Assembly (NCBI GenBank): GCA_017643925.1
Contig: JAEPML010000003.1
Location: forward strand, 124,001 to 188,000
Source of the DNA: Roseibium sp.
Lineage (GTDB): Bacteria; Pseudomonadota; Alphaproteobacteria; Rhizobiales; Stappiaceae
DNA: 64,000 nucleotides
Direction: 5' to 3'
Below the pieces are notes generated by a model. The model did no database searches. It was given only the letters and a program-made list of their open reading frames with translations, and was not told the origin of the DNA. The first letter of the stretch is position 1. The number at the start of each line of letters is the position of its first letter. This document shows positions 1 to 64,000 of this stretch, in pieces. The position numbers were made by a program, and so were the translations under genes.

Positions 1-648
1 GACAAAGGCCGCACATTGGGTCCTGCCGACATTGATGCCCGTATAGACAGCCGCGTGCGGATTGCCGCCCACCGCAAAGAACGCACGGCCGAGAGATGTG
101 CGTCCGATCAGGAGAACAAAGCCAAGCACGGTCAGGATGGCGAACCAGGACAGCACCGGCAGGCCCAGGATGGTCTCCCGCGGGAAGGCCTTGAACGTGT
201 CGCTCATTTCGTGTGCGTTGATCCAGGCCCCGTCGGAAATGAGAAAAATGATCCCGCGATAGACGGTCATTGTTCCCAGGGTCACGACGATTGGCGGAAT
301 ATCGAGCTTCCAGACCAACAGTCCGTTTGCCAGCCCCATCAGGGCTCCGAGCGACGTGGCAACAAAAAGAATGACGGGGATGGGCAGCCCGGGAAAAAGC
401 GTGTTCAGCATGGCAACGACCATGCCGGTCAGGGCAAGGTTCGCCGCAACAGACAGGTCAATGCAACGCGTGACGATCACGGCCATCTGGCCAAGCGCGA
501 GCATGATCAGTGGCGCGGTGTCATTGAAGACATTGGCCAGATTGGAAGGTGCGACAAAAGCCGGGAACCTGCTGGCAATGGCAAGAAGCAGGACAAGGAT
601 TGCCGCTGCGAGGACTATTTCGCGGGACTTGAGCAAGGATTTGGTCAT
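1..648 (-). CDS. rhaP: Rhamnose ABC transporter permease (partial, runs off left edge)
   Basis: Inner-membrane permease of a sugar ABC importer of the ribose/rhamnose class. Only the first 216 codons are present. Translation from the ATG at 648 begins MTKSLLKSREIVLAAAIL and continues as alternating hydrophobic helices, with the loop GQMAVIVTRCIDLSVAANLA that is typical of RbsC-like permeases. The ATG overlaps the rhaT stop codon (ATGA), so it is the next gene of the rhaST operon and probably translationally coupled. The order rhaS-rhaT-rhaP matches the Rhizobium rhamnose operon, where a second permease (rhaQ), a mutarotase (rhaU) and a kinase (rhaK) follow. These would lie beyond the left edge. 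Confidence 0.88.
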   Translation of the reverse strand, partial: MTKSLLKSREIVLAAAILVLLLAIASRFPAFVAPSNLANVFNDTAPLIMLALGQMAVIVTRCIDLSVAANLALTGMVVAMLNTLFPGLPIPVILFVATSLGALMGLANGLLVWKLDIPPIVVTLGTMTVYRGIIFLISDGAWINAHEMSDTFKAFPRETILGLPVLSWFAILTVLGFVLLIGRTSLGRAFFAVGGNPHAAVYTGINVGRTQCAAFV

Positions 649-2198
649 TGCGCCACCTCGGAGATGCCTGCGGCTGCCCGCACCAGGCGTTCAGGTGTCA
701 GGTCGTCGCCTTCGAATTCAGCTGCAATCCGGCCTTCGCGCATGACAATCACACGGTCCGACATGCCGAGCACTTCCGGGATCTCGGAAGACACCATGAC
801 GACGGCAAGGCCTTGCGCGGCAAGTTCCGCCATGAATTCGTGAACCGCTGCTTTCGATCCGATGTCGATGCCCTTGGTCGGCTCATCCAGGATGATGACC
901 CGCGGCTGCGTCGCGAGCCATTTCGCGATGATGACCTTCTGCTGATTGCCTCCGGACAGTTCGCCAATGTCCTGGTCGAGCGCCGCGGCTCTCAGATCGA
1001 GACGTTGCGTATAGTCGCGTGTCAGCCTGAATTCCTCGGCCAAGCGCAGGAAGCCGTTTTTCGAGGTGTTTTTCAAGGACGGCAGTGACACGTTCTGGAA
1101 GATCGGCAGGCCCTTGATGGCACCCTGTTTCCCGCGATCTTCCGGAACGTAGACGATGCCATGGCGGATCGCCTCGCTGGGCGAGCGGATCACGGCAATC
1201 TCGTTGTCTATCCTGATCGCGCCCTTGGAAGGTCTGGTTATCCCGAACAGCGCCTGCATGAACTCGCTGCGGCCGGCCCCGACCAGACCATAAAAGCCCA
1301 GGATTTCGCCCTTACGCAGCGAAAAGCCGATGTCTTCGAACTCGGTCGGGTGACTGTATCCGACGACGCGCAGAACTTCCGGCCCGCGGTTCGGTTTCCG
1401 ATCCGGAAAGACCTGATCGACCGAGCGGCCGACCATCAGCCTGACCAGGTCCGGCTCCGACACGTCGCGGATCTTTCCGGCGCCAACCATCTGTCCATCG
1501 CGAAAGACCGTGTAGCGGTCCGCGATCCGGAAAATCTCGTCGAACTTGTGGCTGATGAACAAGATGGCCTTGCCTTCGGCTTTCAGGCGTTCGACCAGCT
1601 CATAGGTTTCCTCGATTTCCTTGTGGGACAGCGAGGCGGTCGGTTCGTCCATGATGACGATCCGGGCATCGATGGAAAGCGCACGTGCGATGGCGACAAG
1701 ATGCTTGTTGGCAATGCCGAGTTCTTTCAGCAGGACCGACGGGTCGATGCTGGCGCCAATGCGATCCAGCAGGTCCCGGGCCCGTTGCCTCATTTCCTTC
1801 TTGTCGATCAGTCCGAAACGGGTCTTGGGGGCGTGACCGATAAATATGTTTTCCGCGACCGAAAGCTCGTCGAACAGGACTGTTTCCTGATGGATCGCAG
1901 TGACGCCGGCCTTGCCCGCATCCTGCGCGGTCGGGAAGGTCACAGGGACACCACTTATGGCAATCTCGCCTTCTTCCGGCTGGTAGATCCCGGTGAGTAC
2001 CTTGACGATGGTGGACTTACCGGCTCCGTTCTCGCCGACAAGTGCAGTCACTTCTCCGGGATAGAGTTCCAGTGAGACTTCAGACAGTGCTTTCACGCCG
2101 GGAAAGGACTTTGAAATGCCCTGAAGGGACAGAACCGGTTTTTGGTCTTGTGTGACAGGCGGATGCACGTTCTCGATGCCCTGCGTGTTCGCAAGCAT
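645..2198 (-). CDS. rhaT: Rhamnose ABC transporter ATP-binding protein
   Basis: Cytoplasmic ATPase that powers rhamnose import with RhaS and RhaP. It is 517 aa with two ABC domains in tandem, as in RbsA/XylG. Domain 1 has a Walker A GENGAGKST near residues 55-63 and Walker B VIMDEPTAS. Domain 2 has the usual degenerate P-loop GLVGAGRSE, a good signature LSGGNQQKV and Walker B IILDEPTKG. I chose the ATG at 2198 because GGGGGACTTGG lies just upstream; the longer reading from 2264 adds 22 unlikely residues that reach into the rhaS-rhaT gap. Rhizobial RhaT is the ABC ATPase and is not the E. coli RhaT symporter. Confidence 0.93.
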   Translation of the reverse strand: MLANTQGIENVHPPVTQDQKPVLSLQGISKSFPGVKALSEVSLELYPGEVTALVGENGAGKSTIVKVLTGIYQPEEGEIAISGVPVTFPTAQDAGKAGVTAIHQETVLFDELSVAENIFIGHAPKTRFGLIDKKEMRQRARDLLDRIGASIDPSVLLKELGIANKHLVAIARALSIDARIVIMDEPTASLSHKEIEETYELVERLKAEGKAILFISHKFDEIFRIADRYTVFRDGQMVGAGKIRDVSEPDLVRLMVGRSVDQVFPDRKPNRGPEVLRVVGYSHPTEFEDIGFSLRKGEILGFYGLVGAGRSEFMQALFGITRPSKGAIRIDNEIAVIRSPSEAIRHGIVYVPEDRGKQGAIKGLPIFQNVSLPSLKNTSKNGFLRLAEEFRLTRDYTQRLDLRAAALDQDIGELSGGNQQKVIIAKWLATQPRVIILDEPTKGIDIGSKAAVHEFMAELAAQGLAVVMVSSEIPEVLGMSDRVIVMREGRIAAEFEGDDLTPERLVRAAAGISEVAQ

Positions 2199-2238
2199 TC
2201 CAAGTCCCCCGGATTTTAGGATTGTTTTTGGGTCATGG

Positions 2239-2262
2239 GCTGGCCCGGACATCCGGGCCAGC
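2239..2262 (-). other. Stem-loop between rhaS and rhaT
   Basis: A perfect 11-bp inverted repeat (arms 2239-2249 and 2252-2262, two-base loop) starts 20 nt after the rhaS stop. No T-run follows on the minus strand, so it is not a classic terminator. It sits where a 3' stabilising or partial-termination hairpin would keep the binding-protein mRNA more abundant than the ATPase and permease part. Confidence 0.7.
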
Positions 2263-2282
2263 ATCTGCTTGGTGGGCCGAGC

Positions 2283-3275
2283 TTAGAAGATATCCTTGAA
2301 GTCGTCGATGTTGGAGCTGTCGTAGACAAACGGATCAGCCATCGCGCCTTCATTGTTTTCATTCAGGGTCAGCGCGCCCATGCGACCCATCGGGATCTCC
2401 GCACCCGGCTTGGCTTCTGCGTTGCCAGCTGCAAGACTGTAGGCAAGCATCGTTGCTGAATATCCCAGATCGATCGGGTTCCAGATCGCGAAGGACTTGG
2501 AGGCACCGGATTCAATGTGACCGGCCATTTCCGAAGGCAAGCCGAGGCCCGTGACATTGACCTGGCCTGCCTTTTCGGCATCGGAAACGGCCTGCGCTGC
2601 GGCCACGATACCGACGGAGGTCGGTGCGATAATAGCTTTCAGGTCCGGATAGCTCTGCATGAGGCCTTGCGCTTCGCGGTAGGACTTGTCGGCAAGGTCA
2701 TCACCGTAAACGGTCGCGACAACATTGATGCCGGGATAGTTGCCCTTGACCTTGTTCATCTCCTCGATCCAGGTGTTCTGGTTGGTGGCCGTTGCCGAGG
2801 CAGACAGAACGGCAACATCGCCGCCGTCAGGCAGATGATCGGCGGCAAGCTTGATGATCATGTTGCCGATCAACGCGTTGGAAGAGGGATTGAGGTGCAG
2901 CTGGCGTCCTTCCGGCGCAACACCGGAATCCCAGGAAACGACCGTGATGCCGCGCTGCATTGCCTTTTTGAGAGCCGGAACCAGCGCATCCTGATCGTTT
3001 GCCGAAACCGCAATGGCGTCGACTTTCTGAGCGATCAGGGCGTTGATCACCTCGATCTGGCCTTCCGCGGTTGTATCGGTCGGCCCGGTGTAGATGATTT
3101 CGACGTCGCCGAGCTCCTTGGCGGCTTCTTCTGCGCCCTTGGCTGCTGCTTCAAAGAACCCGATACCAAGCGCTTTCACGACAAGCGCGATGCGTTTGGT
3201 TTCGGCCTGTGCCGGTCCAGCTATACAAACGGCGGCAACGGCGGTTGCAGCCAGTAGTGACTTGAAGAGTTTCAT
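2283..3275 (-). CDS. rhaS: Rhamnose ABC transporter periplasmic binding protein
   Basis: Periplasmic receptor that captures rhamnose for RhaT/RhaP. It is 330 aa with a Sec signal peptide (MKLFKSLLAATAVAAVC, cleavage likely after AQA near residue 24). A type-I periplasmic binding domain of the RbsB/RhaS class follows, with motifs IALVVKALGIGFFEAAAKGA, VDAIAVSAND, VVSWDSGV and GLGLPSEM. A strong Shine-Dalgarno (GGGAGG) precedes the ATG. It is the first transporter gene, downstream of rhaR on the same strand, and a stem-loop separates it from rhaT. The name follows Rhizobium usage and not the E. coli activator RhaS. Confidence 0.9.
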   Translation of the reverse strand: MKLFKSLLAATAVAAVCIAGPAQAETKRIALVVKALGIGFFEAAAKGAEEAAKELGDVEIIYTGPTDTTAEGQIEVINALIAQKVDAIAVSANDQDALVPALKKAMQRGITVVSWDSGVAPEGRQLHLNPSSNALIGNMIIKLAADHLPDGGDVAVLSASATATNQNTWIEEMNKVKGNYPGINVVATVYGDDLADKSYREAQGLMQSYPDLKAIIAPTSVGIVAAAQAVSDAEKAGQVNVTGLGLPSEMAGHIESGASKSFAIWNPIDLGYSATMLAYSLAAGNAEAKPGAEIPMGRMGALTLNENNEGAMADPFVYDSSNIDDFKDIF

Positions 3276-3328
3276 TGTCTTCCTCCCTAGATAGCTGCCG
3301 GCCTTCCCAGGTTCCGGCAGAATTCCGG

Positions 3329-4135
3329 CTACCCGCTCGAGGTCGCCTTTCCTTGTGCGGCACCCGATTGCGCCACGATCAATTTCACGTCTGCCTGTTC
3401 CAGCATGTTCGCCGCGTGATCCGGGATTCCCTCATCGGTCACGACTGTCGAAATCCGTTCCAACGGGCACAGGATCAACGAGGACCTGGCGCTGAACTTC
3501 GAAGAGTCCGCCAGGACAACCAGCTCATCTGCCTGACCGATCAGTTTCTGTTCGGCCTGGATCAGAAGGGGATCCGCTTCCATGAGGCCCAGTGCACCCA
3601 GGCCCTGTGCGCCCATGAACATGCGCTTGGCATAGAAGTTCCGGGTCACATCGTTATCGAAGGGACTCAGAATGATGTTCTGCTCGCGATAGATCGCACC
3701 GCCCGAGAGCATGATGGTGTTCTTCGAGTTCTTGAGCAGGTGTTCGGCAATCGGAAACGAGTTGGTAAAGACCTGCATGCGTTTTGTCGCCAGCGGGTGC
3801 ACCATCTGGAACGTCGTCGTGCCCCCATTGATGATGATGGGGTCACCGTCCTCGCAGAGTTCGACCGCCTTCTGCGCGATTGCGCGTTTTTGAGCGATGT
3901 TGATCGTTTCGTTGACCGAAAACGGCCGCCCGGCCAAGCCGACGAACTGGGGGGGATTGATGGACTCAGCCCCGCCACGAACGCGGCGCAATTTTTTCTG
4001 CACATGCAGGGTCGCGATGTCCCTACGAATGGTCGCTTCCGAGGAATCCGTCAATGCCACCAGTTCCTGGACCGTAACCACCGGCCGGTCCTGAACCGCT
4101 GACAGGATTATCCTCTGGCGTTCTTTCTCGTGCAT
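3329..4135 (-). CDS. rhaR: DeoR-family transcriptional regulator of rhamnose genes
   Basis: DeoR-type repressor, 268 aa from the ATG at 4135, which follows GGGAGGACGGA. An N-terminal winged helix-turn-helix contains VALTDSSEATIRRDIATLH, the DeoR fingerprint, with a basic stretch KKLRRVRGGA after it. The C-terminal DeoR sugar-phosphate sensor domain has INGGTTTFQMV, VFTNSFPIAEHL, MLSGGAIYRE and VVLADSSKF. It is the first gene of the leftward rha operon and faces rhaD across about 190 bp that holds repeated TGATTG-type sites. By analogy to Rhizobium it probably represses both units until a phosphorylated rhamnose intermediate appears. Confidence 0.88.
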   Translation of the reverse strand: MHEKERQRIILSAVQDRPVVTVQELVALTDSSEATIRRDIATLHVQKKLRRVRGGAESINPPQFVGLAGRPFSVNETINIAQKRAIAQKAVELCEDGDPIIINGGTTTFQMVHPLATKRMQVFTNSFPIAEHLLKNSKNTIMLSGGAIYREQNIILSPFDNDVTRNFYAKRMFMGAQGLGALGLMEADPLLIQAEQKLIGQADELVVLADSSKFSARSSLILCPLERISTVVTDEGIPDHAANMLEQADVKLIVAQSGAAQGKATSSG

Positions 4136-4178
4136 TCCGTCCTCCCGTTGCTCAGAAGTTTTCATCAAAATCAGTCAG

Positions 4179-4251
4179 TGTCAATCAAAAAATGTCATAT
4201 TTGATCATATTGCGATGCAAAATGATCGTTTTTGATTGTTTATGATTGACA
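4179..4251. promoter_or_regulatory. Divergent rhaR/rhaD control region with tandem operator repeats
   Basis: Three head-to-tail 10-bp units occupy 4222-4251: ATGATCGTTT, TTGATTGTTT and ATGATTGACA. An inverted copy of the last type (TGTCAATCAA) lies at 4179-4188, on the rhaR side. Repeats phased by about one helical turn and containing GATTG/GATCG are typical of DeoR-family operators. Both starts (rhaR 4135, rhaD 4322) flank the array, so one repressor could control both directions. Confidence 0.7.
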
Positions 4252-4321
4252 AATCGATCCGTTCGGGCGAATTAGTAATCAAACAGGCATGTGCTGTCAG
4301 GCATATTTTCGGGAGGATTGA

Positions 4322-6424
4322 ATGTTGAACTCTGCTGCGGGATCACGGTTGCAAAATCTCTGGGACGACCAGGTGGCGCAACCGATGACAGAAGCCGAGC
4401 TCCTTTTGTATCGGTCGAACCTGCTCGGTTCCGACAAGCGCATCACCAATTACGGTGGCGGCAACACCTCGGCAAAGGTTCTGGAAAGGGATCCGCTGAC
4501 CGGTGCGCAGGCAGAGGTTCTCTGGGTCAAGGGATCCGGCGGCGACGTCGGAACCATCAAGATGGATGGATTTGCGACCCTTTACATGGACAAGCTTCGG
4601 GCCTTGAAGGACCTTTATCGCGGCGTCGAGTTCGAGGACGAGATGGTCGGCTACCTGCCCCATTGTACCTTCAATCTCAATCCGAGGGCTGCGTCCATCG
4701 ATACGCCGCTTCACGCCTACGTCCCGAAAAAACACGTCGATCACATGCATCCGGACGCGATCATCGCAATCGCGGCAGCCTCGGACAGCAAAGCCCTCAC
4801 CGCCGAAATCTTCGGGGACGACATCGGCTGGCTTCCCTGGAAGCGTCCCGGCTATGAACTCGGACTTTGGCTTGAGAAATTCTGCCTTGAAAACCCGAAT
4901 GCCCGGGGCGTGGTTCTGGAAAGCCACGGCCTGTTTACCTGGGCAGACGATGCAAGATCCTGTTACGAGGTGACCGTCGAGATCATCAACAAGGCGATCG
5001 ACTGGTTCGAACAGAAAACACTTGGCCAGAGTGCCTTTGGCGGGGCGAAGTGTACCGCCATGCCGCCGGCTGAGCGGCGCCGGGTTGCTTCAGAACTCAT
5101 GCCTGCCATTCGGGGCATGGTTGGGCGAAATCAGCATCTGGTCGGTCATTTCGATGACAGCGATGCGGTGCTCGAATTTGTCTGTTCCGCTCAAATGGAA
5201 GCACTTGCCGGGTTGGGCACGAGTTGTCCGGACCATTTCCTGCGCACAAAAATTCGCCCGCTCGTGGTGGCGTTTGATCCGCAGGCACCGGATCTGCAGA
5301 AAACGGTCGATGGGCTGGGCGAGGCAATTGCCAGCTATCGCGAGGACTATGCCGCGTATTACGAGCGCTGCCGTCGACCCGACAGTCCGAAACTCAGGAA
5401 CCCCAATGCCGTTGTCTATCTCGTCCCCGGTGTCGGCATGATCACGTTCGCCAAGGACAAGGCGACAGCGCGCATTTCCGCCGAATTCTATACCAATGCC
5501 ATCAACGTCATGCGTGGTGCTTCAAGCGTTTCAACCTATCGCGGTCTCGACGAACAGGAAGCCTTCGACATCGAGTACTGGTTGCTGGAGGAAGCAAAGC
5601 TGCAGCGCATGCCCAAACCGAAAAGCCTGGCGGGCAAGGTTGCGCTTGTGACCGGAGGCGCCGGGGGTATCGGATCTGCGACGGCAGAGCGTTTCCTGCG
5701 TGAAGGTGCCTGCGTTGTCCTGGCCGACATCGACGAGGACGCGCTTGCAAAAACCGCGGACCTTCTGATCGACCACCATTCGAGTGACACGGTGCGGACC
5801 GTGTTGATGGACGTGACCAATGAAGCCGCGGTTGCCGACAGCTTTGCGAGAGCGGCAACGGAATATGGCGGTGTCGACATTCTGGTTTCGAACGCGGGAA
5901 TAGCGTCTTCAGCTCCCGTCGAAGAGACGAGCCTCGACATGTGGAACAGAAACATGTCGATCCTGTCGACAGGCTACTTCCTGGTCTCCCGAGCAGCCTT
6001 TCAGATGATGAAATCACAAGGCACGGGTGGTGCAATCGTGTTTGTCGGTTCCAAGAACGGACTCGCCGCGTCCCCGAATGCCAGTGCCTATTGTACCGCC
6101 AAGGCGTCGGAGCTTCATCTTGCCCGTTGCCTTGCACTGGAAGGAGCTGGCGAGGGGATCCGCGTCAATGTCGTCAACCCGGATGCCGTGCTGCGCGGTT
6201 CGAAGATCTGGTCAGGAGACTGGCTCAAGGAACGGGCCGAAGCCTATGGCAAGGATACGGAAGACCTCGAAGAGCACTACCGGCAGCGTTCCCTGCTGAA
6301 GCGGTCCGTATTGCCGGAAGATATCGCGGAAGCGGCCTATTTCTTTGCCTCCGACTATTCTGCAAAATCGACGGGGAACATTCTCAACGTCGATGCCGGC
6401 AATGTTCAGGCCTTCACCCGCTGA
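4322..6424 (+). CDS. rhaD: Bifunctional rhamnulose-1-phosphate aldolase / short-chain dehydrogenase
   Basis: Cleaves rhamnulose 1-phosphate to dihydroxyacetone phosphate and L-lactaldehyde, and probably oxidises the lactaldehyde. It is 700 aa. The N-terminal class II aldolase domain (about 1-410) has NYGGGNTSAK, the zinc-type HMHPDA near residue 142 and ESHGLF near 201. The C-terminal SDR domain (about 430-700) has the nucleotide motif VTGGAGGIGSA near 441-451 and the catalytic SAYCTAK near 587-593. GGGAGG precedes the ATG. The fused form is the usual alphaproteobacterial enzyme and differs from the shorter E. coli RhaD. It diverges from rhaR and heads the rhaD-rhaI unit. Confidence 0.95.
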   Translation: MLNSAAGSRLQNLWDDQVAQPMTEAELLLYRSNLLGSDKRITNYGGGNTSAKVLERDPLTGAQAEVLWVKGSGGDVGTIKMDGFATLYMDKLRALKDLYRGVEFEDEMVGYLPHCTFNLNPRAASIDTPLHAYVPKKHVDHMHPDAIIAIAAASDSKALTAEIFGDDIGWLPWKRPGYELGLWLEKFCLENPNARGVVLESHGLFTWADDARSCYEVTVEIINKAIDWFEQKTLGQSAFGGAKCTAMPPAERRRVASELMPAIRGMVGRNQHLVGHFDDSDAVLEFVCSAQMEALAGLGTSCPDHFLRTKIRPLVVAFDPQAPDLQKTVDGLGEAIASYREDYAAYYERCRRPDSPKLRNPNAVVYLVPGVGMITFAKDKATARISAEFYTNAINVMRGASSVSTYRGLDEQEAFDIEYWLLEEAKLQRMPKPKSLAGKVALVTGGAGGIGSATAERFLREGACVVLADIDEDALAKTADLLIDHHSSDTVRTVLMDVTNEAAVADSFARAATEYGGVDILVSNAGIASSAPVEETSLDMWNRNMSILSTGYFLVSRAAFQMMKSQGTGGAIVFVGSKNGLAASPNASAYCTAKASELHLARCLALEGAGEGIRVNVVNPDAVLRGSKIWSGDWLKERAEAYGKDTEDLEEHYRQRSLLKRSVLPEDIAEAAYFFASDYSAKSTGNILNVDAGNVQAFTR

Positions 6425-6435
6425 GGAAACGCATC

Positions 6436-7722
6436 ATGACCATGATCGACAGCGCGCTGATCGCGCGGGACAATGCCGTTGCCGCAGGCAATCTGCAGCG
6501 AGACTATGACACGCTCGGCGAGCAGCTCGACCGGCGCGGGATTGCAATTGACGAAATCAAATCGCGTGTGTCCAATTACGGTGTCGCGATCCCGTCCTGG
6601 GGCGTGGGAACCGGCGGAACCCGCTTTGCCCGTTTCCCCGGCAAGGGAGAACCACGCAACATCTTCGACAAGCTTGAGGACTGCTCGGTCATTCACGAGC
6701 TGACCAGGGCCACGCCAAGCGTTTCTCTGCATATCCCTTGGGACAAGGCTGAACCGACCTTGTTGAAGGGCAAGGCGGACGAACTCGGCCTGGCCTTCGA
6801 TGCGATGAATTCCAACACGTTTCAGGATCAGGACAATCAGCCGAATTCCTACAAGTTCGGGTCCCTGTCACATACCGACAGGGCCACTCGCCAGCAGGCG
6901 ATCGAGCACAATCTTGAATGTATCGAACTGGGCGCTGCCATAGGGTCCAAGGCGCTGACGATCTGGGTGGGGGATGGCTCAAACTTTCCCGGACAGAGCC
7001 ATTTCACGCGTCAATTCGAACGTTACCTGGAAAGCGCGAAAACCATCTATGCGCAGCTTCCCGGAGACTGGCGGCTCTTTACCGAGCACAAGATATTCGA
7101 ACCGGCTTTTTACTCGACCGTGGTTCAGGACTGGGGAACCAATTACCTCATTGCCACCGAATTGGGAGAAAAGGCCTATTGCCTTGTCGATCTCGGTCAT
7201 CATGCCCCGAACGTCAATATCGAGATGATCGTCGCGCGCCTGATCCAGTTCGGCAAACTCGGCGGTTTCCATTTCAATGACAGCAAATACGGGGACGACG
7301 ATCTGGACACGGGCAGCATCGATCCCTATCGCCTGTTCCTCGTCTTTAACGAGCTTGTGGACGCTGAGACCCGATCGGTTCAGGGGTTTGATCCAGCCCA
7401 CATGCTGGACCAGTCGCACAATGTCACCGACCCGATAGAAAGCCTGATGGTCTCCGCTATGGAGGTGCAGCGCGCCTATGCCCAGGCTCTGCTCGTTGAT
7501 CGCGACACGCTGGGCAACTGCCAGGAAACAAACGATGCCCTGATGGCATCATTGACCCTGAAACAGGCCTATCGCACCGACGTGGAACCCATCCTTGCCA
7601 TGGCGCGATACGAAAACGCTGCCGCGATCGACCCGCTCGCAACCTACAGGGCATCCGGCTATCGCGCGCGGGTTTCCGAGGCACGCCCGGAAGTCTCAGG
7701 CGCTGGAGGTGGCATCGTTTGA
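6436..7722 (+). CDS. rhaI: L-rhamnose isomerase
   Basis: Converts L-rhamnose to L-rhamnulose, the first catabolic step. It is 428 aa from the ATG at 6436, 11 bp after rhaD, preceded by GAGGAAA. The open frame extends far upstream, but that part overlaps rhaD and is not coding. Xylose-isomerase-like TIM-barrel motifs carry the expected metal ligands: FTEHKIFEP, CLVDLGHHAPN and FHFNDSKYGDDDLD. Length and sequence style match the Pseudomonas stutzeri/Rhizobium RhaI class and not E. coli RhaA. Together with rhaD it covers two of the three enzymes; the kinase is expected off the left edge. Confidence 0.93.
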   Translation: MTMIDSALIARDNAVAAGNLQRDYDTLGEQLDRRGIAIDEIKSRVSNYGVAIPSWGVGTGGTRFARFPGKGEPRNIFDKLEDCSVIHELTRATPSVSLHIPWDKAEPTLLKGKADELGLAFDAMNSNTFQDQDNQPNSYKFGSLSHTDRATRQQAIEHNLECIELGAAIGSKALTIWVGDGSNFPGQSHFTRQFERYLESAKTIYAQLPGDWRLFTEHKIFEPAFYSTVVQDWGTNYLIATELGEKAYCLVDLGHHAPNVNIEMIVARLIQFGKLGGFHFNDSKYGDDDLDTGSIDPYRLFLVFNELVDAETRSVQGFDPAHMLDQSHNVTDPIESLMVSAMEVQRAYAQALLVDRDTLGNCQETNDALMASLTLKQAYRTDVEPILAMARYENAAAIDPLATYRASGYRARVSEARPEVSGAGGGIV

Positions 7723-7905
7723 AGACGGAATGGATCGGACAATATTGACCGTTCCAGCAAAGCGGTTTCGGCAAAGAACATGCTGTCATCGGCCTTGATC
7801 CTGCAGAAGGTGTAGGATCCGGATCGCGACAGCCTATATGTTGATCTGGACGCTTCCTGAGCTGGCGATGTCTTGTTTGGCCGCCACACAGCCCCAGAGG
7901 ACAAC

Positions 7906-9303
7906 ATGACCCGATCCGTTCGCACTGAATCCGACAGTTTCGGCGCGCTGGAAATTCCGGCCGACAAATATTACGGCGCGCAGACAGCCCGTTCGCTGAT
8001 GAATTTTCCCATCGGCGACGAGACCATGCCGCGGCCGCTGGTTCATGCGCTCGGCGTGATCAAGCAGGCTGCTGCACGGGTCAACAGAGAGCAGGGCAAG
8101 CTGGCGCCGGAGCTGGCGGAAGCGATCGAACAAGCCGCCGGTGAAGTGGCTTCGGGAAAGTTCGATGACAACTTTCCGCTGGTGGTCTGGCAGACCGGGT
8201 CCGGAACCCAGTCGAACATGAATGCAAATGAAGTGATCGCCAACCGCGCCATTGAAATCCTGGGCGGTGAAATCGGCTCAAAATCCCCGGTCCATCCGAA
8301 CGATCATTGCAACATGAGCCAGTCCTCGAACGATACGTTCCCGACGGCCATGCACATTTCCGCTGCCAGGGAAATCCGGGAACATCTGATCCCCGCACTC
8401 CGTCACCTTCAGGAAGCACTCGCAGCGAAAGCGGATGAATGGGCCGACATCGTGAAGATCGGGCGCACACACACGCAGGATGCAACCCCCCTCACCCTTG
8501 GCCAGGAGTTTGGTGGTTATGCTGCCCAACTCGGCAACGGGATCACACGAATTTCAGAAGCCGTGGATGGTTTGCTGGAACTGGCCCAGGGGGGCACCGC
8601 GGTTGGAACGGGTCTCAATACGAAAACGGGCTTTGCGGAAAAATTTGCGTCGGAAGTCGCCGACATCACCGGACTGCCCTTCCGGACAGCACCGAACAAG
8701 TTCGAGGCCCTGGCGGCACACGACGCCTACGTTTTTGCCCACGGGGCTCTCAATACGGTTGCAGCCTCCCTCTTCAAAATTGCAAACGACATCCGTTTTC
8801 TGGGATCCGGACCACGATCGGGGCTCGGCGAGCTTTCCTTGCCGGAGAACGAGCCCGGCTCGTCGATCATGCCGGGCAAGGTCAATCCGACCCAGTGCGA
8901 GGCCATGACAATGGTCTGCACACAAGTGTTCGGCAATCACGCCACGATAACCTTTGCCGGGAGCCAGGGGCATTTCGAACTCAACGTCTACAAGCCCGTC
9001 ATGGCCTATGCGATGCTCCAGTCGATCCGCCTTCTGGCGGACGCGTCGGTGAGCTTCACCGACAGATGTGTTGTCGGCATCCGCGCCAACGAAGACAATA
9101 TCACCGCCTTGATGGAGCGTTCGCTCATGCTGGTCACGGCTCTGGCCCCGGCGATTGGCTACGACAAGGCGACCGAGATCGCCAAGACCGCGCACAAGAA
9201 CGGCACTTCCTTGCGTGAGGAAGCACTCAATCTCGGTTATGTCACCGGCGAAGACTTCGATGCGCTGGTACGCCCGGAACAGATGATCGGTCCCGGTGAC
9301 TAG
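7906..9303 (+). CDS. fumC: Fumarate hydratase, class II
   Basis: Iron-independent fumarase of the TCA cycle (fumarate to L-malate). It is 465 aa from the ATG at 7906, near the E. coli FumC length. Superfamily signatures are clear: [33 protein letters not shown], the TH pair in [16 protein letters not shown] and the catalytic-loop signature [15 protein letters not shown] near residue 317. It follows rhaI after 183 bp that hold no gene; I saw no clear terminator there, so it is probably a separate unit. Confidence 0.97.
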
Positions 9304-9335
9304 ACCAGGAGACCGATCCGTTCAGGCCTGAAGGG

Positions 9336-10187
9336 TCAAAGCCGGGACGGATCCCGGGCCAGATCACAAAGGGCGCGCGTCAGAACGGTCAGGTTTTCCT
9401 CAAGGGGCAGGAACCCCTCGACCTTGGACAGTGTCGCCTCGTCCATATAGAGCCTGCGATTGATCTCGATCTGTATGCTGTGGCGGCCGTCCTGTGGCCT
9501 GCCGTGCCGTCGCACCAGTTCGAACCCCTTGTAGGGATCGTTCACGGCCACCGAATAGCCGAGCTGTCTCAGCGTCTCGGCAACGCAGTCGGTCATCCTG
9601 GGTGAACAGGTACTGCCATCCCGGTCCCCAATCACAAAATCCGGGCGCGGGACTTCACCGTCCTCGGTCGTCCGGTCGCCCATGCTCGCCATGGAATGGC
9701 AGTTGACGTGCAGGACCTGACCATGGGCGCCATGCAGTTCGTCAAGCATGCGCTGCAGCTCTTGATGATAGGGTCGCCAGAAGCCGTCGATCCGGTGCCG
9801 GATCTCGGCAGCTGTCAGTTTGCGGTCGTAGACCGGGCCAAAGGCCTTCATGTCCTTCCAGATGAGGCCGACCCCGCGCTGAAGCGTCTTGAAAGTCGGG
9901 TTCACCTCGCCGTCCCAGGTGCCGTCAATCATGGACAGGTCAATGTCGTCGCTGTTGCGGTTCGGGTCAACATAGCAACGCGGAAAGAGCGCGTGCACCA
10001 GATAGGCACCTTCGCGGACCGCAGGTGCAAAGAGTTCCTCGACATGGGCGTCTTCGGAGCGGCGCAGGGTCATCCTGTCAATCGCGTGGCGAAAATCGTC
10101 GGGATAGATCGAACCTGAATGGGGACTGTCAAATACCAGGGGAACCGGATCGGTGACAGGGGCAACCGTGCGAACTGCGGGGGTCAT
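9336..10187 (-). CDS. N-formylglutamate amidohydrolase family protein
   Basis: Zinc amidohydrolase of the HutG2/N-formylglutamate deformylase family, 283 aa. It opens with the family hallmark VFDSPHSGSIYPDDF and contains RCYVDPNRN and VNCHSMASMG, the motifs that carry the zinc-binding and catalytic residues. The start (10187) overlaps the stop of the upstream ABC ATPase gene (ATGA), so it is the last gene of the peptide-uptake operon. No other histidine-degradation gene is nearby, so deformylation of N-formyl-glutamate from histidine is unlikely to be its main role. It may hydrolyse an N-formyl or N-acyl amino acid or peptide brought in by the transporter; that substrate is inferred. Confidence 0.82.
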   Translation of the reverse strand: MTPAVRTVAPVTDPVPLVFDSPHSGSIYPDDFRHAIDRMTLRRSEDAHVEELFAPAVREGAYLVHALFPRCYVDPNRNSDDIDLSMIDGTWDGEVNPTFKTLQRGVGLIWKDMKAFGPVYDRKLTAAEIRHRIDGFWRPYHQELQRMLDELHGAHGQVLHVNCHSMASMGDRTTEDGEVPRPDFVIGDRDGSTCSPRMTDCVAETLRQLGYSVAVNDPYKGFELVRRHGRPQDGRHSIQIEINRRLYMDEATLSKVEGFLPLEENLTVLTRALCDLARDPSRL

Positions 10188-11182
10188 ATGTCTTTCCAAT
10201 AGTGGCAGGCGACCGAATGCGCCTCACCGAACGTTTCGAGCTGCGGTTGATCCGAGCGGCAGCGGTCCTGAGCATGCGGGCAACGCGGATTGAAAAAACA
10301 ACCATCCGGCGGAGCCAGGGGCGAGGGAATCTCACCCTCGATCGGTGCGAAGTCGCGTTTTCTCTGGTCCAGCCTCGGGGCCTCGGCCAGTAGCGCCCGG
10401 GTGTAGGGATGTCGCGGTGCGCTGAAGATTTCCTCGGTCGAGGCGCTTTCCACGATCCGGCCGAGATACATGATGGCCACGCGGTCGGCGATGTGTTCCA
10501 CCACGCTCAGATCGTGACTGATGAACAGATAGGTCAGGCCGAATTCTTCGCGCAGATCCATGAAAAGGTTGATCACCTGGGCCTGGATCGACACGTCCAG
10601 CGCGGCGATGGCTTCATCACAGACGAGAAACTTCGGCTTTACGGCCAGCGCTCGGGCAATGCCGATGCGCTGCCGCTGCCCGCCGGAGAACTGGTGCGCG
10701 TAGCGGCGTTTCAGGGAGGGATCCAGCCCAACCTTCTTCATGATGTCATCGACATAATCGGCTACTTCCGAGCGCGTGACGATCCCGTGGACCTTGGGCG
10801 CTTCGCCGATGATGTCCTCGACCCGCATCCTTGGATTGAGGCTTGCGAACGGGTCCTGAAAGATCATCTGGATGGCGAGCGTTGCAGCCCGTTTGTCAGC
10901 GGACGACATGGTGGCCACATCATCGCCCTGATAGAGCAACTGGCCGCCACTTGGTGCATGGATCCCGGCCACCACGCGGCCAAGAGTGGACTTGCCACAT
11001 CCTGATTCTCCGACAAGGCCAAGCACTTCGCCCTCATTGATCGTCAGGTTGACCTCGTCGACCGCGTGCACGATCTCCTCGCGGACACCCGCTCCCAGCT
11101 TCTGAGCGATCTTTCCGGCAACATCGAGCCGCTTGGCGAAGCGCTTGGAAACGTCGCGGATCTCAACGAGCGGAGCCGTCAT
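10184..11182 (-). CDS. Peptide ABC transporter ATP-binding protein (DppF-like)
   Basis: Second ATPase of an oligopeptide/dipeptide-type importer, 332 aa. Walker A GLVGESGCGKST, signature FSGGQRQRIGIARAL, Walker B LVCDEAIAALD and the C-terminal oligopeptide/dipeptide extension with a cysteine cluster (FFNPRCPHAQDRC). Walker B reads CDEAIAALD instead of the commoner CDEPVSALD. The start at 11182 overlaps the stop of the DppD-like gene (ATGA); the open frame continues upstream inside that gene but carries no family sequence there. Confidence 0.92.
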   Translation of the reverse strand: MTAPLVEIRDVSKRFAKRLDVAGKIAQKLGAGVREEIVHAVDEVNLTINEGEVLGLVGESGCGKSTLGRVVAGIHAPSGGQLLYQGDDVATMSSADKRAATLAIQMIFQDPFASLNPRMRVEDIIGEAPKVHGIVTRSEVADYVDDIMKKVGLDPSLKRRYAHQFSGGQRQRIGIARALAVKPKFLVCDEAIAALDVSIQAQVINLFMDLREEFGLTYLFISHDLSVVEHIADRVAIMYLGRIVESASTEEIFSAPRHPYTRALLAEAPRLDQRKRDFAPIEGEIPSPLAPPDGCFFNPRCPHAQDRCRSDQPQLETFGEAHSVACHYWKDI

Positions 11183-12153
11183 TGTGCAGCAACCTGTGAC
11201 TGGGGGTGATAACAACGCAATTCGCGGTCGGCGACGTGCTCGACTGCGGGCGGGACCTTGCAGGCAGGGCTTGCGAAGCCACACCGCGGCGCGAAGGCGC
11301 ATCCTTCCGGCAAGGCCAGCATGTTCGGCGTCATGCCTTCGATCTGGAACAGGCGTTCGCCCCGCTTGTTGGCCGTCGGGACTGAGCCGAGCAAGCCGAC
11401 CGTATAGGGGTGAAGCGGATGATCGATGACATCGTCGGTCAAGCCCTGCTCGACAATCCTGCCGGCATACATGACGGAGATCCTGTCGGCGAGACCGGCC
11501 ACGACCGCAAGGTCATGGGTAATCCAGATCATTGCCGTTCCAGTTTGCTTCGTGAGCTTCTGTGCCTCGTGAATGATCTGCGCCTGGATGGTGACGTCGA
11601 GCGCTGTTGTCGGTTCGTCCGCGATGATCAGATCCGGTTTGTTCAGGAAGGCGATCGCGATGGACACGCGCTGACGCATGCCGCCCGAAAGCTGGTGCGG
11701 ATAAGCACGCAAACGTTCTTCAGGAGACGGGATCCCAACCAGTCCGAGCGCATCCCGGCACCGCTCCCACGCGACCTTTTTGGAGACCTTTTCATGGGCA
11801 AGGATCGCTTCCATCATTTGCGAGTCGATCCGCAGGACCGGATTGAGCGTCATCATCGGGTCCTGGAAAATCATCGAGATGCGATTGCCCCGGATCGACT
11901 TGAGCCTGTCCTCGGGCGCGTTGGCGATGTCTTCCCCGTTGAACCTGATCGCGCCTTCGACAATCCGTCCCGGGGCATCGATGAGACCGAGTATCGAGAA
12001 CCCGGTGATGGATTTGCCCGAGCCGGATTCGCCGACAAGGCCCATGACTTCGCCCTTCTTCACCGCGAAATCAACGCCGTCCACGGCCTTGACGACGCCG
12101 GCATGGGTAAAGAAATGCGTCTTCAGGCCGCTCACTTCCAGAACAGCGGTCAT
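11179..12153 (-). CDS. Peptide ABC transporter ATP-binding protein (DppD-like)
   Basis: First ATPase of the importer, 324 aa. Walker [15 protein letters not shown], signature [14 protein letters not shown], Walker [15 protein letters not shown] and the C-terminal cysteine motif [14 protein letters not shown] seen in OppD/DppD. Start and stop each overlap the neighbouring genes by 4 bp, so translation is likely coupled from dppB through dppF. Confidence 0.92.
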
Positions 12154-13067
12154 TTCTTGAGCCTCGGGTTCAGAACGTCGCGCAACTGGTCGCCGACGAG
12201 GTTGATCGATGCGACGGTGACCAGCAGGGCAATACCCGGGAAGACCGAGATCCAGTATCTGCCGGACAGCATGTACTCGAACCCGTTTGCAATCAGGACG
12301 CCGAGCGACGGTTCGGTTTGAGGAAGCCCGACACCCAGAAAGGACAGTGTCGCTTCAAGCGAAACCGCATGGGCAGTCTGGACCGTGCCTACCACGATCA
12401 GGGGCGCAAGACAATTGGGAAGAATGTGTCTGAAGACAACGCGTATGCGCGACAGACCCAGGCATTGGGCGGCCTCGACATATTCCTTGCCGCGTTCGAC
12501 CAGTGCGGTCGCGCGGACCGTTCGGGCATAGTAGGCCCACTGGGCGACCACGAGCGCCAGGATGATCTTGTCGACACCCTTTCCGAGAGCCGCGACAAGC
12601 ATCAAGGCGACGAGCGAGGCAGGGAAGGAGAGCTGCAGATCGACGACCCGCATGATGATCGCTTCCGTCCGTCCGCCGGCATAGGCGGCGATCAGACCGA
12701 CCGTCATGCCGATGAACAGGGCAATGACACCGGAAGCCAGGCCAACGGAAATTGAAATCCTCAGACCATAGAGAATGGCCGAATAGAGATCCCGGCCCGC
12801 CCCGTCCGACCCGAGCCACATCGTATATCCGGCAAAGGCCTCGGATCCGGGCGGCAACCGTCCGTCCAGCACGTCGACCTGTGCAAGGTCATACGGGTTC
12901 TGTGGTGTGATCCAGGGTGCCAGCACCGCCAGGAGCACGATGATGACAATGACGACGAACGCCGTCGCGGCGATACGGCTTTCGAAAAACTCAGCCCGGA
13001 ACCGCTGGAACGGGGTTTCCACCTTTGCGGGCGCTCTCGGGCCTGCCTGCAGTGTTGCGTCGGTCAT
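12150..13067 (-). CDS. Peptide ABC transporter permease (DppC-like)
   Basis: Inner-membrane permease, 305 aa, with a long N-terminal tail before the first helix (FVVIVIIVLLAVLAPWI). The binding-protein-dependent transport (EAA) loop reads EAAQCLGLSRIRVVFRHILPN. The extracytoplasmic motif GTDGxGRD appears here as LGSDGAGRDLYS. It overlaps its neighbours by 4 bp on both sides. Confidence 0.92.
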   Translation of the reverse strand: MTDATLQAGPRAPAKVETPFQRFRAEFFESRIAATAFVVIVIIVLLAVLAPWITPQNPYDLAQVDVLDGRLPPGSEAFAGYTMWLGSDGAGRDLYSAILYGLRISISVGLASGVIALFIGMTVGLIAAYAGGRTEAIIMRVVDLQLSFPASLVALMLVAALGKGVDKIILALVVAQWAYYARTVRATALVERGKEYVEAAQCLGLSRIRVVFRHILPNCLAPLIVVGTVQTAHAVSLEATLSFLGVGLPQTEPSLGVLIANGFEYMLSGRYWISVFPGIALLVTVASINLVGDQLRDVLNPRLKK

Positions 13068-14041
13068 GCGCCCTGATCCTGAAGGCGGACCCGCGGGTCC
13101 AGGATTGAATAGAGAATGTCAACGATCAGATTGATCACGACAAAGAACAGAACCATGATCATCAGGTAGGCGACGACCACGGGCCGGTCGAGCTGCAGGA
13201 TCGCGTCGATCAGGAGCTTGCCCATGCCCGGCCAGGCGAAGATCGTTTCGGTCACAACCGAAAAACCTATGAGGCTGCCGAACTCCAGTCCCATCACGGT
13301 GACCACCGGGATCATGATGTTCTTCATGACATGTACGAAGATGATGCGCCGGGTCGAGACGCCCTTGGCCCGGGCATATTTGACATAGTCCTGCCCCATC
13401 GCCTCACGAACACCGGCCCGTGTCAGGCGGATCGCCAGGGAGATCTTCAGAAGCGCAAGGTTCAGCGCCGGCAGGAAGATGTGTTTCAGACCATCCCAGG
13501 TGGCCAGGCTGGTCTCAATGCCGAAGATCGTGGCCGTGTCGCCGCGACCCGTGGAGGGTAGCCATCCCAGCTCGACCGCGAAGAGCAGTATGAGCATGAG
13601 GCCGACCCAGAAGGTCGGTAGCGAGAACCCGAGTATGGATCCCGCCATGATCCCCTTCGAGACCGGATTGTCGGGATAGAGACCCGAAAAGAGCCCCAGG
13701 GGAATGCCAATGGCGATCGCGAGGAACAGAGCGCTGAAGGCCAGTTCCAGTGTCGCGGGCATGTGGTGCAGGATCAGCTTCAAGGCCGGTTCGCCAAAAA
13801 TGAAACTGTCGCCCAGATTGCCCTGTGCAGCGCCCTTGAGGAACAGCAGATACTGCTCCCAGATCGGCCGGTCGAGCCCGAGACGGCGGATCGCCGCTTC
13901 GATATCCGCCTGGTCGGCATCGGGGCTGACGAGCATATAGACCGGATCGCCAACGATGTTCACGCCGAAGAAGACAATCACCGACATGAGAAACACGACA
14001 AAGAACGCCTGCATCAGCCGGCGGATGACGAAAACAGACAT
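13064..14041 (-). CDS. Peptide ABC transporter permease (DppB-like)
   Basis: Inner-membrane permease, 325 aa, with six predicted helices. The DppB-type N-terminus reads FVIRRLMQAFFVVFLMSVIV, followed by the conserved LGLDRPIWEQYLLFL. The EAA-type loop is DYVKYARAKGVSTRRIIFVH. It lies 62 bp after the binding-protein gene, and that gap contains a perfect hairpin. Confidence 0.92.
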   Translation of the reverse strand: MSVFVIRRLMQAFFVVFLMSVIVFFGVNIVGDPVYMLVSPDADQADIEAAIRRLGLDRPIWEQYLLFLKGAAQGNLGDSFIFGEPALKLILHHMPATLELAFSALFLAIAIGIPLGLFSGLYPDNPVSKGIMAGSILGFSLPTFWVGLMLILLFAVELGWLPSTGRGDTATIFGIETSLATWDGLKHIFLPALNLALLKISLAIRLTRAGVREAMGQDYVKYARAKGVSTRRIIFVHVMKNIMIPVVTVMGLEFGSLIGFSVVTETIFAWPGMGKLLIDAILQLDRPVVVAYLMIMVLFFVVINLIVDILYSILDPRVRLQDQGA

Positions 14042-14067
14042 GAGGTTTTCTCGGAACTAAGGAAAGA

Positions 14068-14093
14068 CCGGGCCGCTGAAATCAGCGGCCCGG
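14068..14093 (-). other. Stem-loop between the binding-protein and permease genes
   Basis: A perfect 12-bp inverted repeat (arms 14068-14079 and 14082-14093, two-base loop) starts 10 nt after the binding-protein stop. On the minus strand only TCTTTCC follows, so termination would be weak. It is placed like the hairpin after rhaS and the one after ugpB. Confidence 0.72.
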
Positions 14094-14103
14094 AAAACGT
14101 TGA

Positions 14104-15687
14104 TCATTCCTTCACGACACCCATGGCGAGGGTATATTCGTCGGTCCGCGGGATGTATTTCAGGCCCTTCTTGGCCGCCCACGTATTGACCTGGAAATGG
14201 GTCGGGATGATCGCGACGTCTTCGATCGCCATTTCCGTGGCGGTCGCCAGCAGATCCTGACGCTTCTCGTCATCCACTGTCCGCAGGGCTTCCTCGATCT
14301 TTGCATCAATCTCTGCGTTGGAATGACGTCCACGGTTGGAAGACCCGAAGCCCTTGTCCTTGTCATAGGTATGGATCAGGGATTTCAGAGGCGACGAGGC
14401 TTCACCGGAACCGGCGCCCCAGCCAACCAGGATGAAGCTGAATTCCGGCAGTCCGTCCGGGCTGCCCCGGGAGGCACGTCCGAAATAGACGGAACGAGGC
14501 ATGGTTTCGACAGCCGTCTTGATACCGACACGGGTCAACATCTGGCCGATCGCTTCCGCAATCTTGGCATCGTTGATGTAGCGGTCGTTCGGGCCGTGGA
14601 TGGTGAGCTGGAACCCGTCGCCATAACCGGCTTCCGCCAGCAGGGCCTTGGCCCCCTCTGGATCATAGTCCAGCGGCTTCAGCTTGTCCGAAACGCCGAA
14701 GAAACCCTCGGGGAGCAACTGACCGGCGGGCAGAGCTACACCTTCCATGACGCGGTCGACAATCGCATCGCGGCTGATGGCCTTGGAGATGGCCAGGCGC
14801 ACGCGCTGATCCATCAGCGGGTTCTTGATGTCAGCACCGTCATTGCCCTTGACGAAAGGCGAATTCTCGCGGAACTGGTCCCTGTGAAGATAGATGACAC
14901 GGTTCGAAACGCCCTGGCTGAGCTGGATGTTGTCCTTGCCCTTCAGGGTCTCGATATCCGTTGTCGGAACGCCGGCAATCATGTCGACATCGCCGGCAAG
15001 CAGGGCGGCCACGCGGCTTGGGCCCGACTTGATGGGACGGAACTCGACTTCGCTCCAGGCAGGTGCATCCCCCCAGTAGTCGTCGTTCCGGACGAGCGTG
15101 ATGCTTTCACCCGGCTTGTAGTTCGAGAACTTGAACGGTCCGGTCCCAACCGCAGCGGTACCGGCGTTGAAATCCTCGGTGGCCGCACCGCAGCCCGCGC
15201 TGTCGGAGATGACAGGGATGGTTGAAATGTCGTTCGCCATCAGCGGATAAGGTGCTTCGGTAATGGCATGAACGGTGTAGTCGTCAATCTTCTTGAAGGT
15301 CTTGCCCTTCAAGTAGGTGCCGTAACCGGACGGTGAATTCGGCACGTCAGGTGCACGTTCCATCGTGCAGATGACGTCATCGGCGTTGAACTCGCTACCA
15401 TCGTGAAACTTGACGCCTTCGCGGAGCTTGAACTCCCAGGTCAGGTCGTCGATGGGTTTCCAGGAGACGGCCAGACCTGGTGACAGGCGCTGTTTCTCGT
15501 CTTGGGCAATCAGGCGGTCGAACAGATGCACAGACATGGCATTGTTCGGTCCCAGATTGTGGAAATGCGGATCCATCGATGTCGGCTCTGAAGCCAGACC
15601 GATGGTCAGTTTCTCTGCAAGTGCTGCTCCGGTAAACAACGCCATCGCGCTTACCGTCACCGCAGCTGCGGCTGTAAGTTTTCTCAT
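14104..15687 (-). CDS. Peptide ABC transporter substrate-binding protein (SBP family 5)
   Basis: Periplasmic receptor of the operon, 527 aa with a signal peptide (MRKLTAAAAVTVSAMALFTG, cleavage likely near ALA-E). Family 5 motifs include LTIGLASEPTSMDPH, LTWEFKLREGVKFHDGSEF, VGTGPFKFSNYKPGE and DQRVRLAISKAISRD. The ligand is unknown. Neighbouring hydrolases suggest a peptide or N-acyl amino-acid derivative. It is the first gene of the leftward operon and diverges from the LysR gene. Confidence 0.93.
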   Translation of the reverse strand: MRKLTAAAAVTVSAMALFTGAALAEKLTIGLASEPTSMDPHFHNLGPNNAMSVHLFDRLIAQDEKQRLSPGLAVSWKPIDDLTWEFKLREGVKFHDGSEFNADDVICTMERAPDVPNSPSGYGTYLKGKTFKKIDDYTVHAITEAPYPLMANDISTIPVISDSAGCGAATEDFNAGTAAVGTGPFKFSNYKPGESITLVRNDDYWGDAPAWSEVEFRPIKSGPSRVAALLAGDVDMIAGVPTTDIETLKGKDNIQLSQGVSNRVIYLHRDQFRENSPFVKGNDGADIKNPLMDQRVRLAISKAISRDAIVDRVMEGVALPAGQLLPEGFFGVSDKLKPLDYDPEGAKALLAEAGYGDGFQLTIHGPNDRYINDAKIAEAIGQMLTRVGIKTAVETMPRSVYFGRASRGSPDGLPEFSFILVGWGAGSGEASSPLKSLIHTYDKDKGFGSSNRGRHSNAEIDAKIEEALRTVDDEKRQDLLATATEMAIEDVAIIPTHFQVNTWAAKKGLKYIPRTDEYTLAMGVVKE

Positions 15688-15760
15688 GACAATGTAACTC
15701 CCTCGGAAGGCGCGGTGTCCTTTTCCAGACTTTTTGCCGCACGCTGAAAAGGATGTTAGC

Positions 15761-15806
15761 TTGCAGAAAATTCATTGCCAACTGCAAAGTTAATGCAATT
15801 TTGCAT
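15761..15806. promoter_or_regulatory. Candidate LysR operator between divergent ABC operon and regulator
   Basis: Two dyads lie in the 172-bp divergent gap: TTGCAG (15761-15766) paired with CTGCAA (15782-15787), and the tight palindrome ATGCAATTTTGCAT (15793-15806). Both share a TGCA core and the stretch is AT-rich compared with its surroundings. This is where a divergent LysR regulator normally binds. Confidence 0.55.
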
Positions 15807-15859
15807 AGGCCAATCCAACATCACGAGCCACCTCCTAACTTACTGAAAACACTCATTTC

Positions 15860-16771
15860 ATGGCTGAACATCGTCACCGACTTCGGGAAATGGAAGCACT
15901 GCGCGCCTTGGTCACGACCGGCACAACGATCGGCGCGGCGCGGCGGCTTGGTGTCTCCCAGTCCTCCATCAGCCGCGCGCTGTCACAGCTGGAGGCGCGA
16001 GTCGGCCGTACGCTTTTCCTGCGCAGTTCCGGCCGAATCGAACCCACGACGGCGGCGCTCAGGTTGAACGAACAACTCGACCCACTGTTCGAGACGCTGG
16101 CGCTGATCGAGGGTGCGGAATGGGCGGCCGCAGACGAAGAGCCCCTGCGCCTGATCGTACCGCCCACCCTGGCCCATAATTTCGTGATCTCGCGGGTCGC
16201 GGCCTTTCTCAAGCAGAACCCGGGCAAAAGCCTGCAACTGGACATCCAGGCGACGGATGTCCTGGTCTCCGGCATTCTCGACCTGCGTTACGATCTCGGT
16301 CTGACCAGCGCCATGATCCAGCGCTCGGGAGTCACGCTGGTGCCCTGGCGGCGTTCGCATGTTGTGTGCGCCATGCCCAGCGGCCATCCGCTCGAGCAGA
16401 AGGAAATCATCAGACCGTCGGACCTGGAAGACGTTGAACTGATCGAGTTCCTGCGGCGTCTCGGAACCCGCGCCATAACCGAACAGGTGTTTGCGCGTGC
16501 AGGTGTCCGTCCCCGCACGGTTGCCGAGACAGCGACGAACATGGCGGCGCTGGAACTGGTTCGCGAGGGATTGGGGGTCACATTGCTCAATCCCTTCCCT
16601 GTTCTGTCAGGCGGCATGCCGGATATCACGGTTCGGCCGTTTGACGCCCCGATCACCTACAACACCAGTTTCGTGCTGCCCACCGGGCGCCAGCCTTCGG
16701 AATTTGCGCAGCAATTCATGGAGTATGTGAAGGACACGACGCCACCCGATGAATATTCGGAGGCTGTCTAG
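15860..16771 (+). CDS. LysR-family transcriptional regulator
   Basis: LTTR of 303 aa. The N-terminal winged helix-turn-helix reads MEALRALVTTGTTIGAARRL with SQSSISRALSQLEARVGRTLF following. A C-terminal substrate-binding domain follows (about 90-295). It diverges from the peptide ABC operon, which is the most likely target. Its stop overlaps the M81 gene on the opposite strand by 4 bp (CTAG). Confidence 0.9.
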   Translation: MAEHRHRLREMEALRALVTTGTTIGAARRLGVSQSSISRALSQLEARVGRTLFLRSSGRIEPTTAALRLNEQLDPLFETLALIEGAEWAAADEEPLRLIVPPTLAHNFVISRVAAFLKQNPGKSLQLDIQATDVLVSGILDLRYDLGLTSAMIQRSGVTLVPWRRSHVVCAMPSGHPLEQKEIIRPSDLEDVELIEFLRRLGTRAITEQVFARAGVRPRTVAETATNMAALELVREGLGVTLLNPFPVLSGGMPDITVRPFDAPITYNTSFVLPTGRQPSEFAQQFMEYVKDTTPPDEYSEAV

Positions 16772-18306
16772 CGGTGTTCTGCTTCGTCCCAGACCATGTC
16801 AGGATCCAGCGGATAACTCGGCCGCGGGAGGTGTTCGAAGGGCCAGCGTTCCAGAACCGGGCTTGTGAGGCCGGCAGTATCGATCTCGAACACCTGCTCC
16901 GGTGCAAACCACTTCCTGAAACCGGCGCGAAAATGGCCGCGCGACTTGACGACAACCGTGCGGGCGTCACCAACGTTCAGCCCGAGCATGTGAAAGAAAA
17001 CCGGGTCGGCCGTCTGCGCTCGGTCAGAAATGACCACAACCCGGATGCCATCAAGCTCCAGAGCGGCACATGGGCCCAGATGAAGACGGCGCCCTGCCGT
17101 GATCCCCTTCTCGCCGACGACATTGCCATCATGAAGCGAAAGAACGGTCGCCCGCGCTTCAAAGGGAAGATCCCATTTCTCCCAGACCCTGCCACCTGCT
17201 TTCCGGTTGAACCTCGCCGTGAAGCTTGCCCCGACCCCAAGCGCATGCGCTTCGGCTGCAAGGTCAGGATCGAAAAACGAGCCGTAGAGAACGCTTTCAA
17301 CCCCGCCTCGATGCAAGGCGCCAAGAAGCTCCGTGGTGCGCCCGGAGCCTCCCCCGCCGGGATTGTCTCCGGCGTCCGAAAAAATCACCGGCGGCCGCTC
17401 CGTATCTGCCGCCATTGCAACGGCCTGATCCACCTGTGTCAGGTTTCGGACAAACCCGGCTCGCTGGTTCCACGCCCTCTTGCCGATCTCTGTTGCCAGA
17501 TCCCTGGCCGCCTGGCCGTCTTCCCGCGCGCTTACAACAACGGCCAGGCCGTTGTCAGGCGTGTCGGAGAAGATGAAATTGCCGAATACCGAGACGTTCA
17601 AAATCTCACCTGCCGATTCAGCCTGCCTCTGCTGACCGTAATTGATCAGATCGCCATAGGGCGCTTCCGCGGTCAGAAGCGTAACGGAGGCCGGCGCGAT
17701 CGGCGGTTTCACCAGTGCTGTTCTCGGACGCTGACCACTGGCAAGGCAGCGTCTGAGAGAGAAGGCAGCTTCCTCGCCCCGTTCGATCATGTCGACATGG
17801 GGATTGGTCCGGTAACCGATGACCAGGTCGCAAGCCTCGACCATCCGGCTGGAAATGTTGGCGTGAAGATCCAGCGTGCACAGGATGAGAGGATCTGCCC
17901 CCACGCTTTCCCGGACCCGCTGCATCAGGTCTCCGTCCGGGTCATGGCTGTGCTCGGCAACCATGGCGCCGTGATTGCAGATGTACCCGGCGTCGAAGGG
18001 GCCATGACCGGCGAGTTGGTGCTCGATACTGTTACAGATTTCCTCAAACACGGCGCGCTCAACCGGTCCTGCCGGATGGCTCGCCGCCAGGGTGCAGGGC
18101 ACGGGATGCCAGTCGCCCGTGGCATCCATGGTCCTGACAAAAGCGGCAAATTCGGCAGCGAGCGCCGTCGTTTTCGCGCACGCTGCATCGAGAAGGTCTT
18201 CCCCACTGAGCCAGGTCAGCGACCGGAAATCATCTTCTCCCGCAGGTTTCGCGAAACGGTTGGATTCCAGGATCATTCCAAGCAATGCAACTCTGGGCGC
18301 TGTCAC
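16768..18306 (-). CDS. M81 family metallopeptidase (MlrC-like)
   Basis: Metallopeptidase of family M81, related to microcystinase C (MlrC), about 512 aa. The N-terminal DUF1485-type domain has LLGMILESNRFA, YICNHGAMVAEH and CTLDLHANIS, which supply probable zinc ligands. The C-terminal MlrC domain has SDAGDNPGGGGSGRTTELL. I prefer the GTG at 18306 because GGGGAGGG lies just upstream; an ATG at 18330 is possible. MlrC homologues act on linear peptides, which fits the adjacent peptide transporter, but the true substrate is unknown. It diverges from the AstE-like gene. Confidence 0.85.
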   Translation of the reverse strand: MTAPRVALLGMILESNRFAKPAGEDDFRSLTWLSGEDLLDAACAKTTALAAEFAAFVRTMDATGDWHPVPCTLAASHPAGPVERAVFEEICNSIEHQLAGHGPFDAGYICNHGAMVAEHSHDPDGDLMQRVRESVGADPLILCTLDLHANISSRMVEACDLVIGYRTNPHVDMIERGEEAAFSLRRCLASGQRPRTALVKPPIAPASVTLLTAEAPYGDLINYGQQRQAESAGEILNVSVFGNFIFSDTPDNGLAVVVSAREDGQAARDLATEIGKRAWNQRAGFVRNLTQVDQAVAMAADTERPPVIFSDAGDNPGGGGSGRTTELLGALHRGGVESVLYGSFFDPDLAAEAHALGVGASFTARFNRKAGGRVWEKWDLPFEARATVLSLHDGNVVGEKGITAGRRLHLGPCAALELDGIRVVVISDRAQTADPVFFHMLGLNVGDARTVVVKSRGHFRAGFRKWFAPEQVFEIDTAGLTSPVLERWPFEHLPRPSYPLDPDMVWDEAEHR

Positions 18307-18353
18307 CGAATTCCCTCCCCTGTCCGGCAATCTTGAAAGAGGAGCACGGCCTC

Positions 18354-19313
18354 ATGGACGAAATCAACATTCCCAATGAATATCCCGTCGAACTGACCCC
18401 ACCGGACATTTCGCCCTACAGGAATGGCAATACCGGAATTCCCTATATCTGGCGGTTCCACAGTAACAAGCCAGGCCCCACGGTCATGATCAGCGCGATT
18501 GTTCATGGCAATGAACCTTGCGGGGCCATCGCGCTTGACTGGCTGTTGTCTTCAGACATACGGCCCACGAAAGGCTCCTTGACGCTGGCCTTCATGAACA
18601 TTGCTGCCTACGAGGCCTTCGATCCTGCCGATGCCAATGCAACAAGATGGATCGACGAAGACTTCAACCGGGTCTGGGACGTCGCGGTTCTCGAAGGGGA
18701 CCGCGACAGCGTCGAACTGCGCCGGGCACGCGAAGTCCGGCCCGCCCTGTCCGGCATTGACTACCTGCTCGACATTCACAGCATGCAACATCTGGCACCG
18801 CCCCTCATGATGACGGGTCGTCATTCGAAGGCAAAGACCCTCGCAGCGTCGGTTGGTGTCCCGGACAAAGTGGTTGGCGACGCGGGGCACGCGGCCGGTC
18901 GGCGCATGCGGGACTATGGCCCCTTCGACGATCCTGATGCCAAAGAAACCGCATTGCTGATCGAATGCGGTCAGCACTGGGCTGCAGACTGCGGCACCCT
19001 TGCCCGGGAATCCGCCGCCCGTTTCCTTGTTGCAACGGGCGTTGTGCCTGAAGACATCCTCGCGGAGTTTCCCGCGTCAACAGCTCCGCAATCCGCCTTC
19101 ACCGTCATCGAGGCAGTCACCATCATGGCGGATGAATTCGTGTTTGCCGAACCCTTCTCCGGCGGTGAGATCATCGAGAAGAAAGGAACGCTTCTCGGCC
19201 ACGATGGCAACAAACCGGTCGTCACACCCGAAGATGACCTCATGCTCGTAATGCCCTCCAAACGCCTATGGCAAGGCCAGACGGCTGTTCGTCTCGCACG
19301 GCGCGATCCGTGA
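18354..19313 (+). CDS. Succinylglutamate desuccinylase/aspartoacylase family protein
   Basis: Zinc carboxypeptidase-fold deacylase of the AstE/AspA group, 319 aa from the ATG at 18354 (AAAGAGGAG upstream). Zinc-binding motifs IVHGNEPCGA (H and E) and LLDIHSM (H) are present, with DEDFNRVW corresponding to the family D-x-x-NR motif. Family members remove succinyl, acetyl or other acyl groups from amino acids. It is followed by an M20 hydrolase in the same direction, so the pair probably forms one unit. Confidence 0.85.
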   Translation: MDEINIPNEYPVELTPPDISPYRNGNTGIPYIWRFHSNKPGPTVMISAIVHGNEPCGAIALDWLLSSDIRPTKGSLTLAFMNIAAYEAFDPADANATRWIDEDFNRVWDVAVLEGDRDSVELRRAREVRPALSGIDYLLDIHSMQHLAPPLMMTGRHSKAKTLAASVGVPDKVVGDAGHAAGRRMRDYGPFDDPDAKETALLIECGQHWAADCGTLARESAARFLVATGVVPEDILAEFPASTAPQSAFTVIEAVTIMADEFVFAEPFSGGEIIEKKGTLLGHDGNKPVVTPEDDLMLVMPSKRLWQGQTAVRLARRDP

Positions 19314-19364
19314 CCCCGAGGACAGGCCAATCATGACAATCGACAGAACAAGAGGACACCTCAC

Positions 19365-20786
19365 ATGACGACCCGGGAGGCAGCGATCAACGCTGCGACG
19401 AGCTACTTTGATGCCGGAGAATTCAAGGCTGACCTGACAGAGAGTGTTGCCGTTCGCACATCCAGCCGGGAAGAGGAACATCAGGGCGACCTGATGCGTT
19501 ACCTGGACAAGCTGATGCGTTCCCGTTTCGAGGCCATGGGATTTACCGTCGAAATTCACCCCAACCCCCTGCTCGATCGGGCCCGCTTTCTGGTGGCCAA
19601 ACGCGTCGAAGATCCGAAACTCCCGACGCTGTTCTGCTACGGCCATGGCGACACGGTGCCGGGTGAGGAGGGACAATGGAACGAAGATCGTGACCCGTGG
19701 AGCCTGAGCGTTGCCCATGAGGCTTCCGGTGAACGCTGGTACGGACGCGGCACGGCCGACAACAAGGCGCAGCATGTCATCAACATGGAAGCCATGCGCC
19801 GTGTCATCAACACCCGCGGCAGGCTCGGCTACAATGTCACGTTCCTGATCGAGATGGCCGAGGAGATGGGTTCTCCCGGGCTGGCCGAATTCTGTGCAGC
19901 GAACCGGGAGATGCTCTCGGCCGACCTTTTGATAGCCTCCGACGGTCCACGCTTTTCGACAGACGGACCAGATATCAAACTCGGCACACGTGGAGGCCTG
20001 AACTTGCGTTTCCGCCTGGAGTATCGTGAGGGCGGGCACCATTCTGGGAACTGGGGCGGATTGCTCGCCAATCCGGCCATCGTCTTGATGCACGCACTCA
20101 CCACGCTTGTGAGCCGGACCGGCGAGGTCCTGCATCCCGGACTGAAACCAACCCACATCAAGAATTCCGTCAGGGACGCGCTGTCCAAGGTCACCGTGAA
20201 ATCGGGTCCTGACGATCCCAAGATTGATCCCTGGTGGGGAGAACCGGGACTGAGCGGGGCCGAGAAAGTGTTCGGCTGGAACACGTTCGAGGTTTTGTCC
20301 TTCATAACCGGCGACCCTGAGAAACCGCAAAACGCAGTGCCCCCGTTTGCAGAAGCCATCTGTCAGATCCGGTTCGTGGTCGATACGGATCCGGACACTT
20401 TCCTGCCCCTGATCCGCCAGCATCTCAAAGACCAGGGATTTGACAGAATCACCGTGGAACCGGCCCGGATGTCCATGCTGCGTGCCTCGCGCCTCGATCC
20501 GGAACATCCCGCCGTCGCCTGGGCGGTCAAGTCGATGGAAAGGACAACGGGAAAGAACGTCACGGTCATTCCCAACGCGGGTGGTTCCTTGCCCAATGAC
20601 GTCTTTCTCAACATCATTGGAATGCCGACCATCTGGGTGCCGCACAGCTACACGGGGTGTTCGCAACATGCTCCCAACGAGCATGTGCTTCCGTTTCTGA
20701 TGAAGGAAGGACTGGAGATGATGACCGGCCTGTTCTGGGACCTGGGCGACGGATTCCCGGCCAGCGAGAGCATCAAACCGTTCTAG
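19365..20786 (+). CDS. M20 family metallopeptidase/deacylase
   Basis: Two-zinc amidohydrolase of family M20 (ArgE/DapE/CPG2 class), 473 aa. Metal-site motifs are CYGHGDTVPGEEG, WYGRGTADNKAQH (bridging Asp) and LIEMAEEMGSPGL (catalytic Glu pair). A dimerisation insert and a C-terminal histidine region (WVPHSYTGCSQHAPNEH) follow. It probably cleaves an acylated amino acid or dipeptide. It shares the rightward unit with the AstE-like gene and ends in a 4-bp convergent overlap (CTAG) with the HAD gene. Confidence 0.88.
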   Translation: MTTREAAINAATSYFDAGEFKADLTESVAVRTSSREEEHQGDLMRYLDKLMRSRFEAMGFTVEIHPNPLLDRARFLVAKRVEDPKLPTLFCYGHGDTVPGEEGQWNEDRDPWSLSVAHEASGERWYGRGTADNKAQHVINMEAMRRVINTRGRLGYNVTFLIEMAEEMGSPGLAEFCAANREMLSADLLIASDGPRFSTDGPDIKLGTRGGLNLRFRLEYREGGHHSGNWGGLLANPAIVLMHALTTLVSRTGEVLHPGLKPTHIKNSVRDALSKVTVKSGPDDPKIDPWWGEPGLSGAEKVFGWNTFEVLSFITGDPEKPQNAVPPFAEAICQIRFVVDTDPDTFLPLIRQHLKDQGFDRITVEPARMSMLRASRLDPEHPAVAWAVKSMERTTGKNVTVIPNAGGSLPNDVFLNIIGMPTIWVPHSYTGCSQHAPNEHVLPFLMKEGLEMMTGLFWDLGDGFPASESIKPF

Positions 20787-21505
20787 CCAGTTCTTTCCAA
20801 CAGGTAGCCGGGCAGGTGCTCGATGGACGGCAAAATCACGTCCGCATGACCTGCCAGCTCCTCGGACGTCGCCGGGCCTGTCAGCACGGCGACCGAGAGG
20901 CCAACGCCCGCGTTGCGGGCGCAGTCCATGTCGTGGGTGCTGTCGCCCACGAAGATGACGTCAGCAGGCATGATCGCAAATTCTCGGCAAAAGGCATGCA
21001 CCATGCCGGCTTCCGGCTTGCGGCCATAGCCACTGTCCGATCCGCAAACGAAGTCGAAGAGCGTTGTTGCCGCGGCTTCCTGCAGCTGCGCCAAGGCACC
21101 GGCCTCATAGTCGTTGGTGGCAACACCAAGCTTCAGCCCAAGCTGCCGAAGGCGGCCCATCACGCAGCCGAGGTCACAGGTCGGAACGGCAGGCAGGGTT
21201 TCGTAGATTTCGTGATTGAGATCGACAATCTCCTGCAAGCTCTTGCCCGGCAGCAATTTCCACCTGGCTTCGTTCACCTCGTCGGAACTCGCATTGACGA
21301 TCAGCGAGCCGGTTCGAAAGCTGCGACGCTTCCTGTCATAGCCGCAAACGCTGGCGAGCCTGTCCTTGAGTGGCTCGTCGCTTCCGGCAAGCGCCGCAAA
21401 CATGCTGTCGCAGAAGTAGGCCCAGCTTTCGGTGAAACCAAAGAGCGTTCCATCCTTGTCGAACAGCACGGCCTTGAAGGGAATATCGGGTGATGTGTTT
21501 GTCAT
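20783..21505 (-). CDS. HAD family hydrolase (phosphoglycolate phosphatase-like)
   Basis: Cytoplasmic HAD subfamily IA phosphatase, 240 aa. Motif I is VLFDKDGTLFGF, motif II GVATNDYEAGAL (Asn-Asp where many members have Ser/Thr-Asn), motif III lysine in SGYGRKPEAG and motif IV FVGDSTHDMDCA. An alpha-helical cap lies at about 20-90. The substrate cannot be told from sequence. It points toward the M20 gene and shares its stop codon region. Confidence 0.86.
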   Translation of the reverse strand: MTNTSPDIPFKAVLFDKDGTLFGFTESWAYFCDSMFAALAGSDEPLKDRLASVCGYDRKRRSFRTGSLIVNASSDEVNEARWKLLPGKSLQEIVDLNHEIYETLPAVPTCDLGCVMGRLRQLGLKLGVATNDYEAGALAQLQEAAATTLFDFVCGSDSGYGRKPEAGMVHAFCREFAIMPADVIFVGDSTHDMDCARNAGVGLSVAVLTGPATSEELAGHADVILPSIEHLPGYLLERTG

Positions 21506-21582
21506 CAGCTGACCAAGATCTCAGACAGGAACGGGATACCTGTCACAAGCCTTGACCGGATGCAAACCGGTCCGTGACCTAC

Positions 21583-22047
21583 TCACGCAGAAGGACGGCT
21601 GAGCACAAAAAAAGCCGCGCCGGTCAAACAGACGGCCTGGATCACCAGAACGAAGACCGGAACGGCAAACCAGATGCTCAAGGCAAAAACAGCTGCCATC
21701 ATCGTCACGGCAATCGCCTTGTATCGTGTCGCGATGGCTCCGTTTTCGCGCCAGTCTGCGATCATCGGTCCAAACAACCTGCTTTCCTCCAGAAGGGCCT
21801 GCAGCTGTGGTGAACTCTTTCCGAAGCAGAATGCCGCCAGGATAATGAAAGGCGTGGTCGGCAGAATCGGCAGAATCGCACCGATGCCGCCAAGCAGAAG
21901 CGCCAGCATGCCGGTGCTGAACCAGATGGCGCGGACAAGGCCGGGTCCCAGCTGTTGTGTCAGAATTTTCAACTGTAGGCGCCTTTCCACGAGACTTCGG
22001 GCCGGTTCATTCGATCCGGGTTTGGCTCGCCGGGACATGTTGAGCAT
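21583..22047 (-). CDS. DUF454 (YbaN-like) small membrane protein
   Basis: Small inner-membrane protein of the YbaN/DUF454 family, about 154 aa. The family core is present: FSTGMLALLLGGIGAILPIL, then PTTPFIILAAFCFGKSSPQL, then two C-terminal helices. Function is unknown. The start is uncertain: ATGs at 22047 and 22038 are both plausible, and the open frame extends further into the MFS gene. It lies just downstream of that MFS gene on the same strand. Confidence 0.78.
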   Translation of the reverse strand: MLNMSRRAKPGSNEPARSLVERRLQLKILTQQLGPGLVRAIWFSTGMLALLLGGIGAILPILPTTPFIILAAFCFGKSSPQLQALLEESRLFGPMIADWRENGAIATRYKAIAVTMMAAVFALSIWFAVPVFVLVIQAVCLTGAAFFVLSRPSA

Positions 22048-22112
22048 AAATCTCAACTTTTTTCCATGCGACCAAATATCTGAAATAGTGACCAGTCTTG
22101 TTCGGGACAAGG

Positions 22113-23447
22113 TCACGGCCGGGCTACCGGCCATTGCGTGTGCAGGTCGTCAATGACAAATGCATGTTCGTGTTTCTTGTTCGCTGCCCCGGCCAGATGA
22201 AGATGATCGGCCGGCAGGTCGGTGTGATCGTGAACCAGAATGCTGTCGTCATTGCGTGGCCATTGCCGGAAAGCCGACCAGAGCCCCAGGATCGCGATGA
22301 AGGTCAGAACTGTTACCGTCTGAGGCAGACCGAAAGCATTTCCCAACCACCCCGCCAAGGGGTAGGTCACCAGCCAACAGCCGTGGGACAAGGCAAATTG
22401 CGCGGCGAAAACCATCGGTCGGTCAGCGGCATGTGCGGAATTGCGTAATAGGCGCCCGGTTGGCACTAGAACTGCCGACGTGGCCCCTCCGATCACGAAC
22501 CAGGCGATCAACAGGCAACCCCACAACCAACCGGATGGGAGAACCGTGAAAAGGCCACCGAATATAGCAAGAGCAATAGGCAGGATTGCTCCCCCCAACA
22601 ACATCAGCGTCCGGTCCTTCCAGCGCGTCAGCAACCGAGGCACAAGCAGTGCAATCGTCATGGATCCTGCGCCATAGGCCGCCATTGCAACGGCAAGGTC
22701 CGCATCGGAGCGTGCCAGCAGATCCTTGATCAGAACGACGGTGTTGACGATCACCATGGCGCCGACAGCTGCCACGACGAGATTAAGGCCGAGCAGTCCG
22801 CGCAGACGAGGTGTCTTCAAAAAGATGCGAAGGCCTTTCAGGGTGCGCTGGAGCGGAGTTTCGGTGCTGACGGCACGCGCGACGGGCAGCGAGACTGACA
22901 CAACCAGAAGCGCTGACAAAAGAAAACCGGAAACCGTGCCGCTGAACAACCAATGGAATCCGACAAGGCCGATCAGAAGCGCGGCGATAGCCGGGCTCAG
23001 CAGGTTCTCTAGATCATAGGCAAGCCGCGAGAGCGACAAGGCGTTGGTATAATCCTTTTCCGCCGGCAAGATGTCGGGAATGGTTGCCTGGAATACCGGC
23101 GTGAAACCGGCCGATGCCGTTTGCAATAGGGCAATCAGGACATAGATCTGCCAGACAGCGTCGACAAAAGGCAGCGCGACAGCGGTACCAGCGCGCACGA
23201 GGTCCAGCACCACAAGATATTTCCGACGTGAGAACCGCGTGGCGAAACCGGCGGCAACGGGTGACACCCCGACATAGATAACCATCTTGATCGCCAGTGC
23301 CGTGCCCAGCACGACACCTGCATCTGCACCGGCAAGATCATAGGCAAGAAGCGCGAGGCCGACGGTCATCAGTCCCGTCCCGAACAACGCAATCACCTGT
23401 GCGGCAAAGAGGTGCCGGAATGTTCGATTTTGCAGAACTGAGAACAT
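22113..23447 (-). CDS. MFS transporter with histidine-rich C-terminal tail
   Basis: Twelve-helix major-facilitator exporter, about 444 aa from the ATG at 23447 (MFSVLQNRTFRHLFAAQVIA). Signature loops include AAGFATRFSRRKYL and APAIAALLIGLVGFHWLF. The last 40 residues carry about seven histidines (HDHTDLPADHLHLAG, NKKHEHAFVIDDLH) and may bind metal ions. NreB-type nickel exporters also combine this fold with a His-rich tail, but drug or amine export is equally possible. The Shine-Dalgarno is weak. Confidence 0.8.
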   Translation of the reverse strand: MFSVLQNRTFRHLFAAQVIALFGTGLMTVGLALLAYDLAGADAGVVLGTALAIKMVIYVGVSPVAAGFATRFSRRKYLVVLDLVRAGTAVALPFVDAVWQIYVLIALLQTASAGFTPVFQATIPDILPAEKDYTNALSLSRLAYDLENLLSPAIAALLIGLVGFHWLFSGTVSGFLLSALLVVSVSLPVARAVSTETPLQRTLKGLRIFLKTPRLRGLLGLNLVVAAVGAMVIVNTVVLIKDLLARSDADLAVAMAAYGAGSMTIALLVPRLLTRWKDRTLMLLGGAILPIALAIFGGLFTVLPSGWLWGCLLIAWFVIGGATSAVLVPTGRLLRNSAHAADRPMVFAAQFALSHGCWLVTYPLAGWLGNAFGLPQTVTVLTFIAILGLWSAFRQWPRNDDSILVHDHTDLPADHLHLAGAANKKHEHAFVIDDLHTQWPVARP

Positions 23448-23590
23448 TGAAAACCGAAGTTCGAGAAGAATACACACGTCTGTCGAAGGCAATTATTACG
23501 CGCGGAGCTTACCGGATTCCAGTTGCATTCAATTTTGCCCAAAGACAAATGCACGACGGCATTTGATTTGCCCGTTGCTACGGGGCGATG

Positions 23591-24657
23591 TCAGGTTTTG
23601 TCGGTCGCTGTCTGATAGGTCCGTTCAATTTCGATGAGTTTCTGTTTGCGCCAGAGGCCCCCGCCATAGCCGGTCAAGGAACCGTCCGCACCCAGAATAC
23701 GGTGACACGGCACGATGACCGCCAACTGGTTTGCACCATTGGCACGGGCAGCCGCACGGACAGCCTCGGGTTTGCCGATTGCCTTGGCGAGGTCCGAGTA
23801 GGACCGGGTTTCCCCGGCCGGTATCTTCAACAACTCCCGCCAGACATCGCGTGTGAACGGTGAACCGTGAAGCGCGAGCGGTGTCTCGAACACGCCGTTT
23901 TCGCCGGAAAAGAAGCGATCCATTTCCATCTGGATCTGATCGGTCACCTCGGTTCGACCAAACCCGATCTGCCCCTTTGCATAACCGTTGAGCTTTCGAA
24001 ATTCGGACGGAAGCGCCTTGCGGTCCAGAAATTCCAGGAGATGAAGCTGCGTCTTGTCCGCAATTGCAATCAGAGGACCTAGAGGAGAGGAAATCCAGTC
24101 CGCGACCAGAAGCGGCTTGCTCGATAACGACCCCGGTGGCGCTCCGACAATCCGGGCAAACGCGTCCCGAAATGCACTCGGGGATTCAAAGCCGGCGGTA
24201 ATCTGGGCATCAATCACCCGGGCTCCGTCCGCCAGAACAGAAAACCCTTCCTGCATGCGCCGCTGTCTTGCCATTTCCAGGAAGGTCATGCCGAACTGAC
24301 GCTTGAAAATGCGTCTCACCGTTGACGGGTCCAGACCCATACGCACCAGATCCGGTTCTCCCCAGCGGAAACCGGGCCGTGCTTCGGTGCCTCGACCAGT
24401 GTCTTCACGACCGGGTCGGCGCTCGCTTCGGGCATCGTCGGGTGGCAGCGTTTGCACGGCCGGAAGCCTGCCTCGATGCATTGAGCGACGGTTTCGTTAA
24501 AGCTGCAATTCTCACGCTTTGGCTTGCGTGCAGAACAGGTCAAGCGGCAGAAAATCCCGGTTGAACTCACACAGACAAAGTAACGCCCTTCATAGGAGCC
24601 ATCGCGATCGAGCAACGCCTGATAAAGCGTGTCGAAATCAGGTTGAATCATCAGCAT
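23591..24657 (-). pseudogene. ada: ada: bifunctional DNA-methylation sensor/repair protein, frameshifted
   Basis: Ada repairs O6-methylguanine and methylphosphotriesters and activates the adaptive response. Here it is split between two frames. The first (24657 to about 24390) encodes the N-terminal zinc domain with the methyl-acceptor site GIFCRLTC and GFRPCKRC. The second (to 23591) holds the AraC-type helix-turn-helix (MGLDPSTVRRIFKRQFG) and the methyltransferase domain ending in IVPCHRILGADGSLTGYGGG. The break lies near 24385-24395: LVEA in frame one continues as EARPGFRW in the next, which fits loss of one base. Both catalytic cysteines survive. Either the gene is inactive or the base is a sequencing error. 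Confidence 0.85.
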
Positions 24658-24744
24658 GCGCGAACATTAACGGGAAAAAACCAGGCGGCAACCTGAATTC
24701 GGGCATCCAATTTTTTCCGCCCTCTCAAGTGTCTGTACTCGTGG

Positions 24745-25521
24745 TCAGTATCGCGGTGACGGCGCCTTCTCGTCATAGTAACCGTCGATAATCCGCTGGT
24801 ATTCACCTGCCGCGATCATAGCTTGAAGCGTGTCATCGAAACGGTCTCGGAGGGCGGTCAGGTTTCTCGCCTTGGAAAAGCCGATATAGGAGGGCACTGA
24901 CGAGATTTCGGGGCGCAACTCGATAACCTGATCAAGCCCCTTCTGCAGCGTCAGGTGATAGAGAGCGCCATACCGGTTCATGATGACAGCCTCGGTTCTC
25001 CCGGCCAGCAGCTTCTTGATGTTCTGGCTGCTGCTTGGCGCATAGTCCAGGTGCCGCAAGGTGCCGGATGCAATCACAGCATCTGCCACCGCACCATAGC
25101 TGACGCCATCCACGAGACCAATCGATACGTTCTTGAGGGACTCAAGATCTCCGTCAAATTCCAGCTCGGCGTCTTTCAGCGCCCAAACGGAAACAACCTG
25201 GGGCATCACCACTGTTCTGGAATAGTCGAGATACTTTAGCCGCTCTTCCGTCCTGTAGACGGTGAAGACTGCGTCAGCCGTGCCCTGCCGTGCCATGAGA
25301 AGCGCCCGCTTCCAGGGCAAGACCTCGATTTCAATCTGGTAGTCGAGTTTCTCAAAAGCACGACGCAGGATGCGGACCACGATGCCGTCCACCCTGTCAC
25401 CATCCTGAAACTCGTATGGCGGATAGCTCAGGGTCACGAGTTTGAGGGTCTCGGCCTTCGCAACGCCGCACAAAACGAAGCCAAGCCAAACCAGAACTGC
25501 AACGCTGCGCAAGGACACCAT
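24745..25521 (-). CDS. Orphan periplasmic solute-binding protein, family 3
   Basis: 258 aa with a signal peptide (MVSLRSVAVLVWLGFVLCGV, cleavage likely after AKA). The bacterial extracellular solute-binding family 3 fold is seen from LVTLSYPPYEFQDG through TADAVFTVYRTEERLKYLDY and GLVDGVSYGAVAD. No ABC permease or ATPase gene is adjacent, so it may serve a transporter elsewhere or act as a sensor domain protein. The ligand is unknown, probably a polar amino acid or similar. Confidence 0.82.
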   Translation of the reverse strand: MVSLRSVAVLVWLGFVLCGVAKAETLKLVTLSYPPYEFQDGDRVDGIVVRILRRAFEKLDYQIEIEVLPWKRALLMARQGTADAVFTVYRTEERLKYLDYSRTVVMPQVVSVWALKDAELEFDGDLESLKNVSIGLVDGVSYGAVADAVIASGTLRHLDYAPSSSQNIKKLLAGRTEAVIMNRYGALYHLTLQKGLDQVIELRPEISSVPSYIGFSKARNLTALRDRFDDTLQAMIAAGEYQRIIDGYYDEKAPSPRY

Positions 25522-25679
25522 ACGCGCTTCCCTGTGTCAGGGCGCAGTCCATCCACTCCGGTCAAAGGTCCCGGATGGACAACCGACACCGGACATCAAC
25601 AAGTGCCTGAGGGTACCATCTGCGTAAGTAATCTGGCCATTTGGTGATTTTGACCAGACCCTTGCAACCAGAGACTGTC

Positions 25680-26489
25680 TTAGCGGTAGACCTGTTCCTC
25701 CGCCGGGAAGCTGCGGTCCTTGACTTCTTCCGCGTATTCCTTGACCGCCGCCTCGATCTGACCGCCAAGATTGCCGTAGACCTTGACGAATTTCGGTGGC
25801 GTCGGATTGAGACCGAGCATGTCCTCGAGCACAAGGATCTGCCCATCACACTCCGCAGACGCGCCAATTCCGATGGTCGGGATCGGGATTTCCTTGCTGA
25901 TCTGCGCGGCAAGCGGTTCGACCATGCCTTCCAACACCACGGAGAATGCGCCGGCTTCGGTCACCGCACGCGCGTCCTCGAAGTGCTGGTCCCAGTCGTC
26001 TTCCTGCCGTCCCTGTGTCTTGAAGCCACCCATCACATGCACCGACTGGGGGGTCAGTCCGATATGGGCCATGACCGGAATGCCGCGCTCGGTGAGGAAC
26101 TCGATGGTTTCGGCCATGCGCACACCACCTTCAAGTTTCACCGCGCCGCACTGGGTTTCCTTCATCACGCGCGCGGCATTCCGGAAGGCCTCGGACGGGC
26201 TCTCCTCGTAGGTGCCGAACGGCATGTCGACAACAACGAGTGCGCGTTTGGTACCGCGCACCACGGCCTTGCCATGCATGATCATCAGGTCGAGCGAAAC
26301 GCCGACGGTGGATTCCATGCCATGCATGACCATGCCGAGACTGTCGCCGACCAGAATGAAATCGGCATATTGGTCGACGATCGCCGCCGTATGCGCGTGG
26401 TATGACGTCAAGGAGACGATCGGATCACCTCCCTTGCGCTTGGCGATTTGCGGGGCGGTAATGCGGCGGACCGGTTTCTGCGCGCTCAT
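25680..26489 (-). CDS. panB: 3-methyl-2-oxobutanoate hydroxymethyltransferase
   Basis: First committed enzyme of pantothenate synthesis: 5,10-methylenetetrahydrofolate plus alpha-ketoisovalerate gives ketopantoate. It is 269 aa. PanB motifs: [47 protein letters not shown] and [15 protein letters not shown] with the catalytic Glu in VLEGMVEP. It follows panC on the same strand, 64 bp downstream. Confidence 0.97.
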
Positions 26490-26553
26490 ACGGCATCCTT
26501 TCGTAAAAGGGCGGGCTTATTGCCCGGGAAACGATTGTTGTGTCAGGTCTGGT

Positions 26554-27405
26554 TCAGGGCCTGGGTGCGACGACACGCTGGTCGATCAGCAGGACGTCCG
26601 CGAACCGAACCGCAAGCAGGATCACGGCCGGGCGGTCGAGCGGACCGTCCAGTTCTTCCAGCGTTTCCGCGTCCCGAAAGTCCACGCTTTTCACATCTGC
26701 GGACGGGGCCTTTGCCAGTTCGGCTCTAACGGCTGCCTTCAAATCAGCAACTGCCGGTGCACTGCGAGCCAGGTCTTCTGCCAGATCGAGCGACCGGCTG
26801 AGCACCAGCGCCTCCTGGCGATGTTCAGGCGTCAGGCGCACATTGCGTGAGGACATGGCAAGACCATCCGGCTCGCGCACGGTCGGATGTCCGACGATCT
26901 CCAAGGGCATGTCCAGATCCCGCACCATCTGGCGGATCAGGGTGAGTTGCTGATAGTCCTTCTCACCAAAGACAGCAAAGTCAGGCATCACGATGTTGAA
27001 GAGCTTGGCGACGACTGTTGCCACACCCCTGAAGTGACCGGGGCGCAGCGCGCCCTGCAGGATGCCGGACAGGCCAGGCACCTCAACGTAGGTGTCGCCG
27101 GCCGCACCATACATTTCCTCAACGCTGGGCAGGAAAACGGCGTCGACGCCCTCGGCTTTCAGCAGCGCGAGGTCCCGCTCCTCATCGCGGGGATAGGTGT
27201 CCAAATCCTCGTTCGGACCGAACTGGGTCGGGTTGACAAAAATGGTTGCAACGACCCGGTCTGCCCTTTGGCGCGCAAGACGCACAAGACCCAGATGACC
27301 TTCGTGCAGATACCCCATCGTGGTGACAACACCGACTTCGTCGCCGGCAAGTTTCCAGTCCCGCACGGTCGCCCGCACGTCCGCCTTCGTGTGGCAGATC
27401 TTCAT
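26554..27405 (-). CDS. panC: Pantothenate synthetase
   Basis: ATP-dependent condensation of pantoate with beta-alanine to give pantothenate. It is 283 aa. HIGH-type nucleotide motif MGYLHEGHLGLVRLA near residues 31-45, FVNPTQFGPNEDLDTYPR, VFGEKDYQQLTLI and the KMS-like MSSRNVRLT. GGAGGAAAAAG precedes the ATG. panC leads panB, so the two form one unit; it lies 91 bp after the ThDP-enzyme gene and may be cotranscribed with it. Confidence 0.97.
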   Translation of the reverse strand: MKICHTKADVRATVRDWKLAGDEVGVVTTMGYLHEGHLGLVRLARQRADRVVATIFVNPTQFGPNEDLDTYPRDEERDLALLKAEGVDAVFLPSVEEMYGAAGDTYVEVPGLSGILQGALRPGHFRGVATVVAKLFNIVMPDFAVFGEKDYQQLTLIRQMVRDLDMPLEIVGHPTVREPDGLAMSSRNVRLTPEHRQEALVLSRSLDLAEDLARSAPAVADLKAAVRAELAKAPSADVKSVDFRDAETLEELDGPLDRPAVILLAVRFADVLLIDQRVVAPRP

Positions 27406-27496
27406 TCTTTTTCCTCCCAGGCCACGGTTCTGCGACCATGACCCCGCCTATTTCGCAGGTGCAACATAAGCGGACAATCAGGGAAGGTCCAGTCGC

Positions 27497-29113
27497 CTAA
27501 AAGGCCCCGTCGTAAGCGCGGCGCTCGATGCGGCACGCAAGAAGCGTAAAGCCGTCCCGCGACAGTGCCGCTTCGGCTTCCGTCCGGAGCGTCTCGGCAT
27601 CTTCCACCCAGGCACCGTGCCCCCCGTAGGCCGCCGCGACGGCAGGGAAGTCGGTCTCGCCGAAGTCTACGCCGACATTCGGCCGTTGGCTGTTGCGCTG
27701 CTTGAGCTCGATGAGCGCCAGACTCGTGTCGACCAGAACGCAGATGATGACCGGTATCCTGAGGTCGCGGAGCGTGGAGAGCTCTCCGAGGCACATCTCA
27801 AGTCCGGCATCCCCGACAAAGGCGATCACGGGTACGGTCTCATCAACGAGCCGATGACCCATGGCCAATGGAACGGCGCAGCCCATAGTGCAGAGCGCGG
27901 AAGACTGCAGCATCTGACGTGGTTGCGGGCACCGCCAGATCTGGCTCACAAGGATCCGATGCGCTCCGCTGTCCGCTGTCGCGACCGTATTGGCGGGCAT
28001 GACGTCCCGGAGCGTATGGAAGGCGGTTCCCGGGCCCCACCCGGACGCCTCCGGCTTGAAGGCATCGTCGAGATCCTGCCTGACGCTGTCCGGTTCCCCG
28101 CCCGGCCAGGACGGAGCGGTGTCTGAACGAGCCTTTTCAAGTTGTTCCAGTGCCGGGACAACCGCACTGCGCAGCGTTGTGGTGACGCTGTGCATGCCAT
28201 GCGTCCGCAGCACCGCGGTCACGTCAATGACGTTGGTGTCCGACGGCCATGGATTGCGCCAGTTGATCCGCATCTCGATCGGGTCATAGCCGAGCAGGAG
28301 AATACAGTCGCTCTGGTTGATCAGGGGCAACAGGTGCCCGTCCGCCTTGGGCGACAGGCCGGCACCACCAAGCGCGAGCGCGTGGTTCTCGTCCAGTAGC
28401 CCCTTTCCCTTGTAACTGGTGACAAGCGGAATGGAGAAGCGCTGACAAAACGCGGTGATGGCAGCCGACGCGCCTTCGTTGACCGCATCAACCCCGGCAA
28501 TTGCAATCGGCCGTTCCGCCTTTGCAAAGAGTTCAAGCGCCCGGTCGAGTTCAGGACCGACGAGCGGTGCCGAAGACAGTGGGGCGGATCTGAAATCGCT
28601 CGACCAGGGCTCATCCGTCTCGCTTTCGGCGACCCTGATCGGAACGTCGATATGGACAGGCCCGGGCTGGCCGTCCAGCGCGATGGCCAGTGCCTTTTCC
28701 ATCATCACATCAAGCGCACCAAGACGCGCGGAGAAGCTGGCCTTGACGATCGGTCGCAGCAACTGCTGGTGATCAAACACCTGGTGGGTATAGCTTTCGG
28801 CCTCTGCCTGGTCGACACAGCCAGTCAGGAAGATCATCGGCACCCTGTCCTGCCAGGCATTTGCGACCACGTTGATCGCGTTAGCGGCACCCGGACCAAG
28901 CGTTGCCAGAAGAACCCCTGGAGCCCCGTCTGCATGCCACCCGCCTTCGGCCATGAAGCCACCGGCGTTTTCATGTTTTACAAGCGTGAAGGCCAGCCCG
29001 GCCTGGTCAAGCGCCTGCATCAGGGCCAGCACTTCGCCACCGGGAATGCCAAATGCATTCCGGCATCCTGCCGCATGGAGCTTGCCTGCAATAATGTCCG
29101 CACCGGTCGTCAT
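27497..29113 (-). CDS. Thiamine-diphosphate-binding enzyme, acetolactate-synthase-like
   Basis: 538 aa with the three-domain layout of ThDP decarboxylases/ligases. The N-terminal Pyr domain has the catalytic glutamate in VKHENAGGFMAEG (near residue 49) and LLATLGPGAANAI. The central domain and the C-terminal PP domain (about 350-525) follow. The ThDP signature begins GDAGLEMCLGEL instead of GDG, and the usual Asn pair is replaced by Asp-Thr in VLVDTSLALIE. It follows a CaiB-type CoA-transferase gene by 1 bp, as oxalyl-CoA decarboxylase and formyl-CoA transferase do, but it is not a convincing Oxc. The substrate is unknown; it could be a 2-oxo acid decarboxylase. Confidence 0.75.
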   Translation of the reverse strand: MTTGADIIAGKLHAAGCRNAFGIPGGEVLALMQALDQAGLAFTLVKHENAGGFMAEGGWHADGAPGVLLATLGPGAANAINVVANAWQDRVPMIFLTGCVDQAEAESYTHQVFDHQQLLRPIVKASFSARLGALDVMMEKALAIALDGQPGPVHIDVPIRVAESETDEPWSSDFRSAPLSSAPLVGPELDRALELFAKAERPIAIAGVDAVNEGASAAITAFCQRFSIPLVTSYKGKGLLDENHALALGGAGLSPKADGHLLPLINQSDCILLLGYDPIEMRINWRNPWPSDTNVIDVTAVLRTHGMHSVTTTLRSAVVPALEQLEKARSDTAPSWPGGEPDSVRQDLDDAFKPEASGWGPGTAFHTLRDVMPANTVATADSGAHRILVSQIWRCPQPRQMLQSSALCTMGCAVPLAMGHRLVDETVPVIAFVGDAGLEMCLGELSTLRDLRIPVIICVLVDTSLALIELKQRNSQRPNVGVDFGETDFPAVAAAYGGHGAWVEDAETLRTEAEAALSRDGFTLLACRIERRAYDGAF

Positions 29114-29114
29114 T

Positions 29115-30389
29115 TTAGTTGTTTCCTTCTGTCCCGGTTGCTTTGCCGAGGTCCAAAATTCCCTGTTCCGCCAACTGCGATATCTGGCTGTCCGTCAGTC
29201 CCAGATGCTGCGCCAGCACGCTCCGGGTATCGGCCCCCAGCAGCGGTGGCGCCTTTTCATAGGAGACAGGCGTCTTTTCAAGATTGATCGGAGAACCGAT
29301 CAGGTCCACCTCGCCACTGAGCGGATGCGGCAGCGTGATCCGCATGTTGCGCGCCTGGACCTGCGGATCGTCAAACACCTGCTGCAGGTCGTTGACGGGT
29401 CCACAGGGAACGCCAGCCTGCTCAAGAACTTCGATCCATTCCGCTGCAGTCTTTTCAATCGTCAGCCGCCGGATCAAGGGCACAAGCTGTTTGCGATTGC
29501 GCACGCGGTCGGCGTTTTTCGCATAAAGCGGATCGCTGGCAAGATCGGTCGCTCCGGCAATCTCGCAAAACTTCTGGAATTGCGTGTCATTGCCGACGGC
29601 GAGGATGAAGGACTGGTCTGCAGCGGGAAAGGTTTCATAGGGCACGATGGTCGGGTGCCCGTTGCCAAGGCGTCCCGGCACGTCACCGGAAACCAGATAG
29701 CCTGCGCCCTGATTGATCAGCCAGGACACCTGGGCATCAAGCAGCGAGATGTCAATATGTTGCCCCTCATCGGTCTTGTGACGGTGGTTGAGGGCCGACA
29801 GAATGGAAACGGTTGCATACATGCCGCACATGACATCGGCGATGCCGACACCGCATTTGGTTTCTGTGCCGCCGTCTTCATCGGCAAAACCGGTCAGGGA
29901 CATGATGCCCCCCATGCCCTGGATCAGGAAGTCGTAGCCGGCGCGCTGTGCATAGGGTCCCGTCTGACCGAAGCCGGAGATCGAGCAGTAGATCAGGCCC
30001 GGATTAACCTGCTTCAGGCTCTCGTAATCAAGGCCCCGGCGCTTGAGATCTCCCACCTTGAAATTCTCAACGAGAATATCGGCCTTTGCCGCCAGCCGGG
30101 AAATCAGGTCCTGGCCTTCCTTGCTGGCCAGGTCGATCGCAACGGAGGACTTGTTCCGGTTCGAGGAAAGGTAGTAGGCGCTTTCGGCAGTCTCTTTTCC
30201 GGCTTGATCCTTGAGAAAGGGCGGTCCCCAACCGCGTGTGTCGTCACCGCGGCCCGGCCGTTCGATCTTGAGAACTTCAGCACCCAGATCGCCGAGGATC
30301 TGCGTGCATGTCGGTCCGGCCAGAATACGGGACAGATCAAGCACAACAAGGCCGGACAGAGCACCTTGTGCGGACGGGGACTGGGACAC
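29115..30389 (-). CDS. CaiB/BaiF family (class III) CoA-transferase
   Basis: 424 aa. Class III CoA-transferase motifs: VVLDLSRILAGPTCTQILGD, LGAEVLKIERPGRGDDTRGWGPP (this stretch spans two adjacent motifs), NFKVGDLKRRGLDYESLK and the catalytic aspartate in GYDFLIQGMGG. It moves CoA between carboxylic acids; the acid pair is not evident. It starts with GTG at 30389 after GAAGGTGAAGC. The stop nearly abuts the ThDP-enzyme start, so the two proteins probably act in one pathway. Confidence 0.88.
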   Translation of the reverse strand: MSQSPSAQGALSGLVVLDLSRILAGPTCTQILGDLGAEVLKIERPGRGDDTRGWGPPFLKDQAGKETAESAYYLSSNRNKSSVAIDLASKEGQDLISRLAAKADILVENFKVGDLKRRGLDYESLKQVNPGLIYCSISGFGQTGPYAQRAGYDFLIQGMGGIMSLTGFADEDGGTETKCGVGIADVMCGMYATVSILSALNHRHKTDEGQHIDISLLDAQVSWLINQGAGYLVSGDVPGRLGNGHPTIVPYETFPAADQSFILAVGNDTQFQKFCEIAGATDLASDPLYAKNADRVRNRKQLVPLIRRLTIEKTAAEWIEVLEQAGVPCGPVNDLQQVFDDPQVQARNMRITLPHPLSGEVDLIGSPINLEKTPVSYEKAPPLLGADTRSVLAQHLGLTDSQISQLAEQGILDLGKATGTEGNN

Positions 30390-30525
30390 GCTTCACCTTC
30401 AGGCTGTTTTTCCGGAAAAGGCCACAGAGCCCCCCTGCCGTCAACTGCCAAGCCGAGCTGCCGGGAACACCTCGCCTCACATTCCCGTTAGAGTTTCGTC
30501 AACAGCACCTTGGTGCCAATCCAGA

Positions 30526-31377
30526 TCAGCCTTTTGTTTTCCAGCCTTTCATGGAACCCAACTCGTTCCAGGCCCGCTTGATCCACTTGGCTTCGACACT
30601 GTGACCACCATCGTGCAAACAGAGTTCCAGAAGACCCTTTTCAGGCTGCCAGCGATCACATTTCAGGCCACCTTCACTGAAGGATTTGGGGGCCGTGTCC
30701 GCCAGCCCGTTCTGTCGACGCCAGATTGCGAAGCTCTCGAAAACGTCTCCCTGTTTCCACTTGCCACCGCCCAGCCAGCGCCCAGCAAGCGGCACCACCG
30801 TATCGGCGGTCCCGTGGACATGGAAGAGGTAGGGCGGTTCACTCGGGCATTCCAGCGGCAGCGGCTCCCAAAAGGCGCCGGCGATCGGAGCATAGCCACC
30901 GAAACGGTCGGCCTTCTCGCAGGCCAGGTACCAGGTCATGAAACCGCCGGAGGAAAAGCCGGAAAGCATCGTTCGGTCCGTGTCGACTCCGAACCGATCC
31001 GTCAGGTCAGCGAGGACCGTGTCGAAAAACGTCGATTCATCGCGCAGGTTCCTCGGCGCCGTTGGAAAGGACCAGGTGCCTTCGACGCCCTGAACCGCGA
31101 CGAAGGCCACGCCCAGGTCATTCGCCATGCGCTGAAAGCCCTTGTTGCGAATGGCATTGACCGCCTTGCCGCGATGGCCATGCAGATAGAAGATCGCCCC
31201 GAGGGGTTTATCTGCCGGCAGGCTTTCCGGCAGGTGAATGAAATATTGCCCCTGCTCGATCTCGCAGGCCGTTTCACCTCCGCAGCCGGCCTTGTCGGCT
31301 GCTGCGCTCAAAGACGGGCTCGCGGCAAATGCCAGCAGGCTTGCGGAAACGAGCAAAGGTTTGAACTTCGAAATCAA
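30526..31377 (-). CDS. Secreted esterase / PHB-depolymerase-like hydrolase
   Basis: Alpha/beta-hydrolase of the LpqC/polyhydroxybutyrate-depolymerase group, about 283 aa. I choose the TTG at 31377 because GGGGAG lies 6 nt upstream and the next residues form a good signal peptide (FKPLLVSASLLAFAASPSLS). The nucleophile serine sits in GFSSGGFMTW, the oxyanion region in FYLHGHRGKA, and the final histidine in LHDGGHSVEAKW. Paired cysteines (CGGETAC, LECP, CDRW, ELC) suit a periplasmic or secreted protein. The substrate is unknown; feruloyl esters or short polyesters are possible. Confidence 0.75.
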   Translation of the reverse strand: MISKFKPLLVSASLLAFAASPSLSAAADKAGCGGETACEIEQGQYFIHLPESLPADKPLGAIFYLHGHRGKAVNAIRNKGFQRMANDLGVAFVAVQGVEGTWSFPTAPRNLRDESTFFDTVLADLTDRFGVDTDRTMLSGFSSGGFMTWYLACEKADRFGGYAPIAGAFWEPLPLECPSEPPYLFHVHGTADTVVPLAGRWLGGGKWKQGDVFESFAIWRRQNGLADTAPKSFSEGGLKCDRWQPEKGLLELCLHDGGHSVEAKWIKRAWNELGSMKGWKTKG

Positions 31378-31504
31378 GATCAGCTCCCCTGACGGCAGGA
31401 CTGCATGCGACCGCCGCCGGGACGGTCCGTTCACATGACACAGAATGGAACTTGAACGCGCTTGTCCAGCGCCGGGTCTTCACAACTCGGCGAGAACCCG
31501 CCTT

Positions 31505-32290
31505 CTATTCCCAGGCGCCCTCGGTCGGAATGTTCAGCACGCGCCCGCAGTGTTTGCAGTGGACAGCATCCGTGTCGTGGCGGCTGAGACCGCAATCCGG
31601 ACAAGGAACACGCGCCTTCGAGGGGCGGAAGATCGTCTGGATCAGGCGCAGAAACAGCGCAACACCGAAGATCATGATGAGGACAGTCATCAACCGGCCC
31701 ACGCTGTCGGTCATGGTGATATCGCCATATCCGGTCGTCGTCAGGGTGGTGACGGTGAAATAGAGTGCATCCAGATAGGTGTTGATGTTCGGGTTCCGGT
31801 CATCCTCGATCACGAAGACAACAGCCGTGACGACGAAAATGAACACCACAAGATTGACGGCCGACTGAAGAATTTCCTCGTTGCGCCGGAACCATTCCGA
31901 CGCCTCGCGCAGCTCCTTCAGCAGATGGTAGGAGCGCAGAAGCCTCAACATCCGCACGACCCGAAGGAAAGCAAAGTTTTCCAGGAAAGCCGGAGCAACC
32001 AGAGACGCGATCACCACCAGGTCCGCGAGCGAGGTGAAGTTGAAGATATAGCGGCTGGGTTTTGCCGATGCGATCAGGCGGGCGATGTAGTCCAGGGTCA
32101 GGACGACGGCGATCCCGTAATCCAGTTCATGATGGTGCCGGTCGGGGTCCACCATGGACGATACGATGAAATAACCGATCGTCACCAGGTCGAAGGCCAG
32201 CAGCACATAGCGGAATGCCCGGGCGCTGGTCGTGTGGCCGAAATAGAGCTGACGGAAAAATGTCTGCAAAGCCGGTTTTTCCGACGCCAT
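31505..32290 (-). CDS. Voltage-gated-type potassium channel with C-terminal zinc ribbon
   Basis: Inner-membrane ion channel, 261 aa from the ATG at 32290. S1-S4-like helices come first, with a charged S4 (LRVVRMLRLLRSYHLL). The pore follows with the selectivity filter TTTGYGDITM near residue 188, then S6 (LMTVLIMIFGVALFLRLI). The last 35 residues hold two CxxC knuckles (CPDCG and CKHCG), so a zinc ribbon is fused at the cytoplasmic end. KvAP-like bacterial channels carry this transmembrane layout; the ribbon is less usual and could sense redox state or metals. It diverges from the SDR gene. Confidence 0.86.
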   Translation of the reverse strand: MASEKPALQTFFRQLYFGHTTSARAFRYVLLAFDLVTIGYFIVSSMVDPDRHHHELDYGIAVVLTLDYIARLIASAKPSRYIFNFTSLADLVVIASLVAPAFLENFAFLRVVRMLRLLRSYHLLKELREASEWFRRNEEILQSAVNLVVFIFVVTAVVFVIEDDRNPNINTYLDALYFTVTTLTTTGYGDITMTDSVGRLMTVLIMIFGVALFLRLIQTIFRPSKARVPCPDCGLSRHDTDAVHCKHCGRVLNIPTEGAWE

Positions 32291-32428
32291 GAACACTTGC
32301 CCCTGATCAATGGTTCGAGATCGCTTCAATCAATGTGGCAACCGACAGGACCTGACGAAAAATGTCAATCCGGTGGCCCTGACTTCTCATGCACGTTTCG
32401 CAGCAAGGCTTTAACTGAAGCTCTCAAG

Positions 32429-32461
32429 CGTGCAAAAAATGCATGATTGTCGTGCAATGCA
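32429..32461. promoter_or_regulatory. Direct repeat in the channel/SDR divergent gap
   Basis: CGTGCAA begins at 32429 and again at 32451, spaced 22 bp (two helical turns), and each copy is followed by ATGCA. It lies about 110-145 bp upstream of the SDR start. The even spacing suggests a regulator site, but no regulator gene is adjacent. Confidence 0.35.
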
Positions 32462-32572
32462 GCTATTTATTCCTTTCGGATTGCAGACTAAATTCCGGCC
32501 AAGGACAAAGGGCAGTGCCGATGAGGATCACCCTGAGCATCGAGCGCTGAACCAGAAGAAAAAGGAAATTCG

Positions 32573-33334
32573 ATGTTTGATTTGAACGGACAGGTCGCGC
32601 TCGTGACCGGCGCCAGCCGCGGAATTGGTGAAGCAGGCGCCCGGAGCCTTGCCAAATACGGCGCCAAGGTGGTTCTGGCTGCGCGGTCAGGTGGGGACAT
32701 TGAGCGCATCGCGGCCGAGATCCGTGACAGCGGTGGCCAGGCGTCTGCGGTGAGCTGCGATGTTGCCGACTATGCGGATGTCGCAAAGGCGGTTCAGCAC
32801 TGTATCGATACCTTTGGCGGCATCGATATCCTGGTAAACAATGCCGGAGTGATCGAACCCATCAGCCGCATCGAGACTTCCGATCCGAAAGCCTGGGGCA
32901 ACGTCATCGACATCAATGTGAAGGGTGTCTATCACGGCATTCGCGCCGTCGCGCCGCATATGCTTGAAAAGGGTGCGGGCACCATCGTCAATATCAGTTC
33001 CGGAGCCGCGGTCGGAGCGCTGGAAGGCTGGAGCCAATACTGTTCGTCCAAGGCGGCTGCCCTGTCGTTGACCCGGTGTGCCGACAAGGAATTCGGTGAC
33101 AAGGGTCTGCGTGTCGTCGGGCTGAGCCCAGGAACCGTTGCCACCCAAATGCAGGTCGACATCAAGGCCTCGGGGATCAACCCGGTCAGCCAGTTGGACC
33201 CTGCAGTACATATTCCGGCCGAATGGGTGGGAGAAGCCATCTGCTGGCTGGCGACGGATGCAGGAGACGCCTATCGCGGGGTTGATTGCTCCCTGCGTGA
33301 CGAGGATGTTCGCAAGTCGGTCGGTGTCATTTAA
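32573..33334 (+). CDS. SDR family NAD(P)-dependent oxidoreductase
   Basis: Classical short-chain dehydrogenase, 253 aa. Nucleotide motif LVTGASRGIGEAGA near residues 11-24, NNAGVIEP, the catalytic serine in NISSGAAVG and the YCSSK tetrad near 156-160. NAD versus NADP is not clear, although Arg in GASRGIG and the following AARSG suggest NADP. It stands alone on the plus strand, diverges from the channel gene and converges on the small 31-codon gene. The substrate is unknown. Confidence 0.88.
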   Translation: MFDLNGQVALVTGASRGIGEAGARSLAKYGAKVVLAARSGGDIERIAAEIRDSGGQASAVSCDVADYADVAKAVQHCIDTFGGIDILVNNAGVIEPISRIETSDPKAWGNVIDINVKGVYHGIRAVAPHMLEKGAGTIVNISSGAAVGALEGWSQYCSSKAAALSLTRCADKEFGDKGLRVVGLSPGTVATQMQVDIKASGINPVSQLDPAVHIPAEWVGEAICWLATDAGDAYRGVDCSLRDEDVRKSVGVI

Positions 33335-33340
33335 GGCATT

Positions 33341-33370
33341 AAAACAAAAGAGGGCCGCAGAGCGGCCCTC
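33341..33370 (-). terminator. Rho-independent terminator of the 31-codon gene
   Basis: A perfect 9-bp GC-rich stem (33350-33358 with 33362-33370, loop AGA). On the minus strand it is followed by TTTTGTTTT. No T-run follows on the plus strand, so it serves leftward transcripts. It begins 31 nt after the stop of the small gene. Confidence 0.85.
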
Positions 33371-33400
33371 CCATGAGATCGATGTGACCCTTGGTCCGGA

Positions 33401-33496
33401 TCAGATCCCGGTGAAACCTTTCAACGCCAGAGGCTGCTCCGGCACCAATCCATTCCACCCAGACACCCGGGCCACGATCGGATACTCATTAGACAT
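33401..33496 (-). CDS. 31-residue peptide gene, unknown function
   Basis: A short open frame starting MSNEYPIVARVSGWNG and ending LALKGFTGI. The start has a near-ideal Shine-Dalgarno (AAAGGAGGTG, 5 nt before ATG), and a Rho-independent terminator lies 31 nt after the stop, so it looks like a genuine, well-translated gene. The peptide has no cysteine, no signal sequence and no clear membrane helix. It lies 113 nt after the DUF302 gene on the same strand and may be cotranscribed, or driven from its own promoter near a 15-bp palindrome. I do not recognise a family. A small structural protein, a modified-peptide precursor or a regulatory leader are all possible. Confidence 0.7.
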   Translation of the reverse strand: MSNEYPIVARVSGWNGLVPEQPLALKGFTGI

Positions 33497-33549
33497 GGGC
33501 ACACCTCCTTTCTGTTGTTGACGATGAGGTCAGTGTGTGACCGTTCGCC

Positions 33550-33564
33550 GCGCTTGCCAAGCGC
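33550..33564. promoter_or_regulatory. Palindrome upstream of the 31-codon gene
   Basis: GCGCTTGCCAAGCGC has perfect 6-bp arms (three-base centre) and sits 54 bp before the ATG of the small gene. A nearby TTTGGCA on the minus strand echoes the TTGGCAA inside it. It could be an operator or a hairpin in a longer DUF302 transcript. Confidence 0.45.
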
Positions 33565-33609
33565 AAATGCCAAACGGCCCCTTGTTCTCAACACACTTTT
33601 CGCACGCTG

Positions 33610-34089
33610 TTACTTGGAAGCCACAGCGCTGTCGGCGATCGTCGCAAATACGCCATCCAGCTCTGCGGCCAGTGTTGCCAATGCATCTCCGCCTTCCTCC
33701 ATGTAGGGCGCAAACACGGAGGTCGGGGTCTTCCAGGAAAGCGTTGCGGTGCCGTCACTGTTTTCCGTCACATAGAACCGGATCGGCGCCTCGATCCCGG
33801 CAGCGATCGACGCTTCCAGCATTCGGACTGCATAGTCGTTGCGATAGACGCCGATGACCCGATTGCCCGGTATGGTCAATCCGCGCCCCTTCGCACCGGC
33901 AGACGCACTGGCCTGCGTCACCAGCAGCATTTTCTCGGCCTTGATGGCCGCCTTGAGGTCGTCGACCAGTTCGCCATAAGCCTTTTGCGTGGGCTTGACT
34001 TCCCATCCCTGACGCGGGCTCAAACTGTCAGCTGCTGCCTGAGACGCAGCAAGCGAGAAAAACAAAAGCAGACCCATTAGAAGACGCAT
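33610..34089 (-). CDS. Exported DUF302 domain protein
   Basis: 159 aa with a signal peptide (MRLLMGLLLFFSLAASQAAA) and GGAG 8 nt before the ATG. The DUF302 fold is recognised from YGELVDDLKAAIKAEKMLLV, then VIGVYRNDYAVRMLEASIAA and IRFYVTENSDGTATLSWKTP. DUF302 proteins are small periplasmic or cytosolic proteins of unknown role, sometimes near sulfur or redox genes. A YeeE/YedE sulfur-transport-type gene lies next to it on the same strand. Confidence 0.85.
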   Translation of the reverse strand: MRLLMGLLLFFSLAASQAAADSLSPRQGWEVKPTQKAYGELVDDLKAAIKAEKMLLVTQASASAGAKGRGLTIPGNRVIGVYRNDYAVRMLEASIAAGIEAPIRFYVTENSDGTATLSWKTPTSVFAPYMEEGGDALATLAAELDGVFATIADSAVASK

Positions 34090-34176
34090 TCGAATGCTCC
34101 AGAAGACCGAAGATTGGAGAATTCAATCTATCGTTCTGCGGGATGGTGGCATCTCACAATCCGGTGTGCAGGTTTT

Positions 34177-35334
34177 CTAACCCATGCCGAGCCTGAGCCT
34201 CAGGCGTGTTCCTGCCAGACTTCCCAGGAACCCGAACAACAGCCACAACCAGCCATGCAGCGAGCCTGATACAAGCCCGCCCAGATAAGCTCCGATGTTG
34301 CAGCCATAGGCAAGCCGTGCGCCATAGCCCATGAGAAGGCCGCCGGCGATTGCCGTCAGGACATCCCGCCGCGAGAGCCGCCAGACAGGCGCGAACTTGC
34401 CCGCCATGGCCGCGGCAAGCATCGCTCCGAGAATGATCCCGAAATCCATGACTGACGTGGTGTCGCGCAGGACGGAGTTTTCCAGCGCACCGCGCTGCCA
34501 GGTCCAGTAATGCCAGGTGTCCACGGGAATTCCGGCAGCATGAAAGATCTTCGCTCCCCACAACGCAAAGGCGGATGTGATGCCCCAGGGTCTGCCGACC
34601 ACAACAAACGTGGCGATCCCGACAAGCGCAAGCATGATCGCCCCCATCATCGGAGACCAGGGTCCCCGAATGACCGACACTGTCCTTGCCGGCGCTGCGA
34701 TCTCGCCGTGAGCCCCCCGTTCGATCCGGATCGTGAGGAAGGCAAGGCAGCCCAGCACAAGCGCCGTCAGCAGGAAGGCCCCGTGCGGTCCGAATTCCCT
34801 GATGAGGGACATCGGAGGCAATTTTGGCAGCTGTCCCCACAGGTGCAGATGTGCCGTTGCCGCGACCGAGCCAAGGACGAAGGCGGCCAGCGTGATCATC
34901 ATGCGTGTCGACCCGCCACCCACGGTGAAAAGCGTGCCGGAACCGCAGCCGCCGCCGAGCTGCATGCCGACGCCGAACATGAAAGCGCCCAGCGCTGCTG
35001 CGACCCCAAAGGGAAACACAAAGCCGCCGGTGGGCCATCCCAGCTGGTTGCCCCATGCAATCAGAGGAAAGGACACAGCGCTCGTCAGGAGAATCAGAAC
35101 GAATTGCGCCCGCAATCCGCCGCCCCGTCTTTCAGTGACAATCCTGCGCCATGCAGCGGTAAATCCGAAACTTGCGTGATAGAGAGACAGACCCGCCACC
35201 CCGCCGATCAGGACTGCGACCGCTTGTCTTGGCCCCGCCTCGCCATAAGCGCCGAAGGCCACCAGCGCCAACAAACCGGCGGCAATTCCGGCAACCAAAC
35301 CACTCGATTTTTCCACGTTTGTCGTCATTGGCAT
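34177..35334 (-). CDS. YeeE/YedE family (TsuA-like) membrane transporter
   Basis: Inner-membrane protein of 385 aa with about nine helices. Family motifs with conserved cysteines are present: MFGVGMQLGGGCGSGTLF, GYGARLAYGCNIGAYLGGL. In TsuA these cysteine motifs relay thiosulfate. No TusA-like partner is adjacent. Thiosulfate or another sulfur species is the likely cargo. Either ATG (35334 or 35328) could start it. Confidence 0.86.
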   Translation of the reverse strand: MPMTTNVEKSSGLVAGIAAGLLALVAFGAYGEAGPRQAVAVLIGGVAGLSLYHASFGFTAAWRRIVTERRGGGLRAQFVLILLTSAVSFPLIAWGNQLGWPTGGFVFPFGVAAALGAFMFGVGMQLGGGCGSGTLFTVGGGSTRMMITLAAFVLGSVAATAHLHLWGQLPKLPPMSLIREFGPHGAFLLTALVLGCLAFLTIRIERGAHGEIAAPARTVSVIRGPWSPMMGAIMLALVGIATFVVVGRPWGITSAFALWGAKIFHAAGIPVDTWHYWTWQRGALENSVLRDTTSVMDFGIILGAMLAAAMAGKFAPVWRLSRRDVLTAIAGGLLMGYGARLAYGCNIGAYLGGLVSGSLHGWLWLLFGFLGSLAGTRLRLRLGMG

Positions 35335-35576
35335 CTATGCATCTGGCCGGTTCCAACCGGCGAAAGGGAGTTGCCGAACACCCTGACACCAGTCGCGGAA
35401 GATACGCAATGAGCGGATCATTTTCGCGCCTACACATTGCCAACACCTTTTTGTGTTTTGCAGTTCATGAGAAGGGTGCGGATTTTGTGCTGTAGATATC
35501 ATTCCGGCTGTCTGCTTTGAGGCGTACGCAACGACGTCCGAGCAAGATACAGCCTTCGAAAGAGCAAAGGCCAGTT

Positions 35577-36962
35577 ATGCGTCTAAGTGATCAATTCGGG
35601 TATGACCTAACTCTTGCCGACCGGGACTCCGTCAACGCCTGGAACGCAACCGTGCTGGCCTTCCTTGCCCATGGCAAAACCACGCCCGAACATCTTGAAA
35701 ACTGCCTGAGCCGATCGCCCGATTTTGCGCTTGGTCACGCTGCGCGGGGTCTGTTCTGCCTTTTGCTCGGTCGCCGCGAACTCTACGCCACCGCGCAGGA
35801 ATGCCTGACAATCGCGCAGACCTCTGTGCGCCATTCGCCTGTTACGGAGCGGGAAGCCGCGGTCCTTGAGGCACTGGAAGTCTGGTTGCAGGGTTTCCCG
35901 ACCCGCTCGGCCGATATTCTGGATGCGGCCAACGTCAAGTTCCCGGAAGACGGTTTCCTGATGAAACTCGTCCATGCCATCCGGTTTGTGCTCGGCGACT
36001 CCATCGGCATGCGCCAGTCGATCGACCGCATTTATTCCGCCTATGACGAAACGCACCCGGCTTACGGCTACCTGCTCGGATGCCGCGCGTTTTCCCTTGA
36101 AGAAACCGGTGACTACCGCCAGGCAGAAGCCTCCGGTCGGCGGGGTCTGGAGTTTGCCCGGGACGACGCCTGGGGCCTGCACGCGGTTGCCCATGTCCAT
36201 GACATGACGGGACGTTCCGAAGAAGGCGCGGGATGGCTGGAAAACCATCCGGATGGCTGGGCGCATTGCAACAATTTCGGTTATCACGTGTGGTGGCACC
36301 TTGCGCTGATGTACCTGGACCAGGGCGATGCCGACAAGGCGCTGACGCTCTATGACGCCGATATCCGCAAGGACAAGACCGACGACTACCGAGACATCTC
36401 GAATGCGGCCTCGCTTCTGGTCCGGCTTGAACTGGAAGGCGTTGATGTCGGCGGTCGCTGGGACGAGCTTGCCCTTCTGTCCGACAAACGATCCGAGGAT
36501 GGCTGCAATGTCTTCGCAGACCTCCACTATCTGCTGGCGCTTTTGAACGGTGGCCGTCGCATGGGTTCCGACCGGTTGCTGACCGGCCTGAAGGCGCGGG
36601 CCAAGAGCGAGACGGATATCGGGCGCATTACCGCCGAAGCCGGACTGCCGACCGGGTTGGGCCTGGAACAGTACCGGAAGGGCAACTATGCTTCCGCTTT
36701 CTCGCTGCTGACATCTGCAAGGGACAATCTGCACCTGGTCGGTGGCTCACACGCACAGCGCGATGTCTTTGAACGCATTACCATCGATGCGGCCTTGCGC
36801 GCCGGATTGTCGACGGATGCCGAACGCCTGATCAAGAGCCGGAGCCACAAACGTGGCGCCCTTGATCGTTTTGCGGAACAGCGCCTTGAAATCTGTGACA
36901 GGATGCAACGTGCGGAACGTGTCATGGAAGATGAAAGCCTCAGGGCCGCCAATTCGGTGTAG
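35577..36962 (+). CDS. Tetratricopeptide-repeat protein (TTC38-like)
   Basis: 461 aa from the ATG at 35577 (AAAGG upstream); a TTG 60 nt earlier is less likely. The sequence is mainly paired helices of TPR type, for example HAARGLFCLLLGRRELYATA and GDYRQAEASGRRGLEFARDD. The motif HAVAHVHDMTGRSEEGAGWL followed by NFGYHVWWHLALMYLDQGD matches the bacterial relatives of TTC38. It has no signal peptide. Its role is unknown. OpgC follows 45 bp later on the same strand. Confidence 0.82.
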   Translation: MRLSDQFGYDLTLADRDSVNAWNATVLAFLAHGKTTPEHLENCLSRSPDFALGHAARGLFCLLLGRRELYATAQECLTIAQTSVRHSPVTEREAAVLEALEVWLQGFPTRSADILDAANVKFPEDGFLMKLVHAIRFVLGDSIGMRQSIDRIYSAYDETHPAYGYLLGCRAFSLEETGDYRQAEASGRRGLEFARDDAWGLHAVAHVHDMTGRSEEGAGWLENHPDGWAHCNNFGYHVWWHLALMYLDQGDADKALTLYDADIRKDKTDDYRDISNAASLLVRLELEGVDVGGRWDELALLSDKRSEDGCNVFADLHYLLALLNGGRRMGSDRLLTGLKARAKSETDIGRITAEAGLPTGLGLEQYRKGNYASAFSLLTSARDNLHLVGGSHAQRDVFERITIDAALRAGLSTDAERLIKSRSHKRGALDRFAEQRLEICDRMQRAERVMEDESLRAANSV

Positions 36963-37007
36963 AACCTGCTATCACACTGCAACTGACCGATTTGCCTTGG
37001 ACTTGAC

Positions 37008-38303
37008 GTGAACGCTCAACCACAAACAAAACGCCCCCGGGACCCGCGGCTCGATTTCTTCCGCGGCCTGGGAATGTTCATCATTTACATTGCCCATGTC
37101 CCCTGGAACTGGTGGACGCTCTGGATCCCGGCTCGGTTCGGCTTTTCCGATGCAACCGAGATCTTCGTGTTCTGTTCGGGGATGGCCTCCGCACTCGCCT
37201 TCGGCAAGATCTTCGACATCCACGGCTGGGGCATGGGGGCTGCCAGGATCCTGCACCGCATGTGGCAGGTCTACTGGGCCCATATCGGACAATTCCTGAT
37301 CATTGCCGTCGGGTTGGTGATGATCCATGAAAGCGGCTATCTCACCCGCTGTTGCGACCTGACGCAGGACTATGTCGTTTTGCTGAATCTCTGGCACCTG
37401 TTCGACAACACCAAGGTTGCGCTGCCAGGTCTCATGACGCTGACATGGGTGCCGAACTATTTCGATATCCTGCCGATGTACGTGGTGATCCTGGCCCTGA
37501 TACCGCTGATCATGCTGGCGTCCCGCGTGTCCGTCGCGGCCGCGTTTGCACTCTCCTTCGGCATGTGGCTGGCCGCTCAGTTCGGCCTTCTTGACCTGCC
37601 GGCCGAACCCTGGCTCAACGCCGAGGGCGAACATCGCAAGTGGTTCTTCAATCCCTTTGCCTGGCAGATGCTGTTCTTCACCGGCTTTGCCTTCATGCGG
37701 GGCTGGATCCCGGCCCCGCCGGTCAATACGAAGCTTGTGCTTTTCTGCCTTGCCGTGGTGATCGTGACCATTCCTTTCGCCTATTACAGGGCTTACGGGG
37801 CCAATCATCTCGATCTCGTCTGGGCACGCGAAGCGCGTGAAATTATCCGCCCGCTCTGGGTGAAAACCGAGTTCGGGCTCTTCAGATACCTGCACTTCCT
37901 GGCACTGGCCTACCTTGCCTGGGTCGCTGCCGGTGAGCATGGAAAGCGCCTGCTTGGCCATGGCGCCATCTGGGGCCGCTTCGTGAAGATCGTCCAGAAG
38001 GTTGGCCAACAATCGCTGCCGGTCTTCATGGCGAGCCTCGTGATCGCCCAGGCTGCGGCCCTGCTTCGGGACATGGTTTGGGGGCGCGGAGAATGGCTGC
38101 CGCAGATCCTTTCCAATCTTGGCGGGTTCCTGGCCCTCATCGTGGTTGCCTATGTCGCCGGCTGGTACAAGAGCCAGCCCTGGCGCAAGCCTCCGGCAAC
38201 CTCCTCCGGTGGGACACCCGACATGCCCGGTTCCTCCCCCAAGACCGATGCAAGGGTGACTGAAAGAACCGTGCAAGGTGCCAAGGAACCAGTCCTGTCC
38301 TAG
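37008..38303 (+). CDS. opgC: OpgC-domain membrane acyltransferase
   Basis: Inner-membrane protein of 431 aa with ten or so helices, resembling OpgC, which succinylates osmoregulated periplasmic glucans. Family sequence: RDPRLDFFRGLGMFIIYIAH, ATEIFVFCSGMASALAFGKI, WVPNYFDILPMYVVILALIP. The residues RLDFFRG carry the conserved Arg/Asp of acyltransferase-3-like enzymes. It starts with GTG at 37008; no in-frame ATG fits. The substrate glycan is inferred; no glucan synthase (OpgGH or NdvB) is nearby. Confidence 0.85.
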   Translation: MNAQPQTKRPRDPRLDFFRGLGMFIIYIAHVPWNWWTLWIPARFGFSDATEIFVFCSGMASALAFGKIFDIHGWGMGAARILHRMWQVYWAHIGQFLIIAVGLVMIHESGYLTRCCDLTQDYVVLLNLWHLFDNTKVALPGLMTLTWVPNYFDILPMYVVILALIPLIMLASRVSVAAAFALSFGMWLAAQFGLLDLPAEPWLNAEGEHRKWFFNPFAWQMLFFTGFAFMRGWIPAPPVNTKLVLFCLAVVIVTIPFAYYRAYGANHLDLVWAREAREIIRPLWVKTEFGLFRYLHFLALAYLAWVAAGEHGKRLLGHGAIWGRFVKIVQKVGQQSLPVFMASLVIAQAAALLRDMVWGRGEWLPQILSNLGGFLALIVVAYVAGWYKSQPWRKPPATSSGGTPDMPGSSPKTDARVTERTVQGAKEPVLS

Positions 38304-38336
38304 GTAGGGCTTTCGCCTCGAGACGCTCGCAAAAAC

Positions 38337-38371
38337 AAAAAGGCACCGGTCAGATGACCGGTGCCTTTTTT
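38337..38371. terminator. Bidirectional Rho-independent terminator
   Basis: A 12-bp perfect stem (38341-38352 with 38355-38366) is flanked by an A-run on the left and a T-run on the right. It can stop both the rightward opgC transcript and the leftward hsp20-DUF1150 transcript, which converge here. Confidence 0.9.
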
Positions 38372-38391
38372 GGTTCAGACTGTAACTTCGT

Positions 38392-38676
38392 TCAGTGCAG
38401 CGCCGCCATTTCCAGGTCGGCTTCGAAGGCATTTGCAACCGCCGCCTCGCGGCTGTCGGCCAACAGGATCGGCGTACCGTCCGCGTTCAACAGCGCATAG
38501 AGCGTCATGTTGTCCTGCAAGGGCGGCACCTCGGGAAACATTTCCTTCAGTTCCTGTGCCTTGATCGGCTTGATATAGGCAACGTCGCCCGTTCCAAGCT
38601 CTGTCAATTCATCGACGGACATGATGTCAGACATGAATTCGTTGTCTGCCCAGTCCGGGTTCTTTGGGTCGTGCAT
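38392..38676 (-). CDS. DUF1150 family protein
   Basis: 94 aa cytosolic protein with the DUF1150 core VAYIKPIKAQELKEMFP followed by LYALLNADGTPILLADSREA. It follows the Hsp20 gene by 32 bp on the same strand, a pairing common in alphaproteobacteria, so it is probably a heat-shock operon partner. Biochemical role unknown. An internal ATG at MSDIMSV is an alternative start. Confidence 0.88.
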   Translation of the reverse strand: MHDPKNPDWADNEFMSDIMSVDELTELGTGDVAYIKPIKAQELKEMFPEVPPLQDNMTLYALLNADGTPILLADSREAAVANAFEADLEMAALH

Positions 38677-38708
38677 CAGTGTTTCTCCATGTGTTGGCAG
38701 ACGAGGGT

Positions 38709-39137
38709 CTATTCGCCGCTGGAGATTTCTATTTTTTTGATGACACGTTCGGGCTCCGGACGTGCCAGGTCAATGGACAGGAGTCCATCTTTCAAGTCGG
38801 CTCCGAGGATCTCGATGCCTTCAGCCAATACAAATGCCCGCTGGAACTGCCGTGCGGCGATGCCGCGATGCAGATACTGCCGGGATTTGTCATCCACCTG
38901 ACGGCCTCTGATCACCAGTTGGCTCTCCTCAACGGAGACGTCCAGCTGGTCCCTGGTGAAACCGGCAACGGCTAGCGTAATGCGGATAATGTCGCCCTGA
39001 CCGTCCGTTTTGGGCAGTCTTTCGATATTATAGGGCGGATACCCATCATTCGCCGCCTTGGAGACGCGATCGAGAACTCGCTCGATATCGTCGAACCCGA
39101 GCATGAACGGGCTTGAAAACGCTGACATGCGTGACAT
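38709..39137 (-). CDS. Small heat shock protein, Hsp20/alpha-crystallin family
   Basis: ATP-independent holdase chaperone, about 142 aa. The N-terminus (FSSPFMLGFDDIERVLDRVS) and YNIERLPKTDG match rhizobial IbpA/HspH-type proteins. The alpha-crystallin domain spans about 40-135 with IRITLAVAGFTRDQLDVSVE and YLHRGIAARQFQRAFVLAEG; the C-terminus ends IKKIEISSGE with the I-x-I anchor. The start is either 39137 or 39128. An RpoH-like promoter and a structured leader lie upstream. Confidence 0.93.
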   Translation of the reverse strand: MSRMSAFSSPFMLGFDDIERVLDRVSKAANDGYPPYNIERLPKTDGQGDIIRITLAVAGFTRDQLDVSVEESQLVIRGRQVDDKSRQYLHRGIAARQFQRAFVLAEGIEILGADLKDGLLSIDLARPEPERVIKKIEISSGE

Positions 39138-39212
39138 CCTCAAAGTCCTTGTTGAAGCGACCTTGCACCCGGACCCTCCACGAGGCATCCAAGTTGGGGC
39201 TTTTCGGCCCCT
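39138..39212 (-). promoter_or_regulatory. hsp20 5' leader, possible RNA thermometer
   Basis: The leader from the predicted start site to the ATG is about 75-85 nt. It contains a short hairpin GGGGC-CGAAAA-GCCCC and, near the start codon, GGTCGCTTCAACAAGGAC, where TCGCT could pair loosely with the AAGGA-type ribosome site. Rhizobial hsp20 genes often carry ROSE thermometers with such pairing. I could not fold it, so this is tentative. Confidence 0.35.
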
Positions 39213-39220
39213 TCAGTATT

Positions 39221-39251
39221 AAATATGGCAACTGGTTAATTTTGATTCAAG
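39221..39251 (-). promoter_or_regulatory. RpoH (sigma-32)-type promoter of hsp20
   Basis: On the minus strand CTTGAA (39251-39246) is followed after 17 bp by CCATATTT (39228-39221). This agrees well with the alphaproteobacterial RpoH pattern CTTGAA-N17/18-CCATAT, as remembered. It would start RNA about 75-85 nt before hsp20. Confidence 0.75.
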
Positions 39252-39301
39252 GCGCGTGATTTTCCGGGCACTTGTGCACCGGCTTTTCACAGGCTTGCCC
39301 A

Positions 39302-40159
39302 CTAGTCCGGTTTCAAAACCGGGTCTGTTTTCAATAGCCTGGCAAGCGCTGAGACCGCCTGTCGCACCAGGGGTTCATGCCGCTCGTCCTGGTGCATGAC
39401 CAGCCATCTTTCGGTCTGCAGTTCCTCAATCGGCTCGGTTGTCCGGACCAGATCCGGATAAGCTTCACCAACGAACATGGGCAACAACATGCGCGCATGT
39501 CCCTTGCGAACGAGCATGAGGGCAAGCGAAGCCTTGTTGACCGTGATCGACACTTCGTCGGCATGATTTTCCCTGATCCAGATGCCGGTTGGAAACAGGC
39601 CTTCGTTTTCGACCGGGCCGATCAAGCCGAGGTCGTCATCAGCAGGGACGGTGGCCGACTGGTAGATCGCGAATGAAACGCTGCCCACCCTTTGTCCGGC
39701 GAGCCATTCCTGTTTGGGCCGCTGGTTGCGCACGCCGATATCGATCTGACGCCGTGCGACGTCCCGGTTACGCGGATCGGCGAGAAACTCGGGTGTCCAG
39801 TCGGCTTCTGGCGACCAGAACCCGTCGAGATTGTCCATCAACAGCCGCGTGGTCCATTCGCCTCCCGAAATTCGAATTCGGCGCTTCGCCTGGCCCGTGT
39901 CACGCCAGGCGGTGATCGACTGGGCAACCTGGTCCATGTCTTCCAGCTGCAGGAGAAGCTTCTGACCGGCCGGGGTCAGGAGATAGCCCCGTGCTTCGCG
40001 TTCAACCAGGCGCAGATTGAGGCTTCGCTCAAGCGCGGATACGCGGCGCCCGAGTGTTGCGGCACTGATCCCCGTCCTGGCTGCTGCGCCAGCCAGACCA
40101 CCGGCTTTCGCAACGGCCAGGAACAGTCTCAAATTCTCCCAATCGATATTTTGTTTCAT
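39302..40159 (-). CDS. LysR-family transcriptional regulator
   Basis: LTTR of 285 aa from the ATG at 40159. The winged helix reads WENLRLFLAVAKAGGLAGAA with TGISAATLGRRVSALERSL, and the C-terminal effector domain is of the short divergent type seen in the single-step LysR group (DxPR, AaeR-like). No clear Shine-Dalgarno. No enzyme gene diverges directly; the opposite side has only a doubtful small frame. The target is unknown. Confidence 0.87.
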   Translation of the reverse strand: MKQNIDWENLRLFLAVAKAGGLAGAAARTGISAATLGRRVSALERSLNLRLVEREARGYLLTPAGQKLLLQLEDMDQVAQSITAWRDTGQAKRRIRISGGEWTTRLLMDNLDGFWSPEADWTPEFLADPRNRDVARRQIDIGVRNQRPKQEWLAGQRVGSVSFAIYQSATVPADDDLGLIGPVENEGLFPTGIWIRENHADEVSITVNKASLALMLVRKGHARMLLPMFVGEAYPDLVRTTEPIEELQTERWLVMHQDERHEPLVRQAVSALARLLKTDPVLKPD

Positions 40160-40263
40160 TTTTGAAATCTCAATTTCAATTAGAAAACATGCAGATAATC
40201 GCCATCTGTGAGAATAATGGATCACACACTCCCAAAACAACCAAAATTGAATCGAGGCCGCTC

Positions 40264-40593
40264 ATGCTCGTCTCTGGTCCCTTGCCGATGCAGCACTCCA
40301 TCTCCCGTGACACACCCCCTGCCTGGAATGACCCAAGGCGGAACCTCTTTCCGCATCACGCCGAGTTCTGGCCTGAAGAGGTTCCTGAACATGTCCGCTT
40401 TCAGAGGCTCGACAGGAAGATCACCCGAAGGCGTCGGTGGCTTTTTGTTTTGCGCCTCATCTATCCGAAGGTGGTCCGGAAGGCACTCAAGCGCCAAAAC
40501 GACAGAACCGGCGCATTGGGCGCCGGCCTGAAAAAGTCATCGCACTCACGACAGGGATGTGCCTGTCAGCCGGCGCATTCCGTATCGTGTTAG
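40264..40593 (+). CDS. Doubtful small hypothetical protein
   Basis: The 430 bp between the LysR start and the next gene holds this open frame (109 codons from the ATG at 40264, GAGG 7 nt upstream). A central stretch with PEEVPEHVRFQRLDRK and RRRRWLFVLRLIYPKVV looks protein-like, but the final 25 residues do not. It ends in a 4-bp convergent overlap with the next gene, an arrangement seen at two other convergent pairs here. I do not recognise it, and it may be non-coding. Confidence 0.3.
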   Translation: MLVSGPLPMQHSISRDTPPAWNDPRRNLFPHHAEFWPEEVPEHVRFQRLDRKITRRRRWLFVLRLIYPKVVRKALKRQNDRTGALGAGLKKSSHSRQGCACQPAHSVSC

Positions 40594-41081
40594 TTATTTG
40601 CCCCTGCCAAAAGGTGACTGCCATGCGGGTTGTCGATCACCATCTTCCAGGACCCGTCCGCCTGCCGGCGCAACACCGCGATTGAAAGACCTGCACCATC
40701 GACAGGTTTGCCATCGGGTCCTGTCGCCTTCATCTTCCAGGGTGCGATGTGAATTGCAATGTCCCCTTCCACGATCACTTCGTGCCCGGAATAGGAAAAT
40801 GTCGGCGCCATGGCATTGAATTGCGTGAAGATCTGGCGTGCAACGGCTCCGTCCGAGACCGGCTGCCCCGGTTCGAAGGCAATGCTCTGATTGGCTTCGT
40901 AGGTCTGCATCACGGCATCGATGTCGCCTGCCTCGAAAGAGCTGGTCATCTTTTGCACTAAAGCCAACACGTCCTTCTGGTCCTGGGTCATAGGGCTTGT
41001 TCCTTCTGCTACGGCCGGGTTTGAAAATGCAAAGACAGCGACAGCAAGCGCCGCCAGTGTCAGGAATTTGAACGATCTCAT
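40590..41081 (-). CDS. Exported SnoaL/NTF2-like (DUF4440-type) protein
   Basis: 163 aa with a signal peptide (MRSFKFLTLAALAVAVFAFS, cleavage likely after AVA). The cone-shaped NTF2-like fold is suggested by VLALVQKMTSSFEAGDIDAV, IAIHIAPWKMKATG and SIAVLRRQADGSWKMVIDNP, which resembles the YybH/SgcJ group. Role unknown. It lies 115 bp downstream of the sigma-factor gene on the same strand and may belong to its regulon. Confidence 0.78.
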   Translation of the reverse strand: MRSFKFLTLAALAVAVFAFSNPAVAEGTSPMTQDQKDVLALVQKMTSSFEAGDIDAVMQTYEANQSIAFEPGQPVSDGAVARQIFTQFNAMAPTFSYSGHEVIVEGDIAIHIAPWKMKATGPDGKPVDGAGLSIAVLRRQADGSWKMVIDNPHGSHLLAGANN

Positions 41082-41196
41082 GTGTTTTCTCGCTCTGTGC
41101 GCAAGGCAAAGCGGCGCCAGCCCCGCTCTGGTCCAAGCTGGTGAAACATGTCTCTCTGGCTGATTTGTTGTCAGGCTCCCGATCGGGAGCGCGGAC

Positions 41197-42016
41197 CTAT
41201 GCCGGTGGCGACAGAATTTCCGTCAGCGCCACGCGAATGGCCTCGGGACATTCGTGATGGGGAACAGACCTGTGAAGCTTGAAGGTCTTCAGGTCTTCAA
41301 TGACCGCACCAACCTGTGCCCTTATGTCCGCGTAACCTTCCTTGGCATTCGCCGAGTTCGGATAGTTCCCGCGTTGAACACGCCCGGCTTCCATGGCCGC
41401 CGGCAATCGGCGCGGGCATGCGCATTTCGCCGAGGTGCTGACAATGCCGCAGTGATGGGAAGTAAACGCCTCCACCTCTGACCGGGCCCGCGACAGGCGC
41501 TTGCGATAGGTGGCCGGTGTCAATTCCAGGATCTGCGAGGCCTCCCCATGATCAAGCTCAAAGATATCCCCTAGCACATAGGCAAGCCGCGACTCCATTT
41601 TCAGGCAAAGCAACATGGCCATCGTGCAGGAAATTCTGAGCTCGTTCAGAAGCAGGGCGTCATCGGGCGCCTTTGGCGGATCGGCGACCAGACCGCTCTC
41701 CAGGTCGGCTGCGAACATGTCGAAAGTCAGCCCCAGGTCCCGGTCCCTGATCTTCCTGGTGTTCAGCAGATAGCGAACCGCCACACGGTAGACCCAGGTT
41801 GAGAAGGCTGCTTCACCCTTGAAGGTCGAGAGCTTGGTCAGGACAAGGATCAGGATCTCCTGTGTCGCTTCGCTGGCGTTATCCGGATTGACCAGAATGC
41901 GCCGTGCCAGCGCGTGCACCTGGTTGCTGGGTGCCGGACAACACCGCTTCCAGTGCGTTTCTGTCTCCGGCCTGAGCCGACCTGACATCCTCTGCCTTTA
42001 CTTCTATCAAAACCAT
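41197..42016 (-). CDS. ECF-type sigma factor, apparent N-terminal frameshift
   Basis: RNA polymerase sigma factor of the extracytoplasmic-function type. Region 2 is VHALARRILVNPDNASEATQ with STWVYRVAVRYLLNT after it, and region 4 is IFELDHGEASQILELTPATYRK. The natural start appears to be the ATG at 42016 (GAGGT upstream), reading VLIEVKAEDVRSAQAGDRNA; this frame breaks near 41921. Removing one C there would join it smoothly to VHALARR. The intact frame alone runs 41197-41988 with a poor N-terminus. A C-terminal tail of about 85 residues has Cys and His (HHCGIVSTSAKCACPRR) and could bind metal. Either mutated or a sequencing error. Confidence 0.7.
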
Positions 42017-42192
42017 CTGCGACCTCGTCGTTGGGCAATCATAGTGTTAGAGCGATCGACGAGGGAATGTGTGACACATTTTTTTCATCGCGCCGGAGCT
42101 TGCACCCTCCGGCCGGAAACGTCAGTGTTGCGGTCCACACCGATTCAGCAATTTCCCTGGCGGTCTTCACCGTCCCATCCCACGAGCCATTC

Positions 42193-42552
42193 ATGACACG
42201 CGACGAGTTCGACGCCTTCTGCAAGCAACTGACCGCAACCACCCACGTCATCCAGTGGGGCAATGCTTCGGTCTGGAAGGTTGGCGGCAAGATATTCGCC
42301 ATCTGCTCGCGTTGGGGGGAAGGAGATGCGCCGCGCTTCAGCTTCAAATGTTCCGATATTTCCTACGCCCTGCTGATCCAGCAAGACGGCCTGATCCCGG
42401 CACCTTATCTGGCGCGGGCCAAATGGGTGCAGATGGAGGAAGAAGGCGCGTTAAGCGACGAGGATCTCAAGGCCTATATCGTGGCAGCTCACAAGATCAT
42501 CGCCGGCAAGCTGACCAAGAAGGTCCGAAAAGAACTTGGCCTTGCAGACTGA
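42193..42552 (+). CDS. MmcQ/YjbR family protein
   Basis: 119 aa from the ATG at 42193. CyaY-like fold of the MmcQ/YjbR (DUF419) family with THVIQWGNASVWKVGGKIFA, FKCSDISYALLIQQDGLIPA and the C-terminal AHKIIAGKLTKKVRKELGL. Family members are described as DNA-binding-like, without a firm function. Its stop lies inside the start of the MFS gene. Confidence 0.88.
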   Translation: MTRDEFDAFCKQLTATTHVIQWGNASVWKVGGKIFAICSRWGEGDAPRFSFKCSDISYALLIQQDGLIPAPYLARAKWVQMEEEGALSDEDLKAYIVAAHKIIAGKLTKKVRKELGLAD

Positions 42553-43726
42553 CTTTTCCGGCAAATGGCGCTCACTGTCCCTGCTCATGATCGCTGAAGT
42601 CGCCGGCATGGGCCTCTGGTTCATGTCCGCCGCCATCCTGCCGGATCTGACCCGCGAATTCAACATCTCCGATACTCGCCAGGCCGCACTTTCAAGCGCC
42701 GTGCAGATCGGATTCGTGACGGGAGCCCTGGTGTCTGCCTTTCTCGGCCTCGCCGACAGGATCGACCCGCGCCGGTTCTTTGCCTTTTGCGCCATAACGG
42801 CGGCAGGCTTCAACGCGAGCCTGCTTGTGCTGGAACCGGGAGGGACAGCTTCCATTCTCGCCCGCTTTGCAACGGGGGCCCTTCTTGCCGGGGTGTATCC
42901 GGTCGGCATGAAGATCGCCGTGGGTTGGGGCAAGGAAGACAGGGGGCTCCTGGTCGGCACACTGGTTGGCGCACTCACACTCGGGTCCGCCGCCCCGCAT
43001 TTCCTTGCGCTTCTTGGAGGAACCGACTGGCGCTGGAGCCTCAGCGTTGCCTCCATTGCTTCTGCTGCAGGTGGTGTGCTGTGCCTCTTTGCAGGCCTTG
43101 GCCCCTTTCATGCCAGGGCCCCGCGCATGCAGGTGAAAGCCATTCTGCTTGCCTGGACCAACCGCAAGATCCGCTATGCCTATGCCGGGTATCTCGGACA
43201 CATGTGGGAGCTTTATGCCATGTGGGCGTGGATCGGCGTCGCGTTGACGGTTTCCTTCGCCGCGCACATGCCCGACACCGAGGCGGTGTCGTTGTCGCGC
43301 CTGATTGCTTTTCTCGTGATCGCGGCCGGTGGCGTTGCCAGCGTCGGTGCGGGCCTGTTGGCCGACCGTGTCGGCAAGGCCAACATCGCGATCCTTGCCA
43401 TGGCGATCAGCGGTTCGGCGGCGATTGCCTCGGCCCTGACTTTCGGCGGCCCGATCTGGCTAACGGTTCTGTGCGTTCTGATCTGGGGAGCGGCGATCCT
43501 GCCCGACTCGGCCCAGTTCTCGGCCCTTGTTGCCGACCATGCCCCGCCCGAGCTTGCCGGCAGCCTGATGACCTTCCAGACTGCGCTCGGCTTTGCCCTG
43601 ACCTTCTTCACGGTTCAGCTGACACCGCTCGGTGCAGAAATCATAGGCTGGCCGGGCATGTTTGCCCTGATGGCCATTGGTCCCGCGCTCGGGATTGTCG
43701 GGATGGTGCGGCTAAAGAGGCTCTGA
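42536..43726 (+). CDS. MFS transporter
   Basis: Twelve-helix major facilitator, 396 aa. It begins at a TTG (42536 or 42542) overlapping the MmcQ gene by up to 17 bp, so translation may be coupled. Motifs: MIAEVAGMGLWFMSAAILPD, ALVSAFLGLADRIDPRRFFA (the cytoplasmic loop-2 region) and VGAGLLADRVGKANIAILAM. Cargo unknown; the fold resembles nitrate/cyanate- or drug-type permeases. Confidence 0.84.
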   Translation: MALQTDFSGKWRSLSLLMIAEVAGMGLWFMSAAILPDLTREFNISDTRQAALSSAVQIGFVTGALVSAFLGLADRIDPRRFFAFCAITAAGFNASLLVLEPGGTASILARFATGALLAGVYPVGMKIAVGWGKEDRGLLVGTLVGALTLGSAAPHFLALLGGTDWRWSLSVASIASAAGGVLCLFAGLGPFHARAPRMQVKAILLAWTNRKIRYAYAGYLGHMWELYAMWAWIGVALTVSFAAHMPDTEAVSLSRLIAFLVIAAGGVASVGAGLLADRVGKANIAILAMAISGSAAIASALTFGGPIWLTVLCVLIWGAAILPDSAQFSALVADHAPPELAGSLMTFQTALGFALTFFTVQLTPLGAEIIGWPGMFALMAIGPALGIVGMVRLKRL

Positions 43727-43755
43727 ACCTGTTCCTTCGTTCGGCGAGCCGTGCG

Positions 43756-44886
43756 TCACGTTGCCTCGATGATCAGCTCAAACTCCGAATAGCCGAAATC
43801 CTTGCCGTTGATCCTGAGGCTGACTGCCTGCGTGCCGCCGTAGTAGACGCGGGTGGTGATCGGTCGGATGGCATGTTCGCGCCTCAAATTGACGGTCTGC
43901 CCTGGTTCGAGTGCAATCTTGGTCCACTTGAAGACTTTTGGTGCCAATGAGCCGTTTGCCTTCTTGAAATGCACCACATAGTCCAGCACGAGTTGCTGAG
44001 GCGCCTTGGTCGTTGATGTCAGGTTGATCCCGAAAGTGAGCGATGATCCGTATTCGACACTGCCTGTTTCGACGATCGGACCCTCCAGACTTATTTCCGG
44101 CTCTTTCAAACCAAAGGCTTCAAGCGTTGCCGAATGCCCCTGCTTGACCAGGGTTCTGCAGGCATGCCGCACCAGTTTCTCCCTGTTCCTGTCAGCATCC
44201 CTCAGCCAGAGCGCAGCAATTTCCGCAACAAGATCCGGGTGGTCCTTGGCAATGTCATTCAGGTGATTGGCAACGGAGCGACGGACATATTCCTCTGGAT
44301 CGTCCCTCAGGGCTTCCAGAAGCGGCAGGACAGGTGTCGGGTCTGCACAAAGCTGTTTGAGGCGCATGCCCCAGGGCAATCGTGGACGTGTTCCCTCAGA
44401 AACCAGCCTGCGCACGTGTACGCTTGGGTCATTCACCCAGGGCGCCATGATCGACAGGGCCTTGTCCTGGTCCCTGTCGAGGAAGGGGCGAACCTCGAAC
44501 TCGGTAGTTGCGCGCTTTGTCATTTCCTTCAGGAGCGCAAAGGATTTTTCAAAGTCTTCGAGACCGCTGTCGGTGACCACCATGCCCAGGGGCATCATGC
44601 CCCAACCCCGTATTCCGAGTTCGTCGCTCGCACGATCGACATCCGTGTCGGCCACCGGATGCAGGATTGCCTCGAGCAATGCGTAACGTTCATCCAGATC
44701 CCGCGGCAAATGCCGGCCCATAACATCGGCAATCAGGCGTGCCCGTTGCTTGAGTTCCAGATCCTCGAGCGAGTTCAGGATCTCCGCTTCGAACGAGGCC
44801 CGGTCGAATTTTTTCAAATGTTTGTCCAGGTGACCGGCAATGCAACGGACCAGCTCCGGCGAAATCTTGTTCTTGAAAGGCTCCAA
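43756..44886 (-). CDS. DNA alkylation repair protein (AlkD-like HEAT repeats)
   Basis: 376 aa with helical HEAT-type repeats of the AlkC/AlkD glycosylase superfamily: LTKRATTEFEVRPFLDRDQD, IMAPWVNDPSVHVRRLVSEG and DDPEEYVRRSVANHLNDIAK. The C-terminal third (about 260-376) is beta-rich with LTSTTKAPQQLVLDYVVHFK, which suits the AlkC-type group having an Ig-like tail. It starts with TTG at 44886 (AAGGA 8 nt upstream). It probably removes 3-methyladenine-type lesions. The frameshifted ada is about 20 kb away. Confidence 0.82.
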   Translation of the reverse strand: MEPFKNKISPELVRCIAGHLDKHLKKFDRASFEAEILNSLEDLELKQRARLIADVMGRHLPRDLDERYALLEAILHPVADTDVDRASDELGIRGWGMMPLGMVVTDSGLEDFEKSFALLKEMTKRATTEFEVRPFLDRDQDKALSIMAPWVNDPSVHVRRLVSEGTRPRLPWGMRLKQLCADPTPVLPLLEALRDDPEEYVRRSVANHLNDIAKDHPDLVAEIAALWLRDADRNREKLVRHACRTLVKQGHSATLEAFGLKEPEISLEGPIVETGSVEYGSSLTFGINLTSTTKAPQQLVLDYVVHFKKANGSLAPKVFKWTKIALEPGQTVNLRREHAIRPITTRVYYGGTQAVSLRINGKDFGYSEFELIIEAT

Positions 44887-44924
44887 GGGAAGCGTCCTTA
44901 ATGTGGAAAGTTTGAAACAGCGAA

Positions 44925-44953
44925 GATCCGTTCCGATGATGTCGAAACGGATC
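44925..44953 (-). terminator. Hairpin after the ABM-domain gene
   Basis: Inverted repeat with 12-bp arms (44925-44936 and 44942-44953, one mismatch) lies between the ABM-domain stop and the alkD start. Only a modest T content follows on the minus strand, so termination is likely but not certain. Confidence 0.5.
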
Positions 44954-44988
44954 CAGTCAGGTCAGTCAGTAAAACGTCCCGAGATCAA

Positions 44989-45309
44989 TCACGTGTAGGT
45001 CGCGAGCGAACGATACATCGGCATTTCTGCCTCCATGTCGACGTCCGACAGGTCCATCATCGAGAAAAACTCCATGCAGTCGGGAGATGTCCTTTCGGCT
45101 TCCATGACCTTTTCCGCGTCGCCCATGCTCCTGAATTGCACGATATCAAGATATTCGCCTTCGGCCGTGCGAACGAGTTCTCGCCGCAGCACACCTTGCT
45201 GGTGACTGACGAAGTTTTCCTGAAAGCGGCTGGAGGCCTCCAGCAGGTCGGCTTCCGTCTTTCCGGATGCCAGCTTGATCGGGGCGAGTACGGTGATTGG
45301 TTCAGACAT
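44989..45309 (-). CDS. Antibiotic-biosynthesis-monooxygenase (ABM) domain protein
   Basis: 106 aa single ABM ferredoxin-like fold: ITVLAPIKLASGKTEADLLE, GVLRRELVRTAEGEYLDIVQ and FRSMGDAEKVMEAE. Such proteins act as small monooxygenases, haem oxygenase-like enzymes or ligand binders; the substrate is unknown. It diverges from the WYL regulator across a strong palindrome and is the likely regulated target. Confidence 0.82.
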   Translation of the reverse strand: MSEPITVLAPIKLASGKTEADLLEASSRFQENFVSHQQGVLRRELVRTAEGEYLDIVQFRSMGDAEKVMEAERTSPDCMEFFSMMDLSDVDMEAEMPMYRSLATYT

Positions 45310-45348
45310 TCTCTTCTCCTGAAATAGGTCGATGAGCGGACCATATGG

Positions 45349-45377
45349 ATTAATAGGACATTTAATGTCTTATTAAT
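45349..45377. promoter_or_regulatory. Palindromic operator between ABM gene and WYL regulator
   Basis: Arms ATTAATAGGACAT (45349-45361) and ATGTCTTATTAAT (45365-45377) are inverted repeats with one mismatch and a 3-bp centre. The right arm ends 3 bp before the regulator start codon, so binding there should block its own expression and that of the divergent ABM gene. Confidence 0.8.
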
Positions 45378-45380
45378 TGC

Positions 45381-46118
45381 ATGCCCAGAAGCTCGACCAT
45401 CGAACGCATGAAGCGATTGGACCTGATCAGTGCCAGGCTCAAGTCGGATGAAGCACTGACCGTTGCAGGCCTTTCGGAAGAATTTGGCGTCAGCAGTCGC
45501 ACCCTCTCCCGGGACATCCAGATCCTGCGGGATCAGGGCCTACCGATCGAAGCCGATCGTGGACGTGGTGGAGGCATCCGGCTGCACCGGACCTGGGGCA
45601 TAGGGCGGGTGAATTTCAGTTATTCGGAGGCAATCGACCTTCTGGTCAGCCTCGCAGTCGCGGAGCAGATGAAATCTCCTTTTTTCATGGCCGAACTTGC
45701 GCCGATCCGACGCAAGCTGCTCGCTTCCTTTTCACCGCGCCTCAAGGACGAGATTTCAGACATCAAGTCCCGGATCCGTGTTGGGGAAGCTGCCTCGCAT
45801 ATGGTGTTGTCCGCCTTTTCGGCACCGCATCCGGCAGTCGTTGAAGTGCTCCACCAGGCCTTTGTCACCCGGCACTGCCTGGACATCTCCTACCGTTCGA
45901 TCGAGGGCCGCCTGACCCGGCGCAGGATCGAACCCCATTACCTGCTGCTCCACAGCCCTGTCTGGTATGTGCTGGCTTTTGACCACCTCAGACAGGCCAT
46001 CCGCACATTCCGATGCGACCGGATCGAAAAGGCGACTGTGCAAGACACGAGATTCAGCGTTTTGGGGATCGATATGTTCGCGGCAACCCTCAAGGACCTT
46101 GATGTCATCGGGCCATAA
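45381..46118 (+). CDS. HTH-11/WYL-domain transcriptional regulator (YafY-like)
   Basis: 245 aa. The N-terminal winged helix-turn-helix has LTVAGLSEEFGVSSRTLSRD and IQILRDQGLPIEADRGRGGG. The WYL ligand-sensing domain (about 140-215) has LDISYRSIEGRLTRRRIEPH and WYVLAFDHLRQAIRTFRCDR. It probably autoregulates through the overlapping palindrome and controls the ABM gene. Confidence 0.9.
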   Translation: MPRSSTIERMKRLDLISARLKSDEALTVAGLSEEFGVSSRTLSRDIQILRDQGLPIEADRGRGGGIRLHRTWGIGRVNFSYSEAIDLLVSLAVAEQMKSPFFMAELAPIRRKLLASFSPRLKDEISDIKSRIRVGEAASHMVLSAFSAPHPAVVEVLHQAFVTRHCLDISYRSIEGRLTRRRIEPHYLLLHSPVWYVLAFDHLRQAIRTFRCDRIEKATVQDTRFSVLGIDMFAATLKDLDVIGP

Positions 46119-46145
46119 AAAACCACCCCGGCAGAACCGGGGTGG
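46115..46145 (-). terminator. Rho-independent terminator of the ugp operon
   Basis: Stem 46123-46131 with 46137-46145 (9 bp, CAGAA loop) followed by six T on the minus strand. It stops leftward ugp transcription 57 nt after ugpC. On the plus strand it could also slow the WYL transcript, though the T-run is lacking there. Confidence 0.88.
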
Positions 46146-46201
46146 CTAAAGCAGGATTGGCGGCCCCTCGTTTGCCACCTCCCCCGGTTTGTTTCTTTGT
46201 G

Positions 46202-47278
46202 TCAGTCGACGCGGCGACCAGTATCCGCGTCGAAGAAATGCACGTCCTTGGCTTCTGCCTTCAGGTACATCTTCTCGCCCGGCTCATGGTGCGCATGGCT
46301 GGAAACGCGGATGACAATTTCCTGGCCTTCATCACCGAAGCTTGCATAGACGTAGCTTTCGGCTCCGACTGGCTCCAGCACGTTGACGGTCACTTCCAGG
46401 GCAACGCCATCACCATTTGCAGGGCCATCGACAACATGAAGATGCTCCGGACGAATGCCCACGGTGTATCTGTCCTTGCCCTTGGTGTTGGCACCGGAAA
46501 GTCCGGAGCCGCTTTCCAGAGCAAGGCCGTCACCATCTGCCTTGACCGGCAGAAGGTTCATTGCAGGCGACCCGATGAAGCTGGCCACGAATGTGGATGC
46601 CGGCTTGTCGTAGACGTCGATGGGAGCCCCAATCTGCTCGATGTTGCCGCCATTCAAGACCACCAGCCGATCTGCAAGCGTCATGGCCTCCAGCTGGTCG
46701 TGTGTGACGTAGACACTGGTCGTGCCCAGAGACCGCTGCAAACGCTTGATCTCGACGCGCATCTGAACACGCAACTTTGCGTCGAGGTTTGACAGTGGTT
46801 CGTCAAACAGGAAGGCAGCCGGTTCACGCACAATCGCGCGACCCATGGCAACACGCTGGCGCTGGCCACCGGACAAGGCCCGAGGCTTGCGGTCAAGGTA
46901 ATCGCCAATTTCCAGAATGCGTGCGGCTTCCTTCACGCGGCGGTCGATCTCGTCCTTGGCCATGCCCCGGTTTTTAAGGCCATAGGCAAGGTTGTTGTAG
47001 ACCGACATATGCGGATAAAGCGCATAGTTCTGGAACACCATGGCGATGTCCCGGTCGGCCGGGTCAACGTTGTTTACCAGGCGCTCGCCGATCCTGACCT
47101 CGCCGCTGGTGATGTCTTCAAGACCGGCGACCATGCGCAGCAATGTCGACTTGCCACAGCCGGACGGGCCCACCAGCACAATGAACTCGCCGTCAGCGAT
47201 GTCGATGGAGACGCCCTTGACTGCCTCCACAGCACCTCCATACACCTTTCGGACGGTGTCGAGAGTAATCGTTGCCAT
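46202..47278 (-). CDS. ugpC: sn-glycerol-3-phosphate ABC transporter ATP-binding protein
   Basis: ATPase of the Ugp importer, 358 aa. Walker [18 protein letters not shown], signature [16 protein letters not shown], Walker [13 protein letters not shown], switch His in [12 protein letters not shown], and a C-terminal OB-like MalK-type regulatory domain (about 240-358). UgpC and MalK are very similar; the assignment rests on ugpB, ugpA and ugpE upstream. Confidence 0.92.
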
Positions 47279-47286
47279 TTAATACC

Positions 47287-48129
47287 TCACTTATCGCTCT
47301 CGACGAGCCCTTTGACAAACCAGCTTTGGAAGATCACCACGATCAGAACCGGGGGCAGCATGGCGAGGATAGCCAGTGCCATCGCCTCGTTGAATGCCGG
47401 GATCTGCGCGCCCACCCAGACTTGCAGGATCTGCTTGATTCCGCGCACAAGCGTAAACAGGCTTTCGTCGGTGGTGATCAGGGTTGGCCAGAGATACTGG
47501 TTCCAACCGTAGACAAACATGATGATGAAGATAGCCGCGATCATTGTCTGCGACAGCGGCACCAGGATGTCCTTGAAGAACTTCCAGGGACCGGCACCGT
47601 CAATGCGCGCCGCTTCCAGCAACTCGTCCGGGACGGACATGAAGAACTGACGGAAGAAGAACGTGCCTGTGGCCGAGGCAATCAGGGGAATAATCAGTCC
47701 TGAATAGGTGTTCACCATGCCGAGCGACTGCACGATCTCGTAAGACGGCAGGATGCGCACTTCCAGGGGCAGCAACAGGGTTGCGAAGATCACCCAGAAG
47801 CAGAGCGTGGCCATCGGAAAGCGGAAATAGACGATCGCATAGGCCGCCAGCATCGAAATGATGATCTTGCCGATCGCAAAGCCGAAGCCGAGGATCATCG
47901 AGTTCTTCAGCATGACGAAGCCATCGACCTCCTTGGTAAAGCCGCCGGCCTGGAACAGCACGGTCTCATAGTTCTCCAGGAATTTGCCACCCGGTGTAAA
48001 CTGAACGCCTTGCTTGTAGATCGTGATGGCATCATGCGTACTGGTGAAAAAGGTGATGACCACGGGAGCCACCATAAAAAAGACACCGGCAAGCAGGATC
48101 AGATGATCGGTTATCTTGAGTTTGTACAT
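47287..48129 (-). CDS. ugpE: sn-glycerol-3-phosphate ABC transporter permease
   Basis: Inner-membrane permease, 280 aa, with six helices. Typical UgpE sequence: DHLILLAGVFFMVAPVVITF, TFFFRQFFMSVPDELLEAAR and RIDGAGPWKFFKDILVPLSQ (EAA loop), ending WFVKGLVESDK, the usual UgpE-like C-terminus. It lies 8 bp before ugpC in transcription order. Confidence 0.92.
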   Translation of the reverse strand: MYKLKITDHLILLAGVFFMVAPVVITFFTSTHDAITIYKQGVQFTPGGKFLENYETVLFQAGGFTKEVDGFVMLKNSMILGFGFAIGKIIISMLAAYAIVYFRFPMATLCFWVIFATLLLPLEVRILPSYEIVQSLGMVNTYSGLIIPLIASATGTFFFRQFFMSVPDELLEAARIDGAGPWKFFKDILVPLSQTMIAAIFIIMFVYGWNQYLWPTLITTDESLFTLVRGIKQILQVWVGAQIPAFNEAMALAILAMLPPVLIVVIFQSWFVKGLVESDK

Positions 48130-48142
48130 GGTTCGCCTCCCC

Positions 48143-49024
48143 TTACGTGTAATGCACGCGCCGCTCGATGAGGCGGAACTGAATGACTGTCAGGACGAAT
48201 ACCATCGCCATCAGAATGACCGACTGGGCGGACGATCCACCGAGATCGTTGCCGCGGAAGCCATCGAGATAAACCTTGTAAACGAGGGTAACGGGGTTGT
48301 TGCCCGGCTCGTTCTTCACGATCACATCGACAATGCCGAACGTATCGAAGAAGGCATAGGTGATGTTGATGATCAGGAGGAAAAATCCGGTTGGTGCCAG
48401 CAGCGGGAAGGTCACGGTCCAGAACCGGCGCATGCCCGAGCGGCAGTCAATGCTGGCAGCTTCCTGAACTGACTTGGAAATACCCTGAAGACCAGACAGG
48501 AAGAAGATGAAATTGACCGGGATCTGTTTCCAGACTGCCGTGGTGACCATTGCAAAACTGGTGTCGAAATAGTTCACACCGATCTGCATCTTCCAGCCGA
48601 ACAGGGCGAAGAAGTCGACCAGTGGCCCGACATGCTGATCAAACAACAGAACGCCGATCAGGCCGGCAACCGGTGGTGCCACGGCATAGACCCACATCAA
48701 CAGGGTCTTGTAAGTCGAAGCGCCGCGCAGAACCTTGTCGGCCTTGACGGCCAGCAACAGTGCGATGCCGAGAGACAGGAACGTCACGAAAAGTGTGAAC
48801 ACACCGGTGAAGCGCGCAACGCGGCCATAGTCGGTTGACGTCAGCATGTCCGTGAAATTGTCCAAGCCGACAAAGGTCGATCCAAATCCGAATGGATCCT
48901 CAAGATAGAAAGACGACTGAACAGCTTCCGCGGCAGGCCAGAGGAAGAAGATTGTCACGATGGCCAGCTGCGGCAGGAGCAGCGCGTAGGGAATCCACCA
49001 GGACCTAAACTGAACTTTTTTCAT
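48143..49024 (-). CDS. ugpA: sn-glycerol-3-phosphate ABC transporter permease
   Basis: Inner-membrane permease, 293 aa from the ATG at 49024. MKKVQFRSWWIPYALLLPQL, GLQGISKSVQEAASIDCRSG and TFPLLAPTGFFLLIINITYA (EAA region); the end FRLIERRVHYT is characteristic of UgpA. It lies 13 bp before ugpE and 108 bp after ugpB, with a hairpin in the ugpB-ugpA gap. Confidence 0.93.
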   Translation of the reverse strand: MKKVQFRSWWIPYALLLPQLAIVTIFFLWPAAEAVQSSFYLEDPFGFGSTFVGLDNFTDMLTSTDYGRVARFTGVFTLFVTFLSLGIALLLAVKADKVLRGASTYKTLLMWVYAVAPPVAGLIGVLLFDQHVGPLVDFFALFGWKMQIGVNYFDTSFAMVTTAVWKQIPVNFIFFLSGLQGISKSVQEAASIDCRSGMRRFWTVTFPLLAPTGFFLLIINITYAFFDTFGIVDVIVKNEPGNNPVTLVYKVYLDGFRGNDLGGSSAQSVILMAMVFVLTVIQFRLIERRVHYT

Positions 49025-49090
49025 TGCGTCACCGGGTAAGGGAAAAGCGGACCAACAGTAAAACAGCTGATCCGCGTCCACTCAAGGAAA

Positions 49091-49111
49091 CGGGGGCGCA
49101 AAGCGCCCCCG
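49091..49111 (-). other. Stem-loop between ugpB and ugpA
   Basis: A perfect 9-bp GC stem (49091-49099 with 49103-49111, AAA loop on the plus strand) starts 21 nt after the ugpB stop. No T-run follows, so it probably protects or limits the transcript instead of ending it fully. Confidence 0.72.
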
Positions 49112-49132
49112 TAAGGGGTAAATCAGTTGAGT

Positions 49133-50443
49133 TTAGTTGCCCGTGGTCTTGGAGAAACGCTCCAGAAGCTTGTTGCCATCGGCTTCGATGGTTTTGAAAG
49201 CGTCTTCGACGGAAGTTTCACCAGACATGATCTTACCGTATTCACGGTTCATGACGTCACGGATCTGGACGTAGAAGCCCATGCGGTAACCTTTGGTCCA
49301 GTCACCACCCGGCAATGTCAGCTGCTTGATGCCGATTTCGGCAGCCGGAGCTTCCTTGTAGTAGCCGTCTGTCTTGGCCAGCTCGTAGGCAGCATTGGTG
49401 ATCGGCACATAACCGGTTTCCTTGTGCCACATGTACTGGACTTCAGGAGACGTCAGGTACTGGAAGAAAGAGGCAACACACTTGTTCTCTTCGTCCGGCT
49501 TGCCGGCCATGGAGAACAGGGCTGCACCACCGATGAAGGTGCCTGTGCCTGCGCCGTCAACTGCATCCCAGTAAGGCAGGTAAGTTGCAGAGAACGGGAA
49601 CTCAACGGTCTTGGAGATGCCGCCGAAGGAACCCGAGGAGCCGAGCCACATGGCAACCTTGCCTTCGTTGAACGGGGTCTGGTTGTCGCCCCAGCCGGTG
49701 CCGTAGTAGCCGAACAGGCCATCATCCAGCCAGCCTTTGACAGCTGTGAAGTGGTTCTTGATCGGGTCACCGAAGACCAGCTTGGTGTCCTTTGCGCCGT
49801 CGTAACCGTTGTTGTTGGTTGCGAACTGCAGGTTATGACGAGACTTGAAGTTCTCGGTGAAGATCCATGGCAGGTGAGACTGAGCAAGCGGCACATAACC
49901 GGCTTCCTTCAGCTTCGGTGCGATTTCCTGGAACTCTTCCCAGGTCTTCGGAGCTTCAACGCCAGCTTTTTTCAGAGCGTCTTCGTTGGTGTAGAGGATC
50001 GGCGTGGAAGAGTTGAAAGGCATGCCGATCATCTTGCCGTCGCTGTCGGCGTAGAAGTAGCGAACACCATCGATGTAGTCTTCGATGTTGAATGCAACGC
50101 CGGCGTTTTCCAGGATGTCCTGAGCCGGAATGACAGCGCCCTTTGCACCGATGATGGTGGCGGCGCCAGCGTCAAACACCTGAAGAACGTTGGGCTGCTC
50201 ACCAGCGCGGAAAGCCGCGATACCGGCCGTCAGGGTCTCTTCGTAGGTGCCCTTGAAAACCGGAGTGATTTTGCAAGCATCCTGTGAAGCGTTGTAGCCG
50301 TTGGCAATGTCGACGACGACTTCACCGAGGCGGCCACCCATGGCATGCCACCAGGAAATGTCGGTTGCCGCATATGAAGCGGAGGAAGTACCCACAAGGG
50401 CGGCCGCTGCAACAAGGCTGGCGACTGTCTTACGATAAGCCAT
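49133..50443 (-). CDS. ugpB: sn-glycerol-3-phosphate periplasmic binding protein
   Basis: Periplasmic receptor, 436 aa from the ATG at 50443 (GGGAG upstream) with a signal peptide (MAYRKTVASLVAAAALVGTS, cleavage likely after SYA). UgpB-type motifs: ISWWHAMGGRLGEVVVDIAN, ACKITPVFKGTYEETLTAGI, GMPFNSSTPILYTNEDALKK and WLGSSGSFGGISK. It begins the ugpBAEC operon. Glycerol-3-phosphate or its diesters supply carbon and phosphate. Confidence 0.93.
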   Translation of the reverse strand: MAYRKTVASLVAAAALVGTSSASYAATDISWWHAMGGRLGEVVVDIANGYNASQDACKITPVFKGTYEETLTAGIAAFRAGEQPNVLQVFDAGAATIIGAKGAVIPAQDILENAGVAFNIEDYIDGVRYFYADSDGKMIGMPFNSSTPILYTNEDALKKAGVEAPKTWEEFQEIAPKLKEAGYVPLAQSHLPWIFTENFKSRHNLQFATNNNGYDGAKDTKLVFGDPIKNHFTAVKGWLDDGLFGYYGTGWGDNQTPFNEGKVAMWLGSSGSFGGISKTVEFPFSATYLPYWDAVDGAGTGTFIGGAALFSMAGKPDEENKCVASFFQYLTSPEVQYMWHKETGYVPITNAAYELAKTDGYYKEAPAAEIGIKQLTLPGGDWTKGYRMGFYVQIRDVMNREYGKIMSGETSVEDAFKTIEADGNKLLERFSKTTGN

Positions 50444-50845
50444 TTCAATTGCTCCCATCTCGAAGGGCTTCAGGGCCCGGTCAGCAGTTCATTTTTCAGG
50501 TACCGAAATGGCCTTGTCGGCACCGGAAACGATTACGCCTGCGTTTCGTATTGTTTTCATATGAACGTTATATGACGCTCATATGAACATTAAAAGACGC
50601 CTTGAGCGCGTCCGCAAGAGGGAAGTCGTCAATTTCTGAAAAACTTGAACTTTAATCGACTGCGCGAGGGTTCTTTTTGGTGTATTTGGTCCGGAATACA
50701 CGTTTTACATGCAGATCTTTGAAGACCTCCATGCAAGACATCGCCACCGTTTGACAGCGCTTCATCGGAGAGCCCTGGGCAGGACAATCATGCAGCAGGA
50801 CGATTTACGACTTCGCTGAATTCCGCGATCTGCCCTTTGAGAAAA
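50444..50845 (-). promoter_or_regulatory. ugp promoter region with TCATATGAAC repeats; no gene seen
   Basis: About 400 bp without a gene. TCATATGAAC starts at 50557 and again at 50579, exactly 22 bp apart, each followed by RTTA; TATATGACG lies between them. This AT-rich, phased array about 115-135 bp before ugpB is a probable operator. I do not see an obvious Pho box. The remainder (50593-50845) holds no repeat, terminator or small gene I can support. Confidence 0.55.
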
Positions 50846-51541
50846 TCAGTCGGCCTGTTTCCCGAAAATCCGGCGCTTTGTGCTGCCGGAGGAATGCAGG
50901 ATCTTGTTATGCAGATAGTGCTGCGCCCGCTTTTCCAGAAAGCGCAGCGCATAGACAAGCTTGCCTTTCAGATCCCGTTGCACCAGCGGACCTGGTGTGG
51001 TGTGGCGGATCACCTTGCCCTGTTCGATCAGCTTCTCCACCCACAAACGCTCCACATCCCAGTCATGCGTATGCTGCTTGCCCTGATGCGTGAAGCCGAA
51101 CAGATGTATCGTCGCGTCCGGAAAAGCCTCCAGAAACTCTGAAATGATGCAGGCACCCGATGTCGGATTGCTGCCGTCAAACGGATCAAATTCCCTGAAA
51201 TGGCCCCGGGCCTTCTCGACGGGGCCGAAACCGAGATAACGGTCCGTGCACTCACGTTCGAAGTACCAGTCCACCTTGCCGTTTTCGGGAATGTCGTTCA
51301 CCCAGACTTCCGGCGCGCGATGCAAGGCAACCGGGTTGATCCGCTTGCTGGTGTAAACACGTGCGCGTGAGATCATGAGGACATCAATACGCTGTCCGGC
51401 CGCACCGCAGCGCGGTGCGCTGTTGAAACGCAACACGAGGTCATTCTTGTCGATCAGCGGCGCATCGGCTTCGGAAACCGGGCCGTTTCCCACAATCGAT
51501 ATCGTCCTGATTGTCCGGCCTTCGAGCGCGTTCTTGATCAT
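50846..51541 (-). CDS. GT29 (sialyltransferase-like) glycosyltransferase
   Basis: About 231 aa. Sialylmotif-L-like start: ISIVGNGPVSEAD followed by IDKNDLVLRFNSAP; motif-S-like DGSNPTSGACIISEFL; and a late HTHDWDVERLW with the conserved His. Bacterial members of this family are often annotated loosely (some as urease-operon accessory proteins) and their acceptors are unknown. No CMP-sialate synthesis gene is nearby. The start is uncertain; the ATG at 51541 removes 18 doubtful residues. It stands alone. Confidence 0.72.
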   Translation of the reverse strand: MIKNALEGRTIRTISIVGNGPVSEADAPLIDKNDLVLRFNSAPRCGAAGQRIDVLMISRARVYTSKRINPVALHRAPEVWVNDIPENGKVDWYFERECTDRYLGFGPVEKARGHFREFDPFDGSNPTSGACIISEFLEAFPDATIHLFGFTHQGKQHTHDWDVERLWVEKLIEQGKVIRHTTPGPLVQRDLKGKLVYALRFLEKRAQHYLHNKILHSSGSTKRRIFGKQAD

Positions 51542-51666
51542 CTTCGGTCCCAGTTTGACTTGGGGCCATATAGCAATCCCCCCTGGGCGCTGCAATGTCT
51601 GTTCTCCCGCCTCTGTCGAGGAAAAGTTGCTTCCGCAAACGCAATGCTTCCGTTAGGCTTGTGTCC

Positions 51667-52254
51667 ATGTCATTGCCCTTCTCTTCCATCTTTCCGCTGA
51701 AGCAGGCGCGCGCCCATGAAGTGTGCGGCGATGCCGGCCTGGCCTTTGCCGCCATCAATGCCGGCCTGGCCCGGGGAACGGTTGTCTGGGTGTCGGAAAG
51801 CTGGCGGCCACCCGTCAATCCGGAAGGCCTGTTGCCCTATTGCGACCCGGGGAAGTTGCTGGTGACACGCGCGGACAGCCAGTTGAACGTCCTGGCCAGC
51901 ATGGAGACCGCACTGCGGTCCGGTGCGGCAAAGCTCGTGATTGCCGAGATCAGTGGCAGCATCGGACTGACCGAAGGCCGGCGGCTGCAACTCGCGGCCG
52001 AGGCCGGGGGCACAACCGCCATGCTGCTGATTCCCGACGGTGCGGGCAGCAACGCGGCCGAGACACGCTGGCGCTGTTCGGGCGCGCAGGTCCCCCGGGA
52101 CACACGTCAGAATCACCCTCAGCAAATCGGACATGACTCGACTCACTGGCGCTGGTCCCTTATAAAGAACAAAACAGGAACATTATCGGATTGGGTTGTT
52201 CGTTGGGATGCAGCGGCGCATCGTGTCATTGTGGTTTCCGAGGCTGGCGGCTGA
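51667..52254 (+). CDS. imuA: ImuA-like SOS mutasome protein
   Basis: RecA-related accessory of the ImuA-ImuB-DnaE2 translesion system, 195 aa from the ATG at 51667. It is the short alphaproteobacterial form: SIFPLKQARAHEVCGDAGLA, GRRLQLAAEAGGTTAMLLIP, GAGSNAAETRWRCSG, then SLIKNKTGTLSDWVVRWDAA. No intact Walker A is visible. It overlaps imuB by 47 bp. A LexA-type box lies inside its last 30 codons. Confidence 0.83.
   Translation: MSLPFSSIFPLKQARAHEVCGDAGLAFAAINAGLARGTVVWVSESWRPPVNPEGLLPYCDPGKLLVTRADSQLNVLASMETALRSGAAKLVIAEISGSIGLTEGRRLQLAAEAGGTTAMLLIPDGAGSNAAETRWRCSGAQVPRDTRQNHPQQIGHDSTHWRWSLIKNKTGTLSDWVVRWDAAAHRVIVVSEAGG
52167..52181. promoter_or_regulatory. LexA (SOS) box inside imuA, upstream of imuB
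   Basis: GAACAAAACAGGAAC is exactly GAAC-N7-GAAC, the reverse complement of the alphaproteobacterial SOS box GTTC-N7-GTTC. It lies 27 bp before the imuB ATG, inside the imuA codons for KNKTGT. Codons here (ATA, AAA, ACA, GGA, ACA, TTA) are unusually AT-rich for this genome, which suggests selection on the DNA and not only on the protein. Confidence 0.65.
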
Positions 52255-53674
52255 GCGGTCCCTGCGCGCCAATCCCGTTGACGCGCCCTTTGCCCTGAGC
52301 CTGTTCGACCGCAATTCGGAACGCATCTACGACCTGTGCCCGCGCGCCGAACAGCCCGGCCTGCAACGTGGCATGACACTTGTCCATGCCCGCAGTTTTT
52401 GCCCCGGCCTGCTGACCCGGCCGGCAGACCCCGAAGGCGACCGGAGGTTCCTGAAACTGCTGGCCCGATGGGCAACCCGCTACTGTCCCTGGGTCGGGCT
52501 TGACGGACGGGACGGGCTTTTTCTGGATATCACCGGCTCGGCCCATCTTCTGGGCGGCGAGGAACCGCTTCTTGACGATATCCGCGCCCGGCTGACTCGC
52601 GCCGGCCTCTCCGCCTGCCTCGGCCTTGCTTCCACCCCGGGGGCCGCCTGGGCCCTGTCCCATTTCGCCGAAGGCATTGCCGGACCGGAGGAAACACTGG
52701 CACGGATCGGTCCATTGCCGCTGGCCGCCCTGCGTCTGCCGCAAGAGATCTGCACCAACCTGGAACGGCTCGGCATCGCAACCGTTTCGGAGCTCTACAA
52801 CCTGCCCCGGGCCAGCATTGCAAGGCGTTATGACCGGGAGGTGCTGCAGTCTCTCGATCAGGCACTCGGTGCCATTGGAGAGCAGATCTCTCCCCTGAAG
52901 GATGAGCCGAATTTTGCCGTCCGTATTACCCTGCCGGACCCGATCGGCCTTCTGGACGATGTTATGGCCGGCACACGCCGTCTGCTGACCCATTTGTGCA
53001 ACCAGCTCGACACGGCGCAAAAGGGTGCGCGGTGCCTCCGGCTGACGTTCCGCAAAGTGGACCAGGAGAACCAGTCGGTGGAACTGAAGCTCGCCCGCCC
53101 CATGCGCGATGCGGAGCGGATGCTGGCCCTGTTCGAACGCGGTGTCAGCGGGGTCGATGCCGGCTATGGCATCGACATGATCCGCCTGGAGGCCGTGGAG
53201 ATCGAACCGCTCGACATGCGCCAGCTGGATCGTGCAGAAGGGCGGGAGAAGGACAGCATCGCCGACCTGATTACCCAGCTAGGCAACCGGGTCGGTCTTG
53301 AAAACATTCAGCGGTTTCAGCCTGTCGACAGCCATATCCCCGAGCGCAGCTTCAAGCTTGTTCCCGCGGCCTATAGCAGTCCTGCCAGCGCATGGCCCCA
53401 CACGCGCCCCCGCCCCTTAAGGCTGTTTCCGCCCGAACCCATTACCGGCAACGGCCCGCAACCACCCGCCCGTTTCCGCTGGCGGGGCCGTGCGCTGACG
53501 ACAATTGCCGCCGAAGGCCCGGAGCGGATCACCCCGGCCTGGTGGGAGGACAATGACAGCTGGGCCCATGGCCTCAGGGACTACTGGCGTATCGGTACCC
53601 GTCAGGGTCAGCGGCTGTGGCTGTTCCACACACCCCAGACCCCCGGCTGGTTCGTGCAAGGGGAGTTCGGCTGA
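52208..53674 (+). CDS. imuB: ImuB, Y-family DNA polymerase-like protein
   Basis: Polymerase-fold hub that links DnaE2 to the beta clamp, 488 aa from the ATG at 52208 (an upstream TTG at 52196 is possible). The N-terminus RRIVSLWFPRLAAERSL replaces the catalytic DxD of active Y polymerases, as expected for inactive ImuB. Further motifs: GLFLDITGSAHLLGGEEPLL, ACLGLASTPGAAWALSHFAE and the helix-hairpin-helix-like TNLERLGIATVSELYNLPRA. The C-terminal tail is rich in Pro/Arg. It starts inside imuA. Confidence 0.93.
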   Translation: MQRRIVSLWFPRLAAERSLRANPVDAPFALSLFDRNSERIYDLCPRAEQPGLQRGMTLVHARSFCPGLLTRPADPEGDRRFLKLLARWATRYCPWVGLDGRDGLFLDITGSAHLLGGEEPLLDDIRARLTRAGLSACLGLASTPGAAWALSHFAEGIAGPEETLARIGPLPLAALRLPQEICTNLERLGIATVSELYNLPRASIARRYDREVLQSLDQALGAIGEQISPLKDEPNFAVRITLPDPIGLLDDVMAGTRRLLTHLCNQLDTAQKGARCLRLTFRKVDQENQSVELKLARPMRDAERMLALFERGVSGVDAGYGIDMIRLEAVEIEPLDMRQLDRAEGREKDSIADLITQLGNRVGLENIQRFQPVDSHIPERSFKLVPAAYSSPASAWPHTRPRPLRLFPPEPITGNGPQPPARFRWRGRALTTIAAEGPERITPAWWEDNDSWAHGLRDYWRIGTRQGQRLWLFHTPQTPGWFVQGEFG

Positions 53675-54158
53675 TGGCTTGCCCTGACCTCTTACCCCTC
53701 GCTGGCCCGGTCCTGAGCCGGACCCCTCTCCATCGGCATCCAGATCCCGGCTCAGGGCCGGGACGGCAAGCGCGGCAGGAATGGAGCCCCAGGAAGCGCT
53801 CCCCCCGCCCCTTCCCGGCCCGACCGGGGATCCAATCCACGGACCGGCAAACCGGAGCGCTTCGATGGGCAAAGGTCTTGCCCCAATGCCATCGCGCGAA
53901 CCGCAAAGCTCCGGAGGCTAATGGATCCCCGATCAGGTCGGGGATGACGCAGAAACGTGCGGCAGGGACAAGGCAAAGTAACATCGGGAAGATAACCTGC
54001 TGTCCCGGCCCTGAGCCGGGACCTTCTCCACACATGACTGCACACAGGCCCCGGATCTCACTTCACTCGTCCGGGGCGGCATCAAGATATTGGCTGGAAA
54101 ACATCAACTTGCCGCCTCTGCGAAGGCAGGCGCGGCAGGTGGAAAGAGGAGGAGACGC
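53675..54158. repeat. imuB-dnaE2 gap with palindromic intergenic repeats
   Basis: 484 bp with no supported gene. TCCCGGCTCAGGGCCGGGA (53745-53763) recurs exactly in reverse complement at 54003-54021; a related imperfect copy is at 53704-53724. A different palindrome, ATCCCCGATC-AGG-TCGGGGAT, sits at 53925-53945. These have the form of REP-type elements scattered through rhizobial genomes. The gap interrupts an operon that is usually compact. Confidence 0.75.
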
Positions 54159-57100
54159 ATGACCGCTCCTGTTTCTCCTGAGGCCTTTTTTCCGGAAGCC
54201 GCCACTTATGCCGAATTGTGCGTGACATCCAATTTCTCCTTCCTGCGCGGTGCGTCGCATCCGGAAGAACTGGTCACGCGGGCCGCGTCACTGGGACTGG
54301 AGGCGGTGGCGATCACCGACCGCAATTCACTGGCCGGGGTCGTCAGGGCCTTTTCCGCGCTGAAAGAGATCAAGCGGGCCGCCAGCGAGGATGGCATCCA
54401 GATCCGCTCCCACTCGCAGATCGACAGTTCTTCCCGCCAGGAAACCAACACGTCACCGCCGCTTGCGATCGGGCTGACACCGAAACTGCCCCGGCTGATC
54501 GTCGGGGCCCGGCTGTGCCTGCAGGACAGCCCGCTCCACTGGGTGGCCCTGCCGACCGACCGGCCCGCCTATGAACGGCTGAGCCAATTGCTTACCCTCG
54601 GCAAGCGGCGAGCGGAAAAGGGCGACTGCCGCCTGAATTTCGCCGATCTCCTGAATGCCGCAACCGGACTTATCCTGATTGCCCTGCCGGACCCCGATGC
54701 CGACCGCCCTTCTGCGGAAACCGGCTTCTGCGAAACGGCCCGGCACCAGATCCGAACCCTGCGCCAGGACGTGCCGGGCCACGTGTTCCTCGGGGCTGCC
54801 CCGCGCTATGACGGCACCGACCAGGCCTGGTTCCGCACTTGCGCGAAAACGGCCCACAGCCTTGCCACACCGATGGTCGCGGTCGGCGATGTCCTGATGC
54901 ACCACGCCGGCCGGCGCCGGGTCGCCGACGTGCTGACGTGCCTGCGCGAAGGCTGCACAATCGACGAGATCGGCACAAGGGCACTGCCCAATGGCGAGCG
55001 GCGTCTGAAGTCGCCCGACGACATGGCCCGGCTTTTCCGGCACCACCCGGCAGCGCTGCGCCGCACCCTGGAAATCGCCACCCGCTGCAGCTTCGACCTG
55101 TCGGAACTCTCCTATGAATATCCAGACGAGATCTCCGATGGCGAGGACCCGCAGGACCGGCTGGAACGGTTGACCGCCGAGGGCCTCGACACCCGCTATC
55201 CGGCCGGCGTACCGGAGCATGCAAGGGCGCTGGCGGACAAGGAATTGCGGCTGATCCGAAAGCTGAAATTCGCTGCCTATTTCCTGACCGTCCACGACAT
55301 CATCCAGTTTGCCCGTGGCCGGCAGATCCTGTGCCAGGGACGTGGCTCGGCAGCCAATTCCATCATCTGCTATGCGCTCGGCATCACCGATGTCGGGCCG
55401 GAGACCATCACCATGGTCTCGGAACGCTTCATCTCCGAACACCGGGGCGAGCCACCGGATATCGATGTCGATTTCGAGCACGAACGGCGCGAGGAGGTGA
55501 TCCAGTATGTCTACGAGAAATACGGCCGCCATCGCGCCGGGCTCTGCGCCACGGTGATCCACTTCCGCACCCGCGCCGCGATCCGCGAGGTCGGCAAGGT
55601 GATGGGGCTGAACGCGGATGTGACGGCAGCGCTCTCCGGCCAGATCTGGGGCAGTTCCAACAAGGGACCGGAAGAAACACGGGTGAAGGAACTCGGCCTC
55701 GATCTCGGCAACAAGCGTGTCCAGCAGACCATCGAGCTGATCCGCGAGATCATCGGCTTCCCCCGGCATCTGAGCCAGCATGTCGGCGGTTTCGTCATCA
55801 CCCAGGGACGGCTGGACGCGCTGTGCCCGATCGAGAATGCCGCGATGGAGAACCGCACGGTGATCGAGTGGGACAAGGACGACATCGACGCGCTCGGCAT
55901 CCTGAAGGTCGACATGCTCAGCCTCGGCATGTTGACCTGCATCCGCAAGTGTTTCGACCTGATCGAGACACATCACGATGAGGCCTATACGCTCGGCAGC
56001 GTGCCCCAGGCGGACATGAAAACCTATGACATGCTGTGCAAGGCGGATGCGATCGGCGTTTTCCAGGTGGAAAGCCGGGCGCAGATGAACTTCCTGCCGC
56101 GCATGCGCCCGCGGGAATTCTACGACCTTGTCATCGAGGTGGCGATCGTCCGCCCCGGCCCGATCCAGGGCGGCATGGTGCACCCTTACATCAACCGCCG
56201 CCAGGGCAAGGAGGCCGTCCAGTTTCCGTCCAGAGAGCTGGAAGAGGTGCTGGGCAAGACGCTCGGCGTGCCGTTGTTCCAGGAACAGGCAATGCAGATC
56301 GCGGTGGTGGCTGCCGGTTTCACTCCGTCGGAAGCCGACAAGCTGCGCCGGTCCATGGCCACGTTCCGGCGCATGGGCACAATCGGCCAGCTGAAGGACA
56401 AGTTCATCTCCGGCATGCTGGACCGGGGCTACGAGATGGAGTTCGCCCAGAACTGTTTCAGCCAGATCGAGGGGTTTGGCGAATACGGTTTTCCGGAAAG
56501 TCACGCGGCCGCCTTTGCCATGCTGGCCTATGTCTCGGCCTATCTGAAATGCCACTACCCGGCCGAATTCGCCTGCGCGCTCCTGAATTCCCAGCCCATG
56601 GGCTTCTATGCCCCGGCGCAGATCGTGCGCGATGCGCGCGAGCACCAGGTGGAAGTGCGGCCCATCTGCGTCAATACCAGTTCCTGGGACAACACTCTGG
56701 AGCGGCGCAGCGATGGTGCGCTCGCGCTCCGTCTCGGCTTTCGCCAGATCAAGGGCATGCGCGAGGATGATGCCGACTGGATCGTGGCAGCGCGCGGCAA
56801 CGGCTATCCGGACACCGAAACCCTGTGGCTCCGCACCGGCGTGCCGCCGGCCACCCTGGAGCGGCTGGCCGAAGCCGATGCCTTTGCCGGCATGGGTCTC
56901 AGCCGCCGGGCGGCGCTCTGGCAGGTCAAGACCATCCGCTCTCCCAAACCGCTGCCGCTCTTCAACGACCCGATTGACGGCGAAGCGATCTTCGAGCCGG
57001 ATGTCATCCTGCCTCCGATGCATCTGGGTCAGGAAGTGGTGGAGGACTATCTCTCCACCCGGCTGACCCTGCGGGCCCATCCGATGGAACTGCTGCGCCC

Positions 57101-57560
57101 GCATATTGCCAACCTCACCCCCCATGACCGGCTGCCCGTGCTCACCCCGCGCGAGGCCCGCCGGGTGTCCGTCTGCGGCCTGGTCATCACCCGCCAGCGT
57201 CCGGGCACGGCCTCTGGCGTGATCTTCCTCACGCTGGAAGACGAAACCGGGGTCTCCAACGTGGTCGTCTGGCCGAAGATGTATGAAAAATACCGCGCCG
57301 CCGTCCTTGGTGGACGGCTGCTCAAGGTGACCGGCCGGTTGGAACGCGAGGGGATCGTCGTCCACCTGATCGCCGACCATATCGAGGACTGTTCCCGCGA
57401 ACTTGCACTTCTGGGACACCCCAAGGACGACATCCTGGTCGAGATGACCACCCGCGCGGAAGAGGTCCCGGTGCATCTCAAGTCAGATGCCTCCCGCCCC
57501 AGAGCCATGCACCCGCGCGATCAGGCCAAGAAACTCTTTCCCAGCCGGGATTTTCATTGA
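54159..57560 (+). CDS. dnaE2: Error-prone DNA polymerase DnaE2
   Basis: C-family translesion polymerase of the SOS mutasome, 1133 aa from the ATG at 54159 (GAGGAGG upstream). The PHP domain starts YAELCVTSNFSFLRGASHPE. The polymerase palm has QGRGSAANSIICYALGITD and the catalytic DIDVDFEHERREEVIQYVYE near residue 433. Next come IGVFQVESRAQMNFLPRMRP, the HhH region and a C-terminal OB domain (SGVIFLTLEDETGVSNVVVW). It is separated from imuB by the repeat gap and may have its own promoter there. Confidence 0.97.
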   Translation: MTAPVSPEAFFPEAATYAELCVTSNFSFLRGASHPEELVTRAASLGLEAVAITDRNSLAGVVRAFSALKEIKRAASEDGIQIRSHSQIDSSSRQETNTSPPLAIGLTPKLPRLIVGARLCLQDSPLHWVALPTDRPAYERLSQLLTLGKRRAEKGDCRLNFADLLNAATGLILIALPDPDADRPSAETGFCETARHQIRTLRQDVPGHVFLGAAPRYDGTDQAWFRTCAKTAHSLATPMVAVGDVLMHHAGRRRVADVLTCLREGCTIDEIGTRALPNGERRLKSPDDMARLFRHHPAALRRTLEIATRCSFDLSELSYEYPDEISDGEDPQDRLERLTAEGLDTRYPAGVPEHARALADKELRLIRKLKFAAYFLTVHDIIQFARGRQILCQGRGSAANSIICYALGITDVGPETITMVSERFISEHRGEPPDIDVDFEHERREEVIQYVYEKYGRHRAGLCATVIHFRTRAAIREVGKVMGLNADVTAALSGQIWGSSNKGPEETRVKELGLDLGNKRVQQTIELIREIIGFPRHLSQHVGGFVITQGRLDALCPIENAAMENRTVIEWDKDDIDALGILKVDMLSLGMLTCIRKCFDLIETHHDEAYTLGSVPQADMKTYDMLCKADAIGVFQVESRAQMNFLPRMRPREFYDLVIEVAIVRPGPIQGGMVHPYINRRQGKEAVQFPSRELEEVLGKTLGVPLFQEQAMQIAVVAAGFTPSEADKLRRSMATFRRMGTIGQLKDKFISGMLDRGYEMEFAQNCFSQIEGFGEYGFPESHAAAFAMLAYVSAYLKCHYPAEFACALLNSQPMGFYAPAQIVRDAREHQVEVRPICVNTSSWDNTLERRSDGALALRLGFRQIKGMREDDADWIVAARGNGYPDTETLWLRTGVPPATLERLAEADAFAGMGLSRRAALWQVKTIRSPKPLPLFNDPIDGEAIFEPDVILPPMHLGQEVVEDYLSTRLTLRAHPMELLRPHIANLTPHDRLPVLTPREARRVSVCGLVITRQRPGTASGVIFLTLEDETGVSNVVVWPKMYEKYRAAVLGGRLLKVTGRLEREGIVVHLIADHIEDCSRELALLGHPKDDILVEMTTRAEEVPVHLKSDASRPRAMHPRDQAKKLFPSRDFH

Positions 57561-57570
57561 GGGTGCGTTC

Positions 57571-58458
57571 CTAGGCCGCCTGCCGCACCCGTCGTCCGTC
57601 CTTCAGCGCCACGATCAGCGTGGCCCCGATGATCAACGCGGCCGACAGGTAGAAGACCGGTTCGGGGAGCACATCGAAGAAGAGGGCGTCGGCCAGAACG
57701 GCAAACACGAGCGACAGATATTCAAACGCCGCCAGCTTGGAAACTTCGCTGTACTGGTAGCTCAAGGTCATGAGGATGTGGGCGACGCCCCCGGTCAACC
57801 CGGTGCAGATCAGCAGGCCCAATTGTTCCCAGGTTGGGGTCACCCAGCCAAAGCCGATGGTGCCGAGACCGGCAAGCGCACAGGTGAGCGCGAAATAGAA
57901 GGCGATCGCACCCGCGTTTTCTGTCAAGGCCAGGCTCCTGATCTGGATCTTGGCACCAGCCGTCAGAACCGCCATGGCAAGCGCCAGACCGACCCCGACC
58001 AGATAGTCCCTGTCGAGATCCGCGGCGGTTGCGCTCGGCAGAATCAAAATCAGCACACCGGCAAGACCGAACAGAACGCCGAGCCAGCGTGCTCCGCTCA
58101 CAGTCTCACGCAAGAGAACAGCAGCCAGCGCCACGGCCAGAACCGGCGCCAGGTAACCGATGACCGTTGCGTGGGAGAGAGGCAGGAATTTCAGCGAGGC
58201 GAAACTCGCAAACATTGCCAGGCAACCGAGGACACACCGGGCAACATGGCTGCCGGGGCGCTTGGTGCGCAGGCCGGACGGGAATTCTCGCGTCCACATC
58301 AGGAAGAGAACAAGAGGAATGAGCGCAAAGGCACTGCGGTAGAACACGACCTGCCCGACCGGGATCGTGTCTGCGAGCCACTTGATGAAGAGGACCATCA
58401 ACGTGAAGAACACGGTGGCACCGATGCGCAGGGCAATGCCCTTGAATTCCGTAGACAT
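57571..58458 (-). CDS. EamA/DMT-family transporter
   Basis: Ten-helix drug/metabolite-type exporter, 295 aa from the ATG at 58458, with two EamA repeats (ATVFFTLMVLFIKWLADTIP; then ILMTLSYQYSEVSKLAAFEY in the second half). It is the last gene of the leftward ABC operon, 2 bp after the DppC-like gene. In pseudopaline metallophore loci an EamA protein exports the chelator, but here the cargo is unknown. It converges on dnaE2 with only 10 bp between. Confidence 0.85.
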   Translation of the reverse strand: MSTEFKGIALRIGATVFFTLMVLFIKWLADTIPVGQVVFYRSAFALIPLVLFLMWTREFPSGLRTKRPGSHVARCVLGCLAMFASFASLKFLPLSHATVIGYLAPVLAVALAAVLLRETVSGARWLGVLFGLAGVLILILPSATAADLDRDYLVGVGLALAMAVLTAGAKIQIRSLALTENAGAIAFYFALTCALAGLGTIGFGWVTPTWEQLGLLICTGLTGGVAHILMTLSYQYSEVSKLAAFEYLSLVFAVLADALFFDVLPEPVFYLSAALIIGATLIVALKDGRRVRQAA

Positions 58459-58460
58459 GC

Positions 58461-59342
58461 TCAGTCCGAAAAGAGGCCATTCGGGCCCGCGATGAGGTCG
58501 CGAAGCCGGTCGCCAATCAGGTTTATCGACAGGACGGCCAGCAGAATTGCCAGCCCTGGAAAGATCATCACATGGGGCGCTGTCTGCATGTAGCTTTTGC
58601 CATCCAGCAACATGGCGCCCCATTCTGCATGCGGAGGTTGTACGCCAAAGCCCAGGAAACTCAAACCTGAAATGGAAAGGATGCTGCGCGACCAGGCATT
58701 CGTCCAGAGGACCAGGAGGCTCGGCCCGATATTGGGCAGGATGTGGCGCCAGAGGATCAGCCAGGACGGCAAACCGTTCAGCCGGGCCTGAACAACGAAG
58801 TCGCGATGCGCCAGGGAGATGGCGAGACTGCGGACAAGGCGCGCGAATTTCATCCAGGACACCAGGATGAGTGCCAGAACCATGTTGGTGGTGCTCGGCC
58901 CCAGAACCCCGGCAATGGTGACAGCGGCAATCAGCTCCGGAAAGGCAAAGAAACTGTCCGTGACCCTCATGAGCGACATGTCGGCCAGACGGCCGAAATG
59001 ACCCGCCGCGAGCCCAACAATCACACCGACCAGAGCCCCGAACGTCGTGATCAGAAGCGCCAGTCCGATCGACCAGAGGCCGCCATAAAGAATTCGGGTT
59101 GCCACATCCCGGCCGAGCTGGTCTGTGCCGAACCAGTGTTCAGCACTCGGTCCTGCGAGCCTGTCCAGGAAATCGGGCGTGATCGGATCGTAGGGCGTAA
59201 ACAGAAAGCCACCTGTCACGACGATCCCCAACACCAGCAGGCCGGCGGCAAGATTGCGTACAAACCTGCTGACATCTGCCACATGGCCTTTGCTGCGCAG
59301 ATCGGGTTGATCCCCGGCGAGGTTTTCAGCGGCTATGCTCAT
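58461..59342 (-). CDS. Peptide/nickel-type ABC transporter permease (DppC/NikC-like)
   Basis: Inner-membrane permease, 293 aa. Motifs: HWFGTDQLGRDVATRILYGG (GTDxxGRD), RLNGLPSWLILWRHILPNIG (EAA loop) and GLSFLGFGVQPPHAEWGAML. Its start overlaps the DppB-like stop by 4 bp (ATGA). Confidence 0.9.
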   Translation of the reverse strand: MSIAAENLAGDQPDLRSKGHVADVSRFVRNLAAGLLVLGIVVTGGFLFTPYDPITPDFLDRLAGPSAEHWFGTDQLGRDVATRILYGGLWSIGLALLITTFGALVGVIVGLAAGHFGRLADMSLMRVTDSFFAFPELIAAVTIAGVLGPSTTNMVLALILVSWMKFARLVRSLAISLAHRDFVVQARLNGLPSWLILWRHILPNIGPSLLVLWTNAWSRSILSISGLSFLGFGVQPPHAEWGAMLLDGKSYMQTAPHVMIFPGLAILLAVLSINLIGDRLRDLIAGPNGLFSD

Positions 59343-60343
59343 GGCCGCTCACCTCCACTTGAAGCTGCCCGATGCCGGCCCAGGAACGTCTTCCTCGGAT
59401 CGAGCAGATCCTGAACCACCTCGATCAGCGTGTTCAGGATCACATAGACCAGCGCGGAGAACAGAACCAGAAACAGGATCATGGGATAGTCCCGGGTCAG
59501 GATCGATCCGGCCAGAAGCGATCCCAGACCGCCGCGTGCGAAGGTCAGTTCGACGATCACGGTGCCTTCCAGAAGGCTCGCGACATCGAGACCGATCATG
59601 GTCAGCGCTGGAACGCAGGCATGGCGCAGGACATGCCGGAAAAAGATCTCCCGTTCACTGACACCACGCAGCCGCAAGGTCTCGACATAGGGCGCGGCCT
59701 TTGCCTCCAGCATGAAGCTTCTGAGCAACCTGGTTTGCGAGGCTGTCACCCAGAAGGCGAGTGTTATTGCCGGCAGAACCAGATGCGCAGGTGTCCCCGT
59801 GCCATAGGCTGGCAACCAGTTCAGATGCGCGGCGAAGAACAGGATCAGCAGCAGGCCCAGCCAATAATTGGGCATGGCGGCGCCGATCGATGCCAGGGCG
59901 ACTGCAAACCTGTCAGCCAGGCTGCCAGGACGCCAAACAGCGATTGCGCTCAGGAAAAATGCACAGATCAGGCCAAGCACAAGCGCGGTCAAAGTGAGCG
60001 TCAGTGTCTCGGCCGCGTTGCTGACAAAGATCTCCCAGACGGGCACGTTGGACGCAAAGGAGTTGCCGAAGTCCCCGCTTAGGAAACGGGACAGCCAGAG
60101 ATAATACTGGGTGAAAAAAGGCTCGTTGAGCGCAAATTCCTGCCGGATGCCCTCAAGGATTTCCGGTGCAAAGGATTGGGTGTCCGGATAGCGTGCGTGG
60201 GCAATTGCCGCGGCCTTGTCTCCCGGTGCGAAGAAAGTGATCGTGAAAGTGATCAGGCTGACTCCAAAGAGCACGCAAGCCAGCGCACCCAGCCGGCCGG
60301 CAAGTCCGACGAAGAGATGATGTCCTGATTTGCTGGTCTTCAT
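59339..60343 (-). CDS. Peptide/nickel-type ABC transporter permease (DppB/NikB-like)
   Basis: Inner-membrane permease, 334 aa from the ATG at 60343, which shares one base with the upstream ATPase stop (TGATG). Motifs: LACVLFGVSLITFTITFFAP, LNEPFFTQYYLWLSRFLSGD and LRLRGVSEREIFFRHVLRHA (EAA loop). The longer frame to 60433 lies inside the ATPase gene and is not coding. Confidence 0.9.
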   Translation of the reverse strand: MKTSKSGHHLFVGLAGRLGALACVLFGVSLITFTITFFAPGDKAAAIAHARYPDTQSFAPEILEGIRQEFALNEPFFTQYYLWLSRFLSGDFGNSFASNVPVWEIFVSNAAETLTLTLTALVLGLICAFFLSAIAVWRPGSLADRFAVALASIGAAMPNYWLGLLLILFFAAHLNWLPAYGTGTPAHLVLPAITLAFWVTASQTRLLRSFMLEAKAAPYVETLRLRGVSEREIFFRHVLRHACVPALTMIGLDVASLLEGTVIVELTFARGGLGSLLAGSILTRDYPMILFLVLFSALVYVILNTLIEVVQDLLDPRKTFLGRHRAASSGGERP

Positions 60344-61146
60344 CACGCAGTCGCCTCTGCCCGCCCGACATCCGCGCTGGTGCGGGTGTCGAGTTCCCCC
60401 AGGGCCTCGGCCGCCTCGATCAATTCCTTGCAATATGCGCTGTCCGGCGCGTTGAAGAAATTGGACGCGGCCTGGCTTGCTTCAACCCGCCCCCGGCGCA
60501 GAACGAGAACCCAGTCGGCATAAGCTGCTGCAAAGCCGAGATCGTGGGTCACGATCACGTAGGATATGCCGTATCGTCGCTGGATGCGGCTCATGGTGAG
60601 AGCCACCTGTTTCTGCACGATCGCATCCAGGGCACTCAAAGGTTCATCGAAGAAAATCAGGTCCGGCCTTGCGATCAATGCTCTGGCAAGGCAGGCCCTT
60701 TGCGCCTGCCCCATCGAGACTTCCGACGGCCGCCGGGAAGCGAAGTGAGCGGGCAGGTCAACATCCTGAAGGGCGTCAACAACTGCCTTGTTCATGTCCT
60801 GTCGTGCGATGTTCCTGCCATGAAGACTTTCAGCAATCGACACCCCCAGTTTTTGCCTGGGACTGAGCGCTGCGATCGGGTCCTGCATCACCCAGCGGCT
60901 TCCAGGCAGTCCCGGACGGCCCTTCCAACCGGCTCGATATCGCACCGGCGACCCTGAGCGCGGCTCAAAACACAACTCCTCGAAACGGGCCGGTGCCAGC
61001 CCCTGCAAGGACCGCAACAGACTGGTCTTGCCCGAGCCGCTTTCCCCGATCACGCAAAGGGTTTTGCCGCTTTCAAGACGAAAGGACAGCTTGTCGAGAA
61101 TGACCGCTCCGTCGAGGTGGAGTTGAAGATCTTTGACGTTGAGCAT
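60343..61146 (-). CDS. ABC transporter ATP-binding protein (DppF/NikE-like)
   Basis: 267 aa. Walker A VIGESGSGKTSLLRSLQG, a signature modified to VSMGQAQRACLARAL (the usual LSGGQ is replaced by VSMGQ), and Walker B LIFFDEPLSALDA. It lacks the long oligopeptide C-terminal extension, which is more like the nickel/metallophore class than Dpp. It lies 9 bp after the first ATPase gene. Confidence 0.88.
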   Translation of the reverse strand: MLNVKDLQLHLDGAVILDKLSFRLESGKTLCVIGESGSGKTSLLRSLQGLAPARFEELCFEPRSGSPVRYRAGWKGRPGLPGSRWVMQDPIAALSPRQKLGVSIAESLHGRNIARQDMNKAVVDALQDVDLPAHFASRRPSEVSMGQAQRACLARALIARPDLIFFDEPLSALDAIVQKQVALTMSRIQRRYGISYVIVTHDLGFAAAYADWVLVLRRGRVEASQAASNFFNAPDSAYCKELIEAAEALGELDTRTSADVGRAEATA

Positions 61147-61155
61147 GAGAACCCG

Positions 61156-61959
61156 TTATTCCGCTGCAACGCTTTTGAGGTCTGTGGAAACGGCAGCTTT
61201 GGACCAGCTTCTGTTGGCGACCAGCAACCTGCCGTAATCGGATTGAGGTGTCGCAAGGAGATGCCGTGTCGATCCGAATTCGACGATCCGGCCTTCTGTC
61301 ATGATCGCGGTTCGGTTCGCATATCGCGTTGCCAGTGACAGATCATGAGTCACTATCAGCAGCGCGATCCCGTTTTCTTTTGAGTGTTCCATGACAAGGC
61401 GGAGCACCTGGGCCGCGATCAGGGGATCGAGCGCCGAAGTCGGTTCATCCAGAATGAGAAGGCGCGGCTTTCCGAGAAGCGCCATGGCCAGCAACAGCCG
61501 CTGCTGCATACCTCGGCTCCATTCATGCGGATAAAGGCCGCCAAAATCAGCAAGCCCCATGGCCTCCAGCAATTCAGCCCGGTGCGGGTTCGTGTCGCTG
61601 GAGCCCAGAACAATCCGAGCAGCCTGCCGCCATTGCCAGCGCAGCTTTTTCAGGGGATCAAAACCATGGTCCGGGTTCTGTGGCACATAGGCGATGCCTC
61701 CCGGCCAATGACGTAAACGATCAGATGCAAAATCAACCTGACGATCGGCAAACTGCATCCTGCCGCCGAACGGTCGAGCAGGCCGGGACAGTCCCATCAC
61801 ACAGCGCAGCAGCGTGGACTTGCCTGCGCCCGAGCCTCCGACAAGGGCCACGCATTCTCCCTGCTCGACCTCAAGGCAGACCGCGTCCAAAACAACCTGC
61901 CGGCCAATACGGGCCGACAGGTTTTCAAGACGAAGCAATGACCCGGTGTCAGTCGGCAA
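61156..61959 (-). CDS. ABC transporter ATP-binding protein (DppD/NikD-like)
   Basis: 267 aa. Walker A LVGGSGAGKSTLLRCVMG, an atypical signature WSRGMQQRLLLAMAL (LSGGM in the family), Walker B LLILDEPTSALDPL and switch His in IVTHDLSLATRYA. It is short like NikD. The start overlaps the binding-protein stop by 11 bp. Confidence 0.88.
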   Translation of the reverse strand: MPTDTGSLLRLENLSARIGRQVVLDAVCLEVEQGECVALVGGSGAGKSTLLRCVMGLSRPARPFGGRMQFADRQVDFASDRLRHWPGGIAYVPQNPDHGFDPLKKLRWQWRQAARIVLGSSDTNPHRAELLEAMGLADFGGLYPHEWSRGMQQRLLLAMALLGKPRLLILDEPTSALDPLIAAQVLRLVMEHSKENGIALLIVTHDLSLATRYANRTAIMTEGRIVEFGSTRHLLATPQSDYGRLLVANRSWSKAAVSTDLKSVAAE

Positions 61960-63517
61960 GATCCAGATCCACTGTCACGAAATAGGTTTCAGCAGGATGG
62001 ATCTGAAAACCTTCCACCTTGCCGTTGCCGACAGAAACCTGGGTCTTGTGAAAGACCGGGATCAAGGGCAGGTCTTCATTGATGATTTCCTGAATGCGGT
62101 CGTAATGGCTCTTGCGCACTTCATCATCGAAGCTCTCGCGTCCCTTTACCAGGAGCTCATCCAGTTCCGGGTTGGAATAGCCGGAGAAATTGTAGCTGAC
62201 ACCGCTTTCCACGAGTGTGCTCGGGAAATAGTTCGGGTCTCCCAGCGGAGCGGTTCCCCAGGCCTGCAGGTGCATGTCGATGTCACCGGCCTTCAGCGCC
62301 TCGTTGTTGGCGTCATATTCCGCCATCGCGATTTCGGCGTTGATGCCGAGTTGCTGCAGCATGGCCTGCGTGATTTCCAGGGTCGGCCGCAGGGCTGCCC
62401 GGCCTTCATAGGAGCGCAGCTTCAGAGAAATGTCTTCCCCGTCCAGCTCGCGAATGCCGTTGCCATTCGTATCCATGATACCGGCTTCGTCCAGAAGGGC
62501 TGCTGCCTTGGCGGGATCATAGTCGAGGCTCAGACCGGTATTGGCCCAGGACGCCATTGTGCCGGGGAAAATGGCATTGGCCTTTTCACCCCCAACACCG
62601 CTCAGCGATGCCTTGACGATCGTTTCCCGGTCCAGTCCCAGGGAGATCGCCTGGCGCAGGGCCTTGTTCGCCAGCGGACCATCTGCCGTGCGCACCTGGA
62701 AGAAGAACAGGCGGGTTGTCGGTGCCGCAAAGAGTTGCCCCTTGCCTTCTTCCTTCAGCTTTGCAAAGTCCGGCTCCGGATAGTTGGTGACCAGATCCAC
62801 ATCGCCGGCCTGAAGGGCAAGGGCTGCGACCGAAGGATCGGACAGCGCGTCCATCACGATATGATCCAGCTTCGGCTCACCACCCCAGTAGTCGGCGAAC
62901 TTTCGGGTCTCGTAGCGCTTTTCGGTTTCAGCCGAGACGAAAATGTAAGGACCGGTTCCGATGAGCGGCAGCTCTTCGGTTCCTTCCTTCAGGACCGCAG
63001 CGGAGGGCTCGGTCAGCGACCACAGGAAGGCCGAACTCGGCTTCTTGGTCTTGAAGAGGAGGGTTTGATCGTCCTCGACAACAATCTCTTCGATGCCAAG
63101 CAGCCTGGAGAGGCGCGGATTGTGCCCCGGATGCCCTTCCACGTCGATTTTCTCGAAGGAAGCTTTCACATCAGCAGCAGTCATCACCGAGCCGTCGTGG
63201 AACTTGACGCCCGGACGCAGCTTCACCCGCCATTCTGTCGGCGAGACATTTTCAAAACTTTCAGCCAGGCGCGGCTGCATGGTCATGTCGTAGCCCAGGC
63301 CAATCAGGGTTTCGGAGACACCAGCCCGGTTGCTGAGCCAGCCGTTCTGACGGGCCCTTGGATCCGGCACGCTGCTTTTCGGTCCGAATGGGATCGCGAC
63401 ACGCAGCGTTTTTTCGCCTGCAAGTGCCGCTTCAGGCATCACGGCAAGGTTTGCGAACGCCATTGCGCCCAGGCCCATCATCACCGTGACGGCCGATTTC
63501 AGTTTGCGGTTCAACAA
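61949..63517 (-). CDS. ABC transporter substrate-binding protein (SBP family 5, NikA/peptide type)
   Basis: Periplasmic receptor, 522 aa with a signal peptide (cleavage likely near ALAGE). Family 5 motifs: FGPKSSVPDPRARQNGWLSN, WRVKLRPGVKFHDGSVMTAA, LIGTGPYIFVSAETEKRYET and NKALRQAISLGLDRETIVKA. It starts at TTG 63517 with GGAG 7 nt upstream. NikA, CntA-type metallophore receptors and peptide receptors all share this fold, and I cannot tell them apart from sequence. It heads the six-gene leftward operon; a dyad lies 54 bp upstream of the start. Confidence 0.88.
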   Translation of the reverse strand: MLNRKLKSAVTVMMGLGAMAFANLAVMPEAALAGEKTLRVAIPFGPKSSVPDPRARQNGWLSNRAGVSETLIGLGYDMTMQPRLAESFENVSPTEWRVKLRPGVKFHDGSVMTAADVKASFEKIDVEGHPGHNPRLSRLLGIEEIVVEDDQTLLFKTKKPSSAFLWSLTEPSAAVLKEGTEELPLIGTGPYIFVSAETEKRYETRKFADYWGGEPKLDHIVMDALSDPSVAALALQAGDVDLVTNYPEPDFAKLKEEGKGQLFAAPTTRLFFFQVRTADGPLANKALRQAISLGLDRETIVKASLSGVGGEKANAIFPGTMASWANTGLSLDYDPAKAAALLDEAGIMDTNGNGIRELDGEDISLKLRSYEGRAALRPTLEITQAMLQQLGINAEIAMAEYDANNEALKAGDIDMHLQAWGTAPLGDPNYFPSTLVESGVSYNFSGYSNPELDELLVKGRESFDDEVRKSHYDRIQEIINEDLPLIPVFHKTQVSVGNGKVEGFQIHPAETYFVTVDLDLAD

Positions 63518-63570
63518 GGATCTACTCCGGTGTGACTGAATGAACTTCGAAGTGAGCGATCAGCACTATC

Positions 63571-63590
63571 TGTTATGATATTACATTACA
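63571..63590. promoter_or_regulatory. Zur-like dyad upstream of the peptide/nickel-type ABC operon
   Basis: TGTTATGATATTACATTACA is a 20-bp imperfect dyad with outer half-sites TGTNATG and CATNACA. From memory it resembles alphaproteobacterial zinc-uptake-regulator sites of the type TGTAATGTTATAACATTACA (17 of 20 match), but I cannot check that consensus. It lies 54 bp before the binding-protein start and 160 bp before the divergent MFS start. Confidence 0.5.
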
Positions 63591-63749
63591 AGATGGGATT
63601 GATGTTTTTCACGATGGCATTCGCAAAGGCGTTCACGCTGACGCCAGCCCAGAAACACTTCGTTCTGGAAACAAATCGGCATGAATGCCAAGGTCGGTTT
63701 CTTTCGTGGGTGGTCAGTATCAAGCCGTGAACAAGCCGCAGGAACGCAA

Positions 63750-64000
63750 ATGACGATTGAGAACCAGAGACAATGGTGGCTGCTGGCAGCGATGAGCGGT
63801 GTGCTTGGTCTCATCGTGCTGGACGAAACCATTGTCACCGTGTCCCTGCCCTCCATCTCGAGGGAGCTGGGGCTCTCGGTCACTGCCGCACATTGGGTGG
63901 TCAACGCCTATCTGATCAGTTTCACCTGCACCGTGGCGATTGCCGGACGGTTCGGAGATCACTTCAGCAGGCGGATCTACTTCACTGCGGGCGCCGCACT
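63750..64000 (+). CDS. MFS transporter, DHA2 (EmrB/QacA)-type (partial, runs off right edge)
   Basis: The first 83 codons of a drug-type MFS exporter from the ATG at 63750 (AGGAACG upstream). The sequence GLIVLDETIVTVSLPSISRE is the helix-1 DHA2 signature, followed by AHWVVNAYLISFTCTVAIAG and the loop-2 motif GRFGDHFSRRIYF. It diverges from the ABC operon and shares its control region. Confidence 0.9.
   Translation, partial: MTIENQRQWWLLAAMSGVLGLIVLDETIVTVSLPSISRELGLSVTAAHWVVNAYLISFTCTVAIAGRFGDHFSRRIYFTAGAA

Follow-up and report, generated by a model that had tools for sequence, protein, structure and literature searches.

Small mRNAs of the rreB/rreR type are stand-alone small transcripts in which at least 16 nt of complementarity to the 3′ end of the 16S rRNA lie upstream of a tiny frame, with a terminator behind it; they associate with the 30S subunit and are weakly translated. 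rreB and rreR themselves were reportedly described by Hahn and co-workers in 2017 as small mRNAs with an extended Shine-Dalgarno sequence, and rreB is said to capture the 30S subunit and to have a stability linked to its translation.

CC2171 (RF01867) is a Caulobacter sRNA in Rfam, and an excerpt of a study of Mesorhizobium huakuii also assigns the name to the sRNA MH_s33 (PMC5596092). According to a partial text of Schrader et al. 2014, two previously predicted ncRNAs of Caulobacter are translated (PMC4117421). A literature search on rreB and on CC2171/RF01867 found no paper joining the two, the likeliest paper lying outside the search. The locus described here lies in a 64,000 nt stretch of a Roseibium genome, which was analysed as a whole and is referred to as the window. 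A sequence-only reading had proposed that it is a complete transcription unit for a 31-residue peptide of unknown family.

Structure of the locus

The observation itself is real. The strong ribosome site on the minus strand, the 31-codon frame and the terminator hairpin with its T-run are all present where the sequence-only reading had placed them (Table 1), as are the DUF302 gene upstream of the RNA and the convergent SDR gene, both of which are named by Pfam. The SDR gene ends six bases from the end of the T-run. The terminator hairpin is GGGAGGGCCGC-TCT-GCGGCCCTCTT, with 11 pairs, and the terminator is the stronger of two sites within 33200-33800 (0.3 in shuffled sequences). With its tiny frame, promoter-like pair and predicted terminator, the locus may be a stand-alone small transcript of the rreB/rreR-like sort.

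Table 1. Features of the locus and of its surroundings, in window coordinates.
Feature	Position	Strand	Remarks
Whole small RNA / small mRNA, ~185 nt	33341..33525	minus	5′ end predicted from the -10 box, 3′ end from the terminator
Promoter-like pair	33532..33560	minus	between the DUF302 gene and the RNA
-35 hexamer TTGGCA	33555..33560	minus	T, T and G in 47, 47 and 45 of 47 aligned loci
-10 hexamer CACACT, spacer 17 nt	33532..33537	minus	A2 in 41 and T6 in 43 of 47 aligned loci
Palindrome GCGCTTGGCAAGCGC	33550..33564	minus	15 bp, 7-bp arms around one base; overlaps the -35 box
Ribosome site AGAAAGGAGGTG	33502..33513	minus	complementary to the 16S 3′ end over 12 nt; TGCC comes next
ORF, 31 codons + TGA, peptide MSNEYPIVARVSGWNGLVPEQPLALKGFTGI	33401..33496	minus	length appears constrained, residues not
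Start codon ATG	33494..33496	minus	
Stop codon TGA	33401..33403	minus	
Folded domain, long interrupted hairpin	33373..33489	minus	predicted by RNAalifold; closing helix 33485-33489 with 33373-33377
Apical hairpin GAG-CAGC-CTC	33430..33439	minus	also the Glu-Gln-Pro codons; invariant pairs, alignment columns 85-87 with 92-94 (RNAalifold)
Intrinsic terminator, hairpin + T-run	33341..33372	minus	hairpin 33348-33372, T-run end 33341
SDR gene	32573..33334		convergent with the RNA
DUF302 gene	33610..34089	minus	upstream of the RNA
Sulphur-transport family protein PF04143	34177..35334		after the DUF302 gene

Distribution in the Alphaproteobacteria

A 401-base region matched 44 of the 45 genomes of the genus, the window's own included, and in most of them the matched part ran from the ribosome site through to the terminator. 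Conservation thus extends past strain level, and comparison supports the proposal of a complete transcription unit whose frame is a genuine translational one. The one genome of the genus without a region match (G030) also had no match to the covariance model or to the pattern described below; at 3.6 Mb it is the smallest genome listed. The 44 genus loci were aligned with three of one sister genus (47 loci). From these, 38 were used to build a covariance model, omitting five that the extraction pattern had missed (L007, L016, L017, L073, L075) and four near-duplicates (L012, L021, L027, L068). The model matches the window at 33341-33522 with an E value of 2.4e-50, the window sequence having itself been in the model.

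Across the order, the model matched 134 of 297 genomes at E ≤0.01 in a search whose filters lose some weak matches, with one match in 130 of the 134. Sixty-four of the order-level hits were read, comprising the best 24 outside the core set and 40 chosen by rank and spread. In four sister genera of the window's family a strong match was present in 11 of 12 genomes. Two further sister genera (g6 and g7) had none or only short weak model matches in 26 genomes, and a pattern search in 30 of their genomes (G057-G086) gave no match. The element is thus patchy in the family, being either dispensable or evolved beyond recognition where unmatched. Genera g6 and g7, in which the element was not detected, form a natural comparison set.

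The strict pattern AAAGGAGGTGATCCNRTG was found in 58 of 385 genomes of the class, once in each, with no match for the reversed control. In a sample of the phylum it was found in 34 of 249 genomes, these being 34 of the 67 alphaproteobacterial genomes and none of the 182 others. The window's own genome has no match to the strict pattern because it reads GTGTGCC at this position. A looser pattern scan of named genomes yielded at least 118 stretches. The 80 matches listed include Bradyrhizobium, Mesorhizobium, Methylobacterium, Bosea, Sphingomonas, Novosphingobium, Erythrobacter, Brevundimonas and Roseococcus, together with two records named only Proteobacteria.

RNA structure

RNAalifold predicted 47 pairs in the whole structure. 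When the 38 loci were aligned with MAFFT from sequence only, pairing held in 98.3% of cells, and both partners had changed in 16 of the 47 pairs, as against 3-7 in slid controls and a mean of 5.0 in shuffles. In a model-fitted alignment of 68 sequences, which leans towards the model, the figure rises to 44 of 47 (slid controls 19-27). Compensatory base changes hence exceed both the shuffled and the slid controls, as is characteristic of a structured RNA. The terminator helix (helix 11 of A2) has both-sided changes at all 11 of its pairs, with 99.6% of cells paired, and a terminator-like hairpin is present in 156 of 169 representatives of a wider set. The window RNA itself has a minimum free energy z-score of -3.56, i.e. 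3.6 standard deviations better than shuffled sequences.

The segment before the terminator also pairs better with the start-of-frame segment of its own RNA (mean -15.5 kcal/mol) than with that of other species (-12.2 kcal/mol). On average, own pairing surpassed that with 75% of the foreign partners, and in 63 of the 156 representatives with recognisable terminators it surpassed that with 90% of them. To judge from these comparisons, RNA structure is the strongest conservation signal at the locus. In one relative (L130 488-785) the folded domain is interrupted by an insertion of about 110 nt, at the edge of which the 29-codon frame ends.

The reading frame

The covariance model scores no reading frame. 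Among its non-redundant order-level hits, all 58 frames were 20-31 codons long, a range found in 18.6% of shuffled sequences and in 12% and 5% of the other frames, and they ended in TGA (30), TAA (21) or TAG (7). At the expected start position, 63 of the 64 hits read had ATG (52) or GTG (11); the remaining one, L099, was excluded, as the extraction had cut it at its 5′ end, and its sequence shows the same start. As the model prefers sequences with a conserved start region, the start codon is less independent evidence than the stop. The patterns used to gather the 169 representatives demanded a start codon and, in part, a following TC. Of these representatives 80% had 20-31 codons, as against 18% of shuffled sequences and 18% and 16% of the other frames, and 98% had 14-39. 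Since the frame is kept in all 58 diverged model hits and in 80% of this wider set, its length would appear to be under selection. The longest frames in the wider set, of 56-59 codons, are those of Azospirillum-type pattern hits (L153, L257), which look like secreted proteins and are probably unrelated to the element; within that set they count against the length claim.

All of the 47 aligned loci start with ATG, and 39 have frames of 31 codons and eight of 24-26 codons. Five of the 47 have a one-base gap inside the frame or its stop. In L064, L071 and L072 the gap is at the stop, whilst in L011 and L029 a one-base deletion alters the residues after approximately codon 10, swapping out over half of the peptide; both frames still end, at 24 codons. 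Frame-breaking differences among relatives, which the sequence-only reading had named as a finding that would refute it, do occur. The synonymous-site bias expected of a peptide gene did not appear either. In-frame pN/pS was 1.02 over 37 distinct sequences of the 47 (gapped or identical rows dropped); the two remaining sense frames gave 1.04 and 0.66, and the antisense frames 0.73-0.92. Outside the genus, 341 close pairs (≥75% identical, of equal length and not both from L001-L084) gave an in-frame value of 1.26, the other frames having 0.76 and 0.61. Purifying selection on amino acids, with pN/pS well below 1 in frame, was thus not seen in either set.

A tblastn search with the peptide, as the sequence-only reading had suggested, matched 60 of 87 genomes of the family at E ≤1, but many of the weak matches look like chance. 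Amino-acid identity was lower than nucleotide identity, which gave the first pointer to an RNA. A scan of the peptide against Pfam, the one database scanned, returned no family up to E 0.1. Codon choice in the EQP stretch leads in the same direction. Among 70 representatives matching MS[SNH][EGD], 50 contain [EG]Q[PS], encoded by GAG (43) or GGG (7), then CAG (40) or CAA (10), then CCT (44), TCT (4) or CCC (2). GAA, CCA and CCG are absent from this stretch in the 50 representatives, as would follow from conservation of the apical hairpin GAG-CAGC-CTC. The EQP stretch is, by this codon usage, conserved as nucleotides, at the point where the RNA is predicted to fold as a hairpin. Taken together, these comparisons indicate that the frame and its length are selected and the residues are not. 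The claim of a 31-residue peptide of unknown family is consequently not supported, given the pN/pS values and a conservation signal that is strongest for RNA structure.

The ribosome site

Thirty-five of the 47 aligned loci have AAGGAGGTGTGCCC ahead of the ATG. The 16S 3′ end was read as GGATCACCTCCTTTCT in G121; a search for the tail succeeded in one of seven genomes (the window's own excluded), and it was not found in the window's own genome. Most of the order-level loci read have GAAAGGAGGTGATCC, and in distant relatives this almost complete complement of the 16S 3′ end stands ahead of the ATG or GTG. The contiguous match is at least 14 nt in 52 of 63 order-level hits, and mostly 14-15 nt are complementary within the 16 nt compared. 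In the window's genus the site is shortened, reading GTGTGCC as against GTGATCC, and it is for this reason that the extended 16S match is incomplete there; most order-level relatives read have ATCC where the window has TGCC. The 12 contiguous nt of the window fall short of the 16 nt or more of rreB/rreR-like mRNAs.

Exposure of the ribosome site as a design feature was tested and gained no support from folding. In 90 of the 156 transcripts with a terminator, the unpaired probability was 0.30 for GGAGG, 0.31 for the RNA body and 0.27 for the shuffled body. In the window the GGAGG core is predicted to be mostly paired with the start-codon region. The small helix that this pairing would form, from ribosome site to start codon, finds no support in the 68 model-fitted sequences, in which 56.6% of its cells are paired and no both-sided changes occur.

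Promoter region and neighbouring genes

The promoter-like pair conserved in the 47-locus alignment is TTG, a 17-nt spacer and yACAyT. A generic consensus promoter scan of the region found no promoter, so the assignment rests on conservation. The RNA need not be co-transcribed with DUF302, since the pair sits downstream of that gene and ahead of the RNA. In a sister genus the neighbours have been lost, which also speaks against such a need. Within flanks of approximately 1-1.5 kb, SDR adjoins the RNA in 39 of the 44 genus loci and DUF302 likewise in 39 of 44; neither is beside it in the three sister-genus loci. The PF04143 and DUF302 genes occur together in 33 of the 44 genus loci, within the short flanks examined. 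Attenuation of a downstream gene was rejected, as the gene beyond the terminator is convergent.

The 15-bp palindrome described by the sequence-only reading is present but is not conserved, with six or seven of the seven arm pairs in only two of the 47 loci. An operator common to the family was accordingly rejected, and the palindrome is a two-species oddity. It lies over the -35 box in the window species (7/7 arm pairs) and its nearest relative L002 (6/7), where the arms differ by compensating changes (GCGCTT/AAGCGC vs ACGCTT/AAGCGT). It is possible that in these two species it is a young operator.

Relationship to CC2171 and other families

In a narrow search the RF01867 model matched the window full-length (1-159) with 31.1 bits and an E value of 7.7e-5, its cut-off being 75 bits, and a gathering-threshold Rfam search over the whole window gave no CC2171 match. 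The model matched 12 of 20 chosen loci full-length above its cut-off. A larger search gave matches to 13 of 18 chosen loci at E ≤0.001, with none at that threshold for L001 (the window), L028, L057, L085 and L105. Four loci (L089, L116, L124, L133) scored 36-42 bits, and the Bradyrhizobium-type 14-codon locus L193 scored 44.5 bits (E 2.8e-6), below the cut-off. In the reverse direction, R1, the model of the window's genus, finds the MSHC-type loci L139, L140, L142, L143, L145 and L148 at E ≤4e-7; RF01867 is above its cut-off on all of these except L145, which reaches 69.8 bits. By these scores the window element is related to CC2171 by homology, through intermediates. Other Rfam candidates (sau-6072, STnc540, ncS025, DnaX) were rejected, as they match just the terminator, the 3′ part or a neighbouring gene, all below cut-off.

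The frames fall into several types. MSHG frames have a median of 18 codons, and the named ones are mostly from Sphingomonadales; other MSH frames have 19-33 codons and mostly start with GTG; MS[SN] frames have 20-31 codons and mostly start with ATG. The Bradyrhizobium loci have a GTG start and 14 codons, such as MSYLKRCHLAGIAR, a gene which resembles rreB. A tRNA lies about 150 bases from two Bradyrhizobium-type loci (L193 1268-1338; L231 7030-7100), and a tmRNA lies approximately 1.2 kb from the relative in one locus (L163 1351-1527 and 2721-3018).

Discussion

Comparison of the aligned loci shows a promoter-like pair, a leader matching the 16S 3′ end, a start codon and a frame of narrow length ended by any of three stops. 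It also shows a long, covarying predicted fold that runs from codon 3 and is closed just before the terminator, with amino acids that drift freely. The locus is, in our judgement, likely to be a stand-alone gene for a small, structured, dual-purpose mRNA of CC2171/rreB-like kin, of which translation would be the function and the peptide would not. The sequence-only reading as a whole is thus partly supported.

Such an RNA would be transcribed from its own promoter-like pair, and its long ribosome site could, by analogy with rreB, capture 30S subunits. It would then be translated through its own fold, where the transiting ribosome would melt the central hairpin, so that the abundance or activity of the RNA would follow the number of free ribosomes. 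By this analogy, translation probably ties the stability or activity of the RNA to ribosome availability, and the peptide would be a by-product. A wider proposal places CC2171, rreB and the window element together in a single alphaproteobacterial RNA family, spread across the class, whose frame is kept for translating a set distance rather than for the peptide; it is tentative and we place it somewhat short of probable. If true, the family would be a stand-alone RNA sensor of ribosome availability.

Three other explanations bear on the same evidence. The 24-31 residue peptide might itself act as a functional small protein, the RNA structure being secondary. An ATG in every aligned locus, the strong ribosome site and the constrained frame length would fit, as would the similar starts (MS[SN][EGD] or MSH) of most representatives. 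However, in-frame pN/pS is at or above 1 in both sets, over half of the peptide is exchanged through the frameshifts of L011 and L029, EQP is kept as nucleotides, and frames of 14, 18, 21-26 and 31 codons share little past the first residues, which makes a functional peptide quite unlikely. An ordinary trans-acting, base-pairing sRNA would account for the stable fold, the terminator and the Rfam typing of CC2171; here the ribosome site and frame would be accidental, or the site would be a seed for CCUCC motifs in an anti-Shine-Dalgarno sRNA sponge. A precedent for a sponge in Caulobacter is CrfA, which an excerpt of PMC12559287 reports to inactivate the sRNAs SisA-D. Yet accident would not hold the frame at 20-31 codons in 58 of 58 diverged sequences, and a pure seed could do without a terminated frame and without a start codon set at a constant distance. 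We regard this explanation as unlikely.

The long 16S match raises the further alternative of a ribosome decoy, which would occupy free 30S subunits or the anti-Shine-Dalgarno tail, e.g. during slow growth, with translation recycling the RNA. The contiguous match of 14 nt or more in most order-level hits is in keeping with this, as is the single pattern match per positive genome, found only in the class among the samples searched. However, in the window's genus the match is cut to 12 nt and the frame and fold persist, and a decoy needs neither a conserved frame end nor a hairpin; we consider it very unlikely. A small dual-purpose mRNA, the reading preferred here, would bring an Rfam 'sRNA' and what looks like an already described small mRNA into one far larger family, mostly with a single copy per genome. 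Its conserved unit would be the RNA fold, the ribosome site and the frame length together. Small-protein surveys would see a peptide gene in it and RNA surveys a non-coding RNA, each missing half.

Of the known systems, rreB/rreR resemble the window element in being small mRNAs of Alphaproteobacteria whose frame is tiny and whose ribosome site greatly exceeds the usual length, but the window has 12 contiguous complementary bases, ATG rather than GTG and 31 codons rather than 14. The rnTrpL-peTrpL pair of Sinorhizobium offers a short RNA with a very short translated frame, of 14 codons in rnTrpL, in excerpts of PMC10117765 and PMC7298713. As presented in the former, however, rnTrpL is a leaderless attenuator RNA before trpE, whereas the window RNA has no in-line downstream gene. 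CC2171 differs in its middle domains, in being typed by Rfam as an sRNA and in its start codons, MSH-type frames being mostly GTG (50/56) and those of the window type mostly ATG (67/70). It nevertheless shares with the window element a 5′ CAACAA..GAAAGGAGGTG, TG-TCT at the place of the start and second codons and the terminator, and the MSHC-type intermediates that lie above the Rfam cut-off are also found by the window-genus model.
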